The position numbers and the translations under genes were made by a program. The notes below the pieces were generated by a model. That model ran no database searches. It worked only from the letters and a program-made list of their open reading frames with translations, and was not told the origin of the DNA. Below, one piece after another: positions 1 through 64,000 of a stretch of 64,000 nucleotides of DNA. Origin of the DNA: an uncultured Pelagibacteraceae bacterium (GTDB lineage: Bacteria; Pseudomonadota; Alphaproteobacteria; Pelagibacterales; Pelagibacteraceae); assembly GCA_902597865.1 (NCBI GenBank), contig CACJZL010000004.1, forward strand, positions 1 through 64,000, read 5' to 3'. Within the stretch, counting starts at the first letter, position 1. Every line of letters starts with the position of its first letter.

Positions 1-192
1 AGATTTGTGTAGTTTTCTTGATTTATCTAAATTTTTTCCTAGTTCACATACTGCTTTTTCATTAAATGTCGGAACTCTTGTTGAACTAAAATCATCATAA
101 ATCAGCATTCTTATAGAATTTGAGCCAATATCAATAATGGCTAATTTTAAATGTTTTGATGAAGATTGTTGTTTTGTATTAATTACTTCCAC
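1..192 (-). CDS. ppx: Exopolyphosphatase / Ppx-GppA family, N-terminal part only (runs off window start)
   Basis: Reverse-strand translation from GTG at 192: VEVINTKQQSSSKHLKLAIIDIGSNSIRMLIYDDFSSTRVPTFNEKAVCELGKNL; the DIGSNSIRMLIYD motif is typical of Ppx/GppA; overlaps the 3' end of ppk. Confidence 0.8.
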   Translation of the reverse strand, partial: MEVINTKQQSSSKHLKLAIIDIGSNSIRMLIYDDFSSTRVPTFNEKAVCELGKNLDKSRKLHKS

Positions 193-2335
193 TTTTAATC
201 AGTCTTAAATGCAATTTCTTAGGTTGCATAGTTAATTTAGCTTTACCTCTTCCAGATAAGCTCGGATTATTCATAAAGTATTCATGAGCTGAAAAGGAAT
301 CGTTCTTACTATATTTAATTTTTTTATAATTACCATCTGCATTGAGCTCCCAGCTCTGATTAGTATCAAGATAATTTGCTAACATTATTTGATCTAGAAT
401 CTGCTCATGAACAGTTTCATTTTCAATTGGCACTAGAAGCTCTACTCTTCTATCTAAATTTCTTGGCATTAGATCAGCTGAGGAAATATATACTTTTGCA
501 TTTCTATTAGGCATTTTTTTAGTACCGTTACTAAAACAATAAATTCTAGAATGCTCTAAAAATCTTCCTATAATACTTTTTACAACTATATTTTCAGATC
601 TATTTTTAATACCTGGCCTCAAACAACAAACACCCCTTACAAATAAATGAATTTTAACACCAGCATTCGAAGCTTCATAAAATTTATCAATAATTTCTGG
701 ATCTACTAATGAATTCATTTTTGCCCAAATAGCTGCAAATTTTCCATTTTTAGAATTTTCAATTTCAGCATCAATGTTTTTATTTAAGGTTTGTCTCATA
801 TTAATTGGCGAAATAGAAATTTTATTTAAATTTTTTGGTTTTGCGTATCCTGTTACATAATTAAAAAATTTTTCAACATCTGATGCCATTTTCCTATCAC
901 AGCTGAACAAAGACAAATCAGTATAGATTTTAGCATTTACAGGATGATAATTACCAGTTCCTAAGTGAAAATAAGTTTGTATTTTACCTTGTTCTCTTCT
1001 TAAAACTAATGATGATTTTGCATGAGTTTTGTATTTTGCAAAACCATAAACAATTTGAACACCTACCTTTTCTAAACTTCTCGATAGTTGAATATTTGCT
1101 TCCTCGTCAAATCTTGCTTTAATTTCAATTAAAGCAGTAACTGCTTTTCCATTTTCTGCAGCTGTTATTAAAGCTTTAACAATTGGTGAGTCTAAGGTTG
1201 TTCTATACAAAGTTTGTTTTATAGCTATTACTTTTTTATCATTTGCTGCTTGATTCAAAAATTCAATTACTGAGTCAAATGTTTCAAAAGGATGATGAAC
1301 AACTAAATCTTTCCTTTTGATAGTTTCAAAAAAATTATCATTATATTCTTTTAATCTTTCAACATCTCTAGGTATAAAATTTTTAAATCTTAATTTTGGA
1401 TTTTTTACTTTACATATTTGATCTATATCTTGAATTCCAACAAGGCCAAATACATTATAAATATAATCAGGATTTACATCTAATTTATTTGTTATAAATT
1501 TTATCAATTCAGGATCGCTATTTTCAAGGACCTCTAAACGAACAATATCGCCCGTTCTACGTCTTTTTAAGGCTAACTCAAAAGATCTAACTAAATCTTC
1601 TGCTTCCTCTTGAATTTCAACATCACTATCTCTTATTACCCTGAAAATCATTTTTTTTTCTAAATCATGATCTGGAAAAATTTCTTTAGCAAAAAAACTT
1701 ATTACATCATCTAGAACAACAAATTTTTTATGATTTTTTGAAGACTCTATTTCAATAAATCTAGATAATGCTTTTGGTACTACTATAATCGAGTTTAAAA
1801 TTCTTTTTTTATTTTTTTTTCTTAACCTCATTACAAGCGCTCTTCCTTGGTTGATTATAAATGGAAATGGATGCGCAGGATCAATAGCAGATGGTGTTAA
1901 TAAAGGATAAATCTCTTCTTTGAATATTTCTAGAAGTTTTTTTTTATCCTTAGTATTTAAATTAACTGGCTTAACTAAACTTATATTGTCTTTTTTCAAT
2001 TCTGTGAGAAGTTGAATATAAATCTTATTTTGTTTGATTAATAGTTTTTTAGTTTCGGAAATTACCTCTTCCATTTGTTCATCAGGTGTTAGACCATCTG
2101 AGCTTAAAGAATCAACTTCTTGTTTTATTTGACTATATAGACCTGCTACTCGAACCATAAAAAATTCATCAAGATTTGAACCGGCAATTGATAAAAATTT
2201 TACTCTTTCATACAAGGGATTTTCAATATTTTGTGCTTCAAAAAGAACTCTATCATTGAATTTTAACCAGGAAAGTTCCCTATTAATATATTTGTTCTTG
2301 AGTTCTTCTTTTTGTTGTTTTTTTAAAGCAGTCAT
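179..2335 (-). CDS. ppk: Polyphosphate kinase 1 (start likely at MTALKKQQKEEL..., shorter than the 2557 ORF)
   Basis: NRELSWLKFNDRVLFEAQ, AANDKKVIAIKQTLYRT, THAKSSLVLRRE, HLGTGNYHPVNAKIYTDLSLF are PPK1 signatures. Confidence 0.95.
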   Translation of the reverse strand: MTALKKQQKEELKNKYINRELSWLKFNDRVLFEAQNIENPLYERVKFLSIAGSNLDEFFMVRVAGLYSQIKQEVDSLSSDGLTPDEQMEEVISETKKLLIKQNKIYIQLLTELKKDNISLVKPVNLNTKDKKKLLEIFKEEIYPLLTPSAIDPAHPFPFIINQGRALVMRLRKKNKKRILNSIIVVPKALSRFIEIESSKNHKKFVVLDDVISFFAKEIFPDHDLEKKMIFRVIRDSDVEIQEEAEDLVRSFELALKRRRTGDIVRLEVLENSDPELIKFITNKLDVNPDYIYNVFGLVGIQDIDQICKVKNPKLRFKNFIPRDVERLKEYNDNFFETIKRKDLVVHHPFETFDSVIEFLNQAANDKKVIAIKQTLYRTTLDSPIVKALITAAENGKAVTALIEIKARFDEEANIQLSRSLEKVGVQIVYGFAKYKTHAKSSLVLRREQGKIQTYFHLGTGNYHPVNAKIYTDLSLFSCDRKMASDVEKFFNYVTGYAKPKNLNKISISPINMRQTLNKNIDAEIENSKNGKFAAIWAKMNSLVDPEIIDKFYEASNAGVKIHLFVRGVCCLRPGIKNRSENIVVKSIIGRFLEHSRIYCFSNGTKKMPNRNAKVYISSADLMPRNLDRRVELLVPIENETVHEQILDQIMLANYLDTNQSWELNADGNYKKIKYSKNDSFSAHEYFMNNPSLSGRGKAKLTMQPKKLHLRLIKSGSN

Positions 2336-2348
2336 ATATTTAGAATTT

Positions 2349-2873
2349 ATGTTTGAATTATATGTCATGAGACATGCAAAATCCAGTTGGGAAGATTTAA
2401 ATATTGATGATTTTGAGAGACCACTCAATAAAAGAGGTAAAAAGAGTGCAAAAAAAATTTGTGAATTTTTTGTTAAAAAAAAGTACAAATTTGATTTTGC
2501 TTTAATATCATCAGCTACAAGAACCCGAAGTACTTTTGAAATTTTATCAAAAGACATTCCTGAGCCAAAAACAATAGAATATTCAAAGAGTTTATACTTG
2601 GCCGATGAGTATGCAATTATAAATAAAATTAAAAAAATATCGAGTAATCACAAATCAATTTTGTTAATAAACCATGAGCCTACAGTTAAAAATTTAGTAA
2701 GATATCTAACAAAAAATCATGAAACCAATAATTTCAAATTAATGAATTATAAATTTCCTACAGCAGCATTCGCCAAAATTAAATTTGATATTAAAGGTTG
2801 GGATGAAATAGAAAAAAAAGGAATGTTAAAAGAATTTATAAGACCCAAAGATCTTCAAGACTCTAAAGAATAG
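2349..2873 (+). CDS. SixA-type histidine phosphatase
   Basis: MFELYVMRHAKSSWED (RHG motif) and INHEPTV; ORF start moved to the ATG at 2349. Confidence 0.85.
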   Translation: MFELYVMRHAKSSWEDLNIDDFERPLNKRGKKSAKKICEFFVKKKYKFDFALISSATRTRSTFEILSKDIPEPKTIEYSKSLYLADEYAIINKIKKISSNHKSILLINHEPTVKNLVRYLTKNHETNNFKLMNYKFPTAAFAKIKFDIKGWDEIEKKGMLKEFIRPKDLQDSKE

Positions 2874-3538
2874 CCAGCCGATCTGACTGTTCTAATTAAA
2901 GGTTTTGTGTTTTCAATGTTTATAGCTTGTCTTAATCTTCTTATGTGTACATCAACCGTTCGTGATTCAACGTATATATTTTCTCCCCACACATTGTTTA
3001 AGAGTTGTTCTCTTGAGTAAACTCTTTTAGGATTTTTGATAAAAAAATCTAACAGTTTAAATTCAGTTGGGCCTAAGTTAATTTCTTTATCTTTTCTATA
3101 AACCCTTTTTGTTACTCTATCTATTCTTAAATCTATAAATTCTACAATATCAGATGAAGATTGTGGTTTAGCTCTTCTTAATAAAGATTTAATTCTTGCA
3201 TTTAATTCCTTTTGACTAAACGGCTTAGTCACATAATCATCCGCACCTGTTTCAAAAGCTTTTAGTTTATCTTCCTCTTCACCCTTGGCAGTTAGCATGA
3301 TAATTGGAATATCATTAAATTTTTTATCTTTCTTTAAGTTTTTACAAATATCAACACCTGATAAATCAGGTAGCATCCAATCCATTAAAATTAAATCTGG
3401 ATGTTTTAATTTAATTTGTTTAAGAGCATCTTCTCCATTTTCGCAATGACTAACTTTGTGACCCTCTTTTTCTAAATTATATTTTAATAAACTTATTATT
3501 GACGTTTCATCCTCAGCTATAAAAACATGAGCTGGCAT
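2855..3538 (-). CDS. phoB: Phosphate regulon response regulator PhoB
   Basis: Receiver domain (DLILMDWMLPDLSGVDIC) plus winged-helix C-terminus (SRTVDVHIRRLRQAI); adjacent to phoU/pst. Confidence 0.93.
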   Translation of the reverse strand: MPAHVFIAEDETSIISLLKYNLEKEGHKVSHCENGEDALKQIKLKHPDLILMDWMLPDLSGVDICKNLKKDKKFNDIPIIMLTAKGEEEDKLKAFETGADDYVTKPFSQKELNARIKSLLRRAKPQSSSDIVEFIDLRIDRVTKRVYRKDKEINLGPTEFKLLDFFIKNPKRVYSREQLLNNVWGENIYVESRTVDVHIRRLRQAINIENTKPLIRTVRSAGYSLES

Positions 3539-3541
3539 AAA

Positions 3542-4249
3542 TTATTTTTCTCCTGTTACAATAGGTTCGCTCCCTTTTGGTCTATCGCCCTCTAAATATT
3601 CACCCTTAACCAAAAAATAAATTTGTTCTGCAACATTTGTTGTATGATCACCAATACGTTCTATGTTTTTAGTAACAAATAATAAATGTGTACCATCACT
3701 TAAATTTTTTTCGGTTTCCTTCAAATATTTAACAACTTCTTGCATACATTCATTTGTTAAATCATCTATTTTCTCGTCCCCCTCCCATACATCTATTGCC
3801 ATAGATGCTGATCTTTCCAAATAGGAGTCAAGTGTAGTTTTTAATTGTTTTTGAACAGATGAAGAAAGTCGAATTAAACAATCAACCAATTTTTTTGGTA
3901 AAGTTTCATTTAACAGAAGAGATCTTTTTGATATATTTTTTGCTAAATCACCTATTCTTTCAAGATCTGATGACATTTTTAAAGCAGTAACTGTTTCTCT
4001 TAAGTCGATTGCCATTGGTTGTCTCAATGCAATTAAATTAACAACTTGTTGTTCGATTAAGCTCTCGAATTTGTCAATTTTTTCATCATCTTTAATAACT
4101 TCTTCTGCATGATCAGCATTTCTGGTAGTAATAGCTACTATGGCTTTTCCCAAAGCTTCTTCACAAGCACTTCCCATTTTAACAATGTTGCTATTTAAAT
4201 TTTTTAACTCTTCCTCATATGATTTAACAGTATGTTGTGTTTCGGCCAT
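3542..4249 (-). CDS. phoU: Phosphate transport system regulatory protein PhoU
   Basis: PhoU helical repeats (DLERIGDLAKNI, NIERIGDHTTNVAEQIYFLV). Confidence 0.95.
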   Translation of the reverse strand: MAETQHTVKSYEEELKNLNSNIVKMGSACEEALGKAIVAITTRNADHAEEVIKDDEKIDKFESLIEQQVVNLIALRQPMAIDLRETVTALKMSSDLERIGDLAKNISKRSLLLNETLPKKLVDCLIRLSSSVQKQLKTTLDSYLERSASMAIDVWEGDEKIDDLTNECMQEVVKYLKETEKNLSDGTHLLFVTKNIERIGDHTTNVAEQIYFLVKGEYLEGDRPKGSEPIVTGEK

Positions 4250-5004
4250 TATCCAAACCTCCCTGTTATATAATCCTGGGTTTTTGTATTATCAGGATTC
4301 TTAAATATTTTATCAGTTGGACCATGTTCTATCAAATGTCCTAGGTGAAAAAAACCTGTATTTTGAGATACTCGTGCAGCTTGAGCCATAGAATGAGTAA
4401 CAATTATTATTGTATGCTCTTTTTTTAACTCATCAATTAATTCCTCAATTTGTGCAGTTGCTATTGGATCTAATGCTGAACAAGGCTCATCCATTAATAT
4501 AACTTCAGGTCTTACAGAAATTGCTCTTGCGATACAAAGTCTTTGTTGTTGTCCTCCAGATAATCCAGTTCCGGGCTCATGCAATCTATCTTTTACCTCT
4601 TCCCATAATGCAGCCTTTTTTAAACTAGTTTCAACAATCTCATCCATTTCTTGTTTTGATTGAGCCATACCATGGATTGTCGGTCCATAGGATACGTTTT
4701 CATATAAAGTTTTTGGGAAAGGATTAGGTTTTTGAAAAACCATTCCAATTTTTTCTCTGAGTCTTACCACATCACAACTTTTATCATTTATATTAAAGTC
4801 ATTAATTAGAATTTCTCCTTTAACATTACAGATATCAATTACATCGTTCATTCTATTAAGACATCTAAGAAAAGTTGATTTACCACAACCAGATGGACCA
4901 ATTAATGCTGTTACTTGATTTTCTTCAATATCTAAACTTATGTTATAGAGAGCTTGTTTTTTTCCGTAAAAAACATCCACATCTTTTGCTTTAATCTTTA
5001 TCAT
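4249..5004 (-). CDS. pstB: Phosphate ABC transporter ATP-binding protein PstB
   Basis: Walker [29 protein letters not shown], signature [14 protein letters not shown]; start likely [14 protein letters not shown]. Confidence 0.95.
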
Positions 5005-5005
5005 T

Positions 5006-6274
5006 TTAACTCCATTTTTTTTCAAACTTATGTCTAATTATTTGGGCAAATAAATTCATTATTATTAAAAAACCAAGTAATACCATTATACATGCCGAAA
5101 CTTTTTCTACAAATCCTCTTTCAGCACTTTCAGCCCAAATATAGATTTGAACTGGTAAACTTGCAGCAGGATCCATGGGTGATCCAGGTATGGTGTTAAC
5201 AAAAGCAACCATTCCAATTAAAATTAGGGGTGCAGTTTCTCCTAAAGCTTGAGCTAAACCAATTATTGTTCCTGATAACGTCCCAGGCATTGAAAGAGGT
5301 ACTGTATGATGCATTGTAGTTTGCATACGACTTGCTCCCATAGCAAGTGCTGCCTCTCTTATACTTGGTGGAACCGCTTTTAAGGATGCTCTCGCAGCTA
5401 TAATTATTGTTGGTAAAGTCATCAAGGACAAAGTGATACCTCCAACTAAAGGAGTAGACCTGGGAAGATGAAATATAGCTAATAAAACACCTAATCCGAG
5501 TAATCCAAAGACAATAGATGGTACTGCGGCCAAGTTATTTATATTTACCTCAATAAAATCAGTAAACCTATTTTTAGGTGCAAATTCTTCAAGATAAATT
5601 GCTGCTAGTACCGCTACAGGAAAGGCTATCATTAAACAAACAAGTATAGAAAAAATTGAGCCCATAAATGAACTAGCTATACCAGCAAGTTCTGCTTCTC
5701 TTGAGTCTGCATATGTAAAAAAACTGATATTAAATTTACTTTCGACTTTACCCTTTGCAACAAGATGATCAAAAATTTTTAATTGATAATCACTTACTCT
5801 TCTTTGATCCTCCGGTAAATCTCTTGGATAATTTCCTTTAAAGACTTGATCTAAATCATCTGAAGCAGTTAAATAAACTTCTTTTGTTTTTCCTATTAAA
5901 CTAGGGTCATTTAAAATCTCATTTTTAATTTCTTTTTCAAAAAAATATGACACCATTCTCTTCAATTGATTTTTTTGATCATCATTTGCATTTTGATCTA
6001 AATCAGCCATAGATTTTAATGCTATATCGTAATAATCAGCGTCTTGGAGATCTTCTTTAGATGGATTTTGATCTATCATCATCATTTCAGCGTCAAAGTT
6101 CACAGGAACAATCAGCCATGTTTTTTGAAAAGCTGTATATCCAGTTGAAAATATTTTGAAAATAAAAATTGTTAAAAATAAAAGTGCCATAAAAATTGCA
6201 CTTTGACCATATAAGCGAAATCTCCGTTCAGCCCTGTATCTTTTATTTAATAATTGTTCTTTATTTTTATTCAT
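5006..6274 (-). CDS. pstA: Phosphate ABC transporter permease PstA
   Basis: PstA permease region ([56 protein letters not shown]). Confidence 0.93.
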
Positions 6275-7652
6275 ATTTCTCTCTATATTTTTTAACTACT
6301 CTTAAGGCTACAATATTTAAACAAAGCGTTACTAAAAATAATGACATACCTAAAGCAAAAGCGGCTTGTGTTTTTGGATCACCAAAAGCTTGGTCTCCAA
6401 TTAAAATTACCACAATTTGTGCTGTGATTGTTGAAGTAGATTCTAATGGGTTAAAAGTCAAGTTTGCTGCTAAACCAGAAGCCATAACAACTATCATTGT
6501 TTCTCCAATAGCTCTTGAAACACCTAACAAAATAGATCCAACGATGCCAGGTAATGCCGCTGGGAAAATAACTCTCTTGATTGTTTCTGATTTAGTTGCT
6601 CCCATAGCGTAACTTCCATCTCTTAAACTTTGAGGAACACTTGTAATAACATCATCACTCAAGCTTGAGATAAATGGTATGATCATAATTCCCATTACTC
6701 CTCCTGCCGCTAAAGCACTTTCAGCTGAAACTTCAAGACCCATTGAAGTTCCTAATTCTTTCAAAAATGGTCCAACAGTTAGAGCAGCAAAAAAACCATA
6801 AACAACAGTTGGTATACCAGCTAAAATTTCAATTAAAGGTTTTGCATATTTTCTTACTTTGCTTGATGCATATTCAGCTAAATAAATTCCACTCATTAAT
6901 CCAATTGGGATGGCTACGCACATAGCTATTAACGCTATAAAAAAAGTACCTGCAAAAATAGGGACTGCCCCAAAAGTATCGGAATACATTGTTGGATCCA
7001 AAGCCTCAGAAGAATCCCTAACAAAAGCTTTTGCTGGATACCAGTGAGTACCAAATACAAAATCAAATAATGGAATTACTTTAAAAAAATCTATTGTTTG
7101 AAATATAAGTGAAAAAACTATCCCAACAGTAGTTAATATTGCAGCTAAAGAAGCTGTAAATAAAACTGCGTTCAAAAATTTTTCAACTGGTTCTCTTGTT
7201 CTAGAATTAGATGAAATTCTTTTATAAGCGTAAGCAACTGAAGCAATAATTATAGATAATACTATAACAGCTTTTGAACTTTGAGCTATTGATCGAAGAC
7301 TTAAATATTTTTCTGCTGAAGCCTCAATAAAGGGTGTAATTTCTCCAGTAAATTGTCCCCGAGACAAGGATTTTGTTTTTTCGTATATTAAATTTAATTC
7401 ATCATCAAGATAACCTTGATTTGAATAATCACTTAAGACTAATAGTTTTACTATTGTAGGCTCAAAAATTGCCCATAAAGAAAAAATTATAAAGGCTGGT
7501 ATTGCACACCAGATTGCAAGATAATAACCATAAAATTGTGGTAATGCAGTTAATCTTTTTTTTGAAGATTGAATTGTATATGCTTTTCTCCGTCCAAAAT
7601 AGTAACTTGTGAAACCTAAAAGAACAATAAATGTAAATAATATTAAGTTCAA
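6267..7652 (-). CDS. pstC: Phosphate ABC transporter permease PstC
   Basis: PstC permease region (YLAEYASSKVRKYAKPLIEILAGIPTVVYGFFAALTVGPF). Confidence 0.93.
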   Translation of the reverse strand: MNLILFTFIVLLGFTSYYFGRRKAYTIQSSKKRLTALPQFYGYYLAIWCAIPAFIIFSLWAIFEPTIVKLLVLSDYSNQGYLDDELNLIYEKTKSLSRGQFTGEITPFIEASAEKYLSLRSIAQSSKAVIVLSIIIASVAYAYKRISSNSRTREPVEKFLNAVLFTASLAAILTTVGIVFSLIFQTIDFFKVIPLFDFVFGTHWYPAKAFVRDSSEALDPTMYSDTFGAVPIFAGTFFIALIAMCVAIPIGLMSGIYLAEYASSKVRKYAKPLIEILAGIPTVVYGFFAALTVGPFLKELGTSMGLEVSAESALAAGGVMGIMIIPFISSLSDDVITSVPQSLRDGSYAMGATKSETIKRVIFPAALPGIVGSILLGVSRAIGETMIVVMASGLAANLTFNPLESTSTITAQIVVILIGDQAFGDPKTQAAFALGMSLFLVTLCLNIVALRVVKKYREKYE

Positions 7653-7687
7653 AGAATCTCCCTTATTGAGGACTTTACTCTTATTTC

Positions 7688-7720
7688 AAAAAAAAGGGGT
7701 CTAAAAAGACCCCCTTTTAA
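7688..7720 (-). terminator. Hairpin with T8 tract between pstS and pstC (attenuating terminator)
   Basis: Minus strand AAAAGGGGGTCTTTTTAGACCCCTTTTTTTT: GC stem followed by a T run. Confidence 0.85.
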
Positions 7721-7742
7721 ACATTTGTTAATCAGGAAATAA

Positions 7743-8774
7743 TTAATTACCCATAGCAACTAGCTTTGTAGCATTAGTTCTTGTTGTTTTATACAACTTA
7801 GAGTCTAATGGTACTAAACCAATGTCCGCTAGGTAACCACCTTTTCCTATAGCTTTCTTCGTTGTGAATTCTTTCACAAACTCATGTAAGCCTGGAATTA
7901 CTCCAACGTGAGCTTTTTTCACGTAAAAGAATAAAGGTCTTGCAACAGCATAACTGTAGTCTTGAATAGACTTTAATGACGGTTGTCCACCATCAATACT
8001 TGCTGCTTGCAATTTATCTTTTGCAGCTAGGAAATAACTGAAACCAAAGAAACCAAACATTTCTTTATCTTGAGTTAACTTTTGGATGATCAAACTATCG
8101 TTTTCTCCAACTTCAATAGCAGCACCATCTTCTCTGTAAAGTTTTTGAGGTTTTTTGTATTTTTTATTTCCAGCTTCAAAACCAGCTTTATAAAGAGCTT
8201 TAGCTTCTTTAGTCATACCTTTTTTCATTACTAAAGAATTCCAAGCATCTCTAGTTCCTGATGTTCCTGGTGGAATCATCACTGAAATTTTTTGTTTTGG
8301 CAAACTAGGGTCAATTTGGTCCCAAGTTTTATAAATATTTGGAACTAATTTACCATCAACAACTGTATGAGCGGCTAGCGCTAAGTATAATTGTTCTTTT
8401 GTAAAGTTTACTGGTTTTGCATCTTTACTGTAAGCTAATGTAATACCGTCGTTACCAATTACGATTTCAACAATTTCATTTACACCATTTTTCTTACAAA
8501 GAGCTTTTTCTTTATCTTTCATAGCTCTTGATGCGTTTGTTATATCTGGATGTTGTTCACCTACACCAGCACAAAATAGTTTAGCTCCACCACCAGTACC
8601 AGTAGATTCAATAACAGGAGTTTTAAATCCTGAACCACCAAATCTTTCAGCAACAACAGTCGCATAAGGGAATACTGTAGAAGAACCAACTATTTTAATT
8701 TGATCTCTTGCTTGAGCAACAGTTGCAATAGATAGAGCAACTATTGATGCAATTAATATAGTTAGTTTTTTCAT
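7743..8774 (-). CDS. pstS: Phosphate-binding periplasmic protein PstS
   Basis: IKIVGSSTVFPYATVVAERFG, ESTGTGGGAKLFCAG, PPGTSGTRDAW; signal peptide; upstream of pstC. Confidence 0.95.
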   Translation of the reverse strand: MKKLTILIASIVALSIATVAQARDQIKIVGSSTVFPYATVVAERFGGSGFKTPVIESTGTGGGAKLFCAGVGEQHPDITNASRAMKDKEKALCKKNGVNEIVEIVIGNDGITLAYSKDAKPVNFTKEQLYLALAAHTVVDGKLVPNIYKTWDQIDPSLPKQKISVMIPPGTSGTRDAWNSLVMKKGMTKEAKALYKAGFEAGNKKYKKPQKLYREDGAAIEVGENDSLIIQKLTQDKEMFGFFGFSYFLAAKDKLQAASIDGGQPSLKSIQDYSYAVARPLFFYVKKAHVGVIPGLHEFVKEFTTKKAIGKGGYLADIGLVPLDSKLYKTTRTNATKLVAMGN

Positions 8775-8840
8775 TATCTTTAATCCTTTCTTTAATAATT
8801 AAAAGATATTGGACTCGTATAAATTTTGTGATGCTTATTT

Positions 8841-8858
8841 ATTACAGAAATGTTACAG
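8841..8858 (-). promoter_or_regulatory. Pho box upstream of pstS
   Basis: Minus strand CTGTAAC-ATTT-CTGTAAT: two 7-bp direct repeats with 11-bp periodicity, 67 bp upstream of the pstS start. Confidence 0.88.
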
Positions 8859-8879
8859 TTTTGTAAAAAAACTAACTTT

Positions 8880-9488
8880 TTAGTTGTACTTCATAGAGAT
8901 TATAATCTCTTCATTTTCTGTTTCAAGACCACCTTTGCAGGAAACAGGGTTAACATTTTCCTTAAAGGCTAATTCTGTAGTAGGTCTTAGAATAACTTCT
9001 AATTTTACTAAATTTACCAATTCCTCTAGAGCACTTTGATCATAACGCCATCTTGGCCAATTACTTGGAGTAGAGAAAATCGATGTTAAGTAGCTCGTTG
9101 CCATAGTAAACCGATAATTACTTAAATTTTCATTTCTTAATAAATGGTCTCTGACTGAATTAAATATATTTCTACATTTAAAAGAGTCAGACATATAATT
9201 TTCCTCTTTTAAATTTTTGTTAACTGGAATTGAAACAATTAAGTCAACAGTATTTTTCCAAAAAGAACTTACAACATCGATGTAAATATCCTCATAAGGT
9301 ATATCCTTATGTTTTTTAATTGCTGGATAAGTACTTTTTAAATCTTCCTTTAATCTAAAAATACCAATATCAAAGACAGTAAGTTGCTGGTTTCTTAATA
9401 AAGTTGTCATGTCTTGTGAAAAAACATTACTAATGATTAGTAAATGCAGTGTAAGAAAAATTAAAATATTTTTTAATATTTTAACCAT
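8880..9488 (-). CDS. Hypothetical secreted/periplasmic protein inside the Pho cluster
   Basis: From MVKILKNILIFLTLHLLIISNVFSQ: N-terminal signal-peptide-like segment then a soluble domain; no family recognised. Confidence 0.75.
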   Translation of the reverse strand: MVKILKNILIFLTLHLLIISNVFSQDMTTLLRNQQLTVFDIGIFRLKEDLKSTYPAIKKHKDIPYEDIYIDVVSSFWKNTVDLIVSIPVNKNLKEENYMSDSFKCRNIFNSVRDHLLRNENLSNYRFTMATSYLTSIFSTPSNWPRWRYDQSALEELVNLVKLEVILRPTTELAFKENVNPVSCKGGLETENEEIIISMKYN

Positions 9489-9520
9489 ATCTAAGTTTAA
9501 TAAATTTGTAATATTAATCA

Positions 9521-9538
9521 ATAAGAGAAATGTTAAAA
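9521..9538 (-). promoter_or_regulatory. Candidate degenerate Pho box upstream of the secreted protein
   Basis: Minus strand TTTTAACATTTCTCTTAT matches the pstS box CTGTAACATTTCTGTAAT at 14/18 positions with the same spacing; AT-rich background makes this tentative. Confidence 0.4.
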
Positions 9539-9572
9539 TTTACTTAAATAACACTATATTATATAGCCTTTT

Positions 9573-10721
9573 TTAATTTTGATTTGATGGTAAAAAAATT
9601 TTGATTTCAGTACCATTATTTTCCTTAGATAGAATCTCAAAATCACCTCTGTGCTGAGTTACGATGTGTTTCATTATTGCTAAACCTAAACCAGTACCAC
9701 CAGTTTTATTACTTTGTTCGATATCTACACGAAAGAATCTTTCAGTTACGCGAGAAATATATTTTTGAGGAATACCAACACCTTCATCTCTAATGCTTAT
9801 CATCATACTTTTTTCAATTAGCTTTCCATAGTTTTCTTTGTTGGTGATATATATATTTTTATTTTCAGGTGAGTATTTAATTGCATTATCCAAAAGATTT
9901 GAAAAAACTGTATTTAATTTTTTTTCGTCACCTAAAACAGTTGAATTATCTAAAATTTTATTTTTGACTGTAATTTTTTTTTTTTTCAAGACTATCTCAA
10001 AGTTGCTTATTATTTCTTTAAAAATTTTATTTATGCTCACTGATTTTGTGGGCCTGATATGCTCTTCAAGCTCAATTCTTGCCAAGATTAAAAGATCATT
10101 TATAAGATTTTCCATTCTGCTTGATTGATCATTCAAAATTTTCATAAATTTTTTTTTAGCCTTTTCATCATCAGAGGCAGGTCCTTGGATGGTCTCTAAA
10201 GATCCTTTGATGGCCATTAACGGTGTTCTTAATTCATGGCTAACATTTGCTACAAAATCACTTTTGAATTTTTGTGCTTTTGTAATTTCAGTAAAGTCTT
10301 TTAAGAATAATACCACAGAGTCTGGCTCTGGAAATAAATGCGTTGGACCTGGGATTATATAAATTTTATAAAATTGATATGATGGTAAATCTATTTCGAC
10401 ATTGATATTAATTGTCCTGTTTTCACTAATTGCTTTCTCAATACTTTCTAATAATTCATTCTTTCGAATAATTGAGGATATATTTTTATCAATTAAACTT
10501 CTTCCAAACCTTTTTAACGCGCTTGGGTTTGCATATTTTATTGAATTAAACTTATCTAAAGCAAAAAATTGGTCCTCGAGTTCATCTATAATTACTCTTT
10601 TGGTTTTTTCCTCCCTTTTATTAACTATAGGTGCAATATTAACTGGTTTATCATTTTTTTTGTTCAGTAAATATAATAAATAAACTACAACAACAATAAG
10701 TAGAAAAATAATGTACTCCAT
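9573..10721 (-). CDS. phoR: Phosphate regulon sensor histidine kinase PhoR
   Basis: Single N-terminal TM, PAS-like region, FVANVSHELRTPLMAIKG H-box, N/G boxes (LDNAIKYSPENKN, DEGVGIPQKY, GGTGLGLAIMKHI). Confidence 0.9.
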   Translation of the reverse strand: MEYIIFLLIVVVVYLLYLLNKKNDKPVNIAPIVNKREEKTKRVIIDELEDQFFALDKFNSIKYANPSALKRFGRSLIDKNISSIIRKNELLESIEKAISENRTININVEIDLPSYQFYKIYIIPGPTHLFPEPDSVVLFLKDFTEITKAQKFKSDFVANVSHELRTPLMAIKGSLETIQGPASDDEKAKKKFMKILNDQSSRMENLINDLLILARIELEEHIRPTKSVSINKIFKEIISNFEIVLKKKKITVKNKILDNSTVLGDEKKLNTVFSNLLDNAIKYSPENKNIYITNKENYGKLIEKSMMISIRDEGVGIPQKYISRVTERFFRVDIEQSNKTGGTGLGLAIMKHIVTQHRGDFEILSKENNGTEIKIFLPSNQN

Positions 10722-10771
10722 GATCTTGAATTATATTAGTTTGCAATATTAAGCTTTTTAATGCAATTAAA

Positions 10772-11794
10772 TTAAGAATTAATTTCTTTCGAATTTGGGT
10801 AAATATTATCGTAAAATATCCTTGCTGTTTCCTCCCAAGTAAATTTTTTAGCAAATTCTAAACAATCACCTCTATTTACTTTTAAGGCTTTGTGCGCTGA
10901 AATTTTTAAATCATTATCCAAACAATTAATTTTTGAACCTTCAAATATATCTTTTGGTCCAGGTACTGGGTAAGCAGCAACTGGAGTTCCACAATTTAAT
11001 GACTCGCAAACGACAATTCCAAATGTGTCGGTTTTACTTGGAAATACAAAAACGTCTGCTGATGCAAAGTGAGATGCTAATTCACCATTTGTTTTTTCAC
11101 CTAAAAATATATCCCTGGGGAATTCTTTTTTTAATTTCTTTAAATCCGGACCTTTACCTATTATCAATTTTGTGCCTTCTAAATCACACTCTAAAAAAGC
11201 TCTAATATTTTTCTCTACAGCAACACGTCCAACATAAATCCATATTGGTCTTTTATGTGGTAAATCAATTTTTTTGGGATTTTTAAAAGCTCCATGGTTT
11301 CCGCCTCTAGTCCATGTCACCATTTTTTTATTGTCTATACCAATATCAATTAATTCATTTCTCATAGACTCTGTGGTAACTAGAATTCTTTCTGCTTTAT
11401 TATGAAAACTTGCTAAAAATTTTTCTGCCCATTTAGATGGAATGATTGGAAAATATAATTTTAGATATTTATCAAATCTAGTATGAAAGCTGGTAGTAAA
11501 TTTGAGATTATTTTTAATGCAATATCTTCTTGCCATAGTTCCAATTGGACCTTCGGTTGCTATATGAATAGCGTCTGGTTTGATTTTTTCTATTAGATTT
11601 CCAACTCTAGGCCAGACATTAATCGAAAGTCTTATTTCGTTATATTTAGGCATAGGAAATGTTAAAAATAAATCTGGAGTGATATATTCTACTAAATGAC
11701 CCTGTTCTTTCAAAACTTGACCTGTTTCATGGAGAGTTCTTACAACACCGTTAACTTGAGGAAAATATGCATCCGTCGCAATTAAGATTTTCAT
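10772..11794 (-). CDS. agt: GT4-type glycosyltransferase, probable Agt-like glycolipid synthase partner of PlcP
   Basis: MKILIATDAYFPQVNGVVRTLHETGQVL, TSFHTRFDKYLK, VFPSKTDTFGIVVCESLNCGTPVAAYPVPGP; adjacent to the PlcP-like gene in a Pho cluster. Confidence 0.75.
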   Translation of the reverse strand: MKILIATDAYFPQVNGVVRTLHETGQVLKEQGHLVEYITPDLFLTFPMPKYNEIRLSINVWPRVGNLIEKIKPDAIHIATEGPIGTMARRYCIKNNLKFTTSFHTRFDKYLKLYFPIIPSKWAEKFLASFHNKAERILVTTESMRNELIDIGIDNKKMVTWTRGGNHGAFKNPKKIDLPHKRPIWIYVGRVAVEKNIRAFLECDLEGTKLIIGKGPDLKKLKKEFPRDIFLGEKTNGELASHFASADVFVFPSKTDTFGIVVCESLNCGTPVAAYPVPGPKDIFEGSKINCLDNDLKISAHKALKVNRGDCLEFAKKFTWEETARIFYDNIYPNSKEINS

Positions 11795-11796
11795 TT

Positions 11797-12618
11797 TTAA
11801 GATGCTTTTTTTAGATTTTTTGTTTCTAAAATATTTGAAATTTCGTCTTTATCTAAATATTTATCCCTTATTTTATCCCAATAAATAATTTCGAACTTTC
11901 CGTTGTAATTTTCTACTAATGCGGTGCATGACTCAACCCAATCACCGCAATTTAAATAATTTATTCCATTGAATTCTTGATCTTCCGCATGATGAATATG
12001 GCCACAAATTATTCCATCATATTTTTTGCTTTTTGCATAATCTGAAAGTGTTTTTTCATATTCACCGATATATTTTACTGCATTTTTAACTTTATATTTT
12101 AAGAATTTTGCAAGAGACCAGTACTCTTTACCTCTTAATTTTCTAAAGAAATTTATAATCACATTAATTCGTAGTAATAAATTATAAGCAACAGATCCAA
12201 TTTTAGATAACCATTTAGCGTGTTTCATCACTCCATCCCACGCATCACCATGTACGACTAGATATTTTTTTCCTAAACTTGTTTCGTGAACAATTCTATT
12301 TAACAAGTGTATATCACCAAAATTCATAGGAATAAATTTCCTAAACAATTCATCATGATTGCCTGTTATGTAGAAAACTTTAGTACCATGTCTTGCTTTT
12401 CTTAATATTTTTTGAATTACGTCATTATGTTCTTGGGGCCAATAAAAATTTTTTTGCATCGCCCAAACATCAACAATATCACCAACAAGATAAAGATTTT
12501 CTGATCTAGAGTTTTTGAAAAATTCTAGAATCTTATTTGCCTGACATCCTTTTGTTCCAAGATGTAAATCTGAAATAAATATACTTTTATACTTTAGTAA
12601 AGGTGGTTTATTTTTCAT
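11797..12618 (-). CDS. plcP: Metallophosphoesterase, probable PlcP-type phospholipase C (LpxH-like fold)
   Basis: ISDLHLGTKGCQA, LVGDIVDVWAMQKNFYWPQEHNDV, YITGNHDE, VHGDAWDG, ICGHIHHAE motifs; a separate lpxI in this window makes an LpxH role less likely. Confidence 0.75.
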   Translation of the reverse strand: MKNKPPLLKYKSIFISDLHLGTKGCQANKILEFFKNSRSENLYLVGDIVDVWAMQKNFYWPQEHNDVIQKILRKARHGTKVFYITGNHDELFRKFIPMNFGDIHLLNRIVHETSLGKKYLVVHGDAWDGVMKHAKWLSKIGSVAYNLLLRINVIINFFRKLRGKEYWSLAKFLKYKVKNAVKYIGEYEKTLSDYAKSKKYDGIICGHIHHAEDQEFNGINYLNCGDWVESCTALVENYNGKFEIIYWDKIRDKYLDKDEISNILETKNLKKAS

Positions 12619-12682
12619 ATAATCTTGTTTTTTTTTTTGATTCGCTTATAAGTAGAATCATAATTATCTTGTACATATTTAT

Positions 12683-12700
12683 GTTACAGAATTATTAAAT
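12683..12700 (-). promoter_or_regulatory. Candidate Pho box between plcP and the DAG-kinase gene
   Basis: Minus strand ATTTAATAATTCTGTAAC matches the pstS box at 13/18 and lies 65 bp upstream of the plcP start (pstS: 67 bp); one half-site strong, one weak. Confidence 0.4.
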
Positions 12701-12701
12701 T

Positions 12702-13592
12702 ATGAAATTTTGTTTGATATATAACAAAAAATCCGCGGGGGGAAGAAAGTCAAATTTTATTAAAAAGATTGTTTATGAAATTCGAAGACAACATCGGGTT
12801 GATTTTTTTGAGACAGAAAGTGAGTATCAAGCTTCAGAAATAATAAAAAATCTCACAAAACATCAATATAACAGATTATTATTAGCTGGTGGGGATGGAT
12901 CAGTTTCATTTGCAATTAACGAACTTATAAAAAATAATTTTAATTTTAATAAAAATTTTGCAATTGGGTATATTCCAGCAGGAACGGCCAATATTCTACA
13001 AGCTGAATTAGGTATGTCTAAAAACATTAAACAAATTGCGAAAACATTAACCTCAAATAATTTTAATAAATCTAATTTAATGAAAATAAATGAAAAACAT
13101 TTTGTTTTGATGGCAGGATTAGGATGGGATGCTCAAATAGTTCAATCAATTAATTCTTCAATTAAAAAAATAATGGGAAAATTAATATTTGGCATCAAAG
13201 GTTTACAAAAATTTTTATTTATGAAAAATAAAAAAATCAAAATATTAATCAATAATGAAACTTATTATGCAGATTGGATACTATGTACAAATAGCAAATA
13301 TTATGCGGGACATCATTCTATAGCAAAAACAAATATTTTTGATGATAAAGTTGTCACCTATATCTTTGAAAACTTAAATCGATTAAAATTATTATATTAC
13401 ATATATTTAGTGGCTATTTATGGTAATTTGGAAAAATCAAAATCAGTGATTATAAAATATGATGATAATATTAAATTTGATGGTATGAATAGTAAAATAC
13501 CAGTACAAATAGATGGTGACAATTTTGGTAATTTCAAAGAAGTTTTAATTTCAAAATCGGAAAAAAAAATAAATATATTAAAGTCCGGCTAA
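12702..13592 (+). CDS. Diacylglycerol kinase family lipid kinase
   Basis: DAGK catalytic motifs: LLLAGGDGSVSFAINEL, IGYIPAGTANILQAELG; VQIDGDNFG near the C-terminus. Confidence 0.85.
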   Translation: MKFCLIYNKKSAGGRKSNFIKKIVYEIRRQHRVDFFETESEYQASEIIKNLTKHQYNRLLLAGGDGSVSFAINELIKNNFNFNKNFAIGYIPAGTANILQAELGMSKNIKQIAKTLTSNNFNKSNLMKINEKHFVLMAGLGWDAQIVQSINSSIKKIMGKLIFGIKGLQKFLFMKNKKIKILINNETYYADWILCTNSKYYAGHHSIAKTNIFDDKVVTYIFENLNRLKLLYYIYLVAIYGNLEKSKSVIIKYDDNIKFDGMNSKIPVQIDGDNFGNFKEVLISKSEKKINILKSG

Positions 13593-13594
13593 TA

Positions 13595-14797
13595 CTATTT
13601 TACCCTACCGTATACATCCTGATATCTAACAATATCTGTTTCTTTAAGGATTGAGCCTATTTGTGCTTCTATAATTTTTACCGGTTTTTTAAATGGATTT
13701 TCAATTCTATGAACAGCTCCTAATGGAATATAAATAGTTTCACCAGGTTTCTTTAAGAATTTACTTTTATTTAGAGTAATTCTTGGAATTCCATGAGTAA
13801 CTACCCAGTGTTCTGCTCTATGGAAATGTTTTTGAAGACTTAAAATACCTTTAGATTTCACATACAATTCTTTAATTAAGAATTCTTTGCCTTTAAATAA
13901 GTTTGTGTAGCTGCCCCATGGTCTATAAAATACGTTTTTCTTTTTAAAATATCTATTTTTAATCTTTCCGTACATTTTGCAGATTTCTTTCCAGCTCCCT
14001 AGATCTGACCATGGAATATCAAGTTTGATCGCATTGATATTTTTAGTTTTCTCTAGTATCGCATAATCAAACGATTTTGCTGTAGCTTTAGAAAATGCTT
14101 GTTTGTTTAAATAATACACATTGCTTTTATATTTAGCTTTTATTACAGCTTTGTTACAGTTTCGAAAAATATTAGGCTGATATTTCTTAAAATTATTAAT
14201 AATTGAGTCTTTTCTCAAAAAAAACATCCCAGAATTCCAATAACCCTTTTGTTTAATTACTTGCTTTGCCTTTGATACTTTTGGTTTTTCAATAAATCTA
14301 GTGACTTTATTAATGTTCTTTTTTTTCTTGGTAATGAAATATCCATACTCACTAGAAGGACTTGTTGGTTTTATTCCAAATATAAATACGTTTTTCTCGT
14401 CTAAATTTGACTTATTTTTATTAATAGCTGTGATTAGTTTATTTGGTTTTTCAATTAAATGATCTGCAGCAAAATACATTAAAGGCTGGTTATATGGGAC
14501 GTCTTTAATCAGTGCTGATGCTAAAATTGCTGGAGCAGTATTCTTTTTTGCTGGCTCTAAAATAATCTTGTATTTTTTAATTTTACTTTTCTTTAAAGCC
14601 TTTTTTACATCCCTAAGATATTTTGAATTAGTGCTAATAATTGGATAGTCAAAAACTTTACTTTTAACTCTTTCAAAAGTTTTGTTAATTAAAGTCCAAC
14701 CACCAAAATCTATGAACTGTTTTGCTTGATGTTTAGATTTTTTAGGCCACAGTCTAGTACCTGCTCCTCCGCATAGAATAACTGGTCTAATTTTCAT
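13595..14797 (-). CDS. manC: Mannose-1-phosphate guanylyltransferase (GDP), type II-like with cupin C-terminus
   Basis: VILCGGAGTRLWPKKSKHQAKQF, FIEKPK, WNSGMFFLR, RPWGSYTNLF...LQKHFHRAEHWVV. Confidence 0.88.
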   Translation of the reverse strand: MKIRPVILCGGAGTRLWPKKSKHQAKQFIDFGGWTLINKTFERVKSKVFDYPIISTNSKYLRDVKKALKKSKIKKYKIILEPAKKNTAPAILASALIKDVPYNQPLMYFAADHLIEKPNKLITAINKNKSNLDEKNVFIFGIKPTSPSSEYGYFITKKKKNINKVTRFIEKPKVSKAKQVIKQKGYWNSGMFFLRKDSIINNFKKYQPNIFRNCNKAVIKAKYKSNVYYLNKQAFSKATAKSFDYAILEKTKNINAIKLDIPWSDLGSWKEICKMYGKIKNRYFKKKNVFYRPWGSYTNLFKGKEFLIKELYVKSKGILSLQKHFHRAEHWVVTHGIPRITLNKSKFLKKPGETIYIPLGAVHRIENPFKKPVKIIEAQIGSILKETDIVRYQDVYGRVK

Positions 14798-16515
14798 TAA
14801 ATATCAGCGTATGTTCTAACCTCTTCTTTTGCTCCAGGGTGCGTAGGTGCACCTAGATAAGCTGGACCGACTGTTTGAGCATACTTCCAAAGTGTTCCAT
14901 TACCAAAATTAATTTTCTTTGGTTTCCATTTCTTTCTTCTTTTGGCTAATTCTTTTCTAGATAAACGAACATTAATTGTTCCCTTCTTAGCATCTAAATC
15001 TATGATGTCTCCGTTCTTAAGTAAAGCTATTGGTCCTCCAACTGATGCTTCAGGTCCAACATGGCCTATACAAAATCCTCTCGTTGCACCTGAAAATCTT
15101 CCATCAGTTATAAGTGCAACTTTTTCACCTTTACCTTGTCCGTAAATTGCTCCAGTTGTTTGAAGCATTTCTCTCATGCCTGGCCCACCTTTTGGCCCTT
15201 CGTATCTTATAATTATAATGTCACCGTCTTTATATTTTTTATTTTTAACTGCTTTATAAGCAGCTTCTTCAGTATCGAAACATCTTGCTTTACCTGTGAA
15301 TTGTAATTTCTTTAATCCAGCGACTTTAACAATTGCTCCATCGGGTGCTAAATTTCCTTTTAAACCAACAACACCTCCATCAGGAGACAATGGTTGGTTA
15401 TGAGTTCTCATAACTTTTTGATTTTTATTAAACTTAACGTTTTTTAAATTTTGTCTCATTGTTTTACCTGTAACTGTCATACAATCACCGTGTATATAAC
15501 CACCATTTAATAAAGTTTTTAAAAGCATTGGAACTCCACCTGCTTTCCACATATCTTTTGCAACATATTTTCCACCAGGTTTTAAGTCTGCAAGATAAGG
15601 TGTTTTCTTAAATATCCTAGCTACATCCATTAAATCAAATTTAATTCCTGCTTCATTTGCAAGTGCAGGTAAATGTAAAGCAGCATTAGTTGAACCACCT
15701 GTTGCAGCAACAATTGTTGCAGCATTTTCTAAAGATTTTTTTGTAACAATGTCTCTTGGTCTTATATTTTTTGCTAATAAATTCATTACCGCTTTACCAC
15801 TTTTTAAAGCATAAGAATCTCTTTGTGTGTATGGCGCTGGTGTTCCAGCTGAATATGGTAATGCTAATCCTATTGCCTCAGATACACATGCCATAGTATT
15901 TGCTGTAAATTGTCCGCCACACGCGCCAGCACTTGGGCAAGCCTTAAGTTCTAGTTTTCTCAGTGCATGTGCTGACATTTTTCCTGAAGAAAATTTTCCA
16001 ACTCCTTCAAATACATCAACAACTGTTACATCTTTTCCGTTAAATCTACCTGGTAATATTGAACCACCATAGATAAAGACACTTGGTACATTTAATCTAA
16101 CCATTGCCATCATTAAGCCTGGTAAAGATTTATCACATCCTGCAACGCCAACTAAAGCGTCATAACAATGACCTCTAACAGTTAATTCAGTTGAGTCTGC
16201 AATAACATCTCTTGAAATCAATGAAGATTTCATTCCTTCATGACCCATTGCTATTCCATCTGTGACTGTAATTGTACAAAATTCTCTTGGTGTGCCGCCT
16301 GCTTGATGAACTCCTTTTTTAACCGATTGAGCCTGTCTCATTAAAGCAATATTACAAGGAGCTGCCTCGTTCCATGTTGAAACAACACCTACAAAAGGTT
16401 TTGCCACATCTTTTTCGGTCAAATCCATTGCATAATAAAAAGATCTTTGTGGAGCCTTATCAGGTCCTAAAGATGTGTGTCTACTTGGTAATTTCTTCTT
16501 ATTAAATTTCTTCAT
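14797..16515 (-). CDS. ilvD: Dihydroxy-acid dehydratase
   Basis: [62 protein letters not shown]. Confidence 0.96.
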
Positions 16516-19133
16516 TATAAACCTTTTATAGTGACTGATATTTTATCAATATCTTTTTTTAAATTACTATAGTTATTTTTTTCCTGATCAACAATATTTT
16601 TTGGCGCTCTTTCTACAAAACTTTTGTTAGAAAGTCTTTTCGATATCCCATCTAACTCACTTTGGTATTTTTGCTGCCTTTTTAGAAGGTTTTCTTTGAT
16701 CAAAGAGAGATCTATTGATTGATCAAAATATATCTTAAAAATATCCCCTTTGATGACGAGGTTTGCTGATGCTTTATCTTTATCGGTATCTAGGAAGCTA
16801 TTTATTCTACCAAGTTTTTTTAAAACAGTTTGATTTTTTTTGAAAAACAACTGATCATTTTTAGATAGGGTCGAAATAGACATATCTACAAAAGAACCTG
16901 GGCTCACATTTAATTCATTTTTAAATGCTCTAAGTTGGCTTATTAAATTGATTATATTTTCTACCTCCTTAATTTGTTTATCTTTATTTGCTTTTTTATT
17001 CGACCAATTAGCGAACATTAAATAATTTTTTGGTTTATCTAGCTTATTTTTTAACCACAATTCCTCTGTAATAAATGGAATAAATGGATGTAAAAGAATT
17101 AAAATTTGTTTAAAAACATAACTTAATGTCTGTTTTACCTCTGAAATTGATGACTTTTCTTTAGAATTCAAGATAGTTTTTGATAGCTCTACATACCAAT
17201 CACAATATGAATGCCAAACAAATTGGTAAATGTTTCTTGCTGCTTCATCAAATCTATAGTCATTTATATTCTTTTCAATAATCTTACTCACTGTGTTTAA
17301 CTCTGAAATAATCCATTTATTTATATTTAATTTTACTTTTGGCTCCTTTTTAGACTTTGAAAAATCACACTTATTCATGGATAGAAAGTTGTTTGCATTC
17401 CACAGTTTATTTAGAAAATTTCTATAACCTTTAACTCTATCCTCAGATAATTTTACATCTCTTCCAGGTGATGCCATTGATAGCAAAGTAAATCTTAATG
17501 CATCTGCGCTATATTTATCTATCAATATCAAAGGATCAATTACATTGCCTTTTGACTTAGACATTTTTTGTCCTTTTTTATCTCTTACCAATGCATGAAC
17601 ATAAATTTCTTTAAATGGTTGTTTATTTAAAAACTCCATTCCAAACATCATCATTCTGGCTACCCAAAAAAAGATAATATCAAAACCTGTTACTAAAACT
17701 GATGTTGGGTAAAACTTTTTTAAATATTCATTTTTATTAGGCCACCCAAGAGTTGCAAAAGCCCATAATCCTGATGAGAACCATGTGTCTAAAACATCTT
17801 CATCTCTAACTAATTCTACATCTTTCTTATATTTTTTTTTAGCTAGTTTTTTTGCTTCTTTATAATTTGATGCAACAAATATTTTCTTATCAGGTCCATA
17901 CCAAGCTGGTATTTGATGGCCCCACCAAAGTTGTCTTGATATACACCAAGGCTCAATATTATTCATCCATTGAAAATAAGTCTTTGACCAATTAGGGGGA
18001 AAAAATTTTGTTTTTTTATTCTTTACAATCTTCTTTGCTTTTACTGATAGTTTTTTTGCATCTGCAAACCATTGCTCTGTAAGATAAGGTTCAATTACAG
18101 AATTAGATCTATCTCCATAAGGAACTTTATTTTTAATGTTTTCTTCTTTAATAAGCTTGTCACCAAGGTCATTTAAGATTTTTTTTCTTGCTTCAAATCT
18201 ATCTAAACCAACATAATCACTAGGTGCATTCTCGTTTATCTTCCCGTCCTCTGTGAATATATTTATTATTTCTAATTTATTTCTTTTACCCACATCATAG
18301 TCATTAAAATCATGTGCTGGGGTAATTTTAACTGCACCAGAACCTTGCTCTGGATCAGCGTAATCATCTTGAATAATTTTTACTTTTCTACCTGTTATAG
18401 GTAAAACTACATTTTTTCCTACTAAATTAGTGTATCTTTCATCTTTAGGATTAACGGCAACTGCAGCATCTCCTAGCATTGTTTCTGGTCTTGTAGTTGC
18501 AATAGTTATAAATTCCGAACTATTTTCAATTTGATAATTGATATAATAAAGTTTTGAATTTACTTCTCTTTGATCAACTTCTAAGTCAGATATAGCTGTT
18601 TTTAATACTGTATCCCAGTTAACTAATTTTTTAGATTTATAAATAAGACCTTTATTATAGAGATCTATGAAAACTTTAATAACTGATGCAGATAAATTTT
18701 TATCCATTGTGAATGCATTCCTAGACCAATCACATGAACATCCAAGTTTTTTGAGCTGGTTTATGATAATATCTCCATATTCTTTTTTCCAATCCCAAAC
18801 TTTTTTGATAAAAGCCTCTCTTCCAATAGATTGTTTATCAATATTTTCACTTTCAAGTTTCCTTTCGACTAAAGCTTGCGTTGCTATTCCAGCATGGTCT
18901 GTTCCAGGTTGCCATAAAGTTTCAAAATTGTTCATTCTATGAAATCTTATAAGCAAATCTTGAATGGTATTATTAAGGGCGTGACCCATATGCAAGCTAC
19001 CAGTGACGTTTGGAGGTGGAATTACAATAGAATATTTTTTTTTATTTTTTTTAGGTTTAAAGAGACGTTTTTTTTCCCAGTAAGAATATATTTTATTTTC
19101 TACTTTAGTATGTATATATTTTTCTGAGTTCAT
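16515..19133 (-). CDS. valS: Valyl-tRNA synthetase
   Basis: [21 protein letters not shown] (HIGH), [14 protein letters not shown] (KMSKS), [19 protein letters not shown]. Confidence 0.96.
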
Positions 19134-19250
19134 TAGTGATTATAGTTTATAATTCAATAAACATATTTAACAATAAACAAATTCTAATTGAATTTGATGG
19201 AATATTTCATATATAAACATTAAATAAATTGTTTTATAATCAGTTTTACT

Positions 19251-19324
19251 GGTAACGTGGCGGAATGGTTACGCAGAGGATTGCAAATCCTTGTATCCCG
19301 GTTCGATTCCGGGCGTTACCTCCA
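19251..19324 (+). tRNA. tRNA-Cys (GCA)
   Basis: Acceptor GGTAACG/CGTTACC, anticodon loop TTGCAAA, T-arm GGTTCGATTCC, encoded CCA; TATAAT 10 bp upstream. Confidence 0.96.
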
Positions 19325-19374
19325 AAAAAAGAGTTGTTTTCAATAAAAAAAAAAGTAAGTTTTGATTTTAATAT

Positions 19375-19450
19375 TCCTCGGTAGCTCAGTTGGTAGAGCA
19401 GTTGACTGTTAATCAATTGGTCGCAGGTTCGAGTCCTGCCCGAGGAGCCA
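19375..19450 (+). tRNA. tRNA-Asn (GTT)
   Basis: Acceptor TCCTCGG/CCGAGGA, anticodon loop CTGTTAA, T-arm GGTTCGAGTCC, encoded CCA. Confidence 0.96.
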
Positions 19451-19454
19451 AATA

Positions 19455-20462
19455 CTACTTATAACTTTTAAAACCACCCATACCTGAAGGTAACAGAGAT
19501 TTAATTCTCCATAGAAAAAAGGAATATAGTAAACTTTTGCTATTTTTCCCATTATCAACATTGATAAACTTTATATCTTTATTAAATAAGTATTTTATAG
19601 CAAAAGATATATTAGAAGAACCGCCAATAAAAAAATCAAGTTTAGAAATAATTAGAGCTTGTATGAAAACATCTCTTGTGTGCTTAAAGTAATTTCTCGA
19701 CCCATAAAAAAATTTATGATCATAATGAGGGCCTTTAGAATTTTTAGACCTGTAAGTATTAATAAAAATAATATTTTTGTATCTGTTTTTAATATAATTA
19801 AAATTTTCAACCTCATCTACAAAAATAAAGATGACCTTATTTTTGGCATATTTGTTTAGCAAGTTTGTTATCTGTTTTTTTGTTGGTGGAAAGGGATGTT
19901 TTGGTGCTCTTTTCATATCTCCACCACGCCAATGAAGTCCTATCCAATTTTTTTTTTTGAATTTATTTTTTTTTAAGAAAATTTCAGCTTCATTTATGAT
20001 AAATGGTTTTATTTTTATATATTTTTTAAAAATTTTATGATGTTCTTCCGTAATTTCTTTATAACTCCTAACAGAAAGACGATTTTCATCACAAAATATA
20101 ACACGATTACTTTTATAAACCTCTTCTAAAGAATATTTTGACACAGGTTCCCAGTAATATTCCCATGAGTTTTCATCATATTCACTATAAACCGTCGGAA
20201 AATTTTTAAAATCTACAACTGGTGTATATTTCATCTTTTCACAATATAGTAAATGATCTAAAACAAATAGCAGATGAGTAAATAAACCACCAACTCCCTC
20301 TCTTTGAATTATATAAAACGTTTTGTCTTTATTCTTATTTCCAAAATTATGAATTTGGTTTTTGGGTGACTCTTTTTTTATTTTATTTATTTCAGTCTTA
20401 TTGACTATGTATTTTTCTTTTCTATTTTTAAGAAGCATTTTTAATAAAAATTTTTTGATCAT
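19455..20462 (-). CDS. Fucosyltransferase-fold (HxRxGD-like) glycosyltransferase, orphan
   Basis: QREGVGGLFTHLLFVLDHLLYCEKMKYTPVVDF and WIGLHWRGGDMKR (HxRxGD-like); FIGGSSNISFAIKYLF; family call tentative. Confidence 0.5.
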   Translation of the reverse strand: MIKKFLLKMLLKNRKEKYIVNKTEINKIKKESPKNQIHNFGNKNKDKTFYIIQREGVGGLFTHLLFVLDHLLYCEKMKYTPVVDFKNFPTVYSEYDENSWEYYWEPVSKYSLEEVYKSNRVIFCDENRLSVRSYKEITEEHHKIFKKYIKIKPFIINEAEIFLKKNKFKKKNWIGLHWRGGDMKRAPKHPFPPTKKQITNLLNKYAKNKVIFIFVDEVENFNYIKNRYKNIIFINTYRSKNSKGPHYDHKFFYGSRNYFKHTRDVFIQALIISKLDFFIGGSSNISFAIKYLFNKDIKFINVDNGKNSKSLLYSFFLWRIKSLLPSGMGGFKSYK

Positions 20463-20617
20463 TTTTTATAAGATTTTTATATCTAAAAACATTTTATAAT
20501 AAACTATAGGTTGTTTATTTTCTAGATGTGGCTTTTTTTTGAAAAAAGTACAAAATTTAAAGAATATTTAAATTTTTATATAAATTTGACCGTAAATTTT
20601 CGTCTTAGAAATTAAGA

Positions 20618-20989
20618 TTAACCAGTTTTTTGTATTCCGACATTTAGTGATTGTAAATTTTTACTAAATTTTATCTTTTGATCACTTGTTAGTTCAGAAT
20701 ATAACTTGACTAAAAAATTATAGTTCACATTCATGTGCCCTTCTTTAATTTTATCTGCATTTATTAGGTATTCTGAAAAATCTTCAAAAAAATAATTTAT
20801 CGGAACTTTTAAATAGTTCGATAATTGAAGTAATCTTATAGAACTTACTCCATTTGTGCCTTTTTCATACTTTTGAATTTGTTGAAATGTTACGTTGATT
20901 GCTTTTGCTACTTTTGTTTGTGTAAGACCAAGTGCTAGTCTTCTTAACTTAAGTTTGTTACCTAAGTGTTTGTTAAAATTATCTTCCAT
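20618..20989 (-). CDS. XRE-family HTH transcriptional regulator
   Basis: LGNKLKLRRLALGLTQTKVAKAINVTFQQIQKYEKGTNGVSSIRLLQLSNYLKV is a canonical XRE HTH. Confidence 0.88.
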   Translation of the reverse strand: MEDNFNKHLGNKLKLRRLALGLTQTKVAKAINVTFQQIQKYEKGTNGVSSIRLLQLSNYLKVPINYFFEDFSEYLINADKIKEGHMNVNYNFLVKLYSELTSDQKIKFSKNLQSLNVGIQKTG

Positions 20990-21130
20990 TAAGACCCCTC
21001 TTAAAAACCAAGATTGAACTCTATCCTAAGGGTTTATGCAAGCGGAAAAAAATTTTTTTTTTAGTGATTTTGAGGCTTGACAATATTAGAAAAGCTCTAA
21101 ATTGTTTTTTAAAAATATAGAAAATATAAC

Positions 21131-21157
21131 ATTTTTTGCATGCCTTACATGCAAATT
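21131..21157. repeat. Inverted repeat / hairpin TTTGCATG-CCTTA-CATGCAAA downstream of aapP
   Basis: Perfect 8-bp arms, 5-nt loop; flanked by T-rich sequence on the + strand. Confidence 0.6.
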
Positions 21158-21892
21158 TTATAATATTTGACTTAAGAAAAGTTTTGTTCTGTCACTTTTT
21201 GGGTTAGCAAAAAATTCTTTCGTAGTATTTTTTTCAACTATCATGCCTTCATCCATAAAAATAACCTCATCAGCTACTTCTTTTGCAAATCCCATTTCAT
21301 GAGTTACAACTATCATCGTCATACCACCTTTAGCAAGGTTAACCATTGCATCTAAAACCTCTTTTATCATCTCAGGATCAAGTGCAGAAGTTGGTTCATC
21401 AAATAACATTATCTTGGGCTGCATGCATAAAGCTCTAGCGATAGCTGATCTTTGTTGTTGACCCCCTGATAATTGACCTGGAAACTTATGTGCCTGGTCA
21501 GCTATTTGAACTTGTTCTAATTGTTGCATTGCAAGTTCTTCTGCTTGTTTTTTTGGCATCTTTTTTACCCAAATAGGTGCTAAAGTGCAGTTATCTAAAA
21601 TAGATAAGTGCGGAAATAAATTAAATTGTTGGAAAACCATACCAACCTCAGCTCTAATTTGCTCAATATTTTTTGTGTTTTCACTAAGTTCTGTTCCATC
21701 AACAATGATTTTACCTTCTTGGTGCTCTTCTAATCTGTTAATACATCTTATTAACGTCGATTTTCCGGAGCCTGATGGACCGCAGACTACAATCTTTTGT
21801 TTTGGTTGCACTTCTAAATTAATATCTTTTAATACTTGGAAATCACCAAACCATTTATTAACGTTTTCAATATTTATTATAGAACTAGACAT
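21158..21892 (-). CDS. aapP: General L-amino acid ABC transporter ATP-binding protein
   Basis: [58 protein letters not shown]; downstream of aapQ/aapM. Confidence 0.93.
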
Positions 21893-23160
21893 TATCTTTC
21901 AGTTTTATATTTTTCTTCAAGGTTATAACTATATTTGCTCATTGCATAGCAAATTATCCAGAAAATTATTGCTGCAAAAATATATCCTTCCATAGCAAAA
22001 CCAAGCCATTTTGGATTTGTTTTAGCTAAAGCAAGCATTCCTGCAATTTCAGCTAAGCCAACTACAAATATTAACGGTGTATCTTTAACCAATGCTAAAA
22101 ATGTATTTGCAATTCCAGGAATTACTAATTTCAAAGCTTGTGGTAATATTACAAAAATATGCATTTTCCAATATCCCATTCCTAAAGATTTTGCTGCATC
22201 GTATTGACCTCTGGGTAGAGCTTGTAAACCACCTCTAATAACCTCAGCACAATATGCTGCTTCAAACAAAGTTATAGCTATAATTACTCTAACTAATTTA
22301 TCCATGAAGAAATCTTGGGGTAAAAACATTGGAAACATTACTGATGACATAAATAATACTGTTATTAATGGAACTCCTCTCCAAAATTCAATGTAACCAA
22401 CTGAAATATATCTTATAGCTGGTAAATTAGATCTTCTTCCTAATGCCAAGATCATTCCAAGCGGAAAACAGAAAATTAAACAAAAAAATGAAACAATAAA
22501 CGTTAAAGATAAACCGCCCCAAGCTCCAGTTTCTACCCAAACTAAACCAAATGATCCACCTGAAATCAAATAATAGATTATTAGGAAAGCAATTATTGGA
22601 TAGATTACTACGTAATACAAAGCTAAGTATTTTTTTAAATTTTCTTTAAAAAAGTAACCAACAAATCCAAGTCCTATAACTAATAAAAATGCAGAATTTA
22701 TTCTCCAATGAAGTTCATTGGGGTACATTCCATACATAAATCTCTTAAACCAAACTTTTATGTACGTCCAACAAGCTCCTGTGCCTGTACATGCCTCTTT
22801 TGTATCGCCAGATATATTAGCGTCTAACACCATCCAGCTTAGTGCTGGAGGAAAGGCTTTTAAAATAGCAAAAGTTATAAACAGTGTAAGAAATGCATTG
22901 AAGTTAGTTGTATTAATATTTTTATTAAGAGAGTCTAAAAATTTATATCCACTGTATTCTGTTCTTAAATAAGACAAACCTAAAAAACCAAGAATTAGAG
23001 GGAAAAAAATACTCAAATTTCCTGGTAAAGAACCACTAATATTAATTCTAAAAAAAGAATTTAAAAACACATCAAGTATACTTAAAATTAATAAAGCGCT
23101 TCCAATGTAAATATTGGTCATTTGGTTTTGGCTTTTAATTCTATTTAAACTTAAATTCAT
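21892..23160 (-). CDS. aapM: General L-amino acid ABC transporter permease
   Basis: [49 protein letters not shown]. Confidence 0.92.
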
Positions 23161-23162
23161 TT

Positions 23163-24314
23163 TTATTTTTCCTTTATTTCTATTCGTTTATTGTACCAAT
23201 TCATTAAAGCAGCAATTGCTAAACTAATTGATAAATAAGTTAACATCGTAATACCAACAATCTCAATTGCTTTACCTGTTTGCATCAAAGCTGTTCCTGC
23301 AAAAACTAAAACTAAATCTGGATATGCAATAGCGGCAGCTAGGGATGAATTTTTTGTTAAATTTAAATATTGATTTGTTGTTGGTGGAATAATAATTCTT
23401 AGTGCTTGTGGCATAATAACTAATTTTAAAATTTGATTAGGTGTTAGACCAACTGAAGCAGCAGCCTCTTTTTGACCCTTACTTATACCTTGAATTCCAG
23501 CTCTTACACATTCAGCCACAAAAGTTGATGTGTAAAGTGAAAGTGCTAAAACTAAAGCTATCAGCTCAGGTGGTAATGCAATTCCACCCTCAAAAATAAA
23601 TGATGTTTGCGCTAATTGTTTTAAAACTGGCATTTCAAAATCAAGCGTTACTCCTCCAATTAAAAATGACAGTAATGGTAAAATAGTAATTAAAGCTAAC
23701 GATATATATAAAACAGGTAATTGTTTACCTTCTCTTTCTTGAATTTTTTTCGCATAAACTCTTAAAAATATAATAGCTACAATTGCAGCTATCAAACATG
23801 ACATAAATACATTTAAATTTTCCCAAATCATTGAGGGAATGTAATAACCTTTAATAGTCATATAAGTCACACCAAACCAAGGTTGAGCATTTTCAGGAAG
23901 AGGTAATGCTCTTAATGCAGCGTAATACCAAAAGAATATTTGTAATAATAAGGGTATATTTCTAAAAAACTCTACATACCAAGCTGCTGAATTCTTAATT
24001 AAAAAATTTTGTGATAGTCTGGCAACACCAATTACAACACCTAAAATAGTACAAAATATTATACCTAAAAAAGATACTAAAAGTGTATTTAGTAAAGCTA
24101 CTACATAAGCCCAAAGGTAAGAGTCTTGACCATCATAATCAAGCAAAGTGAATTGCATATCGAATGAGGCTTCTTGTGATAAAAAACCAAAGCCAAAATC
24201 AATACCTCTATTGTCCATATTAACTTGTGCATTAATTGTAAAAAAACCGAAAACAAAAACTACGAATAGGATAGTTAAAAGCTGGGGAAGAATTCTTTTA
24301 ATTTTATTGTTCAT
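23163..24314 (-). CDS. aapQ: General L-amino acid ABC transporter permease
   Basis: VEFFRNIPLLLQIFFWY, ECVRAGIQGISKGQKEAAASVGL. Confidence 0.92.
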   Translation of the reverse strand: MNNKIKRILPQLLTILFVVFVFGFFTINAQVNMDNRGIDFGFGFLSQEASFDMQFTLLDYDGQDSYLWAYVVALLNTLLVSFLGIIFCTILGVVIGVARLSQNFLIKNSAAWYVEFFRNIPLLLQIFFWYYAALRALPLPENAQPWFGVTYMTIKGYYIPSMIWENLNVFMSCLIAAIVAIIFLRVYAKKIQEREGKQLPVLYISLALITILPLLSFLIGGVTLDFEMPVLKQLAQTSFIFEGGIALPPELIALVLALSLYTSTFVAECVRAGIQGISKGQKEAAASVGLTPNQILKLVIMPQALRIIIPPTTNQYLNLTKNSSLAAAIAYPDLVLVFAGTALMQTGKAIEIVGITMLTYLSISLAIAALMNWYNKRIEIKEK

Positions 24315-24327
24315 TTAGGAGTATAAT

Positions 24328-24361
24328 AAAAAAAAGGGCTAGATAAATCTAGCCCTTTTTA
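24328..24361 (-). terminator. Strong hairpin with T8 tract between aapJ and aapQ (attenuating terminator)
   Basis: Minus strand AAAAAGGGCTAGATTTATCTAGCCCTTTTTTTT: long perfect stem followed by a T run. Confidence 0.9.
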
Positions 24362-24378
24362 AGTATTTTAAGATGAAA

Positions 24379-25416
24379 TTATCTTGCTGGTGGAACGTAT
24401 AAAATTCCGCCTTTTGTCCATAATTGGTTTGGACCTCTGTCTGGTAAAATACCTGTATCAGCTATATTTCTTTTGTAGCTTTCACCGTAGTTACCAACTT
24501 GCTTGATAATTCTTAAGTTCCACTCGTTATCTAAACCAAAAGCAGCACCCATTTCACCTTCTGCACCAACAAGTCTTTTGATTTGTGGGTTATCAGAAGT
24601 TTTCATTGAGTCAGCATTTGATGAAGTGATACCGTATTCTTCTGCTTCGATCATAGTATTTAACGACCATCTTACGATATCTTCCCAAACAGCATCACCT
24701 TGTCTTACAACTGGTCCTAAAGGCTCTTTAGAAATAGTTTCTGGAAGAACAATGTGTTCATCTGGATTCTTCATTTTAGTTCTTTGAGCAGCTAATCCTG
24801 ATTTATCAGTTGTGTAAGTATCACATCTACCTGCATCGTAAGCAGCAACGACTTCGTCTGCTTTTTCGAATGCCACTGGCTCATAAGAAATTCCTCTTGA
24901 ATTAAAGAAATCTCTCATATTTAGCTCAGTTGTTGTACCAATGTTTGTACAAGCTGAGATACCATTTTTAAACTGATCTACTGACGTAATTCCAGAGCTT
25001 TTTCTTACCATGAAACCTTGACCATCGTAAAAGTTTACTCCTACGAAAGTAAGACCAATGTCAGCGTCTCTAGAAAGTGTCCAAGTAGTATTTCTTGCTA
25101 ATACATCAATTTCACCTGAAGTAAGTGCTGTAAATCTTTCTTTTGCACTTAGTGGAGTGAACTTAACTTTGTTAGCATCACCTAGTACAGCAGCTGCCAC
25201 TGCTCTACATACGTCAACGTCGATACCTGTCCAATTTCCAGACGCATCAGCATTTGAAAATCCAGGAAGACCTTGAGAAACACCACATCTAACAAAACCC
25301 TTTTTCTGAGTGTTTTTTAGAGTTTTTGACTTTTTAGCCATTGCTTCTGTTGTAAATGCAAACAGAACAGCAATCATAGCAAATAAAGAAGTCAATTGTT
25401 TTAAATGTTTAAACAT
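24379..25416 (-). CDS. aapJ: General L-amino acid ABC transporter substrate-binding protein
   Basis: FVRCGVSQGLPGFSNADASGNWTGIDVDVCRAVAAAVLGD; signal peptide; RWSLNTMIEAEEYGITSSN. Confidence 0.95.
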   Translation of the reverse strand: MFKHLKQLTSLFAMIAVLFAFTTEAMAKKSKTLKNTQKKGFVRCGVSQGLPGFSNADASGNWTGIDVDVCRAVAAAVLGDANKVKFTPLSAKERFTALTSGEIDVLARNTTWTLSRDADIGLTFVGVNFYDGQGFMVRKSSGITSVDQFKNGISACTNIGTTTELNMRDFFNSRGISYEPVAFEKADEVVAAYDAGRCDTYTTDKSGLAAQRTKMKNPDEHIVLPETISKEPLGPVVRQGDAVWEDIVRWSLNTMIEAEEYGITSSNADSMKTSDNPQIKRLVGAEGEMGAAFGLDNEWNLRIIKQVGNYGESYKRNIADTGILPDRGPNQLWTKGGILYVPPAR

Positions 25417-25436
25417 ATATTTCCTCTTAGTTATTT

Positions 25437-25473
25437 ATTTGTTAACAAATCAATTCAAAATTATTTTTGAATT
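25437..25473. repeat. Two adjacent palindromes upstream of aapJ
   Basis: ATTTGTTAACAAAT (25437-25450, perfect) and AATTCAAAA-ttat-TTTTGAATT (25452-25473, 9-bp arms); possible operator, AT-rich background. Confidence 0.45.
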
Positions 25474-25578
25474 AATTAATTTAAACACTTAAATAAAAAT
25501 TGATCAACCGTCTTTGGTGTGCAAATTGACTTAATAAATAACTTTAATCGAATCTATTATCAACCATAGGTAGAATAT

Positions 25579-25655
25579 TGGCGCGCCCTGAAGGATTCGA
25601 ACCTCCGACCCACGGTTTAGAAAACCGTTGCTCTATCCAGCTGAGCTAAGGGCGC
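25579..25655 (-). tRNA. tRNA-Arg (TCT)
   Basis: Reverse strand GCGCCCTTAGCTCAGCTGGATAGAGCAACGGTTTTCTAAACCGTGGGTCGGAGGTTCGAATCCTTCAGGGCGCGCCA; anticodon TCT. Confidence 0.96.
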
Positions 25656-25682
25656 AAAATAAATATTATTTATAATACTAAA

Positions 25683-27086
25683 TTAACTTTTAAAAAAGAA
25701 TTTTTTCAAGATAATTAAAATAGATAGCAATTCAACTCTACCGATCATCATAAAAAGAATTAATGAAAACTTTGAAAAAACACCTAACTCATAAAAATTA
25801 AAATTTTCTAAATTCGTTAGAGAAGAATTTACTGTATTCATAAGAGTTAAAATTGACAATTTAAAAGATGTTTCGCTGCTTATTCCAGAAACTGTTAGGA
25901 ATAACGACAAAATACTCAGAGAAATTACAAATATAACAACTGATAAAAAATATTTATTAAAATCTTCGCTTTCAAGATGAAAATTAAAAAATGGTAGTTT
26001 GTTTGAATAAACATTTTTGGGTTTAGCATGTGATACAACTTCATTAATTGAAAACCTAAAAAGTAAAAAAATCTTAGAAAATCTAAGACCTGAACTAGTC
26101 GAAAAAAATGACCCGCCTATAATTATAAGAATAATAAAAATAAAAGTAAGATTTTCTGGCACATCCAATGAAAATCCAATATTTGATATTGAGCTACAAA
26201 TTGATAAAAAAAGGATAGAAAAATTATTGTTATAATTAAAAAAAATGAAAAAGATTGTAGTTAAAAACAAAAGATAAAGTAATAGATACAAATCCTCAAA
26301 TAGAAAATTAATGTTTTTCTTTTTAAAAAAAAATAAGTTGTAAAGTAAAAAGAGACTAAAAAAGGATAAAAGCATTGAAATTGAAAGAGTAAACTGTTGA
26401 AATTTACTATCTATTATCAAATTAAGATTATTATCAGGTAAAAAACCTCCAGACGAAATTAGTGTTAAAGACAGATTAAAAGAGTCAAATATTCTTATTC
26501 CTGAAATTGATAGCAACAAAAATATTACTGCAGTCAATATTAGGTAAATAAAACTTATCTTAAATGATTGTTTTAATGTTTCACTGCTATTAAACGAAAT
26601 AAAATTTGTTAAAGATTTTTTTAAATTTGCATCAAAAATGTCTATTAGTAAGATTAAAGAAATTAAAAAATATAATCCACCAATCCACTGAGTAGAGGAC
26701 CTCCACAATATTAAACTTTGATTAAGATGTTTTAAATTTTCAAATATTGTAAAACCAGTAGAGGTAAAACCTGAAACAGATTCAAAATACGCGTCAAATA
26801 AGCTTAAATTATTTAATATTAAATAATAAGGTATTGCTAATAATATCGGTATTAGTAAATAACCAGTAATTACTGTTAAAATTTTTTCAAATATAGATGT
26901 TTTTTTTAAATTTTTTTTTTTAAAAAAAATAAGAGAACCAAAAAAAAGTGTAATTAAAAATATGAAAAAAAAACTACCAATATCTAAAAATAAATCAAAG
27001 TAATAACAATAAATTATATTTAAAAAAGACAAGAAAGATATAAATAAGGAAAATATTCCAAGATAAAGTTGCGAAAAATTTAACAT
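25683..27086 (-). CDS. trkH: Trk potassium uptake system membrane protein
   Basis: SVSGFTSTGFTIFENL, WRSSTQWIGGLYFL, GGSFFSTSSGLRF; next to trkA. Confidence 0.9.
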   Translation of the reverse strand: MLNFSQLYLGIFSLFISFLSFLNIIYCYYFDLFLDIGSFFFIFLITLFFGSLIFFKKKNLKKTSIFEKILTVITGYLLIPILLAIPYYLILNNLSLFDAYFESVSGFTSTGFTIFENLKHLNQSLILWRSSTQWIGGLYFLISLILLIDIFDANLKKSLTNFISFNSSETLKQSFKISFIYLILTAVIFLLLSISGIRIFDSFNLSLTLISSGGFLPDNNLNLIIDSKFQQFTLSISMLLSFFSLFLLYNLFFFKKKNINFLFEDLYLLLYLLFLTTIFFIFFNYNNNFSILFLSICSSISNIGFSLDVPENLTFIFIILIIIGGSFFSTSSGLRFSKIFLLFRFSINEVVSHAKPKNVYSNKLPFFNFHLESEDFNKYFLSVVIFVISLSILSLFLTVSGISSETSFKLSILTLMNTVNSSLTNLENFNFYELGVFSKFSLILFMMIGRVELLSILIILKKFFFKS

Positions 27087-28460
27087 CTAAATCGAGCTAA
27101 TTCTAAATAAATTCTCAACAACTGGTAACTGATCTCTTTTTGCTAAAAAAACAACAATATCTTTTTTTTTGAAAATAAATTTTGAGGAAGGAATTATAAT
27201 ATCATTTTTTCTTAATATGGCGCCTATTCGTATATTCTCAGGAAGATTAGAATTTTTGAGTTCTTTATCAATGAGCTCTGAAGAGTCAATTATTTCAGCT
27301 TCAATTACCTCGTAGTCACCATTTGAGATACTATACGCTGTTTCAATAGTACCTTTATGAACATGTTTAAGTATACTTGAGACCGTATTCATACGAGGAT
27401 CAATTAGATCATCAATCTTTAATGAGGATTGAAGTATTGAATAGTTTGGTTTATTAATTAATGCCATAGTCCTTTTATCTTTAGAAAATTTTTCAACTAA
27501 GACACTTACCATTAAATTATCCTCATCATCATTCGTCAAAGCTAAAACAGTTTCAGAGTCATCTATATTGGCTTCTTTTAGAACATCTTCTTCAAGTCCA
27601 TTTCCATTAATAACTAAAGAATTATTTAGTTCGTTTGCAATGTATTCTGCTCTTTCTTTGTTTTTTTCAATTATCTTTATTCTAGCTGACTCAAGAGAAC
27701 TTTCTAAATTTTTTGCTAAATTAAAACCTATGTTTCCACCACCAATAATTAAAAACTTGTTTGAAATTTTTTCATTGTGACCGAAAGCATCTAATGTCAT
27801 TTGCATTTGAGATGAGTTTATGATTACATAAGCTTTATCGTTAAGCTTTAAAACATCATTTTTTTTTAAGATTTTAAATTTTTCTTCACGAATAACACCA
27901 AGAATATTAGCCTCAAGTTTTGTAAATTTTTTTGTAATTTTATTTAACTCAATATTTATTAATGGACATTTCTCATTTATATCAATTTCCAGCAAACGTA
28001 TTTTATTATCAGCAAAAGGCACATTATCAATTGCACCTGGTGCCTCCAACTTTCTTTGTATAGACTTAGCGATTTCTACTTCTGGAGAAATTATCACATC
28101 TATGGGTAGATTTTCTTTGTTATAAACTAGAGAAAATTTTGGATTTAAATAATCTTGAGACCTTATTCTTGCAATTTTTTTTCCAATTTTAAAAATGGAA
28201 AAGGCAATTTGGCAAATTAACATGTTAATCTCATCATTTCTTGTTACAGCAATTATCATATCTGCATCTTCGGCATTAGCTTTTTCAAGTATGGATGGGT
28301 ATGTAGCTTTTCCAACTATAGATTTTACGTCCAAATCATCATTAATTTTTTGAATATCTTCACTAGATTGATCTATAACAGTAACAGAATGGTCCTGTTC
28401 GCTTAGGAGTTTAGCAATTGTATAACCTACTCTGCCTGCTCCACAAATAATTATATTCAT
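27087..28460 (-). CDS. trkA: Trk system potassium uptake protein TrkA
   Basis: Two RCK/NAD-binding domains: IIICGAGRVGYTIAKLLSEQDHSVTVID and FLIIGGGNIGFNLAKNLE. Confidence 0.94.
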   Translation of the reverse strand: MNIIICGAGRVGYTIAKLLSEQDHSVTVIDQSSEDIQKINDDLDVKSIVGKATYPSILEKANAEDADMIIAVTRNDEINMLICQIAFSIFKIGKKIARIRSQDYLNPKFSLVYNKENLPIDVIISPEVEIAKSIQRKLEAPGAIDNVPFADNKIRLLEIDINEKCPLINIELNKITKKFTKLEANILGVIREEKFKILKKNDVLKLNDKAYVIINSSQMQMTLDAFGHNEKISNKFLIIGGGNIGFNLAKNLESSLESARIKIIEKNKERAEYIANELNNSLVINGNGLEEDVLKEANIDDSETVLALTNDDEDNLMVSVLVEKFSKDKRTMALINKPNYSILQSSLKIDDLIDPRMNTVSSILKHVHKGTIETAYSISNGDYEVIEAEIIDSSELIDKELKNSNLPENIRIGAILRKNDIIIPSSKFIFKKKDIVVFLAKRDQLPVVENLFRISSI

Positions 28461-29812
28461 TAATTTAAATCCTTAACGCCTAAACCTTTAAGTTTTCTAT
28501 GAAGAGCAGATCTTTCCATTCCAACAAATTTTGCAGTTTTTGAGATATTTCCACCAAATTTTTTTAATTGGGTAGTCAAATATTCTTTTTCAAAGTTTTC
28601 TCTCGCTTCCTTTAATGGTACTGATAAATTGTTACTTTTAAATGTTTCTATGCCGCCCTGTTTTATAGACTCTTTGATAATTGTCTTAATTTTACTCTGG
28701 TCATTATTTGACAATATGGCAATTCTTTCTATCAAATTTCTTAACTCTCTTACATTTCCAGGCCAATGATGATTTATTAGATACGAATCCTCCTTATCAA
28801 TATTCAGGTCTTTAAGATTATACACTTTTGAGATAGTTTTAGAAAAATACTCAATTAAAAGGGGTATATCACTCACTCTGCTACTTAATGGTTCGATACT
28901 AATTTGAAAAACATTTAGCCTATGGAATAAATCCTCTCTAAAATTCCCAAGTTGAGTTTCGTTATTAATATTTTTACTAGATGTACAAATTACTCTTACG
29001 TTTACCTTGATGTCGTGATTGCTATTTATTCTTTTAAACTTTTGATCAATTAAAACTCTCAATATTTTTGATTGTGTTTCAAGAGGTATTTCAGAAATTT
29101 CGTCTATTAACAAAGTTCCTCCTGAAGCCTTTTCAAGCGAACCATATGTAATTGAGCCATTCTCTTTTTCTTCTCCAAAAAGTTCTAACTCATATTTTTT
29201 AACATCTAACAACGCTCCATTTAAAATGATAAATGGACCTTTATTTCTTTTTGAAAGTTTATGAATTTTTCTAGCTATCAATTCTTTACCAGATCCTGTT
29301 GGTCCATATATAAATATTCTACTTTCCGAGTTAGAAAGCTTTTGTATTTGTTCTTTTATTTTTTCAATATTCTGACTATTTCCTATTAAATCAAATGAAT
29401 GAAATAGTTTTGTTTCAAGCACTTTGTTTTCGTTTTTTAATTTAAAGTTTTCTACAGCTCTTTTGACAAAATTCATTAATCTTTCTTCATCAAAAGGTTT
29501 TTCTAAAAATTCAAATGCCCCAGATTTAAGAGATTTAATAGCCATTTCGATATTGGCGTGTCCTGAAATAATTATTACTGGAATATCTTTATTCTTATTT
29601 TTTATATGGTTTAAAAGTTCAATGCCGTCATTGTCTCCTTTATCAAGTTTCACATCTATAATTGCAACATCAGGTAACTTTTTATCTATTTCATTTAAAG
29701 CCTGATTATAATTTGCAGCAATTCTAGTTTCATATCCCGCGTCAGAAATTAAATCCTTTAGAATATTTCTTATATCTGGGTTGTCATCAATTATTAGAAT
29801 TTCAGTTGACAT
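28460..29812 (-). CDS. ntrX: NtrX response regulator (AAA+ type)
   Basis: Receiver domain, Walker A GPTGSGKE, GGTLLIDEISEI, Fis-like C-terminal HTH; adjacent to ntrY. Confidence 0.9.
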   Translation of the reverse strand: MSTEILIIDDNPDIRNILKDLISDAGYETRIAANYNQALNEIDKKLPDVAIIDVKLDKGDNDGIELLNHIKNKNKDIPVIIISGHANIEMAIKSLKSGAFEFLEKPFDEERLMNFVKRAVENFKLKNENKVLETKLFHSFDLIGNSQNIEKIKEQIQKLSNSESRIFIYGPTGSGKELIARKIHKLSKRNKGPFIILNGALLDVKKYELELFGEEKENGSITYGSLEKASGGTLLIDEISEIPLETQSKILRVLIDQKFKRINSNHDIKVNVRVICTSSKNINNETQLGNFREDLFHRLNVFQISIEPLSSRVSDIPLLIEYFSKTISKVYNLKDLNIDKEDSYLINHHWPGNVRELRNLIERIAILSNNDQSKIKTIIKESIKQGGIETFKSNNLSVPLKEARENFEKEYLTTQLKKFGGNISKTAKFVGMERSALHRKLKGLGVKDLN

Positions 29813-31583
29813 ATTTTGGTAATAAAATTTTTATTTTTGCTCCTTCTTTTTGTGAGATAAATTCTATAAATCCATTGTGATCGTTTAAAATTTTTTCCAC
29901 TATAGAAAGACCTAAACCACTACCCTCTTTTTTTGTCGTGAAATAAGGTTTTGAAAGTGTTTTAAGGTCGTTATTCGTAAAACCTGTTCCATTATCTTGT
30001 ACAATGATGCTTATATAGTCATTTATTAATTGAATTTCTACATCGATTTTCTTCTTAAAATCACCTGTTTTTTGGTGTTTTTCTTTGAGACTTTCAATTG
30101 AATTTTTAAGGAGGTTAATAAAAACTCTATTTAATTGTTCAGTATCACTGTTTACATAATGAACTTCTTCAGTATTAAAATTTATAACTATATCTTTATC
30201 ATTGGTTTTCATTAAATTTATTGAATCTTTAATAATTTTGTTTAATTCGTTTTTTTTAAAAATAGGTTTAGGCATTCTTGCGAAGTCAGAAAATTCATTT
30301 ACAAGTTTTTCAATAAGCTTGATTTGTTTATTAATTGTTTTAATTTTTTCCAAAAATGACTCTTTGTTTTTTTCATCAAACAATTCTGAATATTTTTTTC
30401 TCAGACTGTCTATGATGAGTTGTATCGGTGTTAAGGGATTCTTTATTTCATGTGCAATTTTTCTAGCAACGCTTTCCCAGGCTTCATGTCTTTCATTAGC
30501 TAGAAGTTTATTTTGTTGATATTTTAATCTATCTATCATCTGATTAAAATTTTTATTAAGAACTTCAAGCTCTTTATCAGTTTTAATTTCTGGAACTTTT
30601 GAATTTAAATTACCTTTTCCAATATTAGTAGAGGCAGAAATCAAGTTATTAATGGACAAAAAGAATCTAGATGAAAATCTTATTGCTATAGAAATTGACA
30701 AGAATAAAAGGAGAGTAACAATTATTATATAGATAATAGCAAACGAAAATTTAATCCCAGTTCTTTTATCCTGTACAGTATAATAAAAATCTAAAGCCTC
30801 ACTTGACTCAGTTAAGTATTGAGAAATTTTGGGGTCTAAGTATTTTATTATATAAATAAAAGTATTATCATAGTTAGCCAGCCTCATTAATGCTGCAGAT
30901 GTATTTTTATATGCATTTAATATTTTTAGCGGTCTTTCATCATTAAGCACCATTTTTAACTGTTCAGTTGACGGTGGAATGTATTGAATCTGATTTCTAT
31001 CGGTCGACATTAACAACTTACCAGAATTATCAATTAGAAAAATTGCATCTAATTTTCTTACTAGTTTTTGTGAATTTAAATAATTTTCAAACCTTTGTTT
31101 ATTTTCATTAAAAATAGAAACGTTTTTATTTAAATCGAATGCAGCCAATACAATATCAGACTCAACTTTATTTCTAACTGTGCTAACATAATTAATTGCT
31201 AATTGATAAGAGTTACTTACAGCAGTAGTAATTTTTTTATCGAAATACTTTTCGAGTGCAAAAGAAAATAAAAATAAAGAAAAAACAGATATCAAAATAG
31301 AAGGTATTAATGTGAATAAAGAAAAGAATGTTATATATTTCCTATTTGCTCTAGATCCTTCTATTGCTATCTCATTTTTGATAGAATTTTTAATCTCAAT
31401 AAAAATCATTGAGAAAAAAACTAGTAATAATAAAATATTCGATACTAACAAATATTGTAAATTCTCATCTGTAAGTTCAATAAAACTCTTATCAATGAAA
31501 GTTAAAAATGTTAAAAAACCAAGAAATAGTGTAATTATAAATATTAAAATAATAAAAATATTTTTTCTTATAAATTTAAGCAT
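29802..31583 (-). CDS. ntrY: NtrY sensor histidine kinase
   Basis: N-terminal TM region, HAMP, AWESVARKIAHEIKNPLTPIQLIIDSLRKKY, GSGLGLSIVEKI. Confidence 0.92.
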   Translation of the reverse strand: MLKFIRKNIFIILIFIITLFLGFLTFLTFIDKSFIELTDENLQYLLVSNILLLLVFFSMIFIEIKNSIKNEIAIEGSRANRKYITFFSLFTLIPSILISVFSLFLFSFALEKYFDKKITTAVSNSYQLAINYVSTVRNKVESDIVLAAFDLNKNVSIFNENKQRFENYLNSQKLVRKLDAIFLIDNSGKLLMSTDRNQIQYIPPSTEQLKMVLNDERPLKILNAYKNTSAALMRLANYDNTFIYIIKYLDPKISQYLTESSEALDFYYTVQDKRTGIKFSFAIIYIIIVTLLLFLSISIAIRFSSRFFLSINNLISASTNIGKGNLNSKVPEIKTDKELEVLNKNFNQMIDRLKYQQNKLLANERHEAWESVARKIAHEIKNPLTPIQLIIDSLRKKYSELFDEKNKESFLEKIKTINKQIKLIEKLVNEFSDFARMPKPIFKKNELNKIIKDSINLMKTNDKDIVINFNTEEVHYVNSDTEQLNRVFINLLKNSIESLKEKHQKTGDFKKKIDVEIQLINDYISIIVQDNGTGFTNNDLKTLSKPYFTTKKEGSGLGLSIVEKILNDHNGFIEFISQKEGAKIKILLPKYVN

Positions 31584-31616
31584 AATAATGTAGTACTTTA
31601 AAATTCATCATAATAT

Positions 31617-32732
31617 ATGAGTAATTGTTTTATAATATTAGCAGCTGGAAAAAGTAATAGATTTATTTCCAAAATACCAAAACCATATATTAAATATAAG
31701 GGTGATATACTAATTAATCATTCTATAAATAAGGCAATTTTATCAAAAAAATTCTCTAAAATCGTTGTTGCAATCAATAAAGGTCACAAAAAATACATAA
31801 AAAAATTGAGTAAAAACAAAGTTCATTTTATAGAGGGAGGAAAATCTAGAGCTGATTCTTCTAGGTTATCTTTAAAATATCTGTCCAAATTTAAGCCAAA
31901 AAATGTGTTGATACATGACGCTGCAAGACCAAACTTTTCAATAAAATTAGTAAATAAACTCTTTAAAAATCTTAAAAAATTTGATGGGGTTGTCCCAGTT
32001 TTGAAGACCACAAGTTCTATTAAATTAATCAAGAATAAAAAAATTTTAAACTTAGATCGCAACAAAATTTTTTTATCACAAACACCACAGGCTTTTAATT
32101 TTAAAAAAATATTCGACCTTCAAAAAAAAGGAAATTCAAAAATAACTGATGACGCTTCATTATTTATAAATAATCTAAACAAAATAAAAATGGTCAAAGG
32201 CGAGGAGGAAAATATTAAAATTACAACTAAAAATGACATCAAGGAAAAATTAAAATACTATTTTGGTATTGGTTTTGATGTACATAGGTTGGTAAAAAAT
32301 AAAAGAATGTACCTAGGTGGACTCAAAATTAATTCAAAATTAGGAACATTAGGACACTCTGATGGTGATCCTGTTCTCCACGCAATTACTGACTCAATTC
32401 TTGGTGCCTGCAGAAAGGGTGATATAGGACAAAAATTTTCAGATAAAGATGCGAAATTTAAAAATATAAGATCAACGATTTTGTTAAGTAAAGTTATTAA
32501 AGAAATAGAGAAAAGTGGATTTTTTATTAATAATCTAGATATAAATATAATCACTCAAACTCCAAAAATTAGTAAATATAAAAAAAGAATGATTTCGATG
32601 ATATCTAAATTATGTAAAATTAAAAAGGATCAAATCAATATCAAAGGTAAAACAGCAGAAAAACTTGGTGTAATAGGAAAAGAAAAAGCTATTGCTTGTG
32701 AAGTGATATCTTCAGTTTTCAAATATGAATAA
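31617..32732 (+). CDS. ispDF: Bifunctional IspD/IspF
   Basis: ILAAGKSNRF...HDAARP (IspD) fused to GIGFDVHRLVKNKRMYLGG...LGHSDGDPVLHAITDSILGA (IspF). Confidence 0.95.
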   Translation: MSNCFIILAAGKSNRFISKIPKPYIKYKGDILINHSINKAILSKKFSKIVVAINKGHKKYIKKLSKNKVHFIEGGKSRADSSRLSLKYLSKFKPKNVLIHDAARPNFSIKLVNKLFKNLKKFDGVVPVLKTTSSIKLIKNKKILNLDRNKIFLSQTPQAFNFKKIFDLQKKGNSKITDDASLFINNLNKIKMVKGEEENIKITTKNDIKEKLKYYFGIGFDVHRLVKNKRMYLGGLKINSKLGTLGHSDGDPVLHAITDSILGACRKGDIGQKFSDKDAKFKNIRSTILLSKVIKEIEKSGFFINNLDINIITQTPKISKYKKRMISMISKLCKIKKDQINIKGKTAEKLGVIGKEKAIACEVISSVFKYE

Positions 32733-33225
32733 AAAAATTGGAAAAATGATTGTTACGATGTTTGGTGTTGGTCATATAAAATATTTTCCGGGTACTTTTG
32801 CTTCTTTAATAACAGCTTCGATGTATTATATTTTCTATACGATTAAAATAAATTATTTTTTGTTAATATTTTTTAACCTATTTTTATTTATTTATTCGGT
32901 TTGGATGATTAATAATTTGGAAGGTGAATTTGAAGAAATAGACTCAAAAGAAATCGTAATTGATGAATTTTTGGGTCAATCCATACCAATTATCTTCTTT
33001 TATACAATTTTTTATGAAGGATCTGTATCGACTAACTTTTTTTTTATAATTGTTTTTTTATCTTTCATTGGATTTCGTTTTTTTGATATCTTAAAACCTT
33101 ATCCAATTAATTATGTGGATAAGAACATGAAAAATGGTTTTGGTGTTATTTTAGATGATCTTATAGCAGGTTTCTTCACGCTAATAGTGTTATATATCTG
33201 CATAATTTTTTATGGTCAAATTTAG
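32725..33225 (+). CDS. pgpA: Phosphatidylglycerophosphatase A
   Basis: GVGHIKYFPGTFASL, VIDEFLGQSIPI, FRFFDILKPYPI. Confidence 0.88.
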   Translation: MNKKIGKMIVTMFGVGHIKYFPGTFASLITASMYYIFYTIKINYFLLIFFNLFLFIYSVWMINNLEGEFEEIDSKEIVIDEFLGQSIPIIFFYTIFYEGSVSTNFFFIIVFLSFIGFRFFDILKPYPINYVDKNMKNGFGVILDDLIAGFFTLIVLYICIIFYGQI

Positions 33226-33682
33226 TAAATTAATTAAGAAATTAAAAAAGAAAAAATTAAAGATTAGTTTTGCTGAGTCTTGTACTGGTGGATTACTCGC
33301 TCAGTCTATAACCTCGATAAGTGGAGCTTCAAAGGTATTTAATTTAAGTGTTGTTACTTATTCAAATAAATCGAAAAGTTCAATTCTTAATGTACCAAAA
33401 AAAATAATTAATAAATTTGGAGCTGTAAGTGAGGAATGTTGCCTTAGCATGGTAAAAAATTTAGCAAAAATAAGCAAAAGTCAAATAAATGTGTCTATTA
33501 CTGGAATAGCTGGACCTAAGGGTGGCTCTAAGTTTAAACCAGTGGGTCTTGTTTTCATTGGAATTAAATATAAAGGTAAAAACAATATTTATAAATATTT
33601 GTTTGCAAATAAAACAAGGAGATCTATTCAAAATGCAAGTGCAAAAGCCGTGGTAAATAATTTACTAAACCTTATTAAATAA
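33212..33682 (+). CDS. CinA C-terminal domain protein (nicotinamide-nucleotide amidase)
   Basis: KISFAESCTGGLLAQSITSISGASKVF, VSITGIAGPKGG. Confidence 0.88.
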   Translation: MVKFSKLIKKLKKKKLKISFAESCTGGLLAQSITSISGASKVFNLSVVTYSNKSKSSILNVPKKIINKFGAVSEECCLSMVKNLAKISKSQINVSITGIAGPKGGSKFKPVGLVFIGIKYKGKNNIYKYLFANKTRRSIQNASAKAVVNNLLNLIK

Positions 33683-34114
33683 TTTCTCTGCCCTACTTTG
33701 GAATGCGTCAGCAATTTTATCAAGACCGTATTTAAATGATTTATTCATAAAAATATTTAAGAATTTATTTTTTAATTCAAAATCTAGATCAAAAGTTACC
33801 TCTGTAAAATTCTCTTTTTGATCAAATTTCCACTTATTCTCTAGATATTTTAAAGGTCCTTCAATATTTTTTACGTAAATAATACTCTCCTTTTTATCAA
33901 ATTTAACATCACTCTTATAAGTGTCTTTAAAAGGACCTTTACCGATTGTTAAGTCAGCCTCGATATATTGGAAATTACCCTGAGACTCATCTTTATATAT
34001 GTGAGCATTTAAACAATATGGAATAAATTTTGGGTATTCTTCAATATTGAGAACAAGATCGATTAAATCTTTTTTGGAACAATTAATGTTTCTTTTTATC
34101 GAAGCTTTTGGCAT
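33665..34114 (-). CDS. RatA/COQ10-like START-domain protein
   Basis: [30 protein letters not shown]-like; C-terminal [20 protein letters not shown]. Confidence 0.85.
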
Positions 34115-35033
34115 TAGAAGTTATTCTATTTTTTTTCAATTTAGCAAAGTCTTCGTCTGCATGATAAGACGATCTTGTTAGTGGAGACGAAGATACTAAT
34201 AGAAAACCTTTTGCTTTAGCGATAACTTCTAAATCTTTAAATTCACTTGGATCATAGTATCGTTGAAGTGGAAAGTGCTTAACAGATGGTTGTAAATACT
34301 GTCCGATTGTTAAGAAATCAACATTTGCAGATCTTAAATCGTCCATAACTTGTAAAATTTCATCCTTTGTTTCACCCATACCGACCATTATTCCAGACTT
34401 GGTAAAAGTTTCCTGATTTATTTGTTTAGCGTTTTTTAACAGTTCAAGAGATGAAAAATATCTAGATCCAGGTCTTACCTTTAAGTATAAACTTGGAACA
34501 GTTTCGATATTATGATTAAAAACATCTGGCATTGCTTCCAAAACTCTTTTGTAGGCTTCTCCCTTTCTTAAAAAATCAGGAGTTAAAACTTCAATTGTTG
34601 TTTCTGGATTAGCTTCTCTTGTAGACTTGATAGTTTCATAAAAATGATTTGAGCCACCATCTTTGAGATCATCTCTATCAACAGAGGTGATTACTACATG
34701 ACGCAAGTTTAATCTTTTAACCGCCAAGGCTATTTTTTTTGGTTCAAAAGGGTCCAATTTTTCAGGTCTTCCAGTTTTAACATCGCAAAAAGCGCAGGCT
34801 CTTGTACAAATGTCCCCCATAATCATAAAAGTTGCATGTCTCTTGCTCCAACATTCAGTAATATTCGGACAATTTGCTTCCTCGCAAACTGTAACTAATT
34901 TTTGTTGGTTGACTATACTTTTTGTAAGAAAAAATTCTTTACTGTTTAAAAGTTTTGACTTAATCCAAGCTGGTTTTTTTTTAATTGGATTAATTTGATT
35001 TTTTTGTTTTTCTGGATGTCTTACTTTATTCAT
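34083..35033 (-). CDS. lipA: Lipoyl synthase
   Basis: [27 protein letters not shown] radical-SAM motifs; start at MNKVRHPEK. Confidence 0.95.
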
Positions 35034-35322
35034 TTTCAATAATATAGGTATTCTCACCTTTTTTTCCAACTACAAATTTGTCCCTTATTAAAATTTCAAG
35101 GTAATCTTTGTCTAAATTCTCACCAATTAGTCTATTAATTTTTTTCACTTTTGTTATTTCATTAGTTAAAAACAGTTTTTTCTTTAAAAGATTTTCAAAT
35201 TGATCTTTTTTATCTAGATACGCAAATAGACCCCTATTACCCCCAAGTAAATTTAAAGAAAAATAAATAATTAATATTATTGGAAGTATAAGTACAATAT
35301 TTTTTTTAATAACATTTATCAT
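35026..35322 (-). CDS. Septum formation initiator (DivIC/FtsB-like)
   Basis: Short single-TM protein with a coiled coil, directly downstream of eno. Confidence 0.7.
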
Positions 35323-36575
35323 TTCAATTTAGCCATATTATTGCTTTTTATAAGGTCAGCTTCTATTCTCAATAACTGATTAAATTTTGCAACCCTTTCT
35401 GATCTACATAATGAGCCAGTTTTTATTTGATTTGAATTAGTTCCGACCGCTAAATCAGATATAAACGTATCTTCTGAGTCGCCTGATCTATGAGAAATAA
35501 TAGTTGAATAACCAATATTTTGAGCAAATCTTATAACATCTAAAGTTTCAGAAACAGTGCCTATTTGATTCAACTTAATCAAAATAGAATTTGATGATTG
35601 ATATAAAAAACCCTTTTTTAACCTTTGAAGATTAGTTACATATAGATCATCACCTACGATTTGTATTTTTTTTTCTTTTTTGTGTAAATCAGACCATGAC
35701 TTCCAATCGTTTTCCGCGAAAGGATCTTCAATAGATTTAATTTTAAATCTTTTAATTATTTTTGAGTAGAACGATATTGTATCTTTGTATGAGATATATT
35801 TTTTTGAGTCTATTGCATATTTATTGTTTTTAAAAAGTTCATTTGCAGCAACGTCTAGGCATATTGATACATCTTTCCCGTTAACAAATCCCGCGTTTTT
35901 AATAGCAGTCGAGATTAATTTTAATGCCTCCTCATTCTTTGAAATCATTGGAGCAAAACCACCTTCATCTCCAACAGATGTAGATAAATTTTTACTGATA
36001 AGTAATTTTTTTAAGCTTTGTATAACTAAAAAACAAATATTCATTGCCTCGCTAAAAGTTTTAGCTTTGTCTGGTCTAATCATAAATTCCTGAATTTTTA
36101 ATCCATTATTGGCATGCGCGCCCCCATTGATGATGTTCATTAAAGGAAAAGGTAATCTAAAATTTTTTTTAATCAAAAAGTTCTTATACAATGGTATTTT
36201 TTTCAACTTTGCTGATAATTTTTTAACCGCAATAGATACAGACAAAATTGCATTTGCACCTAATTTATTTTTTTGTTTTGTTCCATCTAATTTTATGAGA
36301 GTCGAGTCGACCAATTCTTGATTATGAACATTTTTATTTATAATTTTTTTTGAAATTATTTTATTTACATTTGATACAGCAGAGTAAACACTTTTTCCCA
36401 AATATTTTTTATTTGAGATATCTCTTTTTTCAAAAGCCTCATATGAACCAGTCGAAGCACCCGAAGGACAAATTGATTTTGAAGAAACTTTTCCACAAAA
36501 TATCTCTGTTTCGATTGTCGGCATACCTCTACTATCAAATATTTGCCTTGAAACTACTTTTGTAATTTTTGACAT
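35319..36575 (-). CDS. eno: Enolase
   Basis: SRGMPTIETEIFCG, INGGAHANNGLKIQEFMI, SVGDEGGFAP, SHRSGDSEDTFI. Confidence 0.96.
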   Translation of the reverse strand: MSKITKVVSRQIFDSRGMPTIETEIFCGKVSSKSICPSGASTGSYEAFEKRDISNKKYLGKSVYSAVSNVNKIISKKIINKNVHNQELVDSTLIKLDGTKQKNKLGANAILSVSIAVKKLSAKLKKIPLYKNFLIKKNFRLPFPLMNIINGGAHANNGLKIQEFMIRPDKAKTFSEAMNICFLVIQSLKKLLISKNLSTSVGDEGGFAPMISKNEEALKLISTAIKNAGFVNGKDVSICLDVAANELFKNNKYAIDSKKYISYKDTISFYSKIIKRFKIKSIEDPFAENDWKSWSDLHKKEKKIQIVGDDLYVTNLQRLKKGFLYQSSNSILIKLNQIGTVSETLDVIRFAQNIGYSTIISHRSGDSEDTFISDLAVGTNSNQIKTGSLCRSERVAKFNQLLRIEADLIKSNNMAKLK

Positions 36576-36586
36576 TAAATAATAAT

Positions 36587-37410
36587 TTAGTTTTTAATTA
36601 GTTTATCAATCTCAAGTAATTTATTTACCAAACTGTCCATTTCATTCAATGGAACCATATTTGGACCATCCGAGGGAGCATTATCTGGATCTTGATGCGT
36701 TTCAATAAAAACAGCAGCTATTCCAACAGCGACTGCCGCCCTAGATAGGTGTGAAACAAATTTTCTCTCACCCCCACTTTTATCACCCATTCCTCCAGGT
36801 TGTTGGACTGAGTGGGTTGCATCGAAAACAACAGGATACCCCGTTTGTGCCATTATTGGTATTGATCTCATATCAGACACTAATGTGTTATAGCCAAAAC
36901 TCGCTCCTCTTTCCGTTATTAGGATATTGCTATTTCCTGTATCTGATATTTTCTTTACAACATTTGACATATCCCACGGAGCAAGAAACTGACCTTTTTT
37001 AACATTAATTACTTTGTTTGTTTTGGCGGCAGCTACTAATAAATCAGTTTGTCTGCATAAAAAAGCTGGAATTTGAAGGACATCAACATGATTTGCAACA
37101 ATAGAACATTGTTCTGCATTGTGAATGTCAGTTAGAATGGGAACATTAATTTGTTTTTTAATTTTGTCAAATATTGGTAAAGATTTTTCTAAACCAGCTC
37201 CTCTTTTGCTTTTAAGACTAGTTCTGTTAGCTTTATCAAAAGAAGTTTTGTAAATAAAACCTATATTATATTTTTTGGAAATTTCTGATATTTTTCCTGC
37301 CATATCAAGAGCATGTTGCTCATTCTCGAGTTGACAAGGTCCTGCGATTAAACATATTTTATCTTTATTTGAAATTTTTATTCCATCACAATTTACTGTA
37401 ATATTTTTCA

Positions 37411-37411
<1 letters not shown>
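36587..37411 (-). CDS. kdsA: 3-deoxy-8-phosphooctulonate synthase
   Basis: LIAGPCQLENEQHALDMA, YKTSFDKANRTSLKSKRGAGLE, VFDATHSVQQPGG. Confidence 0.95.
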
Positions 37412-39036
<1,625 letters not shown>

Positions 39037-39067
39037 TTATAAGCTTTTTTTCGTAAAAATAAAAGAA

Positions 39068-39373
39068 CTAATTATTGTTATCTGGTATTTTTGGTGCGTC
39101 TTTATCTGAATTTTCCTCCACTGTATCAATTAATGATTTTTCAGGACTTAATTTTTGATTCGATAGAATAGTCAGGCCCAAACTACAAATTATAAATAAT
39201 GTTGCTACAATAGCTGTGCTTTTGGTCAAAAAGTTGCCTGCAGTTTTGGAAAACATATAACTTTCTTGTGATACACCAATACCTAATGCGCCACCCTCTG
39301 ATTTTTGAAATAAAACGAGAATTACCAAAATAATAGCAAGGACAATATTTATCGTTAGCAAAATGTTTTCCAT
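39068..39373 (-). CDS. secG: Preprotein translocase subunit SecG
   Basis: ILVILVLFQKSEGGALGIG...; two TM segments; between tpiA and pyrG. Confidence 0.88.
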   Translation of the reverse strand: MENILLTINIVLAIILVILVLFQKSEGGALGIGVSQESYMFSKTAGNFLTKSTAIVATLFIICSLGLTILSNQKLSPEKSLIDTVEENSDKDAPKIPDNNN

Positions 39374-39378
39374 GTGGA

Positions 39379-40119
39379 CTAATTATACGTTTTTTTTACT
39401 ATATCAATAAATTTTTTAGAATTTTGCGAAGCTCCACCAATTAAAAAACCATCAAGGTTAGTTATTTTTTTTAAATTTCTTATATTTTCAGGATTTACAG
39501 ATCCACCATATAAAATCTTTGGTAATTTACCCTTAAATTTTTTTTTAATGTATTCAACTGTTTGCTCAAGTTCAGCTATTTTAGGAATTTTTCCAGTACC
39601 AATTGACCAAACTGGCTCATAAGCAACAAATATATTAGACTTTTTTTTTATCTTTTTTAAACCAAGTTTAATTTGTTTTGATAAAATTGATTTTGTTTTT
39701 TTTTTCTTTTTTTCATTCAAAGTTTCACCAATACAAAAAATAACTTTTAATTTTGATTTAATAGCACTTTTAATTTTGAGATTAATAAGTTTGTCTGTTT
39801 CACCTTTTTGTCTGTTTTCTGAATGACCTAAAATTACATAATTGGCACCAGAGCTTTTAAGCATTTTTGAGTTTACAAAACCTGTATGCGAACCATATTC
39901 TTCACTCTCATGACAATTTTGACCTCCGATATCTATTAAACAATTTTTGAACTTTTTCAAAAAGGAAGAAATTAAAGTATATGGAGGACAATAAATTAAT
40001 CTTCCTTTCTTGATTTCTTTAGATTTTGAAAATTTAATAACTTTATCCAATGTATTTAATGATTTTAAATTTCCATACATTTTCCAATTAGCAATGAAAT
40101 ACATAATTTTGTTTGTCAT
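39379..40119 (-). CDS. tpiA: Triosephosphate isomerase
   Basis: FIANWKMYGN, YVILGHSENRQ, FVAYEPVWSIGTGK, ILYGGSVNPENI. Confidence 0.95.
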   Translation of the reverse strand: MTNKIMYFIANWKMYGNLKSLNTLDKVIKFSKSKEIKKGRLIYCPPYTLISSFLKKFKNCLIDIGGQNCHESEEYGSHTGFVNSKMLKSSGANYVILGHSENRQKGETDKLINLKIKSAIKSKLKVIFCIGETLNEKKKKKTKSILSKQIKLGLKKIKKKSNIFVAYEPVWSIGTGKIPKIAELEQTVEYIKKKFKGKLPKILYGGSVNPENIRNLKKITNLDGFLIGGASQNSKKFIDIVKKTYN

Positions 40120-40175
40120 AGTTCCATTTTTAATCTATAGATTTGTTTTTATAGATCAATAAATAATCATATATA

Positions 40176-41603
40176 ATGTTAAATAAGTTTAAAAATTTCT
40201 CGAAAAGTAAACTTGGTGCAGTTGTAGTATTTATTGTTGCCTTGCCTTTTGTATTCTTTGGGATGGGTAGTGTTTTTCAAAATAAGGACACAAATAACGT
40301 TGCTAAAATTGATAATTATAACATTTCAACTAAAAATTTTACTAATCATATAAGTTCTTTAGGTATAAGTTCTGAGGTGATAAGAAATAATTTAGATCAA
40401 AATATTTTAGAAGAAATATTAAGTGATTTACTAGCTAAAAAATTTATTGAATTAGAAATAGATTATTATGATATATCAATTTCAGATCAACAATTAGTTA
40501 GAATTATCAAGAAAAATAAAAATTTTTTAGGTGAAAAATCCAAATTTGATAGAATTAAATATGAAAAGTTTCTAATTGAAAATAATATTAATTCCACAGA
40601 TTTTGAAAAAAGATTAAAAAATAGAGAATTAGAAAAAAAACTTTTTTTCCTTCTAAATGGAGGTATCAACACTCCAGAATTTATCGTGAAAAAATATTAT
40701 AAATATGAAAATAGTAAAATTGATTTAAGATTTATTAATCTTGATAATTTTTATAAAAAAAAGAGTCAATTTTCTGAATCAGAAATCGCAAATTATATTG
40801 AAAATAATAGTGTCAGTTTACAACGAGATTTTATAGATTTTGATTATGTAAAAATAACACCTAAAAACCTAATTGGTGCAAATGAATATAGCGAAACATT
40901 TTTCTCTGAAGTAGATAAAATTGAAAATAATACCTCCAATTTTACAGATCTCAAAAATCTTATGAATAATTATGAAAATATAAATGTTGAAAAAAAAACA
41001 GATTATACACTTGTTAATAATGACGATCCTTTTAAAGAGGTTTATGAAAATAGATTTGATAATGATATTCAGATTATAGATAAAAATGACTATATTCTTA
41101 TTTTTCAAATCAAGAATATTGAAAATAAAATTCCAGAAATAACAGATAAGAATTTTAAAAAATTTATCTTAACATCATTAGTTGAGAAAGAAAAATTTGA
41201 TTATAACAAAAAAATTTTTGATAAAATAAGTGCTAATAAATTTTCAGATGCTGATTTTGAAAATATTAGCAGTGATAAATCCTTATTTAAAAATATCCAG
41301 TTAAACTCCGTTAAGGATAATAATTTTTTTGAAATCAATTCAATTGAATATATTTATTCACTTCCCGAAAAAAGTTTCCTATTAGCCTCTGATGAAAGAG
41401 GCAAAATATACTTAGCCAAAATAGATAAGATTAAAACACAAAATATTGATAATAAAAAAAAAGATTTTGATACTTATTACAATAAAACCCATGAAAAATT
41501 AAAGAGTGATGTTTTTTCTACTTATGATTTATACTTAAATAAAAAATACAATGTAAAAATTTATCCAAGCACAATCGAAAGATTAAGAAACTATTTTAAA
41601 TGA
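40176..41603 (+). CDS. PpiD/SurA_N-like membrane-anchored periplasmic folding factor
   Basis: N-terminal TM FSKSKLGAVVVFIVALPFVFFGMGS then SurA_N-like helices; no clear parvulin core seen. Confidence 0.7.
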   Translation: MLNKFKNFSKSKLGAVVVFIVALPFVFFGMGSVFQNKDTNNVAKIDNYNISTKNFTNHISSLGISSEVIRNNLDQNILEEILSDLLAKKFIELEIDYYDISISDQQLVRIIKKNKNFLGEKSKFDRIKYEKFLIENNINSTDFEKRLKNRELEKKLFFLLNGGINTPEFIVKKYYKYENSKIDLRFINLDNFYKKKSQFSESEIANYIENNSVSLQRDFIDFDYVKITPKNLIGANEYSETFFSEVDKIENNTSNFTDLKNLMNNYENINVEKKTDYTLVNNDDPFKEVYENRFDNDIQIIDKNDYILIFQIKNIENKIPEITDKNFKKFILTSLVEKEKFDYNKKIFDKISANKFSDADFENISSDKSLFKNIQLNSVKDNNFFEINSIEYIYSLPEKSFLLASDERGKIYLAKIDKIKTQNIDNKKKDFDTYYNKTHEKLKSDVFSTYDLYLNKKYNVKIYPSTIERLRNYFK

Positions 41604-43057
41604 AATTAAATGTAAGTCTAAAAGAATTTAAAAAAAAATATAATCAAAAAAAAAATCAAATTTTATATTATAAAATTAAATCCAAAAATTCTTTTGAGAT
41701 TGAAAATTTAATTAATAACTTTCTAATAGATAAGAATAGTTTTATTTTTGAGTCTGTAGAAAAAGGTAAAATAAAAGGTAGATACACAATTTTCGGTAAA
41801 GAACCAGATAAAATATGGGAGTTCAATCAAAAGAGAATTTCCTCAATCATATCCGGAAGGAAAAAAATAATTAAAGGTGATCCAAAAATTATATTAAGTA
41901 AAATAATAGATGATTTTAAATTTAATATCCCATCTTCATTACCGCCTATGTGTAGTATGATTGCTGGATACTTTTCCTATGATACAATTAGATATATAGA
42001 AAAAATTAAAAATTCTTCTAAGAATGACCTAAAGCTACCTGATATTAGATTGATAAGACCTACTACTCTAATAATACATGACAATATTAAAAAAGAAATT
42101 TTTTTCGTCAAAAATTTTTTTTCCGATATTAAAAATAATAACTTAGAAAAAAAGTATTTTGAAATACATAATGAAATAAATAGTTTATTAATAAGTTCAA
42201 GAGTTTCTAAATTTCAAAAGAATTACTCAAATAAAAAGTTTAGCGTTAAATCAAACATTTCTAAAAAAAGATTTTTCCAAATTGTAAATAAAGCTAAACA
42301 ATATATAAAAAAAGGTGACGTATTCCAGGTTGTCTTAAGCCAAAGATTTGAAACAAAACTTACAAAAAAACCAATTGAGATTTACAAGAAATTAAGAGCA
42401 ACTAATCCTTCGCCGTTTATGTTTTTTTTTAATTTTAATGATTTTCAAATTATTGGGGCAAGTCCAGAAATCTTGGTTAGATTAAGGAACAATGTAATAA
42501 CTGTAAGACCAATTGCTGGAACAAGACCTAGGGGTCGAAACAATAAAGAAGACAACTTATTAAAAAAAGATTTGATTAATGATAAAAAAGAATTATCTGA
42601 ACATCTTATGCTTCTCGACTTAGGCAGAAACGATGCCGGAAAAGTTTCAAAGATCAATACTGTAAAGGTTACTGAAAGATTTAAAATCGAAAAGTATTCA
42701 CACGTTATGCATATTGTGTCCAATGTGACAGGTGTCTACGATAAAAAATTCTCTAAATTTGAAGCTTTAATGGCTGGGTTTCCAGCAGGTACAGTCTCAG
42801 GAGCACCTAAAATTAGAGCAATGGAAATAATTGATGAACTTGAAAAAAATAGTAGAAAAATCTATGCAGGTGGCATTGGATACTTTTCTGCGAATGGAGA
42901 TTTTGATACCTGTATAGCTCTTAGAACAGCAGTGACAAAAAATAATAAATTTTATGTTCAGGCAGGAGCTGGAATTGTTGCTGATAGCAAACCAATAAAT
43001 GAATATAATGAAACCATAAATAAAGCGAAAGCTTTGATAAAGTCACTAGAGAAATGA
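41600..43057 (+). CDS. trpE: Anthranilate synthase component I
   Basis: GDVFQVVLSQRFE, RPIAGTRPRGR, AGFPAGTVSGAPKIRAMEIIDELE. Confidence 0.95.
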   Translation: MKLNVSLKEFKKKYNQKKNQILYYKIKSKNSFEIENLINNFLIDKNSFIFESVEKGKIKGRYTIFGKEPDKIWEFNQKRISSIISGRKKIIKGDPKIILSKIIDDFKFNIPSSLPPMCSMIAGYFSYDTIRYIEKIKNSSKNDLKLPDIRLIRPTTLIIHDNIKKEIFFVKNFFSDIKNNNLEKKYFEIHNEINSLLISSRVSKFQKNYSNKKFSVKSNISKKRFFQIVNKAKQYIKKGDVFQVVLSQRFETKLTKKPIEIYKKLRATNPSPFMFFFNFNDFQIIGASPEILVRLRNNVITVRPIAGTRPRGRNNKEDNLLKKDLINDKKELSEHLMLLDLGRNDAGKVSKINTVKVTERFKIEKYSHVMHIVSNVTGVYDKKFSKFEALMAGFPAGTVSGAPKIRAMEIIDELEKNSRKIYAGGIGYFSANGDFDTCIALRTAVTKNNKFYVQAGAGIVADSKPINEYNETINKAKALIKSLEK

Positions 43058-43629
43058 AAATACTTCTTATTGATAACTACGATAGTTTTACATACAATTT
43101 ATTTCACTATTTGTCTTCTCTAAAAACTAAAGTTCAAGTTTACAGAAATGATAAAATTAATACCCAGGATATTATTAAAAAGGGATTTGATAGAATTGTT
43201 ATTTCTCCAGGACCTGGTAATCCAAATCAGTCTGGAAATTGTTTGAAAATTGTAAGAGAAATTCATAACAAAATACCTATTCTTGGGGTTTGCCTCGGAC
43301 ATCAAATAATAGGTCAAGTTTTTGGATCTAAAATAATTCAAGCCAAAAAATTGATGCACGGAAAAACTAGCAGAATAATATCTAAAAAGATTGGAATACT
43401 GAAAAATTTACCTAAAAATTTCGAAGCAACTAGATATCATAGTTTGATAATTGATAAAAAAACACTATCAAAAGACCTCGAAATTACTGCGGAAACAAAA
43501 GAAGGCCTAATAATGGGTATCAAGCATAAAAGATATAACGTACATGGAGTACAATTCCATCCTGAAAGTATTAAAACAAAATTTGGTATAAAAATTTTAA
43601 AAAACTTTATTAGATTTAAAAATAAATGA
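43054..43629 (+). CDS. trpG: Anthranilate synthase component II (glutamine amidotransferase)
   Basis: LLIDNYDSFTYNLFHYL, ISPGPGNPNQSG, GVCLGHQ, HGVQFHPESI. Confidence 0.95.
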   Translation: MKILLIDNYDSFTYNLFHYLSSLKTKVQVYRNDKINTQDIIKKGFDRIVISPGPGNPNQSGNCLKIVREIHNKIPILGVCLGHQIIGQVFGSKIIQAKKLMHGKTSRIISKKIGILKNLPKNFEATRYHSLIIDKKTLSKDLEITAETKEGLIMGIKHKRYNVHGVQFHPESIKTKFGIKILKNFIRFKNK

Positions 43630-44621
43630 AACAATTCATAGATAAAATTGGAGCAAAACAAGATTTAACTTTCTTAGAAAGTAAAGAGGCGTTTAAAAAA
43701 TTGATGGAAGGAAAAGCCAATGATAAAGAGATATTTGACTTTTTGACGCTATTATCAGAAAAGGGCGAGTCCTCAGACGAAATAGCTGGAGGTGTTTATA
43801 TTTTGAGAGAGAAATCCAAACGGGTAAATGCAGATAATTGTATTGATACATGTGGTACAGGTGGAGATGGTATGAACACTTTAAACATTTCTACTGCATC
43901 AGCTTTATTATTAGCTAGTATGGACATTAAAGTAGCAAAACACGGTAACAAAGCTGTTTCATCAAAATGTGGATCTGGGGATGTTTTGGAAGCGCTAAAT
44001 ATAAATATTAATTTAGAGCCAAATGAAATTGAACAACAAATTTATAAAAATAATTTTGGTTTCATGTTTGCGCCTAATTACCATAGTGCAATGAAATTTG
44101 TTGGGCCAACTAGAAAAAAAATTGGAAAAAGAACAATTTTTAATATGATTGGACCTCTAAGTAACCCTGCATTAGTTAAAAAACAAGTTATTGGTGTATT
44201 TGACAAAAAACTTTTAAAAATATTCGCAAATGCTTTAAAAAGTTTAAATATCAAGTTTGCCTGGATCGTAAATAGTGATGACGGATTAGATGAAATATCA
44301 CCATATGCAAAGACTAAGGTTATGCAATTGAAAAATAATGAGATTACAGAAATCATAATAGATCCAAAAAAATTAAAAGTAAATGCAGATAAATTTGATA
44401 ATCTTGTAGGGCAAGATGCAAAATTTAATGCTGAAAAAATGTTGAATATCTTTAAAGGGGAAGATAATGATTTTTCGAAGGCAGTATGTTTGAATGCTGC
44501 CGCAGGATTAGTTGTATCTGAAAAATATGAAAATTTTGAGTTAGCTTATAATTACGCAAGGGGTTTCATTAAAACTGGAGCTCCTTATAAACACTTACTA
44601 AAAATACAAAATGCCCAGTAA
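43626..44621 (+). CDS. trpD: Anthranilate phosphoribosyltransferase
   Basis: DTCGTGGDGMNTLNISTASAL, KHGNKAVSSKCGSGDVLEAL. Confidence 0.95.
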   Translation: MKQFIDKIGAKQDLTFLESKEAFKKLMEGKANDKEIFDFLTLLSEKGESSDEIAGGVYILREKSKRVNADNCIDTCGTGGDGMNTLNISTASALLLASMDIKVAKHGNKAVSSKCGSGDVLEALNININLEPNEIEQQIYKNNFGFMFAPNYHSAMKFVGPTRKKIGKRTIFNMIGPLSNPALVKKQVIGVFDKKLLKIFANALKSLNIKFAWIVNSDDGLDEISPYAKTKVMQLKNNEITEIIIDPKKLKVNADKFDNLVGQDAKFNAEKMLNIFKGEDNDFSKAVCLNAAAGLVVSEKYENFELAYNYARGFIKTGAPYKHLLKIQNAQ

Positions 44622-45408
44622 CACTCTCGAAAAAATAATTACAAAAAAAACTGAAAAAATAGAAAAACTCAAAAAAACTATTGCATCAGAATCCTTAAAT
44701 GATTTAATCAAAGCAAATAATACTTTTGTAGATTTTAAAGAAAAAATTGAAGAAAATATTAAAAATAATAAATTTTCTATTATAGCTGAAATCAAAAAGG
44801 CTAGTCCGTCAGCAGGTATAATAATCAAAAACTATGACCCTGTGGAAATAGCCTCTACATACAATAAAAATAAAGCAACATGCTTATCGGTTTTAACTGA
44901 AGAAGATTTTTTTTATGGAAATTTAGTTCACATAAGCAAAATCAAGCAGAAAATAAAATTACCAATTCTTTGTAAAGATTTTTTTATCGATAAATTTCAA
45001 GTATCTTTAGCCAAAAGTTATGGTGCAGACGCAATATTAATTATATTAGCTGGGGTTTCTGATAGAGTAGCAAATGAATTGTATGAAGAAGCGCTTAGAT
45101 TAAACATGTCAATTATTGTTGAAGTTCATACTGTTGAAGAAGCCAGACGAGCATTAAAATTTAAAGATTGTTTGATTGGAATAAACAATAGAAATCTTAA
45201 AACTCTCAAAACTGAAATAAATACAACTTACGATATTCATGACGTTTTGGTTGCTCATCCCGGGCCTTTAATTTCTGAAAGTGGAATAAAAACAAAAGAC
45301 GAACTATTAGAAATCTCAAACAAAACCTCCATCAAAACTTTTCTTATTGGTGAATCACTATTAAAAGATTTGGACAATAATTCTATTTTTTCAGTATTAA
45401 AGGGGTAA
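44611..45408 (+). CDS. trpC: Indole-3-glycerol phosphate synthase
   Basis: IAEIKKASPSAG, LPILCKDFFIDKFQV, GINNRNLKTLKTEI. Confidence 0.95.
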   Translation: MPSNTLEKIITKKTEKIEKLKKTIASESLNDLIKANNTFVDFKEKIEENIKNNKFSIIAEIKKASPSAGIIIKNYDPVEIASTYNKNKATCLSVLTEEDFFYGNLVHISKIKQKIKLPILCKDFFIDKFQVSLAKSYGADAILIILAGVSDRVANELYEEALRLNMSIIVEVHTVEEARRALKFKDCLIGINNRNLKTLKTEINTTYDIHDVLVAHPGPLISESGIKTKDELLEISNKTSIKTFLIGESLLKDLDNNSIFSVLKG

Positions 45409-45415
45409 AAACCCC
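45402..45415 (+). terminator. Short GGGG-CCCC hairpin spanning the trpC stop codon (weak candidate terminator)
   Basis: GGGGTAAAAACCCC then AT-rich sequence; T run only ~10 nt downstream. Confidence 0.35.
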
Positions 45416-45451
45416 ATATTTACTCTATTTTTTTCTATTGTTAATTGATAA

Positions 45452-45466
45452 GAACTTTTGTAGAAC
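45452..45466 (-). promoter_or_regulatory. SOS/LexA box upstream of lexA
   Basis: GAAC-TTTTGTA-GAAC, i.e. GTTC-N7-GTTC on the minus strand, the alphaproteobacterial LexA site. Confidence 0.85.
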
Positions 45467-45488
45467 ATACATGTACGTAATTTGTTCT

Positions 45489-46160
45489 ATGCTTACTAAA
45501 AAACAAAAAAATTTATTAATGTTCATCAATAAGAAGCTAAGAAGCAGTGGTGTTTCTCCATCTTATGAAGAAATGAAAAGCTCTTTAAATCTTAAATCTA
45601 AGTCAGGAATACATAGATTAATAAGTGCGTTAGAAGAGAGAGGTTTTATTAAAAGATTGGCTCATAAAGCAAGAGCATTAGAGGTTGTAAAATTACCTGA
45701 AACAGCTTCTGCAAATGATATTTATAATTCATTTTCGCCAAGTGTAATAAAGGGGGGGCTTGATGAAACGACAGGCAATGAAAACGAAATTCCAGTTTTA
45801 GGAAAAATTGCAGCCGGTACACCAGTTGAAGCTATTCAAAATGAAGTATGCAGAATTCCCCTTCCAGCAAATATTGAGAAAAATGGAGAATTTTTTGGCC
45901 TTAAAGTTCAAGGTGACTCTATGATAGAAGCTGGAATAAATAATGGTGATACAGTTATTGTAAAAAAAGCTGATACTGCTGAAAATGGAAAAATTGTGGT
46001 TGCATTAATTGATGACCATGAAGCAATGCTAAAAAGGATTAGAAGAAAAGGTAAAACTATAGCACTTGAGAGTGCAAATAGAAATTACGAAACTAAAATT
46101 TTTGGTCCTGATAGAGTAAAAGTTCAAGGTGTTCTAGTATCTTTATATAGAAACTTCTAA
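45489..46160 (+). CDS. lexA: LexA repressor (start corrected to MLTKKQKNLL)
   Basis: N-terminal wHTH, Ala-Gly cleavage site region GKIAAGTPVEA, catalytic GDSMIEAGINNGD and Lys region. Confidence 0.94.
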   Translation: MLTKKQKNLLMFINKKLRSSGVSPSYEEMKSSLNLKSKSGIHRLISALEERGFIKRLAHKARALEVVKLPETASANDIYNSFSPSVIKGGLDETTGNENEIPVLGKIAAGTPVEAIQNEVCRIPLPANIEKNGEFFGLKVQGDSMIEAGINNGDTVIVKKADTAENGKIVVALIDDHEAMLKRIRRKGKTIALESANRNYETKIFGPDRVKVQGVLVSLYRNF

Positions 46161-46182
46161 AAAAATAGTCTAAACAATATTA

Positions 46183-47583
46183 ATGTCAAAAGTAGCAACA
46201 AGATTTGCTCCATCACCTACGGGGCCGCTTCATATAGGTGGTGTGAGAACCGCTCTATTCAATTGGTTATTTGCAAAAAATAAGGGTGGAAATTTTCTTC
46301 TAAGAATAGAAGATACAGATAAAGAAAGATCAAAAAAAGAATACCAAAATCAAATTATTCAGTCCTTAAAATGGATTGGTATAAATTACGATAGCGATGA
46401 GTACATACAATCAACCAAAATAAGTAGTCATGTTAAAATTGCAGAGGATCTATTAAAAAAAGGAAACGCTTATAAATGTTATTGCTCAAATGAGGAAATT
46501 GAAGAACAAAAAAAAAGAGCTAAACAAAAAAAAATTCCATATATTTACGACAGAAAATGGAGGGATAAGAATGAAAGCGAGGCTCCAAAAAACATAAAAC
46601 CAGTAATTAGATTTAAAAGTAAGATAGATGGTAAATCTAAATTAAAAGATTTAGTGCAAGGTGATGTTGAGATAGATAATAATACAATTGAAGATTTTGT
46701 AATTTTGAGAAATGATGGTACCCCGACATATAATTTATCAGTAACCGTAGACGACCATGATATGAAAGTGACACATATCATCAGGGGAGATGATCATAAA
46801 ATAAATACTTTTAAACAAATACAGATATATGAGGCTATGAATTGGGATCTCCCTGAATTTGCCCACATACCTTTAATTCATACAAAAGAAGGTAAAAAAT
46901 TATCAAAAAGGGATAAAGATTCTACACTAGATGATTATTCAAAAATTGGAATAATGCCTGAAGCTTTAAGAAATTATTTGTTAAGATTAGGGTGGTCTTT
47001 TAAAGATAAAGAAATTTTTAATTTGGAAGAAAGTATCAAACACTTTAATTTAGAAGGTGTTGGAAAATCTCCCTCTAAATTAGATTTAAACCGTATTTTA
47101 TCTATGAATGAGTATTATATTAAGAATATGAAAGAAGATAATTTATTTGATCAATTAAAAGAATTTTGTGAAAATTATAAAGAAAAAATACTTCCTGAAA
47201 AAGAAGATCAAATAAAAAAATCTCTTATATTTCTCAAAAATAAAGCAAAAACATTAGAAGATATTTTTAATAATTCAAAATACTTACTTTCTGAAAAAGT
47301 TCAGTTCAATAATGAAGATTTAAAATTAATAGATGATACGTCAAAAAAAATAATAGCCGAATTTACTTATAGAATAAAAAATCTGTCTAAATTTGACCGA
47401 GAGAATTTAGAACCGTTGGTAAATGAATTGATTAAGTCTAATAATACAAATTTTAAAGGTGTTGGCCAACCATTAAGAATTGCATTAATAGGATCAAAAT
47501 ATGGACCAGGTATTTATGATATTATTATCTCTTTAGGTAAAGACGAAGTTCTAAAAAGATTAGGAAATAAGATATTTATCTAA
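46183..47583 (+). CDS. gltX: Glutamyl-tRNA synthetase
   Basis: RFAPSPTGPLHIGGVRTALFNWLFAK, KKLSKRD. Confidence 0.95.
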   Translation: MSKVATRFAPSPTGPLHIGGVRTALFNWLFAKNKGGNFLLRIEDTDKERSKKEYQNQIIQSLKWIGINYDSDEYIQSTKISSHVKIAEDLLKKGNAYKCYCSNEEIEEQKKRAKQKKIPYIYDRKWRDKNESEAPKNIKPVIRFKSKIDGKSKLKDLVQGDVEIDNNTIEDFVILRNDGTPTYNLSVTVDDHDMKVTHIIRGDDHKINTFKQIQIYEAMNWDLPEFAHIPLIHTKEGKKLSKRDKDSTLDDYSKIGIMPEALRNYLLRLGWSFKDKEIFNLEESIKHFNLEGVGKSPSKLDLNRILSMNEYYIKNMKEDNLFDQLKEFCENYKEKILPEKEDQIKKSLIFLKNKAKTLEDIFNNSKYLLSEKVQFNNEDLKLIDDTSKKIIAEFTYRIKNLSKFDRENLEPLVNELIKSNNTNFKGVGQPLRIALIGSKYGPGIYDIIISLGKDEVLKRLGNKIFI

Positions 47584-48690
47584 GACTTTTGCTGCCTCCT
47601 CGCTAGAGGAACTAAGAGGTCTAATCTGATCAAGGGTTTTTGAGCATTCTTCAACTTGATTTTGTGCTAATTTTGGATTTTTTAAAAAGTATACAGTTGA
47701 TTTATAAATTTCTTTAGCATTACACTCATTTTGTAAGAGTTCTGGAATAACTTCTCTCTTATTTATTATATTTATAATATTAGCGAACTTAACTTTTACG
47801 AGAGACTTCATTATTAGGTAATTAACATAATTTATCTTATAAATAATAATTGAAGGTACTTTCGCATTACAAATTTCCAAAGAAACAGTGCCTGATTTTG
47901 ATACAGCAAAAATTGAATTGAGTAGTACCTCAGACTTGGTATCTTTATCTACTACAATATCACAATTATCTAAATTTGATTTTTCTAATTTTTCAGTAAT
48001 AAAATTTATATTTTCTAATGTTGAATGAAACACGAAAACAAAATCTTTATATTTTTTGTTCATTAGCTTTATGAATTCAATTAAAATTGGTAAAAGTACT
48101 TTTAGCTCTGACATTCTACTTCCTGGGAATATAGAAATTATTTTCTTTCCTCTAGAAATATGAGATATATCAACTTTAGATTTATTTTTTTCTAATAAAG
48201 GATGCCCTACAAATGTATTTGGGATATTTTCTTTATCAAAATATTTTCTTTCAAAATCAAACAATAATAAAAAATGATCAATAAATTTTTTGAATTTTTT
48301 TATTCTTCCTTCTCTCCAAATCCATACTTGAGGTGCAACATAATGAATAGTCTTAATATTAGCATTAATTTTTTTTACTCGTTCGGCAACGCGTAAGGTA
48401 AAATCAGGACTATCTACACTAAATAATATATCAGGGTCAAATTTAATTATTTCTTTTACAGTGAAATCAATCTTTTTTTTAATTTTAAAAATATTTAATA
48501 AGACGCTTGTAAAACCCATATAAGTAATTTGTTCAATATTGAAAATTGAATTTATGCCTAAACTTGTTAAATTTGATCCACCGACTGACAAAAACTTCAA
48601 ATCTTTATTTTGTTTTTGAATTTTTTCAATTACTGTTGATGCCAATTTATCTCCTGAAGCTTCCCCTGTTAATATAAAGATTTTTTTCAT
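47560..48690 (-). CDS. lpxB: Lipid-A-disaccharide synthase
   Basis: ILTGEASGDKLAS, YVAPQVWIWREGRIK, FPGSRMSEL, SKSGTVSLE. Confidence 0.94.
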   Translation of the reverse strand: MKKIFILTGEASGDKLASTVIEKIQKQNKDLKFLSVGGSNLTSLGINSIFNIEQITYMGFTSVLLNIFKIKKKIDFTVKEIIKFDPDILFSVDSPDFTLRVAERVKKINANIKTIHYVAPQVWIWREGRIKKFKKFIDHFLLLFDFERKYFDKENIPNTFVGHPLLEKNKSKVDISHISRGKKIISIFPGSRMSELKVLLPILIEFIKLMNKKYKDFVFVFHSTLENINFITEKLEKSNLDNCDIVVDKDTKSEVLLNSIFAVSKSGTVSLEICNAKVPSIIIYKINYVNYLIMKSLVKVKFANIINIINKREVIPELLQNECNAKEIYKSTVYFLKNPKLAQNQVEECSKTLDQIRPLSSSSEEAAKVLDKYLIS

Positions 48691-49484
48691 TTTACTAATA
48701 TAAACATCTTATTTTTAGTGGCAAAATTAATGCATTTTTTTTTTTCTAAAAAAATATTTTGTTTATCTTTGAGTACCACCCCTTTAAGACCTGCTTTTTT
48801 ACAATCCTTTAAAGTATCCAAACCTATTGTAGGCAAATCAACTCTCATATCTTGTTTTTTCTTTGGATATTTAATTAATACACCTCTTTTGATTATTGTT
48901 TTATTCATTTTTTTAATTAAACTTTTAGTACCCCTTGAGGTTTCTTTAAAAATTGAATTTTCCCTTACAATAATTGCTTGAATATGGTCAAAGGCATTTG
49001 TTTTTTTAAGAATATTTTCACCTTTTTTAATATCATTTAAGTCATCTTTAGTTGGTTTATTTTTTGTATAGGTACCTTTCTTTAATGATAGTTCTGGAGT
49101 AAAAAATGTAGATTTTATTACCTTTATGTTTTCTAAAGATAAAATATTTATTAATTCTTTTAATATAGCAGCATCCCCTTTTTTATAAGCTTTGATAATT
49201 CTCGGAAGATAGTAAATTCCAGTCATATCAAGTTTTAATTTTGATAAATTTGGTTTATCTATTTTACCTGCAAATATTACTTTATTGCATTTATTCTTTC
49301 TCAATAATTTCAAAATAGACCCAAACTGTCCTATGTTTACTCTAAATGACTTCGAATCTTTCTTAAAAATATTTTTTCTTGATAAATCTAATATAAGATA
49401 TTTTTTTTTAATCTTTTTTAGTCTTTTTAAAATTAATTTTGGAAAATCTGTCTCTCCAAAGAATAAACCTATCATTTTATTCAC
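48687..49484 (-). CDS. lpxI: UDP-2,3-diacylglucosamine pyrophosphatase LpxI
   Basis: LpxI-type: [49 protein letters not shown]; located between lpxB and lpxA. Confidence 0.88.
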
Positions 49485-50259
49485 TTAATGGCGTACAAAT
49501 TGGCCTTTTTTTATCATGGTAAATAAAGTCTACTATTTCCCTTACGTAAGAGTTGTTCTTAAGAGTTTTGTTTAGTTTTGCTAAATTTTCATGTAAAGAA
49601 TTTGTTTTAAAAATTTCTTTATAAGCTTCAGAAAGAGCTAAAATTTCTTTATTTGAAACTTTTTTTCTTCGTAAACCAATAAGATTAATTCCTTCAAGAT
49701 AGTTTCTATTTCCAAATGATAATCCGTATGGAATTACATCTCTAGAAACTCCTGACATGCCTCCTATCATTGCCATTCTACCTATTCTTGTAAATTGTTG
49801 AATACCACAATTTCCTCCGATTATTACTTCATCTGAAATTTGTGCATGTCCAGCAATAGCGGCGCTATTTGCAATAACCACATTATTACCAACCATACAA
49901 TCATGTGCAATGTGAGCACCTATCATTATAAGATTACTATTACCTATTTTTGTTATTCCGCCCCCTCCAACTGTACCTGTGTTTATAGTTACATGCTCTC
50001 TTATTATATTGTTACTTCCTATTTCTAATTTCGTTTCCTCTCCTTTATATTTTAAATCTTGCGGGTTAGTTCCTACCGAGGCAAACGGAAAAATTTTTGT
50101 ATTATTACCAATAATTGTATTTCCTGTGATATTAACATGAGATTGAATTTCTGCACCTTCGCCTATTTTAACATTCGGACCTACAATACTATAAGGTCCT
50201 ATTTTAGATTTTCCTGATATTTCTGCTTTTTTATTTACAATTGCTGTTTTGTGAATCAT
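49477..50259 (-). CDS. lpxA: UDP-N-acetylglucosamine acyltransferase
   Basis: Left-handed beta-helix hexapeptides, [31 protein letters not shown]. Confidence 0.95.
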
Positions 50260-50264
50260 AAATT

Positions 50265-51242
50265 TTATTTATTCTCTTTGATAAATTCTTTTAAATCTTT
50301 TGCTGGATATCCCATTACTCTACTGTTATCTGGGATATCTTTTATAACCCCACTGCCCCCACCAATTTTGATGTTGTTCCCTATATTAAGATGTCCTGAG
50401 ATGCCTGCTTGACCACCAATCATAACATTATTACCTAAGATTGAAGATCCTGCAAAACCAACTTGGCCTGCAATTATACAATTATCTCCAATTTTAACGT
50501 TGTGGGCTATGTGTATTTGATTATCAAGATAAGTATTTCTACCAATTATTGTATTTGATATGGAACCTCTGTCAATTGTTGATCCGCATCCAATTTCTGA
50601 ATAATCATTAATTAAAACTATTCCTATTTGTGGAAATCTATAATTATTCTTGTTACTAGGAAAGAACCCAAATCCTTTTTTCCCCACTACACAACCATCT
50701 AAAATTTTAACATGATTCTTTAAAATTGTGTTTCTTATAATTGTATTTGATCCGATTGAACAATTATCTCCAATTACAACATTTTTTTCAATAATAGTGT
50801 TATGACCAATCGAGCAATTTTTTCCAATCTTTACATTATAACCGATGAGAACATTTTTTCCAAAATTCACTTTATTTTTAAATTTGATTTTTGATATTTC
50901 TTTTACAGAATTGTCAAAATCGTCATTAACGGAATCGGGATATAAAACTTCTGTAACTTTAGCAGTACTAATCAAAACGTTCTCTACAATAATTTTTTCA
51001 CATTTATTTGGCAAAAATTGATGCAAATTTTTCGTTGTTATGCAAGCAGCTGCTTTTGTAACTGATGCTTGGGACTTATATTTGCTAGAATGGAAAAAAG
51101 TAATATCTTTAATCGATGCAGAATTTAAATCTGTTATATCAAAAATTTTAGTTTTATTATTATTATCATTATTAATATTTAAAACCTTGTAAATATCTTT
51201 TAATTTTAAAGGTCCACAATTTTTGAAAAATGGATTTGTCAT
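50265..51242 (-). CDS. lpxD: UDP-3-O-acylglucosamine N-acyltransferase
   Basis: Hexapeptide repeats, [35 protein letters not shown]. Confidence 0.94.
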
Positions 51243-51296
51243 TGAAATGTTAATAACAAATACTTGTAATTTTTACTTATCAAGTTTTATTGCTAA

Positions 51297-51746
51297 TTAT
51301 TTCCTGTCTACAATTGTAGCAGACCATATCGCGTCTGCCATTTTTAAATCATTAACAAAGGCATCACCTTTATATTTCCATACTCTGCCATGAGATCTAA
51401 TAGCTTCAATCTTAAGTTCAAGCTTACAATTTGGTATTACTGGGTTTCTAAACCTGGCTTTTTCAATATTCATTAAAAATACTAATTTATTTTCATAAGT
51501 TGATTTATCTAATCCGTGGGCCGTTAGTGCTGCTGCAGCTTGACCAAAAGCTTCAACGATTAATACACCAGGCATCACAGGTTGACCAGGAAAGTGTCCT
51601 TGAACAAAAAAACTTTCCTTAGTAACATTAACAATAGCTGTGCCAGAATGTAGCTTTTTTATATCTAACAGTTGGTCTAACAGTAACATTGGTTCTCTGT
51701 GAGGTAAGAGTTGTTTAATTTGCTCTTTTGTGAGACTATTTGACAT
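51297..51746 (-). CDS. fabZ: 3-hydroxyacyl-ACP dehydratase FabZ
   Basis: LLPHREPMLLLDQLLD, QGHFPGQPVMPGVLIVEAFGQAAA. Confidence 0.95.
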   Translation of the reverse strand: MSNSLTKEQIKQLLPHREPMLLLDQLLDIKKLHSGTAIVNVTKESFFVQGHFPGQPVMPGVLIVEAFGQAAAALTAHGLDKSTYENKLVFLMNIEKARFRNPVIPNCKLELKIEAIRSHGRVWKYKGDAFVNDLKMADAIWSATIVDRK

Positions 51747-51750
51747 CTAA

Positions 51751-52269
51751 TTAATCTATTTTTATACTTTTAACTTTTTGATTTATTAATTCTAAAATAT
51801 CTTTTGTAATATCATCTTCTTTTTTTCCCATAACAATATTCTTTTTTTGAACTATTATTCTAATAGAATTATCTTTTGAATATGCCTCTAAAATAGGAGT
51901 AAGTTTGCTAATTAGTTTTGTTGAAGCTTTAACTCTTAATTGCGTAATTTGGTTTGATGCTTTGTTTCTATCTTTTGTATAATTTGAAATATCGTTTCTT
52001 AAATCCCTAAGTTTGCTTTCAAACTCCTCTTTACTCAAAATATTCTTTTGGGATATTATCTTTTTTTCTTTATCAAAAATATCCTTTTCTCTTTTTTTAA
52101 ATTTAGATATTGAAGACTCTCTTTTTTTTTTAAGTTGAGCAATTATTGATTTTCCCGCTGTGGACTCTTGCATTATTTTTTCTACATCCAGATAAACAAT
52201 TTTTTCACTGGAAAACCCAGTTTGCATGATAAAAAGAAATAGAAAAATACTTATTAAAATTTTTCTCAT
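51751..52269 (-). CDS. OmpH/Skp-family periplasmic chaperone
   Basis: Signal peptide, VYLDVEKIMQESTAGK, coiled coil; between bamA and fabZ. Confidence 0.85.
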   Translation of the reverse strand: MRKILISIFLFLFIMQTGFSSEKIVYLDVEKIMQESTAGKSIIAQLKKKRESSISKFKKREKDIFDKEKKIISQKNILSKEEFESKLRDLRNDISNYTKDRNKASNQITQLRVKASTKLISKLTPILEAYSKDNSIRIIVQKKNIVMGKKEDDITKDILELINQKVKSIKID

Positions 52270-52274
52270 TTAAC

Positions 52275-54503
52275 TTAAAAAGTTGTACCAATGTTAAATT
52301 GAAAACTTTGTGTTTTATCAGTATCTATTTTTGAAATAGGTTGAGCCAAAGTGAAGGTAAATGGACCTATTGGGGAAAACCATTCAAGGCCAACCCCTGT
52401 TGAACTTCTTATCTGACTTGAATCACCTACTGAATTTGAATAATCAACACCCCAAACGTTACCTGCATCAACAAAATAATTAAAATCTACACTTTGAAAA
52501 CTAGGAAATAAAAAAGGTAAATTTGTCTGGAAATTAAGAGATGCTGCATAATTTCCACCTATATGGTCACTTGCATCGACTGGACCAACTTTACCAGACT
52601 CGAAACCCCTTAGTCTTTGTCTAGGTAAATTTACTCTTTCTGATATTCGCACGTCATCAGATAGACCAGTCACTGCTCTTAAATAAAGTCCTAAGCTAGC
52701 TGTAATATCATTTAGAGAATGATATGTATCAATTTGGTAACCATTTAATAACGTGTTACTCTCAGATACGATTGGAATAGTTTGGATAAACTTTGATTGA
52801 AAACCATCAGTTGTTTGAAATCTTTGGTTTCTTTTGTCAAGATCAAGAATATAATTAAATTTTGTGGTAAAATATGATCCTTCTTGTTTTTTTAAGTTAA
52901 CGCTTGCTCCAGAATTTGTTGTTAATTCCTCGTAATTTGTACTAAATGTGGGTCTAAAGAAAAAATCGTCATATTGTTCAAAGGCGGTACCTAGAGAAAA
53001 ACCTGCATTTGTAGATTTATAACCTGAGTCTTCAAGTTTATCTGTGTCCTGCAAAAACACATCGGTGAAAAGAGCTTTATCTGTATAATTAAAGTTCGGA
53101 TTTGTAATAGTGAAATTTCCCCTAAAACGTTCCTCGCTTATCCTTAACGAAGAGGATAATTTAACTCCTTTTCCTAGAAAATTATTTTCTGAAACTGAGA
53201 ATTGAGCTGTACCACCTTCTGAACCCACGCCTGCACCAACTAAAATTTCTCCAGTAGCTTTTTCCTCAACAGTTATATCTATATTTTTAACATTCGCATC
53301 TGGAGTATCAATAATTTTACTATTCACATCTTGAAATATATTTCTAGCTTTCATATTATTTATAGATTTTGCATGCAAAAGTTTATTGAAAGGGTCACCC
53401 TCATCAACTTCAAGCATATCCCTTATAACTCTTTCCTCAGTAATATTATTTCCTAATATATTTATTTTTTTTACATAAAATTTTTCACTTTCTTTAACTA
53501 CAAAAGTAATATCTAATTTGTCATCGTCTATTATTTCAGTTTCAATAGCTGCATCTATAAAATCATATAACCTTGAAACTGAAATTTGATCAATTTGCCC
53601 CACAACTTTGTTTAATTTATTAAGTGAATATTTTTTATTTTTTAATTTTTCTAAAATTTTTTCAACATCTTTAAAGTCGTCTCGGTCAAAGTCGTCAGGT
53701 AAAATAAGATTTGTATTTCTAATTGTATAAACATTTCCTGAGTCAATGTTATAAATTAAATTGAAGTGATTATTATTGAAGACAGCGGATGAATTTTTAA
53801 TTTTTACATTGTAAAAACCTTTATTAAGGTAAAATTTTTCTAATAATCTTTGATCTAGATCAATTTGATTTGGATTTAAATATTTTTTATTTGAAACAAA
53901 TTTCCAAAATTTACTTTCTTCACTCACAATTACATTCTTTAATTTTTTATCTTTATAATATTTTTCGCCTGTAAATATAATATTTTTGATTAGAGCTTTT
54001 TCACCTAAATCAATGTCGTAAATTAAGTCAACAGTGTCATTATCATTATTATTTATAGTGACATTTACTTTATTAAAATAGTAACCAACATTATTTAGCG
54101 AATTCTCTATTTTTTTAATATCTTGTTTTGCTAAAAAGTTTACATAAGGGCTTTTTTCTCTTAGATTTAAATTTTTTAAAATTGATTTTTTTGTTTTTTC
54201 TGCCTTTATACCGTTTATTTGGATACGTTGTACAATTTTTCTTTCCTTGACATCTACAATTAAAGTGTCCCCTTGTATTTCAAATTTTAAGTCAGAAAAA
54301 AAATTTGTACTATATAGATCTAACAGAATATTATTCAACTGTTCTTGAGTATAATCTTGTCCAAGCTTGATACCTCCAAAGGAAATAATTGTTTCTTTTG
54401 TAATTCGATTATTATTCTTAATTTTAACATCATTAATAATTTCACTAAACGCGTTTGTGAAAGCAAGTTTTAAGAATATCAATATTATTAATAAATACTT
54501 CAT
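52275..54503 (-). CDS. bamA: Outer membrane protein assembly factor BamA
   Basis: POTRA repeats, beta-barrel, LRGFESGKVGPVD (VRGF-like), GVGLEWFSPIGPFTFTLAQPI. Confidence 0.95.
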   Translation of the reverse strand: MKYLLIILIFLKLAFTNAFSEIINDVKIKNNNRITKETIISFGGIKLGQDYTQEQLNNILLDLYSTNFFSDLKFEIQGDTLIVDVKERKIVQRIQINGIKAEKTKKSILKNLNLREKSPYVNFLAKQDIKKIENSLNNVGYYFNKVNVTINNNDNDTVDLIYDIDLGEKALIKNIIFTGEKYYKDKKLKNVIVSEESKFWKFVSNKKYLNPNQIDLDQRLLEKFYLNKGFYNVKIKNSSAVFNNNHFNLIYNIDSGNVYTIRNTNLILPDDFDRDDFKDVEKILEKLKNKKYSLNKLNKVVGQIDQISVSRLYDFIDAAIETEIIDDDKLDITFVVKESEKFYVKKINILGNNITEERVIRDMLEVDEGDPFNKLLHAKSINNMKARNIFQDVNSKIIDTPDANVKNIDITVEEKATGEILVGAGVGSEGGTAQFSVSENNFLGKGVKLSSSLRISEERFRGNFTITNPNFNYTDKALFTDVFLQDTDKLEDSGYKSTNAGFSLGTAFEQYDDFFFRPTFSTNYEELTTNSGASVNLKKQEGSYFTTKFNYILDLDKRNQRFQTTDGFQSKFIQTIPIVSESNTLLNGYQIDTYHSLNDITASLGLYLRAVTGLSDDVRISERVNLPRQRLRGFESGKVGPVDASDHIGGNYAASLNFQTNLPFLFPSFQSVDFNYFVDAGNVWGVDYSNSVGDSSQIRSSTGVGLEWFSPIGPFTFTLAQPISKIDTDKTQSFQFNIGTTF

Positions 54504-55669
54504 TTTTTGTCGGATATTACACTTAAAGTTCTCGTTTTCAATCTTACAAACTCATTTAATTTTTCAATTTGAGCTAAATTTTTTGGTTTTTGATGCTTAA
54601 ATTTTGAAAAAAATGGTAAATTTATTAAATAACATATTTTTGATGAAATCTTAAAAAAATTTATTTTATTTTGTAAAAAGAGATTCACAAGTTCATCATT
54701 TACTGACACTAAGACAGTGTCGAATAAACTGTTTTCTTTAGTTATTTTTTTTAAAAGTTTTATCACTGGAAACTTTTTAATATTAACTCTTTGAAGGTTC
54801 AATGAATTTAGAATATTAAGATCAACTTTTTTTGATTTAATAAAATTTTGATTTTTACTACCGATATAAATAGAATTAGAAATAGGAATTCTCATATTAG
54901 TGTCATGTGCAATTATTTTAATTAATCCATTTTTGAATTTTACAATTGCATGAATGTATGACTTTGGATGTATTAGAATATCGAATTTTTTTAATTCAAT
55001 GTTAAATATTTTTTTTGCCTCTATAATTTCAAAAATCTTATTCATGAGTGTTGCTGAATCTATTGAAATCTTTTTACCCATTTGCCAATTAGGATGGTTT
55101 ATCGCATCCTTTATTTTAATCTTATTTTTGGTATTCTTATTCAAAAAGGGGCCTCCAGATGCAGTTAAAATTATCTTTTCAATTTCCGATCTATCAAAAT
55201 CTTTAATTACTGACCATATAGAAAAGTGCTCTGAGTCTACCGGAATAAATTCAGTTTTATTTTTTTTTATTTCTTTTTGAATTAATCCCCACCCACAAAT
55301 TATAGATTCTTTATTAGCTATAGCAATACGCTTTGTCTTTTTGATAATCTTTAATGTTGGGGTTAAACCTTCAAAACCTGAAATTGCTGACATTGTGTAA
55401 TCAGCTTTGCCTTTTATATTTTTGTCTATTTCTTTAAAGTCAGGTAGAACATTAATTTTTTTAAGTTTTTTTTTTAAAATTTCATATTTTTTTTTGTTTG
55501 AAACAACAACATTTTTTACATTAAATTCTTTTATTTGTTTTGTTAGAAGACGAATATTCTTGTCAGTTGATAATAAGATAACCTTAAAGTTTTTTTTATC
55601 TTTTTTTAAAATTTCTAAAGTTTGTTTCCCAATTGATCCAGTAGAACCTAATATAATAATTTTTTTCAT
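54500..55669 (-). CDS. dxr: 1-deoxy-D-xylulose 5-phosphate reductoisomerase
   Basis: ILGSTGSIGKQTLEIL, IANKESIICGWG, PVDSEHFSIWS, LTASGGPF. Confidence 0.95.
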   Translation of the reverse strand: MKKIIILGSTGSIGKQTLEILKKDKKNFKVILLSTDKNIRLLTKQIKEFNVKNVVVSNKKKYEILKKKLKKINVLPDFKEIDKNIKGKADYTMSAISGFEGLTPTLKIIKKTKRIAIANKESIICGWGLIQKEIKKNKTEFIPVDSEHFSIWSVIKDFDRSEIEKIILTASGGPFLNKNTKNKIKIKDAINHPNWQMGKKISIDSATLMNKIFEIIEAKKIFNIELKKFDILIHPKSYIHAIVKFKNGLIKIIAHDTNMRIPISNSIYIGSKNQNFIKSKKVDLNILNSLNLQRVNIKKFPVIKLLKKITKENSLFDTVLVSVNDELVNLFLQNKINFFKISSKICYLINLPFFSKFKHQKPKNLAQIEKLNEFVRLKTRTLSVISDKK

Positions 55670-55672
55670 TAT

Positions 55673-56329
55673 TTATAAAAGTGATAATATAATAAAACCA
55701 ATTGGCAACGCAAAAATTGCTCCATCAATTCTATCTAGTAATCCACCATGCCCAGGTATTATATTTCCAGTATTCTTAATTTTTGCTTTTCTTTTAAAGT
55801 AAGAAATAAACAAATCCCCTAATTGACAAACAAAAGAAATAAAGAAAGGTGTAAACACTAAGACAACAATTTCTAATCTCACAAAAAGAAGATCGTTAAA
55901 ATAAAAATATATTACAAAAAAACCAATGTAGGATAAAATAAATGATCCTATTGATCCAGATATTGTTTTGTTTGGGCTTATTTTAGTTAGTTTTTTCCCT
56001 TTAAAAGTTTTACCAAACACATATCCTCCAATATCTGAAAAAATACAAATCATTAATATTGTCATAAAGAAGTACTTATCAATTAAAAAAACATTAAAAC
56101 TAATTATAAATGCCATTAATAGATATATCAAAAAAAGAATTATATGGATTAAATAATAAATTTTTTTTAATCTTATTTTTTCTATAATTTTAATCCATTC
56201 AATCCAACTAAATATTATTACGACAAATAATATGCTCAAAAAAATATAATCGTTTATCAAAGCGCTTAAAAATATTAAACCCATTAAAAAGATTGATGAT
56301 ATTGTTCTTTTAAATAGCTCTGGCTTCAT
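55673..56329 (-). CDS. cdsA: Phosphatidate cytidylyltransferase
   Basis: FSDIGGYVFGKTFKGKKLTKISPNKTISGSIG, GHGGLLDRIDGAIFALP. Confidence 0.93.
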   Translation of the reverse strand: MKPELFKRTISSIFLMGLIFLSALINDYIFLSILFVVIIFSWIEWIKIIEKIRLKKIYYLIHIILFLIYLLMAFIISFNVFLIDKYFFMTILMICIFSDIGGYVFGKTFKGKKLTKISPNKTISGSIGSFILSYIGFFVIYFYFNDLLFVRLEIVVLVFTPFFISFVCQLGDLFISYFKRKAKIKNTGNIIPGHGGLLDRIDGAIFALPIGFIILSLL

Positions 56330-57000
56330 TATACCTTTCCAAAATTTCTTTTTATATTTCTAAATTTATTAATAATTTTGTTTAAATCCTCATTCTTAAA
56401 ATCTGGCCATAATTTTTTTTCAAAAAAAATCTCTGTATATGCTGCTTGCCATAAAAGAAAATTGGAGAGTCTTTGTGTATTTCCTGTGCGTATAAGTATT
56501 TCCGGATCTGGAATATTTTTTGTATATAAACAATTGTCAATATCATTTTCTGAAATTCTACTTTTTTTCTTTAACTTATTAAAAGCATATACTAATTCTT
56601 TTTTTGATCCGTAATTTAAAGCTAAATTTATTTGAAGTTTTGTATTTTTTGTTGTCATCTTTTCAGAAAAATCTAATAATTTATTAAGTTTTTTTGAAAA
56701 TTTTTTTTCCCCAAGGATCTTTATTTTTATTTTTTCGTTATTTATTTTTTCTAGTTTTTCTTTAAGATAGATTTCTAGAAGATTAAAAAGATAATTTCGT
56801 TCTTTTAATGGTCTTTTCCAATTCTCAGTAGAAAATGCATACAAAGTCAAAAATTTAATATGTTTTTTAATACAATATTTCATAACCATCTCAACAGTTT
56901 TTAGACCCTCTTTATGTCCTAGATTTCTTGAGTTTTTATGTTTTAAACCCCAACGACCATTTCCATCCATTATTATGGCCATATGTTTTATAGGGTTCAT
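56329..57000 (-). CDS. uppS: Isoprenyl (undecaprenyl) diphosphate synthase
   Basis: HMAIIMDGNGRWG, LTLYAFSTENWKRP, LALNYGSKKEL, LIRTGNTQRLSNFLLWQAAYTE. Confidence 0.95.
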   Translation of the reverse strand: MNPIKHMAIIMDGNGRWGLKHKNSRNLGHKEGLKTVEMVMKYCIKKHIKFLTLYAFSTENWKRPLKERNYLFNLLEIYLKEKLEKINNEKIKIKILGEKKFSKKLNKLLDFSEKMTTKNTKLQINLALNYGSKKELVYAFNKLKKKSRISENDIDNCLYTKNIPDPEILIRTGNTQRLSNFLLWQAAYTEIFFEKKLWPDFKNEDLNKIINKFRNIKRNFGKV

Positions 57001-57548
57001 ATAGTCATTATTTCTTTTTCTTTGATTGCAACTTTTTCATCAACTTTTTTAACAAAGTTGTCGGTATATGTTTGAATTGTTTTTTCAAATTTTTTTTCAT
57101 CGTCTTCGCTTATTTCCTTTGATTTTAGTTTCTTCTTTAATTCATCATTTCCTTCTCTTCTAATATTTCTTATTGAAACTTTGCATTTTTCACCCATAGT
57201 TTTAATTACCTTTTTTATTTCTACTCTTCTTTCCTCACTTAAATCTGGTATTGGTAATCTTACTAACTGACCATCTATTTGAGGATTTAAACCTAGATCT
57301 GATTTCTTTATTGCTGAGTCTAGAAGAGGAACATTATTTGCATCCCATACTTGAATATTTATTACTCTTGGTTCGGGCGTTGTGATTGTTGCTAGTTGAT
57401 TAATTGGCATTTTTTGTCCATAAACGTCTACCTTAATTAAATCAAGCATACTTGCGTTTGCTCTACCTGTTCTTAAAGATGCCAGTTCTTTTACAAAGAC
57501 TTCAAATGTTTTAGTCATTTTTTGATTATACAAGTCTTCTTTAAACAT
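56997..57548 (-). CDS. frr: Ribosome recycling factor
   Basis: LRTGRANASMLD, VYGQKMPINQLATITTPEPR, SIRNIRREGND. Confidence 0.96.
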   Translation of the reverse strand: MFKEDLYNQKMTKTFEVFVKELASLRTGRANASMLDLIKVDVYGQKMPINQLATITTPEPRVINIQVWDANNVPLLDSAIKKSDLGLNPQIDGQLVRLPIPDLSEERRVEIKKVIKTMGEKCKVSIRNIRREGNDELKKKLKSKEISEDDEKKFEKTIQTYTDNFVKKVDEKVAIKEKEIMTI

Positions 57549-58399
57549 TATTCTCCAATCTTAATTCTGATAAAATCTTTTATTTTTAAACTCTTTGAAT
57601 CAACTTTATTTAAAACATCTTTTACTTTTAATTTGGGATCCATAACCCAATCTTGTGTTAGTAGACTGTTATCTTCTTTAAATTTATTAATTTTACCAAG
57701 ACTTATTTTTTCAGCAATTTCTTTTGGTTTACCAAGATTCTTAAGTTCTTCCTCAATAATGTTTTTTTCTTTTTCAATAACATCAACTTTAATATCTTTT
57801 TTATCTACTACCATTGGATTTGATGCAGCGATATGCATTGAAAGTTGTTTTCCGAATTGCTCAATGTCTTTCGAACTCTTTTCAAATTCTAAACTTACAA
57901 TAACTCCAAGCTTAGATAGGTTGTCTTTCACTATTGAATGATTGTAAGTAAAAATTTTGGATTTAGAGTTTTCTAAAGTTTTTGATCTTCCTATAGTAAT
58001 TTTTTCACCAATTTTTGCTATTAAATCAATTAAATTTTGAGATATAGTTGAACCATTTTTCATTTTATTGTTTTTAAGTTTTTCTACATCGGAATTTACA
58101 GAATTATTTATCTCTCCAACTTCTTTTGTGAAGTTTAAAAAATCATCATTCTTAGCAACAAAGTCTGTCTCACAATTGATTTCAATTATAGATGTTTTTT
58201 TTTCATCACCACAAATAAAGACGAGGCCTTCATTGGCCTCTCTAGACATTTTTTTTGAAGCTTTTGAAACTCCTTTTATTCTTAAAATTTCTATTGCTTT
58301 TTCTAAATCTCCTGAAGCTTCTTTTAAAGCGCTATTACAATCTTTAAAACCTGCACCAGTGGTGCTTCTTAACTTTTTAACACTCTCAAGATCGCTCAT
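57548..58399 (-). CDS. tsf: Elongation factor Ts
   Basis: [44 protein letters not shown]. Confidence 0.95.
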
Positions 58400-58403
58400 T
58401 TAA

Positions 58404-59174
58404 TTAATTAATCTTTTTTTTTGATATAGAAGAAGAGGATTTAGTTGATATAACTTTTTGCTCACCATTTTTTTTAACATCCTCAGGAATATTTTTTTTA
58501 GCATTATTTATTGTCTCTTTTACTAGAGAACAATAAAGATCGATTGATCTTCTAGCATCATCGTTACCAGGTATTGGAAAGTCTATACCCTCTGGATCAG
58601 AATTTGTATCAAGTATAGCTATTATTGGAATATTCAATTTTATAGACTCTTTGATAGCAAGAGACTCGTAATTTGTATCAATAATGAAAACTAAATCAGG
58701 AACCTTTTTCATATCAGATATACCTCCTAAAGATCTTTGAAGCTTATCTCTTTGAATACTCATTTTTAAAAGTTCTTTTTTTGTAAATCCTCTATTTTCT
58801 GATTTTAAATCTGTATTAATTTTTTGAAGTTTTTTAATAGAGTTAGATATTGTACCCCAGTTAGTCAACATACCTCCTAACCATCTATAATTCACAAAAT
58901 ATTGATCGGTAGATTTTGCTAATTCAGCAATAGCCTCTGAAGCTTGTTTTTTTGTTGAGATAAACAAAATTTTTCCATTGTTTGTAATAGTTTCATAAAT
59001 TTTTTCTAATGCTTTATTAGTAAGCTCAAGTGTTTGCGTTAAATCAATTATATGAACAGAATCTCTTTTACCAAAAATATATTTCTTCATTTTCGGATTC
59101 CATCTAAGAGTTTTATGACCTAGATGAACGCCAGCCTCTAAAAGTTGTTGTATTGATAAGTTAGGTATCTTCAT
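58404..59174 (-). CDS. rpsB: 30S ribosomal protein S2 (start MKIPNLSIQQLLEAGVHLGH)
   Basis: LLEAGVHLGHKTLRWNPKMKKYI, RWLGGMLTNW, DDARRSIDLYCSL; the ORF extension to 59234 covers the leader. Confidence 0.95.
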   Translation of the reverse strand: MKIPNLSIQQLLEAGVHLGHKTLRWNPKMKKYIFGKRDSVHIIDLTQTLELTNKALEKIYETITNNGKILFISTKKQASEAIAELAKSTDQYFVNYRWLGGMLTNWGTISNSIKKLQKINTDLKSENRGFTKKELLKMSIQRDKLQRSLGGISDMKKVPDLVFIIDTNYESLAIKESIKLNIPIIAILDTNSDPEGIDFPIPGNDDARRSIDLYCSLVKETINNAKKNIPEDVKKNGEQKVISTKSSSSISKKKIN

Positions 59175-59245
59175 AATTTTTCCGGTTGTACCACCAAAGC
59201 TATTTCCATTAAAGGACCGGAGGTTATTAACCAAATGCCTTGTGC
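59175..59245 (-). ncRNA. Candidate S2 (rpsB) leader RNA
   Basis: Relatively GC-rich patch before rpsB: TCCGGT(59221-59216)/ACCGGA(59186-59181) pairing with a GGTTAATAACC hairpin just 5'. A structured leader upstream of S2 has been described in Candidatus Pelagibacter ubique; identity here not verified by covariance model. Confidence 0.55.
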
Positions 59246-59295
59246 GTATTTTTAGAGCGTTTTATAAATTTATTTAGGTAAAGGCAAGAGATAAA

Positions 59296-62200
59296 TCAAT
59301 GAATAGTTGTTGAAATTCCTTGATTCTTTATAAGATTCACAGTTTTTCTATCAATAAGACGTCTATCCTTTAGTTTAACTTTATAAGCTTTATCATTTGA
59401 TACAACATTAATATTAACCTCAACATTTCCACCCTTTTTCAACATTTTGGATAGTCTATCGACTTCGTCAACATTTTTAACTTTAAAACTTATTGAATTA
59501 ATCGGTTTATTAATAAGATCGTCTAATGAAATTATTTTTTTGACATTTAATCTTGTAGATTGAGGGTCATTTTGCTTAATAATTTTTTGTATAGTTAAAA
59601 TTACCGAATTTCCCTCTTTGATCTTGCCTCTATTTAATTCGAATGTGTCAGAAAAAACAAATAGTTCAAATATGCTTGATTGATCAGAAAATTTAATTAT
59701 TGCGTATGACGTTCCCTTTTGTGTTTTCTTTTCTTGAATTTTTAAAATAGTTGCTGCGACTGATCCCTCGCTAATTTCTTTATCTTCATTAACATTTTTA
59801 TAAGAAAGAATGTTAAATTCCTTAAATATATCTTGGTATTGGTTAAGTGGATGATCCGATATAAAAAAACCAACAGTTTCAAACTCCTTTGACATCTTTT
59901 CCTGAAAACTCCATTCACCAAGATTATCAACTACCTCGTTGTTATTAGATTCTTCAATATTAGCAAATAGATCGATTTGATTTAAGGACTTGTTTTCAAA
60001 AATACTTTTCGATTTAGATATTAAATTAGGTATTGACTCAAAAATTGATTTTCTATCCTTTAAAATATTATCAAATGCACCTGCTTTTGTAAGAGCTTCC
60101 ATTTGAAGTTTGTTTATATCTTTCGGATTTACTCTATTTATAAAGTCATCTAAGGATTCAAATTTGCCATTTTTTTCTCTTTCCCTAACTATATTTGAAA
60201 TTGCTTCATATCCAACATTCTTTAATGCTCCTAGTGCGTAATAAAAATTTTTTGTATCAGAATAAAAATCACTATTACATAAATTTATGTTAGGAGGTAT
60301 AATCTTAATGTTTAATCTTTTAAGTTCTTCATAAAATTCACCCAATTTTTTTTGATTTGACATTTCCATGGACATTGATGCAGAAAAAAATTCATTGGTA
60401 AAATGGGTTTTTAAATATGCTGTTTGATAAGCGATAATAGCGTAAGCAGCTGCATGACTTTTATTGAAACCATACTCTGCAAATGGTTCAATCTTTAAAA
60501 AAATACTTGCTGCAACATCTTTTTGTATTCCGTTTTGATATGCTCCATCTATAAATCTTGCCTTTTGTTTTTCTAATTCCGCTCTTTTCTTTTTTCCCAT
60601 AGCACGTCTTAGAATATCTGCTTCACCTGCAGTAAAACCTGACAAAACTTGGGCAATTTGCATTACTTGTTCTTGGTAAATAATTACCCCATATGTGGAC
60701 TTCAAAATGTTTTCCAATTTTGGATGTAGATAATCCGGTGATCTTTTCCCATGTTTGCAATCATTGTAAATTGGAATATTGCTCATAGGACCTGGTCTAT
60801 ATAAAGCGACTAATGCTATAATATCTTCTAATCTATTTGGTTTCATTTGTGTTAGAGCATCCCTCATTCCAGAACTTTCAAGTTGAAACAAGCCCACGGT
60901 TTTGCCTGAAGACAATAGATCAAAAACGGTTTGATCTTCATAATTAATTTTATCTATATTAAAATCAATTTTTTTTTTATTTAGTAATTTAATTGTATTG
61001 TTAATTACAGTAAGTGTTTTTAAACCCAAAAAATCAAATTTAATAAGACCAGAGTTTTCAGCTGAATACATATCAAACTGAGTGGAAGGTAAAAGTAAAT
61101 TGGATGAAGTGTCTTTATACAGTGGAACTGTATCAATTAATTTTTTATCTGCAATTACTACACCAGCCGCATGAGTTGCAAAATTTCTGTTTAAACCTTC
61201 AAGTTTCAGAGAGAGTTTTATAAGCTTATCTACCCTTTTATCTTCATTTATAATCTTTTGTAATCTTGGTTCCGAGTTTATGCATTCAGTCAAACTCATT
61301 GGTCTAGAAGGGTCGAAAGGAATCATTTTGCATATACTATCGACAAAACCGTATGGAAGACCCATTACTCTACCGACATCTCTTATAACCATTCTAGCTT
61401 TAAGTTTACCAAAAGTAATAATATGAGCTACTGAGCCTTTGTATTTTTTGTTAAGATATTCAAAAACTAAATCACGTTTTTCTTCACAAAAATCAATGTC
61501 GAAATCCGGCATAGAAATACGATCAGGATTTAAAAATCTTTCAAAAATTAAGTTAAAATGAATTGGGTCTACATCAGTAATTTGTAGACACCATGCTACT
61601 AATGATCCAGCTCCAGATCCTCTGCCTGGTCCAACAGGTATATTGTTTTTTTTTGCCCATATGATGTAATCTGATACAATTAAAAAATAACTAGAATAAT
61701 TCATCTTACATATAATATTAACTTCATGATCTAATCTTTTCTTGTATTTCAAAAATTTTTCACCTTTTAAATTTTCATCTTCAAATCTTTCCTTAAACTT
61801 TTTGATTAACCCATCATTTGCATCTTTTTTTAATTGCTCATCAGATGAAATGTCATTATTTGAGTTTATATCTGGCAATAATGGCTTAGAATATTCAGGT
61901 CTGAAGCTACATCTTAATGGTAAATTATAATTGTTTTCCAAAGCTTCGGGTAGATCACTGAATATTTTTCTCATCTCTTCGTCACTTTTTAGATAATGGT
62001 TATCTGATAGCTTGATTCTTTGTTTATCATTAATATAATTTTTTGAACCAATGCAAAGTAATGCATCGTGTGCTTCACTCATTTCTTTATTTAAATAATA
62101 AACTTCATTAGTTGCTATTATTGGAGCATTAACTTTTTTTGACATAGAAAGATTAAAACTTTCAAAATTTTTTTCATATATGTCGCCATGCCTTTGAATT

Positions 62201-62703
62201 TCAATATAGAAGTTATCACTAGAATTTTTATTCAATGAAGCATAAATTTTTTCAAGCTCATCAACTCTCCCTTTTTGAAAAAGAATACCTGATAAATTGT
62301 TGATACCTCCTGAAAGAATTATTAGATTTTTAGAGCAATTAAATAATAGTTCAATATTACAATGTGGTTTTTCTAAATCTGAATTCTCAAGAAAAGATTT
62401 CGATGACAAATTAATCAATTCTTTGTAACCGTCTCTATTTTTGGCAATAATAGGTATTGATCCAATTGTATCATTGAATTTAAAATTAATCTGGGATCCG
62501 ATTATAGGCTGAGTTTTAGACTTTGAAATTTGTTCTGAGAATTCTAGAGATCCACACAAATTTGATGTATCTGACATTCCAATCGCTTTAACCTTATTGT
62601 CTTTGCAATATTTACTAAGATCATCAATTTTTATTGCGCCTTCACAAATAGAATATTGGGTATGTATTTTTAAGTGATTAAATGTTTTTTTAGATTTTTC
62701 CAT
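59296..62703 (-). CDS. dnaE: DNA polymerase III subunit alpha
   Basis: [17 protein letters not shown] (PHP), [49 protein letters not shown]. Confidence 0.96.
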   Translation of the reverse strand: [1135 protein letters not shown]

Positions 62704-63373
62704 TAATGGTTTTGATTTTACCATTACTTAAGGAAATTTTATAGTCTGCTTTATTAGCAAAAAATCTATTATGAGTTGCAAATATTATAACACGATCATT
62801 GTTTTTTAGTTTAAAGAGTAAGTTAAATATTTGATTTGCATTTTCATGATCTAAACTTCCTGTCGGTTCATCAGCCAGTATTATTCTAGGTTTATTTACT
62901 ATTGCTCTCGATATAGCAATTCTTTGCATTTCTCCTCCTGATAATTCTGATGGATAATGATTAGCCCTATCTTTTAAGCCGACTTTTTGAATTATCTTTA
63001 ATGATTCTTGATCTGCTATTTTGTGATTATTGTTAGCAGCTAAGCTGGCTATGCAAACATTTTCAATAGCCGTAAAATCAGGCAATAAGTTTTTCTCTTG
63101 ATAAACAATCCCAATATTACTAGATCTAATTTTGTCGTTAATCTCAATTTCATTATGATTTATATTTCTATTATCAATTTTAATATTTCCTGATGATGGC
63201 CTATCTATTAAAGATAATAAATTTAGTAAGGTTGATTTTCCAGATCCAGAAGGTCCAGATAATGAATAAATTTTTCCTTTTTTAAATTTAAAATTTAAAT
63301 TTTTAAGGACAGTGATTTTTTTTTTATTGTCAAATGTCTTTGAAATATTGTTTAATTCTATAATATTATTCAT
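62690..63373 (-). CDS. lolD: Lipoprotein-releasing ABC transporter ATP-binding protein
   Basis: Walker [47 protein letters not shown]; next to a LolC/E permease. Confidence 0.9.
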   Translation of the reverse strand: MNNIIELNNISKTFDNKKKITVLKNLNFKFKKGKIYSLSGPSGSGKSTLLNLLSLIDRPSSGNIKIDNRNINHNEIEINDKIRSSNIGIVYQEKNLLPDFTAIENVCIASLAANNNHKIADQESLKIIQKVGLKDRANHYPSELSGGEMQRIAISRAIVNKPRIILADEPTGSLDHENANQIFNLLFKLKNNDRVIIFATHNRFFANKADYKISLSNGKIKTINGKI

Positions 63374-64000
63374 ATTTTAAGGATTTAATTGTATCTAATT
63401 TTGCAGCTTTATTTGCAGGGTATATTGAGACTAAACAAGTCATTATAATTGAACAACTTGAAATTAAAAATATTGACCAAAAATCTATTTGATATGGAAT
63501 AGTGCTTAAAAAATATATCTCCTCTGGAAATAAACTTATATTAAAGACATTGCTAATTAGTATTCTTATTTCCTCAATATAAATAGAAAAAGTTATACCA
63601 ATTACAACTCCCATAATTGTTGCTAAAAAACCTATTAAAAATCCAATAAAAAAAAATATTTTTCGTATGGAAAAGTTAGAAACACCAATTGATTTTAATA
63701 TTGCGATTTCCCTAGTTTTATTTTTTACTAAAATAGTAAGTCCCGAAATGATGTTAAAAGCAGCAACTATGATTATTAAAGATAATATTATGAACATAAC
63801 ATTTCTTTCTACTTTTAAGGCGGAAAATAATGGTTTGTTTAAATCTGACCACGTAAATATATATTCGTCGGTAAAAATCGACATTAGTTTTTCACGATAA
63901 TTCTCAATTTTGTCAGGTTTATATAAATAAACTTCTAAGAAATTATTTTCTTTTTTTAAATCAAATAAACCTTGTAGATCTTTAAGATTAATAAACACAA
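63366..64000 (-). CDS. Lipoprotein-releasing ABC transporter permease LolC/LolE, C-terminal part (runs off window end)
   Basis: FNIISGLTILVKNKTREIAILKSIGVSNFSIRKIF, IYPANKAAKLDTIKSLKYE. Confidence 0.88.
   Translation of the reverse strand, partial: VFINLKDLQGLFDLKKENNFLEVYLYKPDKIENYREKLMSIFTDEYIFTWSDLNKPLFSALKVERNVMFIILSLIIIVAAFNIISGLTILVKNKTREIAILKSIGVSNFSIRKIFFFIGFLIGFLATIMGVVIGITFSIYIEEIRILISNVFNISLFPEEIYFLSTIPYQIDFWSIFLISSCSIIMTCLVSIYPANKAAKLDTIKSLKYE

Follow-up and report, generated by a model that had tools for sequence, protein, structure and literature searches.

SAR11 bacteria are among the most abundant in the sea and spare phosphorus by remodelling their lipids. Carini et al. reportedly observed upregulation of a four-gene cluster in strain HTCC7211 during phosphate starvation. 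Putative Pho boxes at the plcP clusters of marine heterotrophic bacteria have already been reported by Sebastian et al. (PMC4796936), and the system described there resembles the present locus in its putative PhoB sites and in the SAR11 order of plcP followed by agt; unlike here, a diacylglycerol (DAG) kinase goes unmentioned in the main text of that study, as searched. SAR11 PlcP complements a plcP mutant of Phaeobacter (PMC4796936), and the products of SAR11 Agt are glucosyl- and glucuronosyl-DAG (PMC4796936, PMC8231724). Among the SAR11 genomes compared in another work (PMC3686209), HTCC7211 alone had genes for a DAG kinase and a metallophosphoesterase, and these were over-represented, along with phosphonate genes, at one oligotrophic site. 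In Pseudomonas putida BIRD-1, Pi depletion enriches DagK as well as PlcP, a response described as PHO-dependent (PMC5082522); both enzymes thus take part in the phosphate-starvation response there, although the organism and its lipid products are different and the likeness covers the enzyme response alone. The comparison presented here places the lipid kinase gene dgk inside the phosphate-starvation module of plcP, in which one clade appears to have gained a second box and, with it, a symmetric divergent promoter.

Gene order and the site facing plcP

The window, meaning the whole stretch of 64,000 nucleotides analysed, carries on its minus strand the gene order plcP-agt-phoR-orf-pstS-pstC-pstA-pstB-phoU-phoB, with the pst and phoU names taken partly from translations. 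The dgk gene is divergent from plcP, across a gap of 83 bp. The features concerned are the following.

12702 to 13592, plus strand: dgk, DAGK_cat / YegS-type lipid kinase (PF00781 DAGK_cat, 1.2e-21)
12683 to 12700, minus strand: predicted Pho box facing plcP, half-sites ATTTAAT-AATT-CTGTAAC, 11-bp repeat (matrix score 14.03)
12639 to 12659, no strand given: two GANTC sites (GATTC and GAATC on the plus strand) between the box and plcP
11797 to 12618, minus strand: plcP, metallophosphoesterase (phospholipase C-like PlcP; Pfam Metallophos, 5e-12)
10772 to 11794, minus strand: agt, glycosyltransferase (Pfam), starting 2 bp past plcP
9573 to 10721, minus strand: phoR-like sensor kinase downstream of agt (Pfam; NCBIfam phoR_proteo, 1.6e-83, 280.5 bits, under the curated cut-off)
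8841 to 8869, minus strand: predicted pstS Pho box, three tandem half-sites TTTTTAC-AAAA-CTGTAAC-ATTT-CTGTAAT
2855 to 3538, minus strand: phoB, response regulator expected to bind the Pho box (NCBIfam TIGR02154 PhoB, 326 bits, exceeding the cut-off of 296)

The window derives from a SAR11 (Pelagibacteraceae) genome, a homology search giving single-cell genomes of this family as the closest named relatives of plcP, at 99% identity; agt and plcP are likely to form one operon. The translation of dgk matches the DAGK_cat family profile and contains the GGDGS motif; it falls short of the cut-off in all NCBIfam models matched, its nearest solved structure is DgkB (2qv7), and its presumed substrate, DAG, is assigned from the family alone. 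Both genes whose presence is expected alongside a Pho box are found in the window, phoB and, below the curated phoR_proteo cut-off, the phoR-like kinase. The gene at 8880-9521 (minus strand), between phoR and pstS, is conserved and has no Pfam or NCBIfam match.

Read on the minus strand from 12700 to 12683, the site facing plcP is ATTTAATAATTCTGTAAC, identical at 13/18 positions to the pstS box CTGTAACATTTCTGTAAT (8841-8858, minus strand), and its sequence, strand, coordinates and identity to the pstS box all reproduced what an earlier note on this DNA had described. The near-equal distances to the two start codons claimed in that note also held, although we measured 64 bp for plcP and 66 bp for pstS where it had 65 and 67. 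As it had stated, the 18-mer all but reaches the dgk ATG (12702), with the single base 12701 in between. Besides a similar start-codon distance, the two boxes share 11-bp direct-repeat half-sites and membership of the same gene cluster. The pstS box has three half-sites, whereas the plcP box has two, the upstream one (ATTTAAT) being weak and degenerate in the window's clade.

Identity at 13/18 positions is weak evidence and not above chance, because 29 window positions match the pstS box at no fewer than 13 of its 18 positions. Occurrences of the consensus counted genome-wide, allowing as many as three mismatches, likewise showed no excess over a reversed-pattern control, and raw match counting of either kind was rejected as proof, the site being inseparable from background in this way. 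Even though these counts speak for a chance match in AT-rich intergenic DNA, such an origin is highly improbable: the half-sites recur across the family at a fixed spacing while their flanks diverge, and the comparative data already contradict it. Since the identity is not unusual by itself, a half-site matrix was trained exclusively on pstS promoters (57 unique upstream sequences, with an effective number of about 10), which contain three 11-bp-spaced half-sites, for example TTTTAAC-AAAA-CTGTAAC-AATT-CTGTAAT. The plcP site scored 14.03 with this matrix, ranking 5 of 127,966 window positions (P = 0.003 per 100 bp of simulated intergenic DNA, counting both strands), and its two half-sites of about 7 bp at an 11-bp period resemble the pstS sites beyond chance.

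A perfect Pho-box-like sequence, CTGTAACAAAGCTGTAAT, lies at 14142-14159 (minus strand) inside a mannose-1-phosphate guanylyltransferase gene and scores as high as pstS; it is probably an inert intragenic match.

Conservation of the plcP box

The comparison took in about 110 plcP loci fetched by homology and a further 20, largely of other genera, and the divergent dgk/plcP-agt order is retained in most of them. The family box TTTTAAC-N4-(C/T)TGTAAC is kept before plcP in genera g1, g2, g4, g5, g7, g9 and g12, at a steady distance from plcP across relatives. Mean information in 20 family-wide representatives was 1.43 bits for half-site columns, against 0.38 upstream and 0.58 downstream, and we regard this family-wide conservation as the decisive evidence that the predicted Pho box is real. 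Within the window's clade alone, 4/18 columns vary in the box against 30/67 elsewhere in the gap (P = 0.07), an only marginal advantage. Preferential conservation of the 18-mer over its flanks, which the earlier note had made a touchstone of its proposal, thus holds for the half-sites across the family and only marginally in the window's own clade.

The box is equally conserved before plcP genes that have no dgk upstream (L125, L126 and L128), and therefore belongs to plcP. The upstream neighbour of plcP in L126 and L128 encodes a CPBP-like membrane protein, as read from translations. Together with the score from the pstS-trained matrix, the family-wide half-sites and the steady distance to plcP make a PhoB-driven plcP-agt promoter at the 18-mer a well-supported prediction, and to this extent the activating half of the earlier proposal stands.

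The L125 locus (3477-4543) shows plcP divergent from arsenate-reductase-like and aquaporin-like genes, without dgk, the genes again being read from translations.

Association of dgk with plcP and a mirror-image box in the sister clade

The other half of that proposal was a reciprocal switch, in which PhoB on this one box would activate plcP-agt and at the same time occlude the promoter or leader of dgk, sending DAG to glycolipid. The geometry of the gap is consistent with it: with the box ending next to the dgk start codon, a dgk promoter within the 83 bp must overlap the box or lie just upstream, and the box of genus g4 is likewise just a few bp from the dgk start. The window's clade also has no dgk-facing Pho box, the best site in that direction within the gap scoring 0.7. 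However, retention of the box position where dgk is missing argues against this model, and so does a consensus promoter scan, in which the one weak match in the dgk direction, no more than in shuffled sequence, puts the box downstream of the start site. The position of the box beside the dgk start codon is probably a by-product of the short intergenic gap.

The distribution of the two genes also speaks against opposition, as the presence of dgk follows that of plcP. Both genes were found in 81 of the 196 family genomes and neither in 100, while 6 had plcP only and 9 had dgk only (Fisher P 1e-36, with genomes treated as independent and relatedness not corrected for); in 4 of the 6 plcP-only genomes the locus is at, or cut by, a contig end. 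All 28 genomes of genus g1 with plcP gave a dgk match, one of them weak (G172, E 6e-4); the 20 listed g1 genomes lacking plcP gave no dgk match, although several carry pstS. Where dgk is away from plcP it is divergent from pstS in g12 (L188, and L192 as judged by upstream sequence) and from a phoR-like gene in g5 (L185-L187, L189 and L190).

The clade sister to the window's joins, in a single gap, the same plcP-facing box and a strong dgk-facing box on the opposite strand. The latter was present in 59/59 distinct loci of this clade and in 0/31 of the other loci, mostly as TTTTAAC/TTTTAAT/TTGTAAC-ACAA-CTGTAAC with scores of 14-20. The spacing between the two boxes is exactly 31 bp in all sister-clade loci except L028, whose best plcP-facing match is in another register and whose dgk box has a different spacer (AATA) with the half-sites retained. 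Loci of the L022 and L030 groups score higher at the dgk-facing box (20.0) than at the plcP-facing one (10.6-13.6). A single change on the tree accounts for the dgk-facing box (FastTree branch support 99), and its gain in the sister clade is the simplest reading because the outgroups are without it. We found no description of a mirror box facing a divergent kinase in the literature searched.

Genome-wide, G113 has 11 matches to the box pattern, 8 of them inside genes; of the 3 outside genes, one is at pstS and the other two are the boxes facing plcP and dgk, the latter 67 bp ahead of dgk. Given a dedicated dgk-facing box and these intergenic matches, PhoB should activate dgk together with plcP in the sister clade. 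In G035, a box-pattern match outside genes lies 44 bp before a gene for a small protein of 103 aa (L217, about 1456-1518), possibly an unknown Pho gene.

Because dgk is gained and lost with plcP and has its own mirror Pho box in the sister clade, it is best placed in the same phosphate-starvation module as plcP and not in an opposing one. The joint rise of DagK and PlcP in P. putida (PMC5082522) and the over-representation of the two HTCC7211 genes (PMC3686209) agree with this placing. The architecture that opposition between plcP and dgk would lead one to expect is not kept in relatives, where the sister clade has a Pho box facing dgk instead. Nothing positive was found for a block of dgk by PhoB, and the retention of the box without dgk, the co-occurrence of the genes, the sister-clade box and the co-induction of DagK in P. 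putida (PMC5082522) all count against it. The reciprocal switch is therefore unlikely as a whole. Occlusion of dgk by PhoB in the window's clade is possible, since the gap leaves a dgk promoter no place except on or beside the box, but unsupported.

PhoB on the single box might instead activate plcP and dgk alike in the window's clade. Such bidirectional use is favoured by dgk belonging to the module and by the predicted co-activation through the mirror box of the sister clade, but Pho boxes are directional direct repeats and dgk-facing sites here score 0.7 at most, so we consider it quite unlikely. It is only by analogy that dgk of the window's clade may be assigned to the PhoB regulon, because it has no Pho box there. 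A combined arrangement, with control of opposite sign in sister clades, would pair occlusion in single-box genomes (the window and G035) with activation from the mirror box; we think it unlikely to hold but, if true, lipid remodelling would have been rewired by the gain of one 18-bp site.

The explanation that we favour, and hold to be probable as a whole, is that the PhoB box drives plcP-agt, with dgk in the same module and expressed at a basal level in the window's clade. When phosphate is scarce, phosphorylated PhoB would bind the two 11-bp-spaced half-sites at 12683-12700 and activate plcP-agt, perhaps phoR too, whose products would convert phospholipid to diacylglycerol and this to glycolipid. 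The dgk product would send part of the released DAG back to phosphatidic acid, acting as a partner and not an opponent of plcP. PhoB in the sister clade should activate both directions from the paired boxes; in the window's clade, where dgk is without its own Pho box, basal expression of the gene is most likely. For the sister clade, the predicted split of DAG between glycolipid and phospholipid is thus of opposite sign to that of the earlier note.

Other sequence elements of the plcP leader

A sigma-70 scan of 12500-12800 gave two promoter-like matches, which does not exceed the number in shuffled sequence. Two further candidates in the plcP leader were rejected. The inverted repeat of a conserved hairpin (TGATTC...GAATCA, 12638-12660) is broken in L010-type relatives, and a short upstream reading frame from a conserved ATGATTC varies between genera, by eye, both in its frame relative to plcP and in its stop. 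The plcP leaders of the 20 representatives almost invariably have an ATG trinucleotide at +6 to +8, starting 6 nt past the Pho box.

GANTC is the recognition site of CcrM, and SAR11 relatives carry a CcrM-like methylase and GcrA. The box-proximal GANTC site of the window corresponds to a family-wide GATTC position that nearly all promoters have 23-27 nt past the plcP box, and GANTC is present in 13/13 sequence clusters; the L010 group has lost GATTC and only the more distal GAATC remains. Many pstS promoters of g1 and related loci have GANTC at +6 and +24, where the middle base varies. As a universal mark of Pho promoters GANTC was rejected, being absent near the pattern match before a phosphonatase-like gene in G035. 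Pelagibacter GANTC sites are methylated (PMC9516812). Downstream of these Pho boxes GANTC recurs at fixed offsets, +8 and +24 to +27 for plcP, in the window (12639, 12655 and, for pstS, 8812) and in L036, L119, L041 and others. Outside tRNA genes the window has only 5 intergenic GANTC sites, 3 of which are in the plcP and pstS promoters.
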